DNA of 38,700 bases. Source: a virus. This document shows positions 1 to 38,700 of this stretch, piece by piece. Positions within the stretch are counted from its first letter, which is position 1. Each line of letters begins with the position of its first letter. A model generated the notes under the pieces. It was not told the DNA's origin. It did no database searches and saw only the letters and a program-made list of their open reading frames with translations. The stretch covers positions 1 through 38,700 of IMG/VR virus record IMGVR_UViG_3300034152_000594; one strand, given 5' to 3'. Position numbers and translations under genes: made by a program.

Positions 1-1988
1 GGTGCTGCGCTAGAACCGTTGCTTACTAGGACTTGTCCTGCTGTGCCGAAGTTGGCGCCGCCGACACCCAAAGCGCTTTGGACGATAACCTTACCATTGA
101 CATCTAGCTCAGCGCCAGGACTCGCAACACCAATCCCAACCTTGCCCGAGCTGTCGATACGCAGGCGCTCGGTGCTATTTCCAATATCATAAAACCTAAG
201 ACCATTTCCAGCCGCGTTGCCACCTTGAATAATAAAGTTAGAGGCAGATGATTTGAATTCCAGTCCTGCATTACTATTAGCAGTCAATGAAGTTGCTTCC
301 ACCGGACCAGTGAAAGTGGCGCCCGTAAGGGCCGCCACTCCCGTCAGATCCACTCTTGCCGCATCGAACTGACTTGTGCCACCACTGTTAATAACAGTGA
401 TCACTTCATCGGCAGTAAGATCCTGCGGATTGCCACTACTAATGGCGCCCTTAATGGACAATGCGTCCATATTGGCAAGTTTGGCATTATCCACTGCATC
501 GTCTGCAATGCTTGTGTCCACCAAAGTGGTAAACACCAATGCCGTACTATCAAGCGTGGGATTTTGAACGGTTTGCACAAACTGCTTGCTTCCGTTTGTG
601 CTACCACTAAGCACAAAACAGAATGAGCCAGCTTCAGCTTCAGCCCCAGTATTGAAATCAGCAGATCGCGTGAAGACAGCCGCCACTCCAGAAGCACCAA
701 CTGTCGTCACGTCATAAATGCCATTTTCCGAACCAGTGCTTTGGTCCTTAATCAAGAATCGCTCACCGCTAGTTGTAACTGCAATGCCATCAATGGAAAT
801 GGCACCAGTCGAGCCAAGTGTCAATGTCTGGCCAACATTGTCATAAGTGCCAGTGAGATTGCCAGTCGTGGCAGCCAATACAGCCTCTTTAACAACCAAA
901 CCCTGAGCAACGCTGTCCGTATAAGCTTTTGTTGCTACATCGTTTGAAGAGACCGGAGAGCCAACGTTGGTCAGACGAACAGCATTAAAGTTGATGTTAT
1001 TAGTTGCTGCATTCAACACATTGTCTGCATTGACGTCAATGGCAACGTCATTAGAAATTGTCGAAACTGCAATTTTGTTTGTTGCTGGGCGAATCCCCTT
1101 CAGTTCACTACGATATTCGTTGCCGACGAGAGTGCTTTGATTAACAACTAGACTTTCGCCAACAGTTGCAACGTCAGCAACATATTTCAAGCCGCCAAGG
1201 TTTTGCAGTGCATCTTGTGACGTAGTGCCTGCAGTGCCACCCTGACTGATGGACAATGCTGTGGTCAAGCCACTAATTGCAGTGATGTCACTATTGACGC
1301 CAGCTTTTGCAGCGCCTAGGTTTGCACGAGCGCCAGATGCAGTGGTGGAATTTGTTCCACCACGAGCCAATGCAAGAGGAGCGGTGATGGAAAGATCGTT
1401 GATGCTAATCTCGCTCGGGTCAACATCAATTGACAACGAATTGCCAGAATCATCCAGAGCAATTGTCGTCTTAGAACTACCAGCTTTCAGCGGACGGAAT
1501 TGCAAATTTTGAGTGCCATCTCCCGCATCGGAAACGGCTCCCAAGACGCCATAGGAAGTGCCGCTAGCCGACAAATTCACGCCCGTAGACACTGCCGTTG
1601 TATTGACCGTCAAATCCACGCGATTGCCAGACGGATTGTCCACTCCGCTAAGAGTGATCGATGCGCCAGGGATGAAATTAAGCTCTCGACGTGTTCCGAT
1701 ATTGCCGGCGCCAGATCCAGACGAAATAATTGTTTGCTGAATGGTGCTATCAGCAATCACCGAGATTGTCAGCGTATTTCCTGAATCGTCATAACTTGCA
1801 TTGATACCAGTGCCTCCCGACACCAGCAAGTCAATCATGTCTTGCAAACTTTCCTTCAAATTGGCATAGGAGATTTGCTTCGTGACAGACAGCGAGGGGT
1901 TGGTTGTATTGTCAACAATGACAAACACGTCGTCATTGTTGGGAGTGACCAGCGAAACAAGGTCAGTAATCAGTCTGTTTTGTGCCAT
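1..1988 (-). CDS. Tail fibre protein (C-terminus cut off by window edge)
   Basis: At least 662 residues are readable from the ATG at 1986-1988 and the frame is still open at base 1. The start (MAQNRLITDLVSLVTPNNDD) lies three bases after the stop of the preceding gene. Near the cut end are phrases common in phage fibres, LRIDSSGKVGIGVASPGAEL and GTAGQVLVSNGSSAA, and further in is a GERFLIKDQSTGSENGIYDV block typical of cyanophage and T4-like fibres. Thr, Ser, Gly and Asn are abundant and Cys is almost absent, as expected of a beta-structured extracellular trimer. Proteins of this type often end in an intramolecular chaperone (peptidase S74) domain; none is visible here because the end is missing. 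Last gene of the leftward tail operon in the window. Probable role: host surface recognition (inference). Confidence 0.8.
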   Translation of the reverse strand, partial: MAQNRLITDLVSLVTPNNDDVFVIVDNTTNPSLSVTKQISYANLKESLQDMIDLLVSGGTGINASYDDSGNTLTISVIADSTIQQTIISSGSGAGNIGTRRELNFIPGASITLSGVDNPSGNRVDLTVNTTAVSTGVNLSASGTSYGVLGAVSDAGDGTQNLQFRPLKAGSSKTTIALDDSGNSLSIDVDPSEISINDLSITAPLALARGGTNSTTASGARANLGAAKAGVNSDITAISGLTTALSISQGGTAGTTSQDALQNLGGLKYVADVATVGESLVVNQSTLVGNEYRSELKGIRPATNKIAVSTISNDVAIDVNADNVLNAATNNINFNAVRLTNVGSPVSSNDVATKAYTDSVAQGLVVKEAVLAATTGNLTGTYDNVGQTLTLGSTGAISIDGIAVTTSGERFLIKDQSTGSENGIYDVTTVGASGVAAVFTRSADFNTGAEAEAGSFCFVLSGSTNGSKQFVQTVQNPTLDSTALVFTTLVDTSIADDAVDNAKLANMDALSIKGAISSGNPQDLTADEVITVINSGGTSQFDAARVDLTGVAALTGATFTGPVEATSLTANSNAGLEFKSSASNFIIQGGNAAGNGLRFYDIGNSTERLRIDSSGKVGIGVASPGAELDVNGKVIVQSALGVGGANFGTAGQVLVSNGSSAA

Positions 1989-1991
1989 GGA

Positions 1992-2810
1992 TTAAGAAGC
2001 TCCGCTAACCTTGATCGCTTTGAATACAGGAATTGTAGCGCTATTGCTGCTCTCTCTTGACCAAAAGAAAGGACGCAATGTAGCAAGTGTTGTGCTAGAA
2101 AAAGTGTGAATGTTTACAGCATTACGCGACACGGTGACGGAGCCAGTGTCTCCATCGCGCTTAATCTCAAACACATCATCACTTTCAAGATAGATGGGGC
2201 CTTCACTTGTGGTGATGTCCACCTCATTGCCCACTCCTGCAATAGCATTGGCTCTACTGGTCGCAAGAAGAAACTGATTAGCGCCAGACGGAATGACGTA
2301 GTAAGTGCGATTCAGCTCTAAAGGACTAGGAGCGTCTCCGCTTACAATCACCACAGCATCGCCAGCCGCATAACCATGCGAAGTGGAATCAAAGGTATTG
2401 GCAGCAATACTGGCGCCACTTGCAGTGCGGTTTTTGACAACTGTCGCAATTGATTGACCAGCAGCAGCAACGTTGACAACGCCGCCATTTCCTTGCTTCT
2501 CAGCAACGCTTACGGCATACACGCCATAAGTGCCACCATCATCTTGGATTTCTTGAGCTGCGCTCCACGTGGAAACGCTAGAAATGTTGGTACTGGTCGC
2601 AAGACCAATGGCTGTAGTTCCAACTGTGTCCCCACTAACGGCCACGTCAAACATGTCAGGAGACACCTTGAATGACAAAGTGCCAATGCGAGGGTCCTGT
2701 GTAGGATTTTGAAGAATTTGCGTGCCTAAACAAAAAGAATAGGCGCGATCCTCTAGTTCAGTGGGGAGGCCACTGGCTGTCAGATTGACAATAGAACTTC
2801 CGTCCGCCAT
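1992..2810 (-). CDS. Putative virion/tail fibre-associated protein
   Basis: 272 residues between two fibre genes, three bases after the upstream stop and three before the next start. No family recognised. The N-terminal half contains SFCLGTQILQNPTQDPRIGT and an Ala/Val/Thr-rich beta-type sequence. The middle carries YAAGDAVVIVSGDAPSPLEL followed by NRTYYVIPSGANQFLLATS. That phrase (a passage through a value range, then what the tail fibre 'returns') is seen in several phage structural proteins with small beta-sandwich repeats. The same idea appears in the 227-aa protein at 6462-7145 (HNLSSQDIVRIANTSVSGYN). Likely a distal tail or fibre component from position and composition; exact role unknown. 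Confidence 0.6.
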   Translation of the reverse strand: MADGSSIVNLTASGLPTELEDRAYSFCLGTQILQNPTQDPRIGTLSFKVSPDMFDVAVSGDTVGTTAIGLATSTNISSVSTWSAAQEIQDDGGTYGVYAVSVAEKQGNGGVVNVAAAGQSIATVVKNRTASGASIAANTFDSTSHGYAAGDAVVIVSGDAPSPLELNRTYYVIPSGANQFLLATSRANAIAGVGNEVDITTSEGPIYLESDDVFEIKRDGDTGSVTVSRNAVNIHTFSSTTLATLRPFFWSRESSNSATIPVFKAIKVSGAS

Positions 2811-2812
2811 GT

Positions 2813-4897
2813 TTAACGCAGTCCGTAGTTAAGGAACGCCCGAATCTCAGGCGCTGGACTTATCACATCATAGCTGTTAGTTGTCTCGCAATTGTATGCT
2901 CTCATCCATTCAGCATCTTTTTCTTCTAATGATAATGACAACAAAGAGTCCGTCACGCGACGAGCAGCAAAAACAACAATTCCTTGATCAATTGGACGCG
3001 CTCTACTGGCAACTGCATTGGAAATGATTAAATCGTAATATCCCGTGCCATAGAAAGGAGCCTCAATGCCATCGGCTGTATAGTCATTGTATAAACTTCC
3101 ATTCAAAGTTTCGCTCAATGTCAAAGTGGTGTTTGATGGAGCGGACAGCACATAAAAAGTGCGAGTGCCAATGACAAAACGAAAACCAGGCTCAAAAGTG
3201 TGCTTTCTGCTAGTTGTCAACACGCCACTGCCATCAATGCTGGCAATTTCAATGTTTTGATTGTTAACTGGAAAATCAAACTTACTATCGTATTCAGTGG
3301 TGATTGACTCCCTGACCAAGTCATAAATCTTGGTCATATCAATACTGACGGGTTTGTTTGCAGGGACAAAAAATGTGCTTAGAGCTTTCCCGTTGACAGT
3401 CTTTTTGAGGATAAAATTGCCTTCAAGAGTGCCCATGTCGGTGAGGACATAGGAATCTGCAATGGCAAGTGGAATCTCTTCTGGCTCTTCAGTGGTAAGC
3501 TGCAAATCAGGATTGTTTCCATTTGGACCAAGCAGTAAGGCTTCCGCTAGTCCATACCCACCCTCGTCGTCAGATGGTAACGTGCCGTTAATGTGGCCAA
3601 TATTTTCTGTCGTAGAACCGAACGTTGGATCACGCAACACGACAATTTCTGTTGCATTGTTTGCCAAAATGTTTAGAGCCTTTGGCAGCCCTTGTTGAGT
3701 GTTAAGAATGTTATTATCAGCAAAATTTTTGGAACGAATGGCAAATACTGGCGACAAATGTGCAGCTTCTGATCCGTTCAAAACTGGGCCAATGTCACGA
3801 CCAGCCGTAAGATCTGCTCCATAAATTTCAGCTTTTTCTGTTTCGCCACCATCAACTTGCAAGCTCAAGCCATATTTAACAACAAATTGCGGCTCAACAA
3901 GATAGCCAGTATTGGTAATTTCAATGGTAAATGGAAGCACTGGAGTGCCAAGGCTTGGAGCATCAAGACTGTCCGGGATGAGCATCTCGTGCATCAACAC
4001 CCAACGACCACGAGGCACCCTCTGAAGCGTGATAGGAGTGTCAGTCGCCTCATCCACTACAAATGCATAGAACCTTGCGGAAGAAGCGCCATACCAGCCC
4101 CATTCCACTAGATACATGCAGTTCTGCGTGAAATCAATCGTCGCAGCGGAACTGCCGGTGCCGTCTAGCTTGTCGCCATTGAATTCGCTCCTTGGCACCA
4201 AAACTTCCTTAACGAGACCGTTGCCAGATGCTCGTCGATGTACAAGCCTAAAATTATCTCCCTCACCATCGGCTTGAATGCGGAAAAAGAAACCATCTTG
4301 AGCATCGCCAATCCCCCATGTCTTTTCGCATGCCGGCAAATCTGCCAAGCTCATCTGCAAACAAACAGAAGCTCGCATAACGCGACCAGTCTGATACCGG
4401 AAACGCTTTCTAGTGGCAATGCGAACACGCTGGAATCCACCTTCGGATTTGGCAAGCTCAATCTTCACTGCTTGCCGATTAAAGTCATGCCGAATGTAGC
4501 CAGTAGGAATAGGCGAATAATCAATGCCAACATTCTCTAGTTGCGCCCATTTGGCACTTTCTTCACCACCCTCTCCACTTTCATTTAGCCCTTGAACTTC
4601 TGCAATATAAATGTCCTCTCGATAGGCGTAGTCGTCCGTGTAATTAAACAGACTTAATGCTTTTTCAGCACGAGGATTGTTGAGAATGTCAGTTCTAATT
4701 TCTGACGGCTTTTCCTTGTGGATGACAATAGGCATATAGGCGCCTTTGTACGGCACCACAATTGGCATGCCACTCGCAGACAACGCTTGCCCAACAGGAA
4801 AATCTCCCGCCTCTTGCAGCGTGGCGCCTTGATTGGCGCCACTAGCAACAACAACCTCTTTTTGTCCTACTTCATGCGGAAGTTGGTAATAAGCCAT
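2813..4897 (-). CDS. Virion structural protein, larger of two paralogous tail proteins
   Basis: 694 residues. It is clearly related to its neighbour at 4905-6455. Both have an early ILNNPRAEKALSLF or LLGNPRVQSSLQLW block, then YQTGR, a phrase describing a GI.D..DG(F/Y) strand, then FNGDKLDG, GWYG.S.AR, RW(V/L).(I/M)H and a late LPFT/LPLTF strand. These signatures are familiar from cyanophage virion proteins. After the shared core (about residues 1-390) it has a C-terminal extension of roughly 300 residues, including a DLIISNAVASRARPIDQGIV stretch, that the neighbour lacks. Predicted extracellular or tail-tip component; receptor binding or baseplate decoration is inference. No membrane segment or catalytic motif seen. 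Confidence 0.7.
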   Translation of the reverse strand: MAYYQLPHEVGQKEVVVASGANQGATLQEAGDFPVGQALSASGMPIVVPYKGAYMPIVIHKEKPSEIRTDILNNPRAEKALSLFNYTDDYAYREDIYIAEVQGLNESGEGGEESAKWAQLENVGIDYSPIPTGYIRHDFNRQAVKIELAKSEGGFQRVRIATRKRFRYQTGRVMRASVCLQMSLADLPACEKTWGIGDAQDGFFFRIQADGEGDNFRLVHRRASGNGLVKEVLVPRSEFNGDKLDGTGSSAATIDFTQNCMYLVEWGWYGASSARFYAFVVDEATDTPITLQRVPRGRWVLMHEMLIPDSLDAPSLGTPVLPFTIEITNTGYLVEPQFVVKYGLSLQVDGGETEKAEIYGADLTAGRDIGPVLNGSEAAHLSPVFAIRSKNFADNNILNTQQGLPKALNILANNATEIVVLRDPTFGSTTENIGHINGTLPSDDEGGYGLAEALLLGPNGNNPDLQLTTEEPEEIPLAIADSYVLTDMGTLEGNFILKKTVNGKALSTFFVPANKPVSIDMTKIYDLVRESITTEYDSKFDFPVNNQNIEIASIDGSGVLTTSRKHTFEPGFRFVIGTRTFYVLSAPSNTTLTLSETLNGSLYNDYTADGIEAPFYGTGYYDLIISNAVASRARPIDQGIVVFAARRVTDSLLSLSLEEKDAEWMRAYNCETTNSYDVISPAPEIRAFLNYGLR

Positions 4898-4904
4898 TCT
4901 TCAA

Positions 4905-6455
4905 TCAGCGTTCGCCCCACGTGAGGGAGCCATTAACAGTGTTGCCACTATCAGCAACGCTTTCTACTGTCAGCGTCAAAATGTCGCCGGCAGTACCTCC
5001 CGAATTGGAAATCGGACGAGTGAGAAACTCGCGGTTGTAACGGAAAATTTCCTGCAGCACAATGTTTTGACCATCATCATCACCAGCGAAGAAGGTGGCA
5101 ACAGTATCGCCACCAGTCACTCCCGTCGCAGTAGTGTTGTATTCAATGGCAGACAGTTGCGCGGTGCTAGTAAAATTCGACGTGTCGGTAGATGGATCTA
5201 CAGTCGCGCCACTAATTGACAATGCAGAAGGATTTTTGATTAACGAAAACTTCGCTCGATACTCACTAGAAAAATTAAGCATCAACGGCACAACACGCAT
5301 GATGTTGGTCTTGCTATTGCCGTCCGCATTGGTAATATTTTCTTTGCATCGAATGCTCAACAAAGGACGAACCGTCCCAGGGTCAATCGATGCGGCAGAA
5401 CCAGGTTGCGAAAAGATGTCATACTTGCTTGCATCGCCACCATCAATCTCCGCTTTGGTGCCATAAATCTTAAGGAACACTGCTTGAGGCAGATTTCCTG
5501 TTTTGCTCACCTTAAAAGTAAGCGGAAGATTGGGGTTGCCAAGGCTTGGGAATGGCAGACGATCACAAGTGTTGAGCTGATGAATGGTCACCCAACGGGC
5601 TTGTTTCGCGACATCCCCTGCCGGGAGGTTTTCATCTACAGGCACATAAGCCATCAGACGAGCCGCAGAGCCGCCATACCAGCCCATTTGAATGCGGAAC
5701 ATTGTCACATTGGACAAGCTCAGCGTGTGAACACTAGGGCTCACTCCATCAAGCTTGTCTCCGTTAAACACGCTGCGTGCAACAATCTCTTCCATAACGG
5801 AAGGATCGCCATCCAGCACTTTATACCGATAGCCGTTGTACAAGCTTGTCGGATCATTAACAGTGAAGTCAGTAGATCCTACAGGCGCCCCATGATTCTG
5901 AGGGCTCTCTCCAGAATTTGTGCGGCGAACAAAGAACAAATCATTGCCAATCACGCGGATGATATAACCGTTCTTGTCGTCCCAAATGCCAAATTCAATC
6001 GTCGCATTGGTGTCCTTAAGCATAGACACGCCAAAGCTCACATCAGTGATACGGCCAGTCTGATACGGAAACACCAAACGGCTCTGCATTTGAGCCACAG
6101 TGCCATTCGTGGCATTTGTATTAACCAGCAACTGTGCGCCACTCTCTAGCGGCAAGTGCGTCACTGTTGAATAATCAGGAGTGCCAGTATCATCTGCAGT
6201 GGTCTTCCAAGCCTTCGGATCGATGGCAAGGATGTTTGTGGAGTCCCAAAGCTGCAGACTGCTTTGCACTCGTGGATTGCCAAGCAGATCATCATGCACC
6301 TCACTAGGTGCGCTCAAATTATCAAGGATGGGAACCGGCGTTTGATCACTGGCAATGACAACTGGCAGCGAATTTGCCATCGTTGCCTGACCAGCAGCAA
6401 GAGGCTCTGAACGGCCAACTGTTACTACCTGTTTTCCTTCTTCAATGTCAGGCAT
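4905..6455 (-). CDS. Virion structural protein, smaller paralogue
   Basis: 516 residues, seven bases upstream of its larger paralogue. The N-terminus carries NSLPVVIASDQTPVPI, a phrase common near the start of phage structural proteins. It then shares with the 694-aa neighbour NPR..S.L.LW, YQTGR, a GIWDDKNGYIIRVIGND strand, FNGDKLDG, GWYGGSAAR and a terminal beta-rich part. The two most likely arose by tandem duplication followed by divergence, with different C-terminal domains. Probably part of the tail tip or side fibres. Exact function is not visible from sequence. Confidence 0.7.
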   Translation of the reverse strand: MPDIEEGKQVVTVGRSEPLAAGQATMANSLPVVIASDQTPVPILDNLSAPSEVHDDLLGNPRVQSSLQLWDSTNILAIDPKAWKTTADDTGTPDYSTVTHLPLESGAQLLVNTNATNGTVAQMQSRLVFPYQTGRITDVSFGVSMLKDTNATIEFGIWDDKNGYIIRVIGNDLFFVRRTNSGESPQNHGAPVGSTDFTVNDPTSLYNGYRYKVLDGDPSVMEEIVARSVFNGDKLDGVSPSVHTLSLSNVTMFRIQMGWYGGSAARLMAYVPVDENLPAGDVAKQARWVTIHQLNTCDRLPFPSLGNPNLPLTFKVSKTGNLPQAVFLKIYGTKAEIDGGDASKYDIFSQPGSAASIDPGTVRPLLSIRCKENITNADGNSKTNIMRVVPLMLNFSSEYRAKFSLIKNPSALSISGATVDPSTDTSNFTSTAQLSAIEYNTTATGVTGGDTVATFFAGDDDGQNIVLQEIFRYNREFLTRPISNSGGTAGDILTLTVESVADSGNTVNGSLTWGER

Positions 6456-6461
6456 GATTCT

Positions 6462-7145
6462 TTAGATGGATGTAATGCGAGGCTTGACTTGTAGAGTGCC
6501 CAATACAATCGTATCCTCCTTTAGCACATTCAACGTACCGCCAGAGGCCGTGGAACTGTAATTGGGAGTGCCACCACCGCCAGGCACAATTTCAAACACA
6601 GTTTCTGAAACAATGCTCAGAGTGTTTGTTGCATAGGTTTGATTGTAGCCACTAACAGAAGTGTTGGCGATGCGAACAATGTCTTGTGACGATAAATTGT
6701 GCCTTCCGCTTGTTGTTACTCTAATACGATATTGTGACAATGCAGCATCAATTACCGTCCCAGACGTGATTGATGCAATACCACTGCCCTCTGGAATGTA
6801 GAAAAGCTCTTTCAAATCCCACAGAAAAACTGCAGACGCATCAATGGGATCTGCTGCTTGGCGACCCACGTCATAGCTAAGCCCTCGCTCTGTGTAGCCA
6901 AGTCCAATATTCCTTGCAAGTGCTTCAGTTTGAGATGAGGTTAAAGCAAGTTTTAGATGGCCTGGAGTGGCAAGCTTCGTAATGCCAAACGAACCAACGA
7001 CTGTCGATGCGGCAAAAGTGTCTTTGATTTGCGCTACCAGTTCAGAACTGGTAAAGTCACGAGGAGTGCCAATAGGCTTTTGGAAAGCAAGATACAGCTC
7101 ATCAAAACTGTCCCCCTCTCGTACTGTTAAGTTGATGCTTTCCAT
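6462..7145 (-). CDS. Putative tail accessory protein with N-terminal beta domain
   Basis: 227 residues. It begins INLTVREGDSFDELYLAFQK. A short-repeat REGDSF or RQGDTF start like this is typical of small beta-sandwich domains in phage baseplate or tail proteins. The middle has a FLWDLKELFYIPEGSGIASI segment. Then comes a repeat-like phrase, HNLSSQDIVRIANTSVSGYN, that resembles the HGYAAGDAVVIVSG...LNRTYYV region of the protein at 1992-2810. The ATG overlaps the preceding stop by one base (TAATG), so the two are probably translationally coupled. Structural role inferred from neighbourhood only. Confidence 0.55.
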   Translation of the reverse strand: MESINLTVREGDSFDELYLAFQKPIGTPRDFTSSELVAQIKDTFAASTVVGSFGITKLATPGHLKLALTSSQTEALARNIGLGYTERGLSYDVGRQAADPIDASAVFLWDLKELFYIPEGSGIASITSGTVIDAALSQYRIRVTTSGRHNLSSQDIVRIANTSVSGYNQTYATNTLSIVSETVFEIVPGGGGTPNYSSTASGGTLNVLKEDTIVLGTLQVKPRITSI

Positions 7146-7960
7146 TAGCCTTCAATTAGCTTGTCCAAATTGGCAATCATTTCACGACGCAACGATGAAG
7201 TGGAACGTCGAGGTTGTTTCAACTCTTCAATGCGATTAAGAAGATGTTGCTTTTCAATTCTAAGACGATCCACTTCTGCTTGCAAGTTTGACAAGTGTGT
7301 CGATGCCGAAATACCAGCTTCTGCTTGTTCTTTTAGTTGCTTGTTTTCATCTTGAAGGACAATTATTTGACGCCTCACATCAGAAAGCATTTGACGCATG
7401 TCATCAGGCAACACTTGCTTTTCAATAATCTTTTCTTGCACTTCCGGCAATTCAGCCTCGACTGACTTTCGCTGCATGCGACGCAGCTCCGCATCCAATG
7501 AAGCCACTTTCCCTGCAGATGCCATCGCCCTGCTTTCCGCTGCCGTCAGGCGTTGCAACAGACGAGCATTCTCTTTTTCAAGCTCGCTTTTCTCTTCTTT
7601 GGCTTGCTGAGCCTCCACCTTCCACAGCGTGTTGTCAAGCGTTTCCGTGCGTCGCGCTCTTGTCCCTCCAGACAGTGCTCCGCTCCTCAGTTCATCAATA
7701 TCAACTTCCTGCGTCCATGGCACAATCCAACGTTCCGTATATTCAACAGCCTTCGTCTGAAACTTATCGCACCACCCCGCCATCCAACATGTGCCAGGCG
7801 GATTGGAAGGCAGCTTAATATCAATCACTCCATTGGCAATGAGGAACGAGAATCCCTTGGCTGGAGCGCCCAAAAATTGACGAGATGGTTTGCAATAAAG
7901 CCTGCCATTGATTGGACCGTCAGCATTGGTCAATAGTCCAGTAATTCTTGTCATGGTCAA
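7145..7960 (-). CDS. Putative tail protein with long coiled coil
   Basis: 271 residues with two parts. Residues 1-90 form a compact domain (RITGLLTNADGPINGRLYCK, LPSNPPGTCWMAGW) resembling the small beta domains at the N-terminus of tail fibre subunits. From about residue 115 to 260 there is an almost continuous heptad pattern rich in Glu, Lys, Gln, Leu and Arg (EEKSELEKENARLLQRLTAA; LSNLQAEVDRLRIEKQHLLN), a strong coiled-coil signature. The start overlaps the upstream stop by four bases (ATGA) and the stop overlaps the downstream ATG by one. A trimeric or dimeric shaft linking tip proteins is plausible but inferred. Met3 is an alternative start. Confidence 0.6.
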   Translation of the reverse strand: MTMTRITGLLTNADGPINGRLYCKPSRQFLGAPAKGFSFLIANGVIDIKLPSNPPGTCWMAGWCDKFQTKAVEYTERWIVPWTQEVDIDELRSGALSGGTRARRTETLDNTLWKVEAQQAKEEKSELEKENARLLQRLTAAESRAMASAGKVASLDAELRRMQRKSVEAELPEVQEKIIEKQVLPDDMRQMLSDVRRQIIVLQDENKQLKEQAEAGISASTHLSNLQAEVDRLRIEKQHLLNRIEELKQPRRSTSSLRREMIANLDKLIEG

Positions 7961-8358
7961 ACCTCCCGATAGCTAACCATCACTTGATAATCAGCTCCAC
8001 TACTCACAACAGTGTTGAGCTTCTCGCCACTAGCAGTTTCAAACAAGCCAAGTGGATGAGACAGCACCAAACTTCCCGACGCTGGAATGGGGAATGCAGG
8101 CGTAAGATCAGTGGCGGCTCCGCTTTGGAATTGCACCGTACAGCCAGACGTGGCAGTGATCACCAAATTCATCACTCGCAGCTTCCTGCTGCTAACACCA
8201 CTCACAACATCCGCTCCGCTTGTCGTTGCGACAAATGCGCTCTTAATGTCTGCCGTCAATAGATCATGCTGCATCACATACGGATCGCCCGTTGTGCCAG
8301 CGCCAGTCGCCTGCACATAAGCAGAATTGCCAGCAGCATCAAGTCCAAAAAGTGCCAT
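7957..8358 (-). CDS. Small virion-type protein
   Basis: 133 residues, beta-rich and small-residue rich: VQATGAGTTGDPYVMQHDLL, then SSRKLRVMNLVITATSGCTVQ, FPIPASGSLVLSHPLGLFET and a YQVMVSYREV end. The pattern fits a single jelly-roll-like domain, as in decoration or tip proteins. The start sits in a TAATCCATGGC junction four bases after the upstream stop, a context used several times in this operon. It overlaps the next gene by four bases. No named family recognised; structural role inferred from location. Confidence 0.5.
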   Translation of the reverse strand: MALFGLDAAGNSAYVQATGAGTTGDPYVMQHDLLTADIKSAFVATTSGADVVSGVSSRKLRVMNLVITATSGCTVQFQSGAATDLTPAFPIPASGSLVLSHPLGLFETASGEKLNTVVSSGADYQVMVSYREV

Positions 8359-8361
8359 GGA

Positions 8362-8757
8362 TTAAAAAAGAAGAAACAAAAGTCGTTGTGTTTGCAAAGA
8401 ACGACCATCAGGCAGCTTTACTAGCGGATCAGAGGAAAAATCAAATCTCAAAGGCGATGCGATAAAAGCATCTCCCTCGACAAATGGTGATTCGCTGCCG
8501 TCAGTTGCAACTGTCGCTATGCGTATTTTATACGACGATTGCAGATCGTAGTTGTCTGATGGGATTTGGATGTAAGTTAGTTGAGTGCGTCCAATGTCAC
8601 GAAAAACACCTTCATCTACATTAAGCAATTGCACGCGAAATTCTCGCACCAATGGATGGTTGATGGGATCCACCCAAGCTACTAAAGGAGCTACAACGTT
8701 CAAGATGGAATAGGGCGCATATCGCGGGAATGTCCACGACGCTTCAACTCTTGCCAT
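8362..8757 (-). CDS. Fibronectin type III-like tail tip protein
   Basis: 131 residues. The core (about 5-105) reads as an FN3 fold: VEASWTFP, then PLVAWVDPINHPLVREFRVQ, YIQIPSDNYDLQSSYKIRIA, TVATDGSESPF. In lambda J and relatives such modules follow the hub within the same polypeptide. Here the start codon overlaps the stop of the J-like gene by one base (TAATG), so translation is probably coupled and the product may assemble next to the hub. The C-terminus is hydrophobic (LLFLLF). Assignment rests on position and pattern. Confidence 0.6.
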   Translation of the reverse strand: MARVEASWTFPRYAPYSILNVVAPLVAWVDPINHPLVREFRVQLLNVDEGVFRDIGRTQLTYIQIPSDNYDLQSSYKIRIATVATDGSESPFVEGDAFIASPLRFDFSSDPLVKLPDGRSLQTQRLLFLLF

Positions 8758-10739
8758 TACGTGGTAGTGAGAACAATGGAGGAAGGTGTGACCACTGGAA
8801 TCACTCTAGTACGAGCCACTGAAGACACCGAAGCCGTAAAATAAGTGGAATTTTCAACAAGACTATATTTGTCTTCATTGTGCTCTGTAGCGACAACAGT
8901 CACAGTGTTGTCTTCGTTTTCGTTCAGACCAATCACTCGATATTTCCTGCGTTGCGCCGATGTTGGACGCAAAAGCCAAGTTGTTCCCTCCGCAGGAGCT
9001 GAAGGAAATCCCGATGCAACATCAATGACCGTGTGAGTGCCAGCGCCAGTCACCACGTCAGTGCCATAATTTTGATCAGGAAACACAACTTGCAATCGAT
9101 AGGCGATGCCGCTATTAAGCGTCACCGCTCGATCAAGAGCGATTCTTGTTGATGATGAACCAGCTACGACAATGCCAGCAGCAATTCCAGGCGTCTTCCC
9201 TGGATCCGCAATTTCAATCAATTCACCGGGAAGCAAAAACAGCCCTTGAGCGGTGGTTTTGAAGCTCACTGTCTCTTTTTCTGTGAGGTTGGTAGCCAAT
9301 ATCCACCGCCCAAGCCTTTGCGCTTGCCCGCGAGAAGTGCAGCCAAAACCCCTCACCTCAGTTTCTCTGTAGCCATATTGATCAATTGCTTGCCTGTCTT
9401 CCACATATTCAATTTTGGTTTTATACAAATCATCAGGATCATTCCATGAGACCAAAGCAATTGTCTTCCTTGCCTTCCGCCCAGTGCCCTCATAGACAAA
9501 AGGAGGCGCAGTTATTTCCCCTTGCTCATTTTCTTCTTGAATAACATTAGAAGGATTGAAATGCTTGACAACAAAGCCAGGCTTGTCTTGCGTGGGAACA
9601 ATTGCACCATTTGCATAGTACAACATTCCTCTAAATGCAGCCGCAAGTGAATTCAACACTTCATAAGCTTCTCCCCTGTTGTTGATATAGCCATTAAACA
9701 CAAAACGAGGCTCCGTCCCGCCTCTGCCATCACTCACTGTCTCATCGCAATACTGCCCCACTTCATATAAAGCGAATTTATCAATGTCAGACTCATTGAT
9801 AAAATCTCCACAACCATATCGATCATCTGTGATTAAATCATAAAAAACCCATGCGGGATTATTGCTATATTCAGTCTTGAATCCTCCGTTCCAAATGCCT
9901 GAATAAGTGCGATCCCTTGTGTTGTAATTATTTGGCACTTTAATCTTTAGCCCCTTCAACAAGGCACTCACTCGCGGAATAGAACTAAAGCCTTCGGAGC
10001 GAAACTTAAGCCCAATCAATGCAGTGCCAGGATATTTGAATCCCTTGCTGATAATACCAACAACAGCTTTGTAATACAGTTCATTCACTCGCACTGCCCC
10101 GCCTGTAAATGCGGGGTCATCAGGGTCAAGAGATAGTCTGTCAACACGCACTGTCCATGGTCCCTCTCCAGACAATCCAAATTCATATTCAAAATCAACT
10201 GGACTGCTAGATTTGCCGCTAATCTCTCTCCTTGCACTTACAATTTGATTGCCATTTTTGTCCAAAATGTCAATCTGAAAGTCCACGTCGTAAGCTCGCC
10301 TATCGCCATCTTCCTGAATCCAGTACAATGCAGCAACGCCCATGCGGACGATCACCCTGTCAAGATCACTGCTTGTCGTCGTCACGCTAATGGGACCAGC
10401 AGATCGTCTTAATTGAGTGCCAACAGATTGTTCAATCCTTACGTCGCCAAATCCCCCAAGAGCGCTTTGATTGATATCGCCTTGCCTAAATTCATATTCA
10501 ACATTGTCCCCAAAATTACTACGACCAGCATTATCTTGCAAGGGCGTATCATTCAAGAAAATACTCCTAGGGGCCGATTCAGCAAAGCCTTCAATTGGCC
10601 CTTCGCATAATGCCGCTACAACGTTTGCCGTGGCTCTACTGCGTAGAGTGTCGTCCTCCACTTCAGGACCATCACTACTTCCGCCGCCGCCTCCGCCGCC
10701 GCCGGCGCCACTAAGAATTAGCTTGTCTTCATCAATCAT
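8757..10739 (-). CDS. J: Tail tip/host specificity protein, lambda J-like
   Basis: 660 residues. After a short N-terminus with a run of Gly (about residues 11-20) comes the hallmark of J proteins: DDTLRSRATANVVAALCEG, PIEGF, then SIFLNDTPLQD and the RIEQSVGTQ strand. Next are the hub domains (DLITDDRYGCGDFINESDID, RGMLYYANGAIVPTQDKPGF, LGRWILATNLTEKETVSFKT). It forms the central tip of the tail, plugging the tube and contacting the host. Lambda J exceeds 1,100 residues; here the distal FN3 and fibre parts are absent and seem to be separate downstream genes. Follows I and K in the lambda order. Confidence 0.9.
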   Translation of the reverse strand: MIDEDKLILSGAGGGGGGGGSSDGPEVEDDTLRSRATANVVAALCEGPIEGFAESAPRSIFLNDTPLQDNAGRSNFGDNVEYEFRQGDINQSALGGFGDVRIEQSVGTQLRRSAGPISVTTTSSDLDRVIVRMGVAALYWIQEDGDRRAYDVDFQIDILDKNGNQIVSARREISGKSSSPVDFEYEFGLSGEGPWTVRVDRLSLDPDDPAFTGGAVRVNELYYKAVVGIISKGFKYPGTALIGLKFRSEGFSSIPRVSALLKGLKIKVPNNYNTRDRTYSGIWNGGFKTEYSNNPAWVFYDLITDDRYGCGDFINESDIDKFALYEVGQYCDETVSDGRGGTEPRFVFNGYINNRGEAYEVLNSLAAAFRGMLYYANGAIVPTQDKPGFVVKHFNPSNVIQEENEQGEITAPPFVYEGTGRKARKTIALVSWNDPDDLYKTKIEYVEDRQAIDQYGYRETEVRGFGCTSRGQAQRLGRWILATNLTEKETVSFKTTAQGLFLLPGELIEIADPGKTPGIAAGIVVAGSSSTRIALDRAVTLNSGIAYRLQVVFPDQNYGTDVVTGAGTHTVIDVASGFPSAPAEGTTWLLRPTSAQRRKYRVIGLNENEDNTVTVVATEHNEDKYSLVENSTYFTASVSSVARTRVIPVVTPSSIVLTTT

Positions 10740-10742
10740 TGA

Positions 10743-11354
10743 TCACACGGGAATCTGTTCAGTGCTAATTGAAGAAGAAACAACCAATGGAGATTGTGCC
10801 AAAAATTCACCATAAAGCACTGGCACTGGAAATCCTTGCGTGGTAAGCTCTGCAGCGCGATCAAATAAAAAACTTTCACTACGTTCCGATTCGGTTTTGG
10901 GCGTTGCAACTGGAGGCGTCAATAACGCAGATAGTCCTGTGAAAATCAAACTTGCGCCCAATGTGAAAAGCAAACTACTTCCAGTGGCACCAGCAGTGAA
11001 GGCACCAGCAAATAATGCACTAGAACCAAAACTTACAAATGACAATGCAACCAAAGCAACTCCCACCAAAATGCGCCCAACATTAGATCCCGCCCCAGAA
11101 ACAATCGGAGCAATAATCAATTGTTCACAAACCAAGCCAAGCTCTTGATAGTCAATACCCTCCACGTCATTAGTGATAAGCTTGAAGCCAATACCATTTT
11201 CATGAGCATGGATTAGATATTCCTTAAAGCCCTTAATCTGACGAGACAATGCTGAAATGACATCTTTTGGGCTATTCACATAGAACTTATACGAACGGCC
11301 AAATTTTCGGCCAAGCTCTCCCAAAATCTTCACCTCTACGCAACGCTCCGCCAT
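10743..11354 (-). CDS. I: Tail assembly protein, lambda I-like
   Basis: 203 residues. The N-terminal 90 residues form a ubiquitin-like beta-grasp (VEVKILGELGRKFGRSYKFY, SALSRQIKGFKEYLIHAHEN). A Gly/Ala/Ser-rich hydrophobic stretch follows at about 92-150 (VGRILVGVALVALSFVSFGS), then a short polar tail. This architecture matches lambda gpI, which acts with J and K in tail tip assembly. It sits between the K-like and J-like genes as in lambda, one base after K and three before J. The hydrophobic segment may insert into membrane or the tail lumen (inference). Confidence 0.85.
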   Translation of the reverse strand: MAERCVEVKILGELGRKFGRSYKFYVNSPKDVISALSRQIKGFKEYLIHAHENGIGFKLITNDVEGIDYQELGLVCEQLIIAPIVSGAGSNVGRILVGVALVALSFVSFGSSALFAGAFTAGATGSSLLFTLGASLIFTGLSALLTPPVATPKTESERSESFLFDRAAELTTQGFPVPVLYGEFLAQSPLVVSSSISTEQIPV

Positions 11355-11355
11355 C

Positions 11356-12078
11356 TCAATCGACCTCTTTATGTCTGATAAATTTTACCGTGGCTTTCTT
11401 CCAGAAACTCCCCCAAACACTAAGCTCAGAAAGGCGTCCCATTAGATGATGATAAAACAAATTAGAGTTGCCTGCAAAAATGCCAGCATGATTGATTGAT
11501 GATGCGTCAATTTGCATGAATGCCACATCGCCTTTCCGTTCTGGCTTTTCTATTTCGTAAAATCCTTGCGCCTGCCAATTGTCAGCAAACATTGACCATC
11601 CTCCCCTCTCCCATTCCAGTTCCTCTCCTCGCTCAAAATCATCTAGCACAATGCCAAATTCCTGCAAATAGAAATCGCGCATCAAGCCATAGCAATCATG
11701 AATTCCATAGCTCCATTGGCGCCCTACAAGGGGCGCCGTTCCGCGAGGATCAGCATAAACGTGATTACCAGATGGTGTGTGATAAATCAGCCACGGCAAA
11801 TTACTTTGCTTGCATGCTTTCACATCATGCATTGAAAATTTGCATGGTGCATCCACGTGGGAATGGTAAACTGCCTTGATGCCTTTATGTTCATCTGCGC
11901 GAACATAATCCTCTGCAGCGATGGCGAAATTGGACAATGGAGAAGAATGGGCATTCTTGCATGGCACCACGTCATCATCATTAGTAATAAAGCCACATGC
12001 TTCCTCGGGCTGCCGCTTAAGACAATCGGCGGCAACACGTTGAAGCAATGCAGAAGAAATAGGAGACGAAGATTTCAT
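11356..12078 (-). CDS. K: Tail tip peptidase, lambda K-like (JAMM + NlpC/P60)
   Basis: 240 residues with two enzymatic domains. Residues 1-115 are a JAB1/MPN metalloprotease: Glu26 in EEACGF, His72 and His74 in VYHSHVDAP, then Ser82 and Asp85 complete the E..HxH..SxxD metal site. Residues 120-235 are an NlpC/P60 cysteine peptidase: Cys129 in HDCYGLMRDFY and His197 in INHAGIF, with His210/211 nearby. Lambda gpK has the same pair. Expected roles are tip assembly and cutting of peptidoglycan cross-links during DNA entry. All key residues are present, so both activities look intact. It overlaps the L-like gene by four bases. Confidence 0.9.
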   Translation of the reverse strand: MKSSSPISSALLQRVAADCLKRQPEEACGFITNDDDVVPCKNAHSSPLSNFAIAAEDYVRADEHKGIKAVYHSHVDAPCKFSMHDVKACKQSNLPWLIYHTPSGNHVYADPRGTAPLVGRQWSYGIHDCYGLMRDFYLQEFGIVLDDFERGEELEWERGGWSMFADNWQAQGFYEIEKPERKGDVAFMQIDASSINHAGIFAGNSNLFYHHLMGRLSELSVWGSFWKKATVKFIRHKEVD

Positions 12079-12773
12079 CGCGTTAAATTAGCGCCAGGGA
12101 ATCCACCAAATGGCAACTGTCCAGAAAATCTTAAACGACAACTACTCACTTGCTTTCCACATTGATCAACATTAGGGTCTGAAGTGGGGCGATCAAACGC
12201 ATCCGCCACTGGTCCTCCCGTATAGCCACATTCAGCTCCGCGATATTTCCACACGCAATAATTTTGAGTGATAACACGTTTCGGAAGCCTTAGCCCCTCA
12301 AGGTCAATCGGACTCGCAAGTTGAAACGTTACATACAAATTTGTTTCTGCTGTTTTGCGCTCAATATAAAATAAATCAGTTGGAAAATAGCTATTAAGAT
12401 TAGTGGCTCCTCCCCCTGGCAAATACTTGTACAAAGTGCGCCGACGATACACTTTTGCTCCCACCAAATCGTCTAAATCGTCAATCACTTCAGAGAACGT
12501 GCCAAAAATGTTGGAAACAGTGAGTTCTGGCGTGGGGATTTGTCCTTTTGTTGTTTTGTCAAACCCTGTAGCTTGAATGGGCAATGGCTCATAAGTGACT
12601 AATGATGCATCAGAATCAGACCGTCTCCATTGAATTTTCGTATCATCACGCATTGTTTCTGCAGTGAAGTAAAAGCTCGTATCACCACCACTAACAATGG
12701 TGGAAATATCAAGCTCATACATTTCAACGATGGCATCATGCCATGTTTGTTGCACATCGTTTTCAATGGTCAT
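12075..12773 (-). CDS. L: Minor tail protein, lambda L-like
   Basis: 232 residues. The N-terminus matches the gpL family (IVEMYELDIS..., then PELTVSNIFGTFSEVIDDLD). The C-terminal domain has NYCVWKYRGAECGY and two further Cys, giving Cys173, Cys182, Cys205 and Cys212. Lambda gpL is known to carry an iron-sulphur cluster on four cysteines in its C-terminal domain; the four here fit that arrangement. The protein forms a ring at the tail tip between the M-like protein and the hub. Overlaps both neighbours by four bases, so coupled translation is likely. Confidence 0.9.
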   Translation of the reverse strand: MTIENDVQQTWHDAIVEMYELDISTIVSGGDTSFYFTAETMRDDTKIQWRRSDSDASLVTYEPLPIQATGFDKTTKGQIPTPELTVSNIFGTFSEVIDDLDDLVGAKVYRRRTLYKYLPGGGATNLNSYFPTDLFYIERKTAETNLYVTFQLASPIDLEGLRLPKRVITQNYCVWKYRGAECGYTGGPVADAFDRPTSDPNVDQCGKQVSSCRLRFSGQLPFGGFPGANLTR

Positions 12774-13141
12774 GATCGATAATCAGCAATGCTTCGCACG
12801 GAAAATGTGATGATATTGGCATTTTCTCCAATGCGCTCCCAAGACCATTCATTTGGATCTAAACGATATTTGAAAATATTATCATCCTGAGGAAATTGTG
12901 CATAAAAGAAATCCCCCTGTAAATCATGAAAAAAATCATCGTAAACCTGCGCTTCCAAGTCGGTCAAGGGGCGAGTGCGTAGATCATATTTCCTAAACCC
13001 AGAGCGAATGCCATCTGGCGTCACTTGTTCGTAGCCATCGCCCAATCGAAAACGACGCAGGCGACGCCCTCTAACTCGCGTTGTACCATATTCAAAAATT
13101 TGATCAGCGTCGGTGCCAGTGAATAGAGTGGGTTGTGCCAT
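12770..13141 (-). CDS. M: Minor tail protein, lambda M-like
   Basis: 123 residues, the usual length of the family. Diagnostic phrases: FEYGTTRVRGRRLRRFRLGD (beta strand with the basic run), GYEQVTPDG, and LTDLEAQVYDDFFHDLQGDF. Equivalent to lambda gpM / distal tail protein, forming the first ring below the tape measure end of the tube. The start lies two bases after the tape measure stop (TAATCATGG) and the end overlaps the L-like start by four bases. Order H-M-L-K-I-J is conserved here. Confidence 0.9.
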   Translation of the reverse strand: MAQPTLFTGTDADQIFEYGTTRVRGRRLRRFRLGDGYEQVTPDGIRSGFRKYDLRTRPLTDLEAQVYDDFFHDLQGDFFYAQFPQDDNIFKYRLDPNEWSWERIGENANIITFSVRSIADYRS

Positions 13142-13143
13142 GA

Positions 13144-16100
13144 TTATCGAGAAGAATAGATTATGCCGCCAGGACGTGTTTCCCGCATGATAACTTCTTT
13201 TACGGCTCCTTCTAGGTTTTTCGCCAATTGATTTCCTTGACCGCCACTCACACGAGATGATGTTTGGCCGTTATTCACATTGACAACAATGTTGGTGGAA
13301 ACATTGCCAGCAGCATTTTTACCGAGATCCACTGGAATGGACTTGCCATTAGGGAGGGGGACAACGGCTTCATTGAAGCGTCCTTCGCCAATAAGGCCCA
13401 ACGTGGGGCCTGTGACGACGCCGCCAGTGGCAAAACCTTTCGCTAGGGATGCTCCCATTCCAAAGCCCGCTTGAGTGGCTTGACCGGCGGTCATGGTTGC
13501 ACCTCCAGAAGACCGAAGAGCCGGTGCCGCTCCGCCACCAAACAAGCTCCCGACCAATCCAACAGCTTTTATAAAGAGCCATTGCGTTACAAGCTTTGCC
13601 GCCATGTCCGCAAATGATTTACCAATGCTCGAAAAAGCTCGTCCCAGCGATTCCTGTGCCGATGCGGATCCCGTGATCATTTCGCTGAACACTTCAGCAA
13701 AAGCTTCCCTCACGCCATTTGCCGCTCCCTTCAAATCTTCCAGCATCAAAGCAGCCTCCTCCATGCGAGCGTATTCCTCTATTTGTGCAGGAGTGAATCC
13801 TTCCTGGCGGAAACGTTCGCGGATTTCTTGCCCCGGAGTAAACGCACGCGCCATTGAAAGACGATTTTGTAGTGAGGTTTTAGTTTCTTCCGCTTGTTTA
13901 CGCAATTTTTGCGCTTCTGTCAGCTTTGTTACCTGTTGCCTTAAGGTGTCAGTCGCTGCCGCCTCCTTTCTTAACTTGTCCACCCTGTCTTGAATTTGAG
14001 CAATAACATCTTTATCAAGACCTTGCAGTGCTTTTGTGATTGAGATGTTAACTTTTTCAACGGCAGTTAATTCTTCCCGCCCTTCGGTGAGAAGCTTGAT
14101 CTGCTCTCTTAGTTTCTCCTTGGCTTCAGCCTCGTCTTCAGCCGCCTTGATAATTGGCTCCAGCACAACTTTTCCATAATCAGCTTGAGCAATTTGAAGA
14201 CGTTGTTCTTTTTTGATTTCTAGGTCAAGTTTTGCCTGTTGTCTTTGAGCTGGCTTGATGCTCTCTAATTTCGACAAGTCTCTTGTATGCTGAGCCTCTG
14301 CCTTCAGTTCATCTGCTCTGAATTTCTCTCTTGCGATAAGCAATTCTTTTTCTCTGCGAAGCAAACTCATGTCCGCTTCAATTGCCGCTGTTCTTATTTT
14401 TAACTGGTTGTCGTAAAACTGTTGAAGGTCGCGGTCGTAATCGCTCAACTCCTTGCCTGCTTTCCTGGCACCTGTCTCTGTTCCTCCGGACAAGTCAATT
14501 GCCTCCAGCCCTACTTGCTGTCTTTGATTGTTTTGGTACACCTGTGTGGCGGCATCCCAAGCTTCTTTGGCCTTTCCAGCGGCGTTCAAGGCCGACACAT
14601 ACCCAGCTCTAGCGGCCTTTAAGCTTTGGTCTACTTGCCCCCGCAATGCACTCGTAGCTCCAGTGGGGCCACGGGTGATGCCAGAAGCTAGTCCTGTTCT
14701 CTGGAGGACGTTATATTCCTCTTCTGATATTTGGCCACCTCCGCGCGGTCCAATTTTCTCAAGCACGCCGATTGCTTTTTTCAAGCTTTGCGCTTGGTTT
14801 TCGGCTGCTTGATACTCCATTCGAGGTATTTCTACATTTCCAGCCGAAATTGCTGCGTCAAGCTCATCACTTAACCTCCTGGTTTCAGCAGCCGCATCTC
14901 TTGCTGCACTGCCCACATTTGTTAGTTTTCCAGCCAGCGCTTCAAGGCCGATCATAATACCAGCAGCGAAGAGACCTCCAAGGGCAATTTTGGCAATTCG
15001 CGTTGTTGTAATCATGACTTTCAATGCAGCAATTGAGCCACGAATGTTAGTCACAAACCTGATAAGTCCTGCAACGGCATTAAACAATCCAACGCGAGCC
15101 ATTAATTGGAGGGCCGCTGTTGCAGCCGCTACTTGCAATGCAAATTTGGCCAACCATTGCCCCGCTTTTGTATTCAACAACTGAGCAACGGCCTGCACAG
15201 TCCCAAGTATCATTTGCCCTAATGCGCCAAAAGTGGGGGCCAATGCAGAGATGATTCCTTGCAATGACTGTCCAATATCAGCCACCTGACGCAACGCTTC
15301 ATAAATGGCCAATCCACGAGAGCTTAACTGTGCTGCTGGATCTTCCGCCCCTTGAATACCACCAACAAATGCTTGAACTGCCTCAGTTGCATCGCCAATA
15401 ATCTCAGAAAGTTGAGGAAATACTTGCGCTGAAATCAATCCAACCAATGGCTCAAAACTTTCATACATCTTCGTCACAGAATTACTCAAGTCATTCATGC
15501 GACCTTGCAATGTATCTGCAGCCCCTGCGGCTCCTCCTGCAAATTCAGTGTTCATAAGCTTCGCGACATTACGAAGCAATGCCTGAAATGCTTCTCCCTT
15601 AAAGGCGCCATCCTCAAGGGCTTCTGTGAATTCAGGAATGCTCATTTGAGCGGCACGAGCAAACAATGCAAGAGAACCAGGCAACACATCACCCAACTGC
15701 CCCTTAAGCTCTTCACTCATCGCCTGGCCTTTACTGGCCATTTGAGAGAAGGCATAAGTCACTCGATCCACTTGATCAGCACTCAAACCAAATGTTGCCG
15801 CCGCTTTAGAAATGCCAGTAAAAAGACCCTCAATTTGATCCGGCGCAAAACCAGCCGGTTCCATGGAGGCGTAAAGTCGTACAAAGCCTTGACGTGCGCT
15901 TTCAAGAGGCACGTTAAAACGTTCTGCGAGGCTATCGACAAAGCCAAATGCTTGATTAGCGGCACCAGTGCTACCAGTGACAGCTAATAATTGATTGTTA
16001 AAAGTTTGAAGAGAAGTGGCAGCCGCTAATGCTTGATTGGGAAGATCGATGATAAAAGCAAGTGCCTTATATGCCGTGCCAAACAGTAACACTTGCTTCG

Positions 16101-17406
16101 CTGCATTGCCAAATTCTCCGCCAAGTTCTTGAATAGCACCAGTTAATGGCACTCGCGATTGCTTGAGGTATTGATCTGCTCCTTTCAACGCTTGCTGAAT
16201 CTTGCCGCCTGTAAAATAACCGGGCGGCAATTGAGTGGATGGCCCGCCACCACCGCCACTACCGCCACCACCGCTTCCACCGGCAGGAGGGAGGGCTGGA
16301 AAACCTCCCCTGCCACTCGGCACATCCGAGAAATGCCTTCCTTGGGAAGCAGTTCGTTCGGCGTTTGCCAGCTTCCGCCTGATGAGATCGTTTGCTTGAG
16401 CCGCAGTTTGAGCAAACTGCTTCATTGTTCGCCCAGCTTCCAGCATCTCTCTGCTGGGCAATGCCAAAGGTGATCGTGCCCCTGGCAATTGTCGAGGTGC
16501 AAAGCGGAAGGTCCCAAGGCCCGCTTGCCCAACAGTGGCCCCTACTTGCGGGAAGACTCCAGCAACTCTGCCAAGATTTCCAGCTACTGGAGTTTTGATC
16601 AGTCGACCGCTTCGACCAGTCAACATGCCAGCAGGAGGAGCAACCCTGCCACCTGAGGGAAGTACCTGCGCCGAAGCTGCCCCAAAACCAAAACCTGCAG
16701 CCTTTTGCTGCATGGCGATCAGCATCGCAGCAAGTTTTGCTACTGCTACCTGTTGAGCCTTTTCTAAACCCTTTGCAATTCCAATTTCAAAACCTTTGGC
16801 CGCGTCACGGCCCATTCTCATCAACCTCTTCGACGGAGAAGCCAACTCCAATCGAGCACCCATGCTGTCGATCAGCTCCTGGGCAAGATTCTCTGAAGCC
16901 GACCCAACTTGACCTTGTCCTTTCTTTAATCCTTCAACTAACCCTTTGACAACGTCCTTTGTCAATCCTCCTATCTGAGGAACAATTTCATCTCGCCTAA
17001 GCTTGACGCCTTTCTTGAACCCTTCAAGCCCCTGAATAGCGGCCTGTTGGTACAAAGCTTGAAGTTCATCGAGATTAAACCCGCCTTTACTTCTAGTTCT
17101 AGAAAGCTGCTTTGTCCCGATTGGCGCAGCCGCTGCAGTTGCCCTCTGGGACTTTACCTGTAGCCCTTCAAGCTCTCTCTTGAGAGTTTTAACATTATCA
17201 ATTGCGCTCTTGATCGACGCATCATTGAGATTGATGCGAAATTCACGTCGACCAGTAATTCTGTTTAGTTCTTTTCGTAACTGCCTTTCATCAAACCGAA
17301 CCTTGATCGGCAAGTGAAAGCCTGCAGCGGCTCGACTAAGTTTTGGAAGTTGCGCCTTGAAATACTGGAGATCAAGGGCAACGTTTAGCCTAAGCTCAGC
17401 GGCCAT
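13144..17406 (-). CDS. H: Tape measure protein
   Basis: 1,420 residues, the longest gene, straight after the chaperone frameshift pair. A Gly-rich linker near residue 385 precedes the conserved tape-measure N-terminal domain (about 420-650), with FGLSADQVDRVTYAFSQMAS and KGQAMSEELKGQLGDVLPGS. Hydrophobic segments lie at about 755-825 (AKIALGGLFAAGIMIGLEAL), and long charged helices at 1000-1200 look coiled-coil. The C-terminus has AEVFSEMITGSASAQESLGRA, typical of lambda-type tape measures. It sets tail length; at about 1.5 angstrom per residue the tail would be near 0.2 micrometre (inference). The conserved hydrophobic parts probably enter the host envelope. Confidence 0.95.
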   Translation of the reverse strand: MAAELRLNVALDLQYFKAQLPKLSRAAAGFHLPIKVRFDERQLRKELNRITGRREFRINLNDASIKSAIDNVKTLKRELEGLQVKSQRATAAAAPIGTKQLSRTRSKGGFNLDELQALYQQAAIQGLEGFKKGVKLRRDEIVPQIGGLTKDVVKGLVEGLKKGQGQVGSASENLAQELIDSMGARLELASPSKRLMRMGRDAAKGFEIGIAKGLEKAQQVAVAKLAAMLIAMQQKAAGFGFGAASAQVLPSGGRVAPPAGMLTGRSGRLIKTPVAGNLGRVAGVFPQVGATVGQAGLGTFRFAPRQLPGARSPLALPSREMLEAGRTMKQFAQTAAQANDLIRRKLANAERTASQGRHFSDVPSGRGGFPALPPAGGSGGGGSGGGGGPSTQLPPGYFTGGKIQQALKGADQYLKQSRVPLTGAIQELGGEFGNAAKQVLLFGTAYKALAFIIDLPNQALAAATSLQTFNNQLLAVTGSTGAANQAFGFVDSLAERFNVPLESARQGFVRLYASMEPAGFAPDQIEGLFTGISKAAATFGLSADQVDRVTYAFSQMASKGQAMSEELKGQLGDVLPGSLALFARAAQMSIPEFTEALEDGAFKGEAFQALLRNVAKLMNTEFAGGAAGAADTLQGRMNDLSNSVTKMYESFEPLVGLISAQVFPQLSEIIGDATEAVQAFVGGIQGAEDPAAQLSSRGLAIYEALRQVADIGQSLQGIISALAPTFGALGQMILGTVQAVAQLLNTKAGQWLAKFALQVAAATAALQLMARVGLFNAVAGLIRFVTNIRGSIAALKVMITTTRIAKIALGGLFAAGIMIGLEALAGKLTNVGSAARDAAAETRRLSDELDAAISAGNVEIPRMEYQAAENQAQSLKKAIGVLEKIGPRGGGQISEEEYNVLQRTGLASGITRGPTGATSALRGQVDQSLKAARAGYVSALNAAGKAKEAWDAATQVYQNNQRQQVGLEAIDLSGGTETGARKAGKELSDYDRDLQQFYDNQLKIRTAAIEADMSLLRREKELLIAREKFRADELKAEAQHTRDLSKLESIKPAQRQQAKLDLEIKKEQRLQIAQADYGKVVLEPIIKAAEDEAEAKEKLREQIKLLTEGREELTAVEKVNISITKALQGLDKDVIAQIQDRVDKLRKEAAATDTLRQQVTKLTEAQKLRKQAEETKTSLQNRLSMARAFTPGQEIRERFRQEGFTPAQIEEYARMEEAALMLEDLKGAANGVREAFAEVFSEMITGSASAQESLGRAFSSIGKSFADMAAKLVTQWLFIKAVGLVGSLFGGGAAPALRSSGGATMTAGQATQAGFGMGASLAKGFATGGVVTGPTLGLIGEGRFNEAVVPLPNGKSIPVDLGKNAAGNVSTNIVVNVNNGQTSSRVSGGQGNQLAKNLEGAVKEVIMRETRPGGIIYSSR

Positions 17407-17441
17407 TCTTCACCATAAGACCGATATTAGATAGTTTAGCG

Positions 17442-18406
17442 CTATTCATCTTCGCGCATTGATGCCATTTTGATTTCTGCCGCCAATGTACTAATAAGTC
17501 GAGGATCTAACTTGGTCGTACGCATGAGACGCTTAAGCGTTTGCAAGCTCTTCTCCGACACGCCAGAATCTTTCTTCATCTTGCGAGTGTCAAATGGCAG
17601 GAAATCATCTGCCGTGACATTGGCTTTCTTGCCGGCAACTGCCTGCACAACTACAGTCGCAAGTTTTGCCGTGGAAACGCTTGCAATGTTATGTTGTGTA
17701 ATTTCATACTTCTCTAGATATTTAATTGCAGCCACTACATCGTTCACTAGCTGCATGGCGAAATTATCGCCATGCCATCGAGGGTCACTCAAACTGGAAG
17801 CACTGAGCCGAAAATACAATGCATCCCAATCAGTTAAATTGTTTAGCGTGCGTCGAGATGCTTTTTCAAGACGTTCAGCTTCGCTTAAGCTGCCGTCTTC
17901 TTCCCTTTTTTTTCTGACCCTTCAGCCTCCTGAGTTTGCTCATTTGCAATAAATTCCATCAATTTTGCAATCAGCTTACGGCCCATTCCCTTCGTGTCTT
18001 CAATGGACCAGTCGGAAACTGGTTGCCATTCATCGTCAATCTTGCCCTCTCCTCGCGTGCGAATGAACGTAGTGGCAAGTCTTGCGTTACTTGCTTCTAC
18101 CGACGCGCCGTTATTGAGCATTTCAAGTGTCTCTTCAGTGAAATCACTAAGAAGCTCAGTCTCAGAAAAGCCTCCGCCTCCTTGCAATGCAGCGAAAGCT
18201 TCATCAAGCGTGATTCCTTTGTCTGCCGCAATGCGCTTCGCAAGTTGCACAGCGCGAATTGTCGCTTGGCTTTGCGTGCGAGAAATCTCCTCCTGCTCAA
18301 TTGCCTCAGCAACAAGCCATCCGCCATGCTTTTTCAGGCGAAGAGTAGGCAGAAGCTCGAAATATTCAGCCTCTTCAGACTGCAGAAGAAAACTGTACTT
18401 ACTCAT
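17442..18406 (-). CDS. GT: Tail assembly chaperone fusion G-GT made by -1 frameshift
   Basis: The zero frame starts at 18406. If ribosomes slip -1 at the 8-A run (17906-17913 on the complementary strand), they enter the frame ending at 17442. No stop lies between: the shifted frame reads AGG GAA GAA GAC GGC and continues as SEAERLEKASRRTLNNLTDW into the helical domain YFRLSASSLSDPRWHGDNFA. Product: 167 + 154 = 321 residues. In lambda and many siphophages a fusion of this kind, made in small amounts, carries the tape measure and tube subunits together. The gene sits directly upstream of the tape measure as expected. The 125-residue stretch 17442-17819 has only a TTG to start from, so independent expression is unlikely. 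Confidence 0.85.
17876..17932 (-). promoter_or_regulatory. Programmed -1 frameshift signal
   Basis: Three elements lie in order on the complementary strand. A Shine-Dalgarno-like CAGGAGG is at 17932-17926. The slippery run GAA AAA AAA GGG follows; its heptamer A AAA AAA covers 17912-17906. A hairpin comes 13 bases later, with stem CAGCTT (17892-17887), loop AAGCG and stem AAGCTG (17881-17876). The zero-frame TAA sits inside the hairpin. Poly-A heptamers of the X XXY YYZ form are known -1 sites, and an upstream SD-like sequence is a known stimulator in dnaX. The stem is short, so its contribution is uncertain. Confidence 0.85.
17885..18406 (-). CDS. G: Tail assembly chaperone G (unshifted product)
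   Basis: 173 residues, start ATG at 18406, overlapping the upstream 78-aa gene by eight bases. Mostly helical: EEAEYFELLPTLRLKKHGGW, TQSQATIRAVQLAKRIAADK. The C-terminal tail is acidic then basic (EGSEKKGKKTAA) and falls on the slippery A-run; the TAA stop is at 17885-17887. As in lambda, the unshifted protein should be the major product, with the G-GT fusion minor. Assignment rests on position before the tape measure and on the frameshift architecture rather than on sequence similarity. Confidence 0.8.
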   Translation of the reverse strand: MSKYSFLLQSEEAEYFELLPTLRLKKHGGWLVAEAIEQEEISRTQSQATIRAVQLAKRIAADKGITLDEAFAALQGGGGFSETELLSDFTEETLEMLNNGASVEASNARLATTFIRTRGEGKIDDEWQPVSDWSIEDTKGMGRKLIAKLMEFIANEQTQEAEGSEKKGKKTAA

Positions 18407-18635
18407 TTTTCAGAATTGCGAGGTCAACATTAAAAGCTTTCACGCGGTCGCTCTTTGAATAGAGCCCCTCTGGAAGTTCAATGGTGAAAGAGTGATTTTC
18501 GTTAGAAATTCTACAAGTATTTTGGTCCATTGCCACAGAGCAAAAGATGCCAGCATTCATGGTGCCACCAATTTTCTTGGCATTGATCAAATGGACGCGA
18601 CCATCATCGCTCTTCAAATAGTCAAAATTGTTCAT
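18399..18635 (-). CDS. Small conserved-position tail gene, unknown function
   Basis: 78 residues (MNNFDYLKSDDGRVHLINAK start). It is predicted beta-rich with one Cys pair spaced widely. Overlaps the preceding gene by four bases and the G-like gene by eight, so it belongs to the tail operon. No family recognised. Located between the gp10-like tail completion protein and the chaperone. A small tail accessory protein is likely, but nothing in the sequence proves it. Confidence 0.55.
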   Translation of the reverse strand: MNNFDYLKSDDGRVHLINAKKIGGTMNAGIFCSVAMDQNTCRISNENHSFTIELPEGLYSKSDRVKAFNVDLAILKNE

Positions 18636-19093
18636 CTGCCCATCTTAAGCGTGATATTCGCCTCTAACGCCCTCTTCACATCGCTGCTATAGAAGAGATA
18701 GGGAACGGCAATTTCGTCTGTCCAGGGACGCGGAGCGCGACTATACGGCCCTTGCCCTTCATGGACAAACCATGCATATTCCTCTCCACTGGCGTTTGTA
18801 GCGTCCCAATGCCATGAAGCCTCTACTGTGTTTGCCGTTCTACGAATCTTGAAGCTATCCTTTCCGCTTTCATACAATGCTCCAAGATCATAAATATTCC
18901 TAGGATTGCCCGCCAATTCGCCGCTTTTTCGCAATGTTGACGGAGGCGGATACTGCCATTTGTCAGTTAAAAATTGCTCGTCCATATACGCGCCATTTAC
19001 ATCTTCCTCCACCCATTCCTCAAACGCAGCAATCAATTGCCGCTCCAGCTCTTGCTGGTTAATTATCTTTGCTCCAACAATGAAACCAGCCAT
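18632..19093 (-). CDS. Tail completion protein, HK97 gp10-like
   Basis: 153 residues. The C-terminal half has the phrases usual for this family: GEEYAWFVHEGQGPYSRAPR followed by PWTDEIAVPYLFYSSDVKRALE. An N-terminal helix (QQELERQLIAAFEEWVEEDV) precedes it. Proteins of this type complete the neck or the top of the tail. Its place between the terminator-like gene and the chaperone is typical. Overlaps the next gene by four bases. Confidence 0.65.
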   Translation of the reverse strand: MAGFIVGAKIINQQELERQLIAAFEEWVEEDVNGAYMDEQFLTDKWQYPPPSTLRKSGELAGNPRNIYDLGALYESGKDSFKIRRTANTVEASWHWDATNASGEEYAWFVHEGQGPYSRAPRPWTDEIAVPYLFYSSDVKRALEANITLKMGR

Positions 19094-19504
19094 TTACGTC
19101 CACTCCGGGCGTTTGTATTGAAAAACAATGTCAATGTCAGGAATGATCAACCTCGCGTATTGATATTCCCTATCGCTTGACGGAAAACCCGTTAGGTTAG
19201 TGTCTGGAAAATGACGCAAAATCCTATCCACCGCATCTTCCATCGTCTCAGAAGCTGGGCTGTATTGAGCGAGCCTCACCTCCCAAGATTTTCTCATTTC
19301 AACCATGCCCATTAACGGGCGACTGGCCCTAGCTGGATATTGCTTAATCCCCACCTCCAATCCTCGCACCTTCCATCCTTTAGGCACCCCATAACGCCCA
19401 TCAACATACACAGCCGCAATCTGCGTGCCATTGGGGAGCGTATATGTGCCGACAATGTCGGACAACAACTCCTCAAGCGTTTCTCTCAATTCGATGATAG
19501 TCAT
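19094..19504 (-). CDS. Putative tail terminator/completion protein
   Basis: 136 residues with a helix-strand-strand-helix order (IIELRETLEELLSDIVGTYT, then VYVDGRYGVPKGWKVRGLEV, MRKSWEVRLAQYSP, MEDAVDRILRHFPDT, LIIPDIDIVFQYKRPEWT). Gene order and layout resemble lambda U-type tail terminators, which cap the growing tube. It lies after the tube gene, separated by a hairpin terminator, and ends one base before the gp10-like gene. Assignment is from synteny, not from a clear motif. Confidence 0.5.
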   Translation of the reverse strand: MTIIELRETLEELLSDIVGTYTLPNGTQIAAVYVDGRYGVPKGWKVRGLEVGIKQYPARASRPLMGMVEMRKSWEVRLAQYSPASETMEDAVDRILRHFPDTNLTGFPSSDREYQYARLIIPDIDIVFQYKRPEWT

Positions 19505-19510
19505 ATTACT

Positions 19511-19535
19511 AAAATAGCCCCCTTTCGGGGGCTAT
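19511..19535 (-). terminator. Intrinsic terminator after the tail tube gene
   Basis: Perfect 9-bp stem ATAGCCCCC (on the complementary strand 19535-19527), loop GAAA, stem GGGGGCTAT (19522-19514), then TTT before AGTAAT. It sits 23 bases past the tail tube stop and before the next gene of the same operon. The GAAA tetraloop and GC core make it strong, but the T-tract is short. It may act as a partial terminator or 3' stabiliser, favouring high tube expression over downstream genes (inference). Confidence 0.75.
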
Positions 19536-19557
19536 AGGGATCCTGAGAGAAATAAAA

Positions 19558-20145
19558 TCAAGCGTTGGGGTCGCCGTTAATGCCAGGGATGATTGTGCCA
19601 GAAACAGTTGCGCGACCCACACCAACTGCACCACGGCTCATCAGATCGAAAGTAACTTCAACCAGATTGTCCGCAGGATAGCTTTCGCTGTAGTTCATCA
19701 CGGAAGCAGCAAAGCACGTCACGTCATAAGTGGTGCCACCATTGTGCTTGTAGATTTCCGTGTACAGCTCAAAGTCACGATCATTACGACCACGAAGCAC
19801 AATGTCCATGGCTTCGTCATAGCTAGTGTCGTCAATACCGCCGGCATCCAAGTCTTTTTGGAAATAGGAAGTAACAGAAGCTTGAGCGCGAGTGGTCACT
19901 TTGACGCTATCAGCAAAGCCGCCGTTGCCAAGCAGGTAGTATTCCTGTTCGCCATCATTGATGGAAACGGAAGCGTTGGTCACGCCTCCCAGGAAGAACA
20001 TGCTGGTAGGCACGCCAGAGGAGGGAAGAGTCAGGGCGCCAGCAGTTGCAGGCGTGATAACTGGACGAGTGGCGCCAGACAGAGCACCAACACGAATGAT
20101 GGTGTCCTGACTCTTGATGATTTGAGTGGGATGTTGAATGGCCAT
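19558..20145 (-). CDS. Major tail tube protein
   Basis: 195 residues. The pattern fits siphophage tube proteins: FFLGGVTNASVSINDGEQEYYLLG-type strands with a central VTTRAQASVTSYFQKD. A YDEAMDIVLRGRNDRDFELY helix-strand region follows, ending in a beta-rich AVGVGRATVSGTIIPG. It is followed by a strong hairpin terminator, consistent with an abundantly made subunit. Synteny (connectors upstream, completion genes and chaperone downstream) supports it. No Ig-like C-terminal domain is present. Confidence 0.8.
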   Translation of the reverse strand: MAIQHPTQIIKSQDTIIRVGALSGATRPVITPATAGALTLPSSGVPTSMFFLGGVTNASVSINDGEQEYYLLGNGGFADSVKVTTRAQASVTSYFQKDLDAGGIDDTSYDEAMDIVLRGRNDRDFELYTEIYKHNGGTTYDVTCFAASVMNYSESYPADNLVEVTFDLMSRGAVGVGRATVSGTIIPGINGDPNA

Positions 20146-20169
20146 TAGATCAATGCAAGGATACTAAAA

Positions 20170-20559
20170 TCAACGATTCAGGACACTACCTGCTCCAACC
20201 ACTCTAAAGTAGCCATGAATGGGAGTGCCTAGAAACTGCCGATAATGCTGGGTCATCTCAGTTGTAGGAAGAAGTTCAAAACGTCCTTCCTGGCCTTCAA
20301 TAGTGGCGGCAGCCACATCTCCAGCGCTTACACCTGAGACGGCAAGAGGACTGACAAGACGGCCTTTCATATAGATGGCAGTCTCATCAGCCCCAATCCG
20401 CTGTTCATATTGAGGATCCCTGCTTTGCTTCAATGTCGCATAGTATGTTGATTCCGTCGTGGTTTCAACATAATTGCCAGTTGCTGAATCAACCGCATAT
20501 CCGCTAGCCACAGTAAATACCAGCGTTGCATTTGCTAGTGGTGGCGCGGGGTTGGTCAT
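20170..20559 (-). CDS. Putative head-tail connector (head closure) protein
   Basis: 129 residues, start overlapping the DUF4054-type adaptor stop by one base (TAATG). Beta-rich: LVFTVASGYAVDSATGNYVE, TESTYYATLKQSRDPQYEQR, AIYMKGRLVSPLAVSG, and a LGTPIHGYFRVVGAGSV end. Head-closure proteins that follow the adaptor have this size and beta content. Function inferred from order: capsid - adaptor - this gene - tail tube. Confidence 0.5.
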   Translation of the reverse strand: MTNPAPPLANATLVFTVASGYAVDSATGNYVETTTESTYYATLKQSRDPQYEQRIGADETAIYMKGRLVSPLAVSGVSAGDVAAATIEGQEGRFELLPTTEMTQHYRQFLGTPIHGYFRVVGAGSVLNR

Positions 20560-20873
20560 TAAACAACAAAGCCAATCATCGATGCATTGGAAGCACTATC
20601 AGCGAGACGCTTGAACTCTTGCCCATACATAGTGGCATCAAGTCCTTTGCCATAAACCTTGCCATCAGTTGCACCAATCATGACGCCCATTTGAGCTAAT
20701 TGAATTGCAATGATGTGGGCAGCCAAGAAGCGCACTGCCCTATCAGTTTGATCGCCAAAAATGTCAGAAGACACATCGGCACTAGCGCTCTCGATAGCTC
20801 CATTGACAATCCCCGATGGATGGGGACTGAATTCAGGGAATCGCTCTAGAAATCCCGAGTAGGTGACAGTCAT
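20559..20873 (-). CDS. Head-tail adaptor, DUF4054-like
   Basis: 104 residues. It opens with FLERFPEFS and continues VNGAIESASADVSSDIFGDQ, then TDRAVRFLAAHIIAIQLAQM. This is the characteristic all-helical pattern of the DUF4054 family that occupies the adaptor (connector) position in many siphophages. Overlaps its upstream neighbour by four bases. It probably binds under the portal ring. Confidence 0.75.
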   Translation of the reverse strand: MTVTYSGFLERFPEFSPHPSGIVNGAIESASADVSSDIFGDQTDRAVRFLAAHIIAIQLAQMGVMIGATDGKVYGKGLDATMYGQEFKRLADSASNASMIGFVV

Positions 20874-21256
20874 GCCTTTCCTGTGCGAATTGCTTCAAGA
20901 CGACGACTGATTGCATTCCTCACGCGCACACGCCCTTCAATTTTTTTCCATCCACTTAGCTTCTCTTCATCGTGAAGCAGTTCGATGGCTTGAATGGCTT
21001 GGCTTAGCGGAAGCTGACTGAGACTTTCGATTGACTGAGGGATGGTTTCAACTTCCACCCGCTCTTTCATTTCTTCGATAGCCCCAATGTTCAGAAGAGC
21101 CTTAACCGTAGGATTGGCCTTGGCAATCTCCCACTGCTCGTCTGGGATTTCTTGATTGAGACCGGGGGTGAGGCTAATAAGCCCCTTGTCGGTAATAATT
21201 CCGAACCCGGCCTCACGAGGCGGATTTTCAAGTTCGGGGCGGTAAGCAATGAGCAT
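20870..21256 (-). CDS. Hypothetical head-region protein
   Basis: 128 residues between the major capsid and the adaptor. Residues 1-50 are a small beta part (MLIAYRPELENPPREAGFGI, ITDKGLISLTPGLNQEIPDE); the rest is charged and helical (IESLSQLPLSQAIQAIELLH, RVRVRNAISRRLEAIRTGKA). No family recognised. Overlaps the adaptor by four bases. Small proteins of this type in this slot are often connector accessory factors; that is inference. Confidence 0.5.
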   Translation of the reverse strand: MLIAYRPELENPPREAGFGIITDKGLISLTPGLNQEIPDEQWEIAKANPTVKALLNIGAIEEMKERVEVETIPQSIESLSQLPLSQAIQAIELLHDEEKLSGWKKIEGRVRVRNAISRRLEAIRTGKA

Positions 21257-21309
21257 TGTTGAATTACAAATTCAGCAAATAAAGCTTAGCCGCCCTTTCC
21301 TTAATTGGC

Positions 21310-22215
21310 TCAAGGAGCCTGGATGTACTTCACACTCTTGGGATAGTACAGCGCAACACCACCCACACGAGCATGGGCAGGAACAATGAACTCAAGACCA
21401 CGCTGTTGAGGCGGGAAAAGCTCCAGAGGCTGAGGAATGTGAAGCTGCACTTTCTGCGGATCGCGCTTGTAAACCACCATGCGGTTCTTGGCAAGGCTGC
21501 TATTGGCAGCCGCCAGTTGGTTGATGGGCTCTACATTGCGGATGAAAGGATTGGTCCGCAGGAAGTATTCCAGCACAGTCACGTCCGAAGAATCGGAATT
21601 GCGAGTGGTAGAAACAATGTTGTAGTCCTCATAAGGCATGAGGATGGTGTCGGGCTGTTCCTTCATGTTGGAACCACTGACAATGGCGCTAACGCCTTGA
21701 TTCAGGATTTCCAGCATTTCCTGAGCCGTGACAGCAGCAGTGGAGAACCACTTGTTAGCGCTAATCACGTCAACAGTAGCGTTGTTAAAGAAACCAGCCA
21801 GGCTCACGGAAGACTCACCAAACATGGCAATGCTTTCCACTTTCTCCTCATAAGCACGACGCACTGCAGAAGCGCGACGTTGCTCCAGAGAAAGATTGGC
21901 CATCTGAGCTGCACGCAGTTCTTGCACGGTGTAGCCAAAGGAACCACCGAAGGAGCGAATGTTGATGCTCTTCTCGGTTTGGCTCACATCAGCACGCGGC
22001 AGATCATCCGCAGCATCAGAAATGAGCTTGAAGTCACCCGTGGCATCCATGATGCGATAGGTGAAAGTTTGTGCGCCAGGACCAGCTTCAGCGGTCACAG
22101 GCAGAATGGTGGGGTATTTGATGTCGGCATATTCGACTTCAAAAACCTGAGGGCGGATGTATTCAAGCTGGCGATCAAGAAAGAGACCAGCATCATCAAG
22201 ACGGAATTCATTCAT
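21310..22215 (-). CDS. Major capsid protein, DUF2184-like
   Basis: 301 residues with a strong ribosome site (AGGAGG six bases before the ATG). The N-terminus lacks a long delta domain. FTYRIMDATGDFKLISDAAD, SFGGSFGYTVQELRAAQMAN, LEQRRASAVRRAYEEKVESI and FGESSVSLAGFFNN match the DUF2184 family of HK97-fold coat proteins. The end carries LEFIVPAHARVGGVALYYPK, again typical. Neighbours are a cement-like protein and a DUF2213 protease/scaffold, the usual set for this capsid type. It forms the icosahedral shell; a high expression level is implied by the strong ribosome site. Confidence 0.88.
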   Translation of the reverse strand: MNEFRLDDAGLFLDRQLEYIRPQVFEVEYADIKYPTILPVTAEAGPGAQTFTYRIMDATGDFKLISDAADDLPRADVSQTEKSINIRSFGGSFGYTVQELRAAQMANLSLEQRRASAVRRAYEEKVESIAMFGESSVSLAGFFNNATVDVISANKWFSTAAVTAQEMLEILNQGVSAIVSGSNMKEQPDTILMPYEDYNIVSTTRNSDSSDVTVLEYFLRTNPFIRNVEPINQLAAANSSLAKNRMVVYKRDPQKVQLHIPQPLELFPPQQRGLEFIVPAHARVGGVALYYPKSVKYIQAP

Positions 22216-22227
22216 TGGGGCCTCCTA

Positions 22228-22797
22228 TCAAGTGTCGGCAGTGAGAGAGAAGTCGGGGCCATTCAGCTCCAGCAGGGCAATGCCAGCAGCAGAAGTCTTG
22301 GACACCCAACGAGCACCGCCAAGAACAGCAGTCTTGCCAGAAACGGCAGTGGCGGCAAAACGACCGGGATGAGCGCCAGCAGTGGAACCAGTGTTAGTAG
22401 CGTGATACACGCGCACAGAATCAGTCAGATCGACAGCTTCGGTGGCATACACTGCAACCACACCCTTGCTCAGAATGTTGGCAGCTTGAGTGTCGGCAAC
22501 GCCAGGACGGCTATTGGAGTCAAGAACAGTCTCGTCCACATAGGTGAGAGCGTTGACGCCAACAACAGTGTCGCCAGTGGCGGCAATGGTCTTAGCGGAA
22601 TTACCAACAGTGCCTCCAGTGTTAACCACTGCGAGGTTGCCATAAGCGAGAACGGCACCAGTTTCGTTCACGAAAGTGGCAACGTTATTGTCAGCAATGT
22701 CAGCAAACTGGCCTTCAAGAGCAGCAGTCAGTTCCAGCGCATAAGTGGACTGAACGCCACCAGCAGAACCAGCGCTAGTGGTGAAAGTAACGGCCAT
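22228..22797 (-). CDS. Structural cement/head decoration-like protein
   Basis: 189 residues, Ala/Val/Thr/Gly-rich and beta in character: VQSTYALELTAALEGQFADI, VLAYGNLAVVNTGGTVGNSA, TYVDETVLDSNSRPGVADTQ, VVAVYATEAVDLTDSVRVYH. It sits between the protease and the major capsid gene, where phage cement proteins of this size and composition are found. Its ATG follows the protease stop by three bases (TAATCCATGGC), and a GGAGG lies within the end of the protease gene. Probably stabilises the expanded capsid. Confidence 0.65.
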   Translation of the reverse strand: MAVTFTTSAGSAGGVQSTYALELTAALEGQFADIADNNVATFVNETGAVLAYGNLAVVNTGGTVGNSAKTIAATGDTVVGVNALTYVDETVLDSNSRPGVADTQAANILSKGVVAVYATEAVDLTDSVRVYHATNTGSTAGAHPGRFAATAVSGKTAVLGGARWVSKTSAAGIALLELNGPDFSLTADT

Positions 22798-22800
22798 GGA

Positions 22801-23994
22801 TTACTTAGCCTCCTTGGAGATGGAAAGGGGGGACTTCCAAGCGTTCTGCAGCTTCTCGATGTAAGAAGAAGGAGCAGAAGCCGGGGAAGCAATAGAAGCA
22901 ACAGCTTCACGAAGCTCCTCGGTGGAGTCGTCGCGCTTAGCCGTTTCACTAATGGTGTCAAACATTGCAAGGACATAGTCGTCGGAACGCTCGTCCAGTT
23001 CAACAGAGTCGCCGCGAACAGCTTTAATGGCATCAACCATCACTTCGCGATCAGATTTGCCGGCGAATGCATATTCAGCATCCAGCACGGGCTTGGCTTT
23101 TTCAATCAAAGCCAAGCGGTCAGCGACAATGCTGTCAATGTTGACTTTCTTGGCCTCTTCAAGCTCAGCCGTCAGAGAATCAATTTGCTCTTGCAGCGCA
23201 TCAGCACGACCTTCAGAAGAATCTTCTTTCTTCTTCATGCTCTCTTCCATGGAAGCCATTTTCTCTTCCATGTCTTTTGCTTCTTGCATGAGCTTGTCAT
23301 ACTTCATTTTCATGTCCTCGTAGGACATCTTGGCGTCTTCTCGTTCTTTGGTGATCGCCAGAGCAACGCTCTCACTCACCTCAAACTCAGCGCCGTCGAA
23401 AGCGACTGTCGCATTCATAGTTTGAACTTCCTCATTGGAGAAAAGGTATGGATCCGCAGCATCTTGGCGATCCAAGTGCAGCTTCACTTCTGGGCCGGCA
23501 CGGCCTCGACGAACGATAGCAACGTGATTACCACTAATATCCTTTTGGATGCCGTCGTAATGCTCACCGCTATCAGTTACGCCAGGAGTTGAATCGAAAT
23601 TCACTCGATAGCCCGCACTCACTTCGCGAACATCACCACGCACCACGCGATCAATTGTTTCTCGGTCAGTGATTGTCATGACGGCACGAACGAAGCCGTT
23701 GTCATAAACAATTTCTGATCCAGTGAAGCCAATTTGATAGTCTTTGGTGTTCTCGCTGTCCAAGAGGACAGGAGGGTGTTCCATGGTGATTGCTTTGCCA
23801 GCAAATGAAGCCAAGCTTTCAGGAGACGCCACTTCCGACTCAGGACGGAATTCCTTCCGAATTGAACCGTCAGCATCTGTGTAATGCTGGATGCCGGTAC
23901 GAGCAATACTTGCCCACACCCGGAGATAACCTTCGGGCGTGAGTTCGTACTTCTCGATAGGAGAAAAGTCGTAACGACACGATGTGGTGCTCAT
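22801..23994 (-). CDS. Prohead protease fused to scaffold (DUF2213)
   Basis: 397 residues. Residues 1-175 form the DUF2213 protease-like domain: ITMEHPP with His73, FVRAVMTITDRETIDRVVRG, then VREVSAGY with Ser126, and DISGNHVAIVRRGRAGPEVK. Residues about 215-285 are a Met- and Glu-rich coiled coil (EDMKMKYDKLMQEAKDMEEK) expected of a scaffold. The C-terminus has helices and a Ser/Pro/Ala-rich linker. It probably guides coat assembly and then digests itself. First gene of the leftward head-tail operon in this block; the XRE gene is divergent from it. Confidence 0.85.
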   Translation of the reverse strand: MSTTSCRYDFSPIEKYELTPEGYLRVWASIARTGIQHYTDADGSIRKEFRPESEVASPESLASFAGKAITMEHPPVLLDSENTKDYQIGFTGSEIVYDNGFVRAVMTITDRETIDRVVRGDVREVSAGYRVNFDSTPGVTDSGEHYDGIQKDISGNHVAIVRRGRAGPEVKLHLDRQDAADPYLFSNEEVQTMNATVAFDGAEFEVSESVALAITKEREDAKMSYEDMKMKYDKLMQEAKDMEEKMASMEESMKKKEDSSEGRADALQEQIDSLTAELEEAKKVNIDSIVADRLALIEKAKPVLDAEYAFAGKSDREVMVDAIKAVRGDSVELDERSDDYVLAMFDTISETAKRDDSTEELREAVASIASPASAPSSYIEKLQNAWKSPLSISKEAK

Positions 23995-24035
23995 GACAAC
24001 ACTCTAATGGCTCGATTGATAAGTGTTATTATCTT

Positions 24036-24053
24036 TTATGCAAGCGAGCATAA
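24036..24053. promoter_or_regulatory. Operator-like inverted repeat upstream of XRE gene
   Basis: TTATGC-AAGCGA-GCATAA, perfect 6-bp arms with a 6-base spacer, in the 65-base gap between the divergent protease gene (start 23994) and the XRE gene (start 24060). It lies six bases before the XRE start. A candidate -10 TATTAT for rightward transcription is at 24027-24032. Autoregulation by the adjacent small repressor is the simplest reading (inference). A related symmetry TTATGC-TATAC-GCAT is at 37698-37712. Confidence 0.45.
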
Positions 24054-24059
24054 TTTTGC

Positions 24060-24338
24060 GTGAAAACTCCTAAAGTGATTGCCCCGTCCATGTCCCATGC
24101 GGAAGCCAAAAAGCTCATTGGCTCCCGCATTAAAGAAGCACGCATCTATTGCGGCTTAAGTCAGCAAGACATTGCCGACATCCTTTTCTGCGACCAAGCA
24201 ACAATATCAAGAATGGAAAGAGGCATGGTCTCTCCAGATGCCGCCCAAATTAGAACACTTAGCGGCATCTTTCAGCTAAGTGTACTTTGGCTTATGGGCT
24301 ACCCAAGTTTTGTTGTCCATGCAACGAGAAATGATTAG
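24060..24338 (+). CDS. XRE/Cro-family transcriptional regulator
   Basis: 92 residues from a GTG at 24060; an ATG at 24090 (Met11) is an alternative start. Residues 20-75 are a complete HTH_3 domain: IGSRIKEARIYCGLSQQDIA then LFCDQATISRMERGMVSPDA. There is no LexA-like peptidase part or obvious effector domain, so it is Cro-sized. It is the only rightward gene between 1 and 31 kb and overlaps the leftward 103-aa gene tail-to-tail by four bases. An inverted repeat just before the start may be its operator. Role (repression of the late operon, or lysogeny control) is not shown by sequence. Confidence 0.85.
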   Translation: MKTPKVIAPSMSHAEAKKLIGSRIKEARIYCGLSQQDIADILFCDQATISRMERGMVSPDAAQIRTLSGIFQLSVLWLMGYPSFVVHATRND

Positions 24339-24646
24339 TCCTCTTCCTCGTCATCTTCTTCCCTAATTGACGCTAATTGAGCTTCAAGGTCTTCCATAAT
24401 GTACGCCTTTGCCATCGCAATTGCTTCAAACAGCAAAAACTTTGCCGGTTCAAACATTTCATCAGGAGCGTCGTACTCACTCAGCACATACTCATGAGTT
24501 TCCTCTAACCGCCCATTCTTGAATACATGCTTATGCACATACTCCCATTGGGAAGTGTTGCGATGGGCGTTGCGAGACAAAATCTGGCAAGCTTCAAGAA
24601 CGTTAATGCCGTCCTCTTCTTGCATCATTTTCACTCCATCCATCAT
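24335..24646 (-). CDS. Acidic hypothetical protein
   Basis: 103 residues, strongly acidic at the C-terminus (SIREEDDEEED). The core is helical: VLEACQILSRNAHRNTSQWE, VHKHVFKNGRLEETHEYVLS, FLLFEAIAMAKAYIMEDLEA. Two adjacent ATG codons start it (24646 and 24643). Converges with the XRE gene, sharing four bases. No family recognised. The acidic helical make-up could fit a DNA mimic or small phage accessory factor, but nothing more specific can be said. Confidence 0.6.
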   Translation of the reverse strand: MMDGVKMMQEEDGINVLEACQILSRNAHRNTSQWEYVHKHVFKNGRLEETHEYVLSEYDAPDEMFEPAKFLLFEAIAMAKAYIMEDLEAQLASIREEDDEEED

Positions 24647-24674
24647 TTGTTCTTGCGGCTCTCGATCATCTTAC

Positions 24675-25328
24675 TTATCCAACTGGCGGGAGGCACTTTC
24701 GCCCCCTTTGATGTTGTTTCATATTGCCCATCGTCCCTCGAATGACCACGCCGCACTTATCGCAAACACGCTCAACCTTACCCTTTTCTTTGTTCAACCA
24801 AGCGTTCATCTCCCTGTTCCGAGCCTTGGCCCGTTCGCTTGACTCTTGCCTTGCAGCGTCAGACAACAATGGATGGCCTCCATGCTCCCTCCATTGTCTT
24901 TGCAGACTACGACCACGCTCAGACCAAGCTTGTCTTGCCTTTTCAGTATTGAAATCCCCGTTTGCCCAGCGACGCTTCATTTGCTCAGAAAGAAAATAAC
25001 GCCCTTCTTCCGTTTTCGTCCAATGGTACTCATGTACAGCGGCGCGAATAGATTCAAATTTTCGCGAACTCATATTGGGCGCCCGCCCGCTCATAAGGAC
25101 AAGAGCCGCCGCCGTTCCTTTGCAAGGAAACATCTTGAAAAGAAGCCTGTGCGCCAACCAATGTTCCCTCAGCGTAAGCGGAACAGTTTTTATATTATTT
25201 TTTTTATCCTGCCAAAAGCAGACGGGAAAATAGTGATGCCATTCGTATTTTTCCGCCGAGTTCAAATCTTTAGCCTCGCGCTGCTTGGCTCTTGCGATGA
25301 GACTTAAATATGCTTGCCTATAGTCCAT
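24675..25328 (-). CDS. HNH endonuclease, probable mobile (homing) type
   Basis: 217 residues from the ATG at 25328; a TTG at 25346 would add six residues. The HNH core is near the N-terminus: YEWHHYFPVCFW with His31-His32, Asn44/45, then LTLREHWLAHRLLFKMF. This is the phage HNH pattern where 'LT.REH..AH.LL' follows the nuclease loop. Middle helices with MKRRWANGDFNTEKARQAWS look like NUMOD-type DNA-binding repeats. The end has a CDKCG...H...C zinc-binding pattern. Overlaps the upstream gene by 11 bases. Likely a free-standing homing nuclease in the cargo cassette. Confidence 0.75.
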   Translation of the reverse strand: MDYRQAYLSLIARAKQREAKDLNSAEKYEWHHYFPVCFWQDKKNNIKTVPLTLREHWLAHRLLFKMFPCKGTAAALVLMSGRAPNMSSRKFESIRAAVHEYHWTKTEEGRYFLSEQMKRRWANGDFNTEKARQAWSERGRSLQRQWREHGGHPLLSDAARQESSERAKARNREMNAWLNKEKGKVERVCDKCGVVIRGTMGNMKQHQRGRKCLPPVG

Positions 25329-25671
25329 CGTTTTTCTTGCCCTCAACGCGCTTGATAATGGAGCGGGCCCACCTTTCTCCTTCCCTGCCTCCCCACATCA
25401 TCATCGAAATAAATCCAGCATCGTCTTCACCGCCGGAAAAGTTTTTTCGATGGCGAGAGAAGAAAGCTGCCATCCGTTTAATAATTTCATAACTCACTTT
25501 CTCGCCATTAGCAAGACTTGTAGCCCGCGCCACGCCACTACCAATCCCCTGCTTACCAGCTTCCTGCGTCGTTAAACCTCCCTTACCATGCTTCTTTCGC
25601 AGCTCAAGACCGCGACGAGCCGCAGCTTGTACTGCCTTAGGAGGGGCGAAGCTTTCCGCATCGCCCCTCAT
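25318..25671 (-). CDS. Small basic phage protein of the PPKAV...GLELR type
   Basis: 117 residues. Phrases FAPPKAVQAAARRGLELRKK, GVARATSLANGEKVSYEIIK and RMAAFFSRHRKNF, then a GG.E.....MMMWGG region, recur in small proteins and domains of many large and cyanobacterial phages. Function is unknown; the pattern suggests a compact domain with conserved Trp-Gly-Gly. Overlaps the preceding DUF6496-like gene by four bases (ATGA). The two probably travel together. Confidence 0.65.
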   Translation of the reverse strand: MRGDAESFAPPKAVQAAARRGLELRKKHGKGGLTTQEAGKQGIGSGVARATSLANGEKVSYEIIKRMAAFFSRHRKNFSGGEDDAGFISMMMWGGREGERWARSIIKRVEGKKNDGL

Positions 25672-25922
25672 TTCTTTTTTCTTTTATCCTCAGCCAGTTT
25701 TTTCAAATAGCCACGACAACGTGACTCTCCAGGCCCCATCATTTCATCAATGTAGCCAGCAATATACTCATCGCTTTTTCCTTTCTTGGAAACACCAGCC
25801 TCACTAAGCGCAATTGCCATGGCTTGACGCGGATCTGTCACCTTTTCGCCAGAACTGCTCTTCAGTGTTCCGGCCTTAAATTCGTTCATCACCTTGCGAA
25901 TTTTCGCTCTACGTCCAGTCAT
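25668..25922 (-). CDS. DUF6496-like small basic protein
   Basis: 84 residues. The motif KVMNEFKAGTLKSSSGEKVT followed by DPRQAMAIALSEAG is the DUF6496 signature (a (R/K)VM.EFK.G.L.SG...V..R.QAIAIALSEA pattern). The C-terminus is very basic (YLKKLAEDKRKKK). Standalone and fused copies are widespread in phages, function unknown. It overlaps the next gene by four bases and follows the methyltransferase after 35 bases. Confidence 0.75.
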   Translation of the reverse strand: MTGRRAKIRKVMNEFKAGTLKSSSGEKVTDPRQAMAIALSEAGVSKKGKSDEYIAGYIDEMMGPGESRCRGYLKKLAEDKRKKK

Positions 25923-25957
25923 GGCTTGATTGCGCTCATTACTTAATAAATCTTAAG

Positions 25958-26677
25958 TTATTCAGGCTCCACTAGAAGACCATCAAAATTCTTCGATGCC
26001 CAAAACAGACCAAGTTGTTCTCCTGCCGTATATTCATACAGCACACGAAAACCTTGCTCTTTTAACAATTTCGCCAATTCAACCATAGAAAGACGCCCCT
26101 TAAAATCCGCTAGAAATTCCGGCGTGTTTTCTTCAAACATGAACGTCCCCATTCCTTGCGTTCCCACGCCATTGTGGAATTCTCCAATGATCGTTTCGAT
26201 TTGATCGAGCTTGGTGCAAGTGTAGAGAGCAGGAAACTCCGCCCCTTCCGCATCAATCTTGATCCAATTCGGCTCATATTTTTCAATGGCCTCATCAAGA
26301 GAAATGGAAGGAACAACTTCTCCGAGGCCAGTAACACTGCAACCCCCGCCAGAATTAACGGCATCATCACTCGGTTCAAACCGCACCTCCACTTGCTTGT
26401 CGCTCCTGGAGACCGCCGCCCGAACCACTTCAGACTTGTCTCCTAGCTCTTTCAAATTAGAAGCTGCCAAGTCGTAATTCTCTTGATTGGGCTCAAAAGA
26501 AACAATTTTTTCCGCATTGCAACGAAATGCCTTCAATGCAAAGCAACCAATGTGACCCCCCACATCGAGAATACGCTTGCCGGACAAATCACCAAGCTCA
26601 TATTCATTTTGCCTTACGACAAAATCAAAAATCGATGCGTCGTAGGTGTTTTCGCGAAAACGAAACTGCATGATCAA
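25958..26677 (-). CDS. FkbM-family SAM-dependent methyltransferase
   Basis: 239 residues. SAM-binding motif I is GKRILDVGGHIGCFALKAF (about 34-52), then IVSFEPNQENYDLAASNL with the acidic ribose-binding residue. VVRAAVS and the post-motif NWIKIDAEGAEFPAL (about 136-150) are diagnostic of FkbM enzymes. These usually O-methylate sugars or glycans. The start overlaps the stop of the glycosyltransferase gene by four bases (ATGA), so the two are translationally coupled and probably act on the same glycan. Target (virion glycan, host surface or a modified protein) is unknown. Confidence 0.85.
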   Translation of the reverse strand: MIMQFRFRENTYDASIFDFVVRQNEYELGDLSGKRILDVGGHIGCFALKAFRCNAEKIVSFEPNQENYDLAASNLKELGDKSEVVRAAVSRSDKQVEVRFEPSDDAVNSGGGCSVTGLGEVVPSISLDEAIEKYEPNWIKIDAEGAEFPALYTCTKLDQIETIIGEFHNGVGTQGMGTFMFEENTPEFLADFKGRLSMVELAKLLKEQGFRVLYEYTAGEQLGLFWASKNFDGLLVEPE

Positions 26678-27879
26678 GCCTCCTTAATTTTGCGCTTACG
26701 CTTGGGTTTGGGGGGTTCTACGAGAGTGCGATTGACAATTTGCAAGAATGCATTGCCAATCGTTTCCCATGAATACACGTCCTCTTGTGTCATCTGATAA
26801 CACCAGTCGGCCACTTTCTGAAGGTCGTCGCGATGCTCGTAGTAGTGATTCAAAATATCGGCCAAGCCATCTGCAGATGGCTGGCCCCTGTCCAAACCAT
26901 AATTGCAATCCACTTCCCAGCTCTCCACAGGAATCCGAGGAATGCCACGAAAGATCTCTTTCATTGATGTGTGGTCAGGCACAATTTGTGCCACGCCAGT
27001 AGCGGCATGTTCAAAATTGACCAGTCCCCAACCCTCTCCGATGCAAGTGTTAACCCCCACATCGGCACAGTTGTAAGCTCGATTCAAGGCATCCACAGGC
27101 AAGCATCGTGTCACATCAAACTGCCTAGAAGTGAGGATCATCCGCCCCGTAGGATCAATGCCCATGTCACGAGCCATGCGCTTGAACAATGGAATGATGT
27201 CCCACCCTTGATCCTTTGCCCCCATGTGCAGCCAAAGCTTTGCATCAGGCTTGTCCACGGCAAATTTCAAAAATCCACGAATCGTAATATCAATCCGTTT
27301 CCGTGGCTGATTGCGATTGCCATTAAAAACAATAAATTGATCGGGATCAATTTTGAATTCTTCGCGACAAGCAGCTTTGTCCATTTTGAAGAAATCTTTC
27401 CTTTCGATGCCATGCGGAATCACGTCACAAGGCATGTCACAACCAGCTTTACGCACTTCCTCTAGCCCAAACTGCGTGTAAGTGCCCATGCCATCCCATT
27501 CTTGGCATTCCTTAAACACATCAGGGAAGAAGCCATAGCTATCCACTGGGAAGTAGCCGTACCATTTGAAGTCAAGCTCTTCCTTTACACGCTTGGCAAC
27601 ATTCCAAAGATTATTCAAAATCCAAATGTCATTGACAGCAAGCACCATGTCCGGCTTCTCTTTCTGAAGCACTTCAACAATTCGATGCGTTCCGAATGGA
27701 TCGCTACCGCCTGGCATTGCTGGATACATCCGGTAGGGGAGATCATGGGGGTCGCCCCACCAGTTGGAGCAAAGTGCCACCACTTCATGCTCTTGACTCA
27801 GTTGTGCAGTGAGTTTTTCACCAACACGCCCAAATCCGGTTTGCACCGCAAGGTCACCAACGTACAAAATTTTGGCCAC
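26674..27879 (-). CDS. GT-B glycosyltransferase (GT4-like)
   Basis: 401 residues from GTG at 27879, where the protein begins (M)AKILYVGDLAVQTGFGRVG like other GT4 enzymes; an upstream ATG at 27945 adds 22 unusual residues overlapping the HNH/AP2 gene. N-terminal Rossmann domain is followed by the C-terminal donor domain: FIVFNGNRNQPRKRIDITIR, DAKLWLHMGAKDQGW, then GVNTCIGEGWGLVNFEHAA with the EGWGL..-E family motif and VPDHTSMKEIF. Basic tail PKPKRKRKIK. Coupled to the FkbM methyltransferase. Transfers a sugar from a nucleotide donor; acceptor unknown. Confidence 0.85.
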   Translation of the reverse strand: MAKILYVGDLAVQTGFGRVGEKLTAQLSQEHEVVALCSNWWGDPHDLPYRMYPAMPGGSDPFGTHRIVEVLQKEKPDMVLAVNDIWILNNLWNVAKRVKEELDFKWYGYFPVDSYGFFPDVFKECQEWDGMGTYTQFGLEEVRKAGCDMPCDVIPHGIERKDFFKMDKAACREEFKIDPDQFIVFNGNRNQPRKRIDITIRGFLKFAVDKPDAKLWLHMGAKDQGWDIIPLFKRMARDMGIDPTGRMILTSRQFDVTRCLPVDALNRAYNCADVGVNTCIGEGWGLVNFEHAATGVAQIVPDHTSMKEIFRGIPRIPVESWEVDCNYGLDRGQPSADGLADILNHYYEHRDDLQKVADWCYQMTQEDVYSWETIGNAFLQIVNRTLVEPPKPKRKRKIKEA

Positions 27880-27904
27880 GAAAAAAAACAAATCGCTGGC
27901 CAAA

Positions 27905-28420
27905 TCATAGTGGCAGTTTTTGTGGCAGGAAAAACTCTCCGGCATATGGCTTCACCACTGCTTCCCAAGCCGCAACTGCCTCTTCCCTAGAGTCAAAGGA
28001 CCCAATGTACCGTCCCCTATAGCGAGCTTCCCATTTGGTAGAAGCACCCCAAAACCGCGACCGTATCCCTCTCAGGCTAGATTTACAGTTGGCTTGGCAT
28101 CCAGCATTCCACTTATTTTCAGCTTCGCTTGCTAAGCGAAGATTTTCTGGTCGATTATCGGAAGGGTCTCGGTTGATGTGGTCAATCTCCCAGCCAAGAC
28201 TATCAATGCCATAAGCCAAGTAATACACAATCCTGTGATAGCCATAGTGTTTCCTTTTCAGGCAAACCTGACTGTGACGCTTGCCTCCCGATCTTCCCGC
28301 TTTAGCGCCAACTGCAATTCTGGGATGTGGCGATTTTTTCCACACAAGGACGCCTCCCTCTTCCAGTTTCAAATACTCGTCAATGAGGTCAGTCGGTAAC
28401 GGCTTTCTTGCTTTTGCCAT
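27905..28420 (-). CDS. HNH endonuclease with AP2 DNA-binding domain
   Basis: 171 residues. The HNH core at about 60-105 has YHRIVYYLAYG, WEIDHINRDPSDNRPENLRL (Asp80-His81, Asn83, Asn93) and a following Asn. Residues 115-160 form an AP2-like domain: LRGIRSRFWGASTKWEARYR, RYIGSFDSREEAVAAWE. This pairing is a common phage homing endonuclease. It is wedged between the minor head gene and the glycosyltransferase, consistent with insertion. The glycosyltransferase start is just after it. Confidence 0.85.
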   Translation of the reverse strand: MAKARKPLPTDLIDEYLKLEEGGVLVWKKSPHPRIAVGAKAGRSGGKRHSQVCLKRKHYGYHRIVYYLAYGIDSLGWEIDHINRDPSDNRPENLRLASEAENKWNAGCQANCKSSLRGIRSRFWGASTKWEARYRGRYIGSFDSREEAVAAWEAVVKPYAGEFFLPQKLPL

Positions 28421-28447
28421 TTCCCTTGGGGAGCGAGAGATGCCATC

Positions 28448-29110
28448 TTACACTGCGACACCAATCCCAGCCCCTCGCTTGTACTCCACAGAACATTTGC
28501 AATTGCTGCGGCACTCACACCTCTGGCCAGGCAGTGGCAAACTGCCAATCGGACGGAGTCCCATTGCCGCATAACGCAAACAGTCATCACAATGCGCCGC
28601 CTGTGCATCAAGGCGACGCCGCATCATTGAATATCCTTGTTTGGCTTGTCGAATACTGGCACCCTCCCAGTAGCTGCCTCGAACAGACTCAGCGTATAGC
28701 TGCACACGAGCAAGAGCCATGGCAGGAGAAACGCGGCCAGCCAAAATATCACTAGCAAAACCTTGCAAATAACGATATTCCGCACGAAGCCTTTGACCGA
28801 TGCGACCATATTCCGCAGGCCCCATTCCAGACTTGCCACCATGGCCAAGCACTGTTGCCTGAATATGAGAATTTTTAATTGCTTCGCGGACACTGCTTTG
28901 CCATTGGTCAATCGTAATGTTCCCATCAATCAACATTCTCGTAAAACGCTTCAAGCTGTCGCCAAGATTAGCAATGCGCCCGTCAATTAAAGCTGCAACA
29001 GCCTTTTCGCTCATGAAGCGACCATTGGGGCGCCGATAGCGCCCCAGCTTCGGATCGTAGCTCCAATCCGCATCAAACCTCGGCCAAGAGTCACTTAGAG
29101 GGCTCAGCAT
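28448..29110 (-). CDS. Minor head/head morphogenesis protein (SPP1 gp7-like)
   Basis: 220 residues from the ATG at 29110, chosen because GGAGG lies five bases before it; a longer reading frame starts at 29182. The order fits phage head morphogenesis proteins: helices ALIDGRIANLGDSLKRFTRM, ITIDQWQSSVREAIKNSHIQ, LQGFASDILAGRVSPAMALA. It ends in a Cys cluster (HCDDCLRYAAMGLRP ... PGQRCECRSNCKCSV) that may bind zinc. Overlaps the end of the portal gene by 20 bases, which fits coupled translation. Probably enters the procapsid with the portal. The Cys cluster is denser than usual. Confidence 0.7.
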   Translation of the reverse strand: MLSPLSDSWPRFDADWSYDPKLGRYRRPNGRFMSEKAVAALIDGRIANLGDSLKRFTRMLIDGNITIDQWQSSVREAIKNSHIQATVLGHGGKSGMGPAEYGRIGQRLRAEYRYLQGFASDILAGRVSPAMALARVQLYAESVRGSYWEGASIRQAKQGYSMMRRRLDAQAAHCDDCLRYAAMGLRPIGSLPLPGQRCECRSNCKCSVEYKRGAGIGVAV

Positions 29111-31184
29111 CTTCTGCCTCCAGAATGTCCTTAAACCGTTCAGGAGCTTGTTGCTTCCATTCAGACAAAGCCGCCTGCACATCCTCCTCCGTCACAAGAG
29201 AAGCTTCGTCAATGTCAGACAGAATTAGCCCTTCTGCTTTGATTGGCTCAATTGCATCCACTTTGCTGCTGACCATTTTGGCCTTTCCCTTGCGATTGGC
29301 ATTGGGATCTTTTCTGCGCTTTCGAGCCACAATCGTCTTCCTGGCTTCCTTTGACATGCCTTGCGCTTTTGCTTCTGGCAAGCATTTTGGCTTGCCCTCG
29401 CCCTTTTCACGCGCTCCACATGGACCAAGGATTTCACCATTTGCGCCAATCCTCACCCATTTTTCCTTAAACCATTTGTCAAGATCATCTGCATGCAATT
29501 CTCCATCATCATTCTTAAATGCGCCAGACAATGAACCATGCTTCTTCTTGTATGCCGCCTTGTAATGCTGTACGACATAGCCACTTGCATATGCTGACGG
29601 CCACACTTTGAATTTGCTTTTTGCTGCAGCAACTGCCGCGTTGTGCAAACTCTTGTCTGTAAATTTCACATCACCACGAATGTGCTCCAAGTCTCTTGGT
29701 AGGAACAACCCTGCTTCATCATTAACTGACTCTTCACTGTCTGTCGCATTGCGAGTGCCATCCATGGGCAACGTTCCATTGGCTTGATCCAAAGGATCGC
29801 GACCGCCAGGAGGAACATCACCTTTGGCAGCTTTCTCTGGTAACTCACGGCGAATGGACGGATCAATAGTGGTTTCAATGCTGTATTCGCTCTTCCCGAA
29901 TCGCGAATCAGCCACTTCCTGAGGAGTGAGCACTCCCACCTGAATGTAACGAGCATCGACTGCTGCAACACGCGCCCTCACGTCAGCAAGTTCGCGCTCA
30001 TTCATTTCAAATAATGGCTTCCAACCAATCCGCCAATTCTCTGGCAATTGTCCTTTTGTTGGGCCGTTTTTGCTCAACATCACATAGGTCATCAGTTTTT
30101 GTAGCTGACGACGCAGATGTGTTTCTTGATAATGATGACAAGTTTTCGCGAAATCACGCTCTTCGCTACGACCAGTGGCCCCTAGTCCCGAAGGGGACTG
30201 ACCGAAAAGCAATGTGTGAGGAATACCAGATGCCCCAATAATATCCACCCGAAGCTTTTCTAGGATTTCCGGCACACCCCCAAACTGCCTACCAACAAAT
30301 TCCAACTCTTCTTTTTCAGCATCAATCGCGTAGCCGCGATAGATGCTTTTGCTCATGTCATTTAGCTCCAAGCGATTCTTCACTTGACTTTCCTTACCAG
30401 CCGCCAGCATCGATGCCAGGCCGCGCACTTTATGGACAAAAACATCAAATTCAGTTAAAAGAGTGGCGATGCTGCTAGTGCCTGTGTAGTAATGCTTAAA
30501 ACTTTCATAGACACTCTGCAACACTGACATACCCCAGCCATAGTTCTTTTGACGCACTCGATATGGCAACCAAATGCCATCAAAACGCAAAATGCGATCT
30601 TTATGAATGCGAAACAAATTGGGCTGTTGAATTAGATCGCCAGAAATAATTTGATAATACGTTGCTTTGGAATAGTCGTAAAGACTTTCTTCGCTGATAA
30701 TTGGTGCGATTTGATGCCTGTCCAGACATTCCATTCCCTCAACAGAACGAATGTTGTTCCTATCGACAGGCATGTATGCAGGGCGACCATCGTCGATGTA
30801 AAGAACTAACGCACTGCCGCCATACAGTCGAGAGGTTTTTGCTGCTTCGTTGAAATACTGAAGAATTTCCAAATCTTCAATGGCTTGCTCCACGCCCGAT
30901 AGCGTTTGAGCATTGACGCCCTCTCCTCCAAACAAAATCTCAAAACCTTCGCGAGTGCATTCGTTAGCGACGAGATCCACAATGCGACGAGTGAGCCAAT
31001 GAACATAAAGACCCTCAAGGTCTTCCTTGTTCATGAAGGTGATGGCACTGACTGTCGTCCTTGTGGTTTTATCTCGACTGGTGCCCATGCCAGTGAAGAC
31101 ATTTTGCAAACCATCAATCCGTACGTCCTCTTGACCGTTATGACCAAGATTGACCACGCCGCCGCTTTCGGTGATATTTGCCAT
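29091..31184 (-). CDS. Portal protein with extra C-terminal domain
   Basis: 697 residues. Residues 1-480 match the DUF1073/portal family: MNKEDLEGLYVHWLTRRIVD, TREGFEI, QYFNEAAKTSRLYGGSALVL, NYGWGMSVLQSVYESFKHY, GIPHTLLFGQSPSGLGATGR with the Gly-rich loop. From about 494 an unrelated basic domain follows: KFTDKSLHNAAVAAAKSKFK, VWPSAYASGYVVQHYK, then KWFKEKWVRI...GPCGAREK...KPKCLPEAKAQ and ARKRRKDPNANRKGKAKM. The second half resembles DUF5872-type proteins usually found as separate genes. One open frame covers both. It reads leftwards, divergent from the terminase. Confidence 0.82.
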   Translation of the reverse strand: MANITESGGVVNLGHNGQEDVRIDGLQNVFTGMGTSRDKTTRTTVSAITFMNKEDLEGLYVHWLTRRIVDLVANECTREGFEILFGGEGVNAQTLSGVEQAIEDLEILQYFNEAAKTSRLYGGSALVLYIDDGRPAYMPVDRNNIRSVEGMECLDRHQIAPIISEESLYDYSKATYYQIISGDLIQQPNLFRIHKDRILRFDGIWLPYRVRQKNYGWGMSVLQSVYESFKHYYTGTSSIATLLTEFDVFVHKVRGLASMLAAGKESQVKNRLELNDMSKSIYRGYAIDAEKEELEFVGRQFGGVPEILEKLRVDIIGASGIPHTLLFGQSPSGLGATGRSEERDFAKTCHHYQETHLRRQLQKLMTYVMLSKNGPTKGQLPENWRIGWKPLFEMNERELADVRARVAAVDARYIQVGVLTPQEVADSRFGKSEYSIETTIDPSIRRELPEKAAKGDVPPGGRDPLDQANGTLPMDGTRNATDSEESVNDEAGLFLPRDLEHIRGDVKFTDKSLHNAAVAAAKSKFKVWPSAYASGYVVQHYKAAYKKKHGSLSGAFKNDDGELHADDLDKWFKEKWVRIGANGEILGPCGAREKGEGKPKCLPEAKAQGMSKEARKTIVARKRRKDPNANRKGKAKMVSSKVDAIEPIKAEGLILSDIDEASLVTEEDVQAALSEWKQQAPERFKDILEAEDAEPSK

Positions 31185-31219
31185 TGGAAGAAAAGCCTAT
31201 TGACACATTCTACGGGCTC

Positions 31220-31238
31220 GCTACCGTTAGCTGGTAGC
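31220..31238. promoter_or_regulatory. Inverted repeat in the divergent portal/terminase gap
   Basis: GCTACC-GTTAGCT-GGTAGC, perfect 6-bp arms, 7-base spacer. It lies in the 59-base gap between the portal start (31184) and the rightward gene at 31244, six bases before the latter. A TTGACA is at 31200-31205, but no convincing -10 is found 16-18 bases later. It may be an operator or a 5' leader hairpin; not resolvable from sequence. Confidence 0.35.
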
Positions 31239-31243
31239 ACAAC

Positions 31244-31762
31244 ATGCACAACATGGGCCTAGAGTGGACACTCACCAACGAAGAGAAGCTCGCCATTCAC
31301 GCCGAAGCTCGTCGCAGGCAGTCAGTCAATGAAGCGAAAAAACTTCGAGGCCGCAACAATGGCCCGGCAACAGGCCCTGAATCCTTGAGGGTGCATATCC
31401 TCGGAGCCGGCGGCGAAATGGCCGTAGCGAGCTTCTTGGGCATGAAAGACAAGGTGTTTGGCGATGTGGTGGCGAAACGCGGCTCCTGCGATCTACCACC
31501 AGACATCGACGTTAAAACTCGCGCTCGCCATTACTACGATCTGACTTGCCAATTTGACGAACTTCCCAGTAAAACCCTGGTGCTAGTAACCGTTGAGAAT
31601 AAACAAGTGATTCTCCATGGCTGGGCAAAAGCTCATGAGGCGATGCAGGAGAAATGGAAGCGAGAATATGTGAAGGGAAGAGCTTGCTATTTTTTACCAA
31701 AAGAACACCTTCGCCCTATACAATCTCTGAAAAACTACATAAATGATGATCTCCTGTTCTGA
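31244..31762 (+). CDS. PD-(D/E)XK-like protein in the small-terminase position
   Basis: 172 residues. A helical N-terminus (NEEKLAIHAEARRRQSVNEA) leads to a small nuclease-like core: GAGGEMAVASFLG with Glu58, then SCDLPPDIDVKTR with Asp83, Asp89 and Lys91, and LVLVTVENKQVILHGWA. The GE...D..DVK pattern resembles restriction-endonuclease-fold proteins. It overlaps the large terminase by 20 bases, where the small terminase usually lies. It could be a nuclease, or a terminase partner carrying this fold. Start Met1 or Met4 (31253). Confidence 0.55.
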   Translation: MHNMGLEWTLTNEEKLAIHAEARRRQSVNEAKKLRGRNNGPATGPESLRVHILGAGGEMAVASFLGMKDKVFGDVVAKRGSCDLPPDIDVKTRARHYYDLTCQFDELPSKTLVLVTVENKQVILHGWAKAHEAMQEKWKREYVKGRACYFLPKEHLRPIQSLKNYINDDLLF

Positions 31763-33110
31763 CTTCGCTAAACACGCCCTCAAGCTTGAACTCTATCCCA
31801 AACAAGCAGAAATTCTTGATAGTTTCTTTGCAGGGAAATACACACAAGCTACATGGGCGCTAGGAAGACGCAGCGGCAAAACACTCATGGCTGCAGTGGC
31901 ATGTGTCTACATTTGCTTTGTCCTAGAAGATGATTTCAAGAAAAAAGTTAGAAAAGGCGAAAAATGGTACGTTCTCACTGTTGCAAACAGTCAAGATCAA
32001 AGTCGCATCGCGCTAAATAATATTCGACAACTTATTCTTGACAGCCCATTCGCGCAAGAAATTGTTCGCGAAACTGCTGATCAATTAGAAATTTCTAATG
32101 GTTGCGTCTTTAAGGCCATCCCCACTTCAGGACGTGCAGCTAGAGGTCTTGCTTGTTGTGCCTGCGTATTTGACGAGCTTGCTTTTGCAGTGGATGGCGA
32201 TGCGAACAGTGGTGGTAAGGGAATTTATGACGCACTTTCGCCTGCAGTGGCTCAGTTTGGCGGCAATGGCAAAATCCTAGAGCTTTCTTCACCATGGCTT
32301 ACTGACGGCCTCTTCTATCAACACTTCAAAGAGGCTGCGTCAGGACGATTCCCCTATCTACAAGCCGTAAACCTCCCAACTTGGGAGATGAATCCCACAA
32401 TTAGTAGGGAATTTCTGGAGATGGAGCGCGAACGCGATCCAGAAAAGTTCAAGGTTGAATATGGCGCTCAATTTGCCGCCAATCTCTCCGCTCTCATTGC
32501 TAGCGATGTGGTGGATGCATGCGTGGATGACAAACGACATGCGCTTCCTCCCGTGGCAGCTCACCAGGGAAGCTATGTCTTAGCGCTAGACCCTGCTCGT
32601 GGCGGCGTTGGTCGTGATAATTACACTGCTTGCATTGTTCATTTTGAAGGCAACACTCTTGTTGTGGACAAATTCCACACATTTGCTGCAGATTTTGAAA
32701 TTAACGGCAGAAAAGAAGTGAATATCAATGCAGTGGAGGATTGGATTAAGGAACAGCATAAACTCTATGTGTTTGACAAAATTGTCATGGACCAATACAA
32801 CAGTGCCGGCACCATTCAAGCCCTTTCGGGAGAATTGCCTATTGAGGAACTCACTTGGACTATCAGCTCAAAAGTGAAAGCATTTTCAAAAATGCGGGAA
32901 TTGTTCAATGCAGGATTGGTCAATATTTACAATCACGAAAAGGCTTTGAATGAAATTAAAAACTTGACAGTTGTTTATAAAGCTGGTGGACAATGGTCCG
33001 TGAGCGGTGGCAAACAAACTGGAATTGATGACCACGCATTCGCCATGGCTGCAGCAATTTTTGCAGCAAATAAAGATGACGATGTGAATTGGTTGGAACA
33101 ATTCCTTTAG
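31743..33110 (+). CDS. terL: Terminase large subunit
   Basis: 455 residues. Walker A GRRSGKT at 41-47 and Walker B CVFDELAF at 141-148 give the ATPase that pumps DNA. The nuclease domain has ALDPARGG (Asp283), VMDQYNSAG (Asp350) and GIDDHAFA (Asp429/430), the three acidic metal positions. Start ATG at 31743 is followed directly by a second ATG. Overlaps the upstream gene by 20 bases. It reads away from the portal, whereas in most siphophages terminase and portal are co-directional. Confidence 0.95.
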   Translation: MMISCSDFAKHALKLELYPKQAEILDSFFAGKYTQATWALGRRSGKTLMAAVACVYICFVLEDDFKKKVRKGEKWYVLTVANSQDQSRIALNNIRQLILDSPFAQEIVRETADQLEISNGCVFKAIPTSGRAARGLACCACVFDELAFAVDGDANSGGKGIYDALSPAVAQFGGNGKILELSSPWLTDGLFYQHFKEAASGRFPYLQAVNLPTWEMNPTISREFLEMERERDPEKFKVEYGAQFAANLSALIASDVVDACVDDKRHALPPVAAHQGSYVLALDPARGGVGRDNYTACIVHFEGNTLVVDKFHTFAADFEINGRKEVNINAVEDWIKEQHKLYVFDKIVMDQYNSAGTIQALSGELPIEELTWTISSKVKAFSKMRELFNAGLVNIYNHEKALNEIKNLTVVYKAGGQWSVSGGKQTGIDDHAFAMAAAIFAANKDDDVNWLEQFL

Positions 33111-33121
33111 GATTGTGCTGG

Positions 33122-33331
33122 ATGACAACTAATTACAGTTCCGTGGCCAACATTCACCTCACTTACGAAGAGACCAAGTTCCTTGTGGCGTTGCTCAAGG
33201 TGAACAATCAAACTGCTTTACAACTTCTTAATGCAGAGCATTTGTATCGACCACGATTGTTGCCGAAGCTTCAAACTCTTGAACATTCCCTCAAAAGAAC
33301 CATCCTTGAAAATAAGGACGCGCTATCCTGA
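33122..33331 (+). CDS. Small hypothetical protein
   Basis: 69 residues from ATG 33122 (MTTNYSSVANIHLTYEETKF), with AGGA ten bases upstream; the frame is open further left but overlaps the terminase. Helical and charged (LYRPRLLPKLQTLEHSLKRT). Starts 11 bases after the terminase stop, so it is likely co-transcribed with it. No family recognised. Possibly a DNA-binding or packaging accessory from context only. Confidence 0.6.
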   Translation: MTTNYSSVANIHLTYEETKFLVALLKVNNQTALQLLNAEHLYRPRLLPKLQTLEHSLKRTILENKDALS

Positions 33332-33340
33332 ATTGCAAGG

Positions 33341-33571
33341 ATGACACGCTCAATGGACAACCCCCATTTGCAAGCTCTAATTCGAGAGCTTCTTCAAGCG
33401 TCTGAAGTGCTTACGCAGGCAGTCAACACGTTCGGAGAGAATTCTCTTCAAGCCCAGCATGCCGAATCACGCTACATAGAAAAGTCTGAGCTTTTTCGTA
33501 GAGAATGCTTTTGGGAGCAATTCTGCAATGCAGAACCATGGGCTGTTGAATGCCGCATTTATGACGTTTGA
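33341..33571 (+). CDS. Small hypothetical protein
   Basis: 76 residues, helical (HLQALIRELLQASEVLTQAV, AESRYIEKSELFRRECFWEQ) with a Cys/Trp-rich end (CNAEPWAVECRIYDV). Nine bases after the previous gene in the same direction. AAGGA lies about ten bases before the ATG. An internal ATG at Met5 is possible. Function unknown; part of the terminase operon by spacing. Confidence 0.55.
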   Translation: MTRSMDNPHLQALIRELLQASEVLTQAVNTFGENSLQAQHAESRYIEKSELFRRECFWEQFCNAEPWAVECRIYDV

Positions 33572-33573
33572 TC

Positions 33574-33702
33574 ATGGTTTACATTCGCTATAAACTCAAC
33601 GGTCAACACTACGAGCAATGGGTGGAACCTAGCGACGCAAAGCGAGTCAAGAATGAGATTGAGAGACAAGGCGGAATTGTCTACTGGAGTGAGCGGAAAT
33701 AG
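33574..33702 (+). CDS. Very small hypothetical protein
   Basis: 42 residues, two bases after the previous stop: MVYIRYKLNGQHYEQWVEPS, then helix DAKRVKNEIERQGGIVYW. Two beta strands plus a helix with conserved-looking Tyr/Trp make a coherent small fold, and the tight spacing supports translation by coupling. It ends 13 bases before a perfect 16-bp palindrome. No family recognised. Confidence 0.5.
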   Translation: MVYIRYKLNGQHYEQWVEPSDAKRVKNEIERQGGIVYWSERK

Positions 33703-34014
33703 TGTATAGTTGCTTGGTATTCGCGAATACCCTTCTGGGACGCCAGGAGGTTCAGGAAGCTTCAGGGGCTTCCTATACATAACCATTGAGAGGATTGAAG
33801 GCCCTCTTAATGGCCCAGCCGATGGCAAGGGGGAGGAGGTCGCCGCACGACCATAAGAAGCTATTGCGCTTCGCCTCCTCCTTTGTCATGGCTAGACTGA
33901 ATTTACGTTGATCCTCAGCGATGAGGACGCATGATCACCAAGCAGGCAACGGGGCTTGACTCAGAGCTTGTGCAACAAGCTCACGGTGTGTAACACCGTT
34001 CATGGAGAACCATC
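33703..34014 (+). other. Intergenic region rich in inverted repeats
   Basis: No convincing gene in 312 bases. It holds a perfect 16-bp palindrome GGTATTCGCGAATACC (33716-33731). A hairpin AGGAAGC/GCTTCCT is at 33754-33774. GGAGGAGG (33832-33839) pairs with CCTCCTCC (33874-33881). A hairpin GAGCTTGT/ACAAGCTC with a 3-base loop (33964-33982) is immediately followed by ACGGTG/CACCGT (33983-33999). A 33-codon frame from ATG 33810 to TGA 33911 (MAQPMARGRRSPHDHKKLLR...) has no ribosome site. The next gene starts 15 bases after the last hairpin. A structured RNA or leader is possible (inference). Confidence 0.55.
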
Positions 34015-34125
34015 ATGAATTTCCTTGCAATGATCAAAGCGAAGCTGGAAAAAGCGCAGCGAATTGCTGATGCTCAGAAAGTTTCGCTTGTTTATCGCGG
34101 CGTTTCGTACGCTAAAGTTGCATAA
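34015..34125 (+). CDS. DUF4278-like micro-protein
   Basis: 36 residues: MNFLAMIKAKLEKAQRIADA followed by VSLVYRGVSYAKVA. GGAGA eight bases before the ATG supports translation. The (L/V)YRGVSY motif is the signature of DUF4278, a short domain common in cyanobacteria and their phages; here it is preceded by an N-terminal helix. Function unknown. Followed after about 105 bases by a rightward terminator, so it is probably the last gene of the terminase operon. Confidence 0.6.
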   Translation: MNFLAMIKAKLEKAQRIADAQKVSLVYRGVSYAKVA

Positions 34126-34183
34126 CGCGCTATTCAAAAAGGTATTACATTCACTTGTGATTTACCCCTTCATGGCGCTGCAT

Positions 34184-34211
34184 AAAAAAGGGCGGGGCAC
34201 CACCCCCGCCC
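34184..34211 (-). terminator. Intrinsic terminator (leftward)
   Basis: On the complementary strand GGGCGGGG / CCCCGCCC form an 8-bp GC stem (34211-34204 with 34197-34190, 6-base loop), followed directly by six T (34189-34184). It lies left of the nrd operon terminator and would catch leftward read-through before it runs antisense into the terminase operon. Confidence 0.75.
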
Positions 34212-34230
34212 TCAAACCGTTTCTCACAAT

Positions 34231-34253
34231 GCAGGACTCATGTCCTGCTTTTT
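34231..34253 (+). terminator. Intrinsic terminator (rightward)
   Basis: GCAGGAC, loop TCAT, GTCCTGC, then TTTTT (34249-34253). Perfect 7-bp stem and U-tract. It lies about 105 bases after the DUF4278-like gene and ends the rightward terminase operon before the convergent nrd operon. Confidence 0.85.
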
Positions 34254-34303
34254 AATGGTAAGTCAAAATACCCATGCAGACAAGCAATTGTTAGAGAAGC
34301 ATG

Positions 34304-34327
34304 AAAAAAAGGGGCTCAAGGCCCCTT
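34304..34327 (-). terminator. Intrinsic terminator of the nrd operon (leftward)
   Basis: On the complementary strand AAGGGGC, loop CTTGA, GCCCCTT (34327-34309), the stem continuing into a T run (34310-34304). It lies 39 bases past the nrdB stop. Together with 34184-34211 and 34231-34253 it forms a dense convergent terminator block. Confidence 0.85.
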
Positions 34328-34365
34328 GCTTCCGTAACCCCTCTCCTCGGAGCGGGATTGTCAGT

Positions 34366-35160
34366 CTAAGCCTTTCCGTAGGACGGCAGTGATGTGTTTG
34401 GCGCTTCAAAAAATGCTGGCATCCGGGAACGTTGCGTATCAGACAATTCTTCTGCTTTTCCGCGTTCAAATAAATTGTCGCTTTGACGCAGCCAGAAATC
34501 TTTGTCCAGCCACTTGTTCTCGCTAAAACCTAGCTTATCGAAAATCCATAATGCCGTAGCGCGACGCAGCTTATTCAAAGATTGTCCCGCATTCTCATTA
34601 AGCTCGCGTGCGACCAAGGAGTGGATGCCAACATGACTAATCTCGTCACGGCTAATGTCCGCACTGACCGTGCGAATGCCCACGTCTCCATTGAAGCGAA
34701 AGAATGGAAGAATGACAAAGAAAATAGACCTTTCAAGAACTGATGCTTTCAAAATTGGATGGGCGGGATGCTCAAGCCAAGCTTTCAAGATGTTTTGAGC
34801 TTCTTTTTCCGCTTGCTCATTAACACCATGGGCTGCAGCGATGTAGCCAAGAGCCTCATCATGACGCTCCTCGTCCTTTTGATTATGAACAAGAGCCTCC
34901 ACCACTCCAGGAGTGGTTGGCAAATCACGCTCTAATCCTTGCTGCAGGAACTCCCTTACGGGAAGCTCCAAGTGACGCAAGGCCAATGCGCGAAAAATAG
35001 TTTCCTCACTCCCTTCAACCAACTTCCCTTGATCCACGGGCACCGCCTGCCAAGGACGCTTCTTGGCAAGCATGTTCAAATAGGGAGAGGGAGAGGGAGA
35101 GGGAGAGGGAGAGGGAGAGGGAGAAACCACGGAAAAAGATTGAGCCGTTTTAACAGTCAT
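34366..35160 (-). CDS. nrdB: Ribonucleotide reductase class I small subunit (NrdB-like)
   Basis: 264 residues from ATG 35160; a GTG at 35193 and an ATG at 35073 (after the repeat) are alternatives. Numbered from the GTG, the metal ligands of the ferritin-like fold are visible: a likely Glu76, then E108-x-x-H111 in KDEERHDEA, Glu154 in LERSIFF and E184-x-x-H187 in RDEISHVGIH. The residue four after His111, where the radical Tyr of class Ia sits, is Leu115. An (Ser-Pro)7 stretch lies near the N-terminus. It should generate the radical for the adjacent NrdA-like protein; the cofactor is not deducible. Overall short for R2 (usually 320-400). Confidence 0.8.
   Translation of the reverse strand: MTVKTAQSFSVVSPSPSPSPSPSPSPYLNMLAKKRPWQAVPVDQGKLVEGSEETIFRALALRHLELPVREFLQQGLERDLPTTPGVVEALVHNQKDEERHDEALGYIAAAHGVNEQAEKEAQNILKAWLEHPAHPILKASVLERSIFFVILPFFRFNGDVGIRTVSADISRDEISHVGIHSLVARELNENAGQSLNKLRRATALWIFDKLGFSENKWLDKDFWLRQSDNLFERGKAEELSDTQRSRMPAFFEAPNTSLPSYGKA
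35082..35123. repeat. Seven perfect copies of hexamer AGGGAG
   Basis: 42 bases of AGGGAG repeats on the given strand, read in nrdB as alternating Ser-Pro codons (TCTCCC). Perfect copies imply recent slippage. Six-base units keep the reading frame whatever the copy number. If translation starts at 35073, the repeat instead lies in a pyrimidine-rich leader. Confidence 0.95.
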
Positions 35161-35182
35161 TTGATCAATGCGAAGGAAACAA

Positions 35183-36610
35183 TCACTCTGCACATGCCGC
35201 GCAGAATCCCGCCTCTAAATCACAAGACGACTCTCCTCCATCTCCCGATGAACTGTCTTCATCGAGACCAAACATGGATTTGAAATCGTCATCTAATGCC
35301 GCGTAGGCATCGTCTTTCCGCTGCGTGTCCGGGAGGACTTGCAGGGAATAGTAGAGGCTTGTCTGAGGACACTCTAGCCAATCCTTCAAAAAATCACGGT
35401 CATAAGTGACAACATCTGACCATGAATTAAACGAATAGCCATGAAACAAATCAGTGGATTGATACAGTCGTACAATGCCGTCTGCCACTTTTTTATAATT
35501 CTCCCACCCCACGTCTGACGCTGTTTCTACATTGCCATAGTCGAAACTTTCCACGCCAAATGTGCCACTATCACGATCCACATAACGCCCAATGGGAGGA
35601 GCAATTTCAGGAGCTGTGGTGAAGCCATTGATGTCTGTATAGCGATAGGAACACGATGCAGTGGGAGCAATTGCAAACGCACGTACCATACCATTTAACT
35701 TCGCCACTTGAGCAGCGCGATGAATGCCATTGTGCAATGCTTCAACAATTCGCCCTGGAATGGTCTCTTCCCAACGGCTCCATTCACTAGGCGCACCAAA
35801 AAATGCCTCTAGTGCATTACCGAAATCTTTGTAAGTGGTGCCATTATTTGCCAAGAAATTGGCAAGCCCAAGAATGCCAAGTCCCACTTGCTTATCAATG
35901 GAAGCTGGCAGGTATTCTCCCGTGTCACCCACGCCAGTGCGACCATGCAGGGAGCACAAGTCTTCCATGCCCTCCGGAAACACTGTCTCAAGATCATCAA
36001 TGGCACAGGCGCCAAGATTCACATGCTCCAAAAGACAAGTGCCACGATGCGGAAGATACACTTCTAAACAAACATTAGGCAAAATACGTTCGCCATTATT
36101 GTCCCAACGCATTTTGTTCAGCCAAATATCACCAGAAGCAATGCCTTTAAGCGTGGCATCAATTAGCTCTGGCGATGCTGAAGAAAGGAAATTTTCATCC
36201 ACATTGAGACAACGTTTCACCCACGGAAAGTCACTTCTCGATGCTTTCACGAATTCCAAAGCATCAGCATGTGAATAATCAAGATGCAACACAACGGCTC
36301 CATTTTTATAACGCCCTCCCCTACGCAAAATTTCATTAAGAACGCTATAAATCTTGCCAAAGCTCATTGGACCACTAGCAACCAGCCCCTTGCCATTTTC
36401 TTCGCCTTTGGGGCGAAGCTGCGACAAATGAACGGCAACGCCCGCACCATTCCTAAGGCCATGGCTTACGAAACGCCACGAGGCTTCAATGCCATCTTCG
36501 CCTTCCATTGAATCTTCCACTTGGAAGACCGTGCAGCTTACGGGCAATCGGCCAGATGGATCATCAATCCAATTTTGCACCCGCCCAGTGCGAGCAATTT
36601 TTTCTTTCAT
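35183..36610 (-). CDS. nrdA: Ribonucleotide reductase class I large subunit (NrdA-like)
   Basis: 475 residues from ATG 36610 (MKEKIARTGRVQNW); the longer frame to 36697 adds no conserved sequence and crosses a hairpin. Active-site residues, numbered from this start: Cys26 (LPVSCTVF), Asn179-Val-Cys181-Leu-Glu183 (thiyl radical site), Cys192 (second redox Cys), and a C-terminal CAAC pair at 470/473. The phrase TSLYYSLQVLPDT has the Tyr-Tyr dyad (420/421) that relays the radical in class I enzymes. APTASCSYRYTDINGF is the substrate-phosphate loop. No ATP-cone. Short compact class I alpha as in cyanobacterial sipho- and podoviruses, a group earlier called class II. Ends 22 bases before the nrdB ATG. 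Confidence 0.88.
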   Translation of the reverse strand: MKEKIARTGRVQNWIDDPSGRLPVSCTVFQVEDSMEGEDGIEASWRFVSHGLRNGAGVAVHLSQLRPKGEENGKGLVASGPMSFGKIYSVLNEILRRGGRYKNGAVVLHLDYSHADALEFVKASRSDFPWVKRCLNVDENFLSSASPELIDATLKGIASGDIWLNKMRWDNNGERILPNVCLEVYLPHRGTCLLEHVNLGACAIDDLETVFPEGMEDLCSLHGRTGVGDTGEYLPASIDKQVGLGILGLANFLANNGTTYKDFGNALEAFFGAPSEWSRWEETIPGRIVEALHNGIHRAAQVAKLNGMVRAFAIAPTASCSYRYTDINGFTTAPEIAPPIGRYVDRDSGTFGVESFDYGNVETASDVGWENYKKVADGIVRLYQSTDLFHGYSFNSWSDVVTYDRDFLKDWLECPQTSLYYSLQVLPDTQRKDDAYAALDDDFKSMFGLDEDSSSGDGGESSCDLEAGFCAACAE

Positions 36611-36636
36611 GATCAAACAAAAACAGACGAGACCAG

Positions 36637-36663
36637 AGAGCCGCCCTTTAAGGGGGCGGCTCT
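36637..36663. promoter_or_regulatory. Strong hairpin upstream of nrdA
   Basis: AGAGCCGCCC / GGGCGGCTCT, a perfect 10-bp stem with a 7-base loop. It lies 26 bases before the nrdA start and 60 bases after the previous stop. It lacks a proper U-tract in either direction (leftward there is TCTGTTTTTG about 17 bases on). It may be a weak terminator, an RNA-processing site or a leader hairpin of nrdA. Same C-rich/TTTAAG/G-rich build as hairpins near 38 kb. Confidence 0.55.
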
Positions 36664-36723
36664 TGCTAGACCACGCTAGCCCGAATTGACGATGCAAAGG
36701 TGAAATTTTGGTTAATTACGCCA

Positions 36724-36942
36724 TCAGTCACAAAGCATCTCTGGATCGTCCATGGCTTGTCTGTCCTTAGCGAACAACACAGCCTCGTTCCAGCTTCGGA
36801 AATAGTGCGGCTTTGCATCATAGGCAATAAACCATTTGTATTCAGGACGACTATGCACGGGCCATATCTTGATGGCTCCCACCATTTGAGGCGCTGGCAA
36901 ATCATCAAACACGGCCAATCCTCCTTCGCTTCTATTCAGCAT
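36724..36942 (-). CDS. Hypothetical protein
   Basis: 72 residues: MLNRSEGGLAVFDDLPAPQM, VGAIKIWPVHSRPEYKWFIA, YDAKPHYFRSWNEAVLFAKD. Aromatic-rich beta strands and a helix look like a small folded protein. No ribosome site is obvious before ATG 36942. It lies between the GIY-YIG gene and nrdA in the same direction. No family recognised; a different overlapping frame (36666-36908) looks less protein-like. Confidence 0.45.
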   Translation of the reverse strand: MLNRSEGGLAVFDDLPAPQMVGAIKIWPVHSRPEYKWFIAYDAKPHYFRSWNEAVLFAKDRQAMDDPEMLCD

Positions 36943-36978
36943 AAAGGGAGGAGCAATGCGAAGAATGTAGTCAATGAT

Positions 36979-37596
36979 TCATTTTATTTTTGCATTGCGA
37001 CGTTCTAGTTCATTGATGCCAAATATTGTCAGCAAAAGACCGTGATCGAGATGGTCGTTGACCATCTCTCTTTCTTTCAGTGAGCACAGTTCGTTATAAA
37101 TAGTTTTTGATGCAAATCGCCCAGCATTAAGAGGATGATTGATTAACAATGCGGGGGAAATTTTTTCGCCATTTGTCATGCTTTCAGAAATCATCCAAAG
37201 GATGTAGTGGCGGCAGTGTTTGATGCCATTAGCTAAAGAGCGGGAGGGTTGCCATGGCTCCTGAAGATTGACAACAGGAGCAAGGCTAATGCGATTGTTA
37301 ATAAGACTGCCTCCCATGGTCCGAAGAAGGACGTCGCTTTCTTGCTGCAAGAAACTGACCAGTGCATGATTTAAGCGAAACCATTCGCCCGTAATGCGAA
37401 GAGCTGCAAATTTTTCATGCAGCATCGCCTCGTCCTCCTTCCCATTGGGAGCACTCAGGATCTTTTTGACCATCAATCGATGGCAATTGGCAGTACATAG
37501 CTCCCTCAAACGTTTCGACAAGGAAGCTGAATAGCCAATCTTGACCGAGAGGGGATCGTTTTCCCAAGAAACGAAGTAGACGCACTTCCTTGCCAT
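36979..37596 (-). CDS. GIY-YIG-like (T5orf172/MUG113) protein
   Basis: 205 residues. Residues 5-76 match the T5orf172/MUG113 version of the GIY-YIG fold: CVYFVSWENDPLSVKIGYSA, then RLRELCTANCHRLM, GKEDEAMLHEKFAALRITGE and WFRLN. Key elements: Tyr7, Lys19-Ile-Gly-Tyr-Ser, Glu56, His60 and the GEWF end. The C-terminal 110 residues are helical and unassigned (SRSLANGIKHCRHYILWMIS). AAGGA just before the ATG is a good ribosome site. Probably a DNA-acting protein or mobile nuclease; activity unproven. First gene of the leftward nrd operon. Confidence 0.75.
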   Translation of the reverse strand: MARKCVYFVSWENDPLSVKIGYSASLSKRLRELCTANCHRLMVKKILSAPNGKEDEAMLHEKFAALRITGEWFRLNHALVSFLQQESDVLLRTMGGSLINNRISLAPVVNLQEPWQPSRSLANGIKHCRHYILWMISESMTNGEKISPALLINHPLNAGRFASKTIYNELCSLKEREMVNDHLDHGLLLTIFGINELERRNAKIK

Positions 37597-37631
37597 GAAT
37601 CCTTAAAACAATGTAAAAAAATTAGAGAAAC

Positions 37632-37676
37632 TTCCCGAAAATAGCCGAAATTGCCGTTTTAGCCCCGTTTCGGGAA
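37632..37676. promoter_or_regulatory. Operator-like inverted repeat upstream of the leftward operon
   Basis: TTCCCGAAA (37632-37640) and TTTCGGGAA (37668-37676), perfect 9-bp arms separated by 27 bases that include CCGAAATT and CCGTTTT. It lies 36 bases before the GIY-YIG start on the opposite strand and ten bases left of TTGACA (37686). A widely spaced pair could be two half-sites or bind two dimers. Regulatory role is inference. Confidence 0.4.
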
Positions 37677-37685
37677 ATCGGGAAC

Positions 37686-37712
37686 TTGACACAGACGTTA
37701 TGCTATACGCAT
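37686..37712 (+). promoter_or_regulatory. Candidate promoter/operator (TTGACA plus TTATGC...GCAT)
   Basis: TTGACA at 37686-37691, then TTATGC-TATAC-GCAT (37698-37712) whose arms match the site before the XRE gene at 24036 (TTATGC-N6-GCATAA). TATGCT or TATACG could serve as -10, but the distance to TTGACA (7 or 12 bases) is not the usual 17. So the motif is better supported as an operator than as a sigma-70 promoter. Confidence 0.35.
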
Positions 37713-37929
37713 GGCGCAGCGGCTGACTGCTGTTGACCATAGTCAAGATCGCCCTGTTACAAGCGCGCTCTACTGGACAGCGAGGGGAGCGCCCCTCAAG
37801 GGCAGCGGACCGAGCGCTTGCAGCAGGATCGAACGGGCTGGCAAATGTCCGACAATGCAAGGGAATGGTGTGTCTAGCGGCAAAAACAAAAAAAATAGAG
37901 AAATTATCAATGGTCTAGCTCCTCAGTAA
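37711..37929 (+). CDS. Doubtful small protein
   Basis: 72-residue frame starting at ATG 37711, on the edge of the operator-like repeat: MAQRLTAVDHSQDRPVTSAL ... and a basic C-terminus. No ribosome site, an almost leaderless start, and a competing frame at 37733 of similar quality. No family recognised. It could instead be untranslated leader. Confidence 0.2.
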   Translation: MAQRLTAVDHSQDRPVTSALYWTARGAPLKGSGPSACSRIERAGKCPTMQGNGVSSGKNKKNREIINGLAPQ

Positions 37930-38160
37930 GCGGCAACAAGCGCCCCCTTTAAGGGGCGCAGTTGCCTTCCCGGAGAACAATGCAAAAGAAATAGGCGCAT
38001 TGCAGCTTGTCGTCTCAGTGAACGCAACGCCTCCTTAAAAGGGCGTTGCTCCTCAGAAACAAAGAAGCAATAAAAAGCTCCCTATCATGTCGTCCTGAAT
38101 TGTTCATTGTCTCACGGAACATCGCCCTCCTTTGAGGGAGGGCTCTTCTGAAAAAAATTC
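37930..38160. repeat. Array of similar hairpins in intergenic DNA
   Basis: Three C-rich/TTTAA/G-rich hairpins about 90 bases apart. GGCAAC-AA-GCGCCCC-CTTTAA-GGGGCGC-A-GTTGCC covers 37932-37966. GCAACGCC...GGCGTTGC is at 38024-38049, and GCCCTCC-TTTGAG-GGAGGGC at 38124-38143. GCTCCTCAG is repeated at 37918 and 38048. No gene is seen; none has a U-tract. The similar hairpin at 36637-36663 belongs to the same kind. They could mark processed small RNAs, terminators or protein-binding sites (inference). Confidence 0.6.
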
Positions 38161-38215
38161 TCCCCTGCATCGTCGGCTTGCCCAACAAGCCCCGCCCCCT
38201 ACATTCACACTGTTA

Positions 38216-38232
38216 TTGAGAATGGTTTTCAA
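38216..38232. promoter_or_regulatory. Fur-box-like imperfect palindrome
   Basis: TTGAGAA-TGG-TTTTCAA. The inner 15 bases (TGAGAATGGTTTTCA) match the classical 7-1-7 Fur pattern TGATAAT-N-ATTATCA at 11 of 14 positions. It lies in the untranslated right-hand region. Binding by a host Fur-type regulator is only a possibility; AT-rich 15-mers can match by chance. Confidence 0.25.
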
Positions 38233-38344
38233 AAGGGATTCAACTTGTCAAAAATTGCGCCGTTTTTCGGAGGGGTAGCCCGCCGCCTCTAGCACGAAAC
38301 CGCCGGGTTACCGCGCTGTGCCAAGCGGCCTTGTGCCACTTTGT

Positions 38345-38447
38345 CAAACTGGCTGGATACCATTGACAGGGTGCCTGTCAAGCCTGTCAGGGCCTGGGAG
38401 GTGCCAGTTTGCGGGCTGGTCGGCAGGGGTTGACTTTCGGCCTGCCG
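38345..38447. repeat. GC-rich nested inverted repeats (control region or origin candidate)
   Basis: Outer arms CAAACTGGC (38345-38353) and GCCAGTTTG (38403-38411) enclose TTGACAGG-GTG-CCTGTCAA (38363-38381), a perfect 19-bp operator-like site. Next to it the direct repeat GCCTGTCA occurs twice (38373 and 38382). CGGCAGG / CCTGCCG pair at 38421-38447. CTGTCA/CTGACA recurs at 38523 and 38613. Hand counts give 34-41 G+C per 60 bases from 38281 to 38460, well above about 26 of 60 in structural genes. No gene seen here. Confidence 0.6.
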
Positions 38448-38591
38448 TATGATCCACCCGCAATTCATCGCTGATTCCCTGACTGTTCAGAATGTGAGCG
38501 ATGGCGGGGATTGGTTGTGATTCTGTCAGACCAACCTGAGGCCGCCCAGGACGGCCCTTTGGTGGTGCTAGGTAGGGATCATTAGCGGATC

Positions 38592-38700
38592 ATGGAAGCG
38601 TTCCTCTCAGCGACTGACAGCGACGGATGGGGGTCAGTGTCAGGCTCAGGCTCCACGTCCATGGATTCGACGGCATCACCGTGTGGGTTCAAGTGCCAAA
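38592..38700 (+). CDS. Possible start of a rightward gene, cut by window edge
   Basis: Open from ATG 38592 to the end: MEAFLSATDSDGWGSVSGSG, then STSMDSTASPCGFKCQ, 36 residues so far. A second ATG in frame lies at 38661. GGAT is just before the first ATG, a weak ribosome site. Two Cys near the end could belong to a zinc-binding motif. Located right of the repeat cluster, where early or replication genes would begin. Too short to assign. Confidence 0.3.
   Translation, partial: MEAFLSATDSDGWGSVSGSGSTSMDSTASPCGFKCQ

Follow-up and report, generated by a model that had tools for sequence, protein, structure and literature searches.

The DNA analysed here, a 38.7-kb virus record (the window), represents part of the genome of a cyanosiphovirus similar to S-CBS4: its head and tail genes match those of Synechococcus siphovirus S-CBS4 at ~75% nucleotide identity and follow the same gene order, on the opposite strand. 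Positions 34366-36610 hold two adjacent minus-strand genes of a ribonucleotide reductase, the same pair that lies in the same place in S-CBS4. The first, nrdA (35183..36610), starts with the ATG at 36610 and codes for an alpha subunit of 475 aa, assigned to class Ø from its match to structure 7urg, its motifs and a tree; the second, nrdB (34366..35160), codes for a class Ø ferritin-like beta subunit, assigned from phrog_6799, family counts, an AlphaFold (AF2) model and a fold match in the PDB. Both reading frames are intact, and in comparison with the related locus L001 NrdB shows the mark of strong purifying selection, with a dN/dS of about 0.05 and synonymous sites near saturation. Just upstream of nrdA an inverted-repeat scan found a perfect 10-bp inverted repeat, AGAGCCGCCC/GGGCGGCTCT (36637..36663, no strand assigned), a candidate terminator-like or leader hairpin; it lies between nrdA and an upstream T5orf172/MUG113 (GIY-YIG-like) open reading frame (36979-37596, minus strand).

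Two other parts of the window deserve mention. Amid the head genes, an FkbM-type methyltransferase gene and glycosyltransferase-like genes (25958-27945, minus strand) stand where S-CBS4 has glycosyltransferases and one methyltransferase. Near the reductase, a 76-aa plus-strand open reading frame (33341-33571) matches the CP12 domain exactly at the Pfam cut-off (22.7 bits) and ends in FCNAEPWAVECRIYDV; S-CBS4 gp008, annotated as 'hypothetical' and found in the same place, ends in CRQSPEAPECRLYDV, and the frame is a candidate for a CP12-like Calvin-cycle inhibitor in cyanosiphoviruses.

Among solved structures the best match to NrdA is 7urg, the alpha of the Synechococcus phage S-CBP4 (E 4.1e-209), followed at a great distance by class II chains (1e-5) and by 6dqw, another alpha chain (6e-5). 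The Tyr-Tyr relay, N-x-C-x-E site and C-terminal Cys pair described in the original prediction are all present, as Tyr420-Tyr421 (in SLYYSLQ), Cys181 (in NVCLE) and a C-terminal CAAC, together with the partner pair Cys26/Cys192. Cys181 is found in 143/143 aligned relatives and the Tyr-Tyr dyad in 142 of them (the remaining one has an ambiguous residue), and Cys26 and Cys192 are conserved in the same 143. A subset of the loci L093-L108 departs from this pattern at the tail: 13 alphas lack both CXXC and CXC and have FCSG..GGCSE-like tails with a widely spaced Cys pair. In a tree of 37 alpha sequences, whose long branches and midpoint root make it informative about membership and not about ancestry, the window's NrdA falls beside those of L001 and S-CBS4 in a class Ø clade with 100/100 support; E. 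coli NrdA, the class I alphas of cyanobacteria and further cyanobacterial alphas that look like class II all lie outside it. Motifs and tree thus identify NrdA as a class Ø ('Cyano SP') alpha subunit. The earlier label of class I needs amending: the alpha is placed in a separate clade, class Ø (Burnim et al. 2022, PMC9531940), though its mechanism is probably class I-like. A grouping with typical class Ia enzymes, which would have spoken against the original prediction, is not what the tree recovers.

The same enzymes were once annotated as B12-dependent class II reductases, a reading under which NrdB would be an unrelated ferritin-like protein. NrdA does score better against class II chains than against most class I chains, as Burnim et al. 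2022 (PMC9531940) also reported; against this stand the Tyr-Tyr dyad, kept in 142/143 relatives and in S-CBP4 stacked beside the catalytic cysteine where class II has its adenosyl-group pocket (Burnim et al. 2022), and an NrdB that shares NrdA's strand in 179/179 loci with both genes, has a class I beta fold and keeps the relay residues. We regard a class II enzyme as very improbable.

The extent of NrdB needed correction. The frame originally given for nrdB (34366-35193, minus strand) takes as its start a GTG that lies within nrdA, near its 3' end. NrdB relatives have in common a conserved N-terminus, M..K-SPYLNMLAKKRPW, which in most of them reads M..SPY(L/D)..(M/V)I.(K/R)KR.W, and because of this conservation the more probable start is the ATG at 35160, giving a protein of 264 aa. 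The ATG at 35073 is a possible start as well (235 aa, beginning MLAKK); by eye, no obvious Shine-Dalgarno sequence precedes either ATG. Residue numbers below count from MLAKK, so that Tyr117 of the original prediction is Tyr77 here. Between MTVK and SPYLNMLAKKRPW the window's NrdB carries ~20 residues, mostly Ser-Pro, where relatives have a single SP before Y. This insert, inside the probable N-terminus, is coded by a 43-bp hexanucleotide repeat (35082..35124, minus strand; Tandem Repeats Finder score 86) in which a 6-bp unit is repeated perfectly 7.2 times; as 6 is divisible by 3, gains or losses of copies keep the frame. Runs of at least three units were found in no other fetched locus, and the repeat appears to be lineage-specific.

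NrdB falls in phrog_6799 (E 4.6e-112) and is barely detected by the Pfam small-subunit model (E 0.12). From 199 loci we obtained 153 distinct sequences of NrdB, the most distant sharing 36% identity with that of the window. The two ExxH motifs reported earlier, E68-x-x-H71 and E144-x-x-H147, are confirmed: the ligands E36, E68, H71, E114 and E144 are kept in 153/153 sequences and H147 in 152/153 (one X), and W8, D67, D143 and W176 are likewise found in all 153, with Y232 in 152 (one gap). The leucine at His+4, the radical position, also holds good as Leu75: the column contains Leu in 112 sequences, Phe in 41 and Tyr in none, with Leu in S-CBS4, Syn5, P-SSP7, S-CBP4, P-SSP2, S-SRP01 and Microcystis phage Mic1, and Phe in SS120-1. 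As every one of the 153 relatives has Leu or Phe, the leucine is not there by chance. The pocket that surrounds Y122 in E. coli, mapped to NrdB by motif-anchored helix register, stays greasy: F208 corresponds to F118 (153/153), F212 to L122 (153/153) and I234 to I140 (I/V). A global profile-profile alignment (hhalign) between the beta family and 30 class I betas reached a probability of 0.1% and matched reliably only the first ExxH, and was left out of the residue mapping. The PHROGs label of phrog_6799 ('class Ia beta subunit') would imply an ordinary class Ia enzyme, diiron and with its radical on a tyrosine. This is next to impossible: the place of the class Ia radical tyrosine (Y122) is taken by Leu75, no relative among the 153 has Tyr there, and the tree puts the alpha outside class I.

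The predicted structure of NrdB points to a minimal, ferritin-like fold of the class I beta type. The AlphaFold model (mean pLDDT 88, pTM 0.84, with low confidence in the last 22 residues) matches class Ia, Ib, Ic, Id and Ie betas at Z scores of 17.7-19.4, in alignments of about 210 residues; all subclasses lie within about 2 Z units, and because of this tie the fold cannot choose between Ic and Id. The top Foldseek match, the F. johnsoniae beta 8dq4, has an E of only 5e-3. Residue 1 of the model aligns at residue 39 of the E. coli protein, 42 of C. trachomatis and 22 of S. typhimurium NrdF, and the best candidate for the counterpart of W48 would be W8, after a two-residue gap, an assignment made from these alignment start points and the gap and not from coordinates.

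Could the radical tyrosine have shifted by two residues, to Tyr77 at His+6? Tyr is present there in 131/153 relatives, Mic1 among them, yet relatives that keep all ligands have Phe (17), Leu (3) or Asn (2) at this position, Asn occurring for example in the Calothrix copy. Residues 57-82 are predicted to form an unbroken helix (AlphaFold, block means 92-98), and at 100 degrees per residue Leu75 falls on the helix wheel between E68 and H71 while Tyr77 comes about 180 degrees from E68; judged by this helix geometry, Tyr77 would face away from the Leu75 side. In 30 class I betas (E. coli and 29 cyanobacterial), moreover, Tyr stands at His+6 in 23/30 beside the true radical Tyr, which is present in 30/30. 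Helix geometry, family variation and co-occurrence with the true class I radical tyrosine thus speak together against Tyr117 as the radical residue, a role we hold to be most unlikely; the original prediction had named a model with this residue at the radical position as evidence against itself, and in the predicted helix the residue is on the other face.

An oxidant held on another side chain, either a tryptophan such as W8 or a modified residue of the class Ie kind, appears quite unlikely. W8, W176 and Y232 are invariant in the family, in favour of this reading; class Ie, however, loses carboxylate ligands (Harrison et al. 2019, PMC6370689, Table 3), all of which NrdB keeps, and there is no conserved Tyr beside the metal site for DOPA formation. 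The only columns with at least 80% Tyr, Trp or Cys are Y-2, W8, Y77, W99, W176, W/Y188, W194 and Y232, and none of them in the family alignment is at a metal-facing i+3/i+4 position.

Taking as established the ligand set, the loss of the tyrosine, the conservation of the relay residues, the predicted fold and the class Ø membership, we propose that the locus codes for a minimal class Ø (Cyano SP) reductase, and that its oxidant is, with good probability, on the metal cluster: Leu75 replaces the tyrosine, no conserved redox-active residue faces the metals, and the six ligands are kept along with the relay residues W8/D143, Tyr232/Tyr421-Tyr420/Cys181. NrdB would be a four-helix ferritin-like protein binding two metal ions on E36, E68, H71, E114, E144 and H147, and would most likely store a one-electron oxidant in the dinuclear cluster, in the manner of class Ic (Mn(IV)/Fe(III)) or of class Id (Mn(IV)/Mn(III)). 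At each turnover the oxidant would pass through H71-D143-W8 to Tyr232, then to Tyr421-Tyr420 and to Cys181 of NrdA; in NrdA, the catalytic subunit, substrate would be reduced by Cys26/Cys192, and this pair re-reduced by the C-terminal CAAC using host thioredoxin or a similar reductant. The non-tyrosyl cofactor of the original prediction is in this way supported as probable, in a beta-dependent ferritin-like enzyme that lacks Tyr at the radical site.

The metals may be Mn/Fe, Mn2 or Fe2. A less probable proposition that still merits consideration is a cofactor belonging to none of the described classes Ia-Ie, for instance a metal pair whose second sphere, with the invariant Asp67, Asn64 and Asp143, is arranged in a new way, or one activated by a new route that does not need NrdI; if true, class Ø would be a further radical-generating subclass. 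Among 14 class Ø phage or virus records we found no NrdI, which makes activation by a phage-coded NrdI unlikely, and host factors may be involved. The same 14 records contained no glutaredoxin and a single thioredoxin match below the cut-off (in Syn5; none in the window), so that re-reduction probably relies on host proteins. A survey of neighbourhood clusters, read by eye from ORF clusters without further annotation, brought up no recurrent redox partner. Subunit contact with the alpha may also differ from that of class I, because NrdB, with three residues after Tyr232, lacks the class I alpha-docking tail.

The original prediction had further suggested a cofactor suited to iron-poor hosts. 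This idea is not supported, and we have not adopted it, because Leu is shared by freshwater relatives (Leu or Phe occurs throughout the clade, phages of a reservoir in Singapore and of Lake Chaohu among them) and because the clade's anticorrelation with ocean iron has been put down to host distribution by the authors of a 2026 preprint (PMC12918982).

Several relatives are unusual in other respects. A contig of the filamentous cyanobacterium Calothrix membranacea (L087) carries a class Ø-like nrdB (4911-5702), and nowhere in this draft genome was a class Ø alpha or a PF02867 match found; a nearby open reading frame (9220-9957) resembles, by eye, the end of a phage DNA polymerase, and the nrdB is a candidate orphan gene or phage remnant. 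In Microcystis phage Mic1 (L082 and L201) the class Ø alpha and beta genes share a strand but are not adjacent, with about 12 kb separating them; they diverge more than any other members (44% and 34-36% identity), and related lake contigs look alike. In S-CBP4 (NC_025464.1, L275), the best-studied member, the nrdB frame stops short at 208 codons and the protein match is split in two, which suggests a frameshift in the deposited sequence.

The non-tyrosyl reading had for the most part been published before. In Harrison et al. 2019 (PMC6370689) the beta subunit missing until then was identified in P-SSP7, with the observation that it has no radical Tyr; the same paper listed the ligand set E-E-H-E-E-H and its D-D second sphere and put forward a new subclass. 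Class Ø was defined by Burnim et al. 2022 (PMC9531940), who solved the S-CBP4 alpha with its stacked Tyr dyad, described Phe or Leu at the radical site as 'much like class Ic' together with a C-terminal Tyr and a short tail, and left the metal dependence open, and the 2026 preprint (PMC12918982) still terms the group biochemically uncharacterised. Class Ic (the Mn/Fe NrdB of Chlamydia trachomatis) shares with the window a Glu as first ligand, the absence of a radical-site Tyr (it has Phe), which is necessary for that class and not sufficient, and the fold, at Z about 18-19. It is phylogenetically distant (Harrison et al. 2019), the window's beta is roughly 100 residues shorter, and the Glu119 that precedes the first ExxH in C. 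trachomatis (their Table 3) is Asp67 in the window and Asp in 153/153 relatives. Class Id (the Mn2 enzymes of Flavobacterium johnsoniae and Leeuwenhoekiella) has the same first-sphere ligands (Harrison et al. 2019, Table 3) but keeps a conserved non-radical Tyr at the site, where the window has Leu and all 153 sequences have Leu or Phe, and its alpha is about 565 aa long (Burnim et al. 2022) versus 475 in the window.

With the class Ø or Cyano SP enzymes of S-CBP4, P-SSP7, S-CBS4 and Syn5, by contrast, the window has the following in common: a minimal alpha without an ATP-cone, with the Tyr dyad and the C-terminal Cys pair; a short ferritin-like beta gene directly downstream on the same strand; the E/EH/E/EH ligands, the first ExxH being preceded by Asp, so that the set of Harrison et al. 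2019 (Table 3) reads L75, E36 E68 H71 E114 E144 H147, D67 D143; Leu or Phe at the radical site; and a Tyr near the very end of the beta. The differences are these: the NrdA tail is CXXC, not CXC (as also in S-CBS4 and Syn5), three residues follow the last Tyr of the beta, the N-terminus of the beta carries the Ser-Pro insert, and nrdA and nrdB are 22 bp apart, compared with 58 in S-CBS4 and an overlap in podoviruses; we saw no functional difference. By every sequence feature that marks the class, the window is an ordinary additional member of the known class Ø clade. Together with its relatives it provides a residue-level case, on a question that was already open, against a radical on a tyrosine beside the metals, and it adds an intact siphoviral example to a group of enzymes that occur in abundant cyanophages and whose branch point has been proposed to lie close to the ancestor of the class I and class II reductases.
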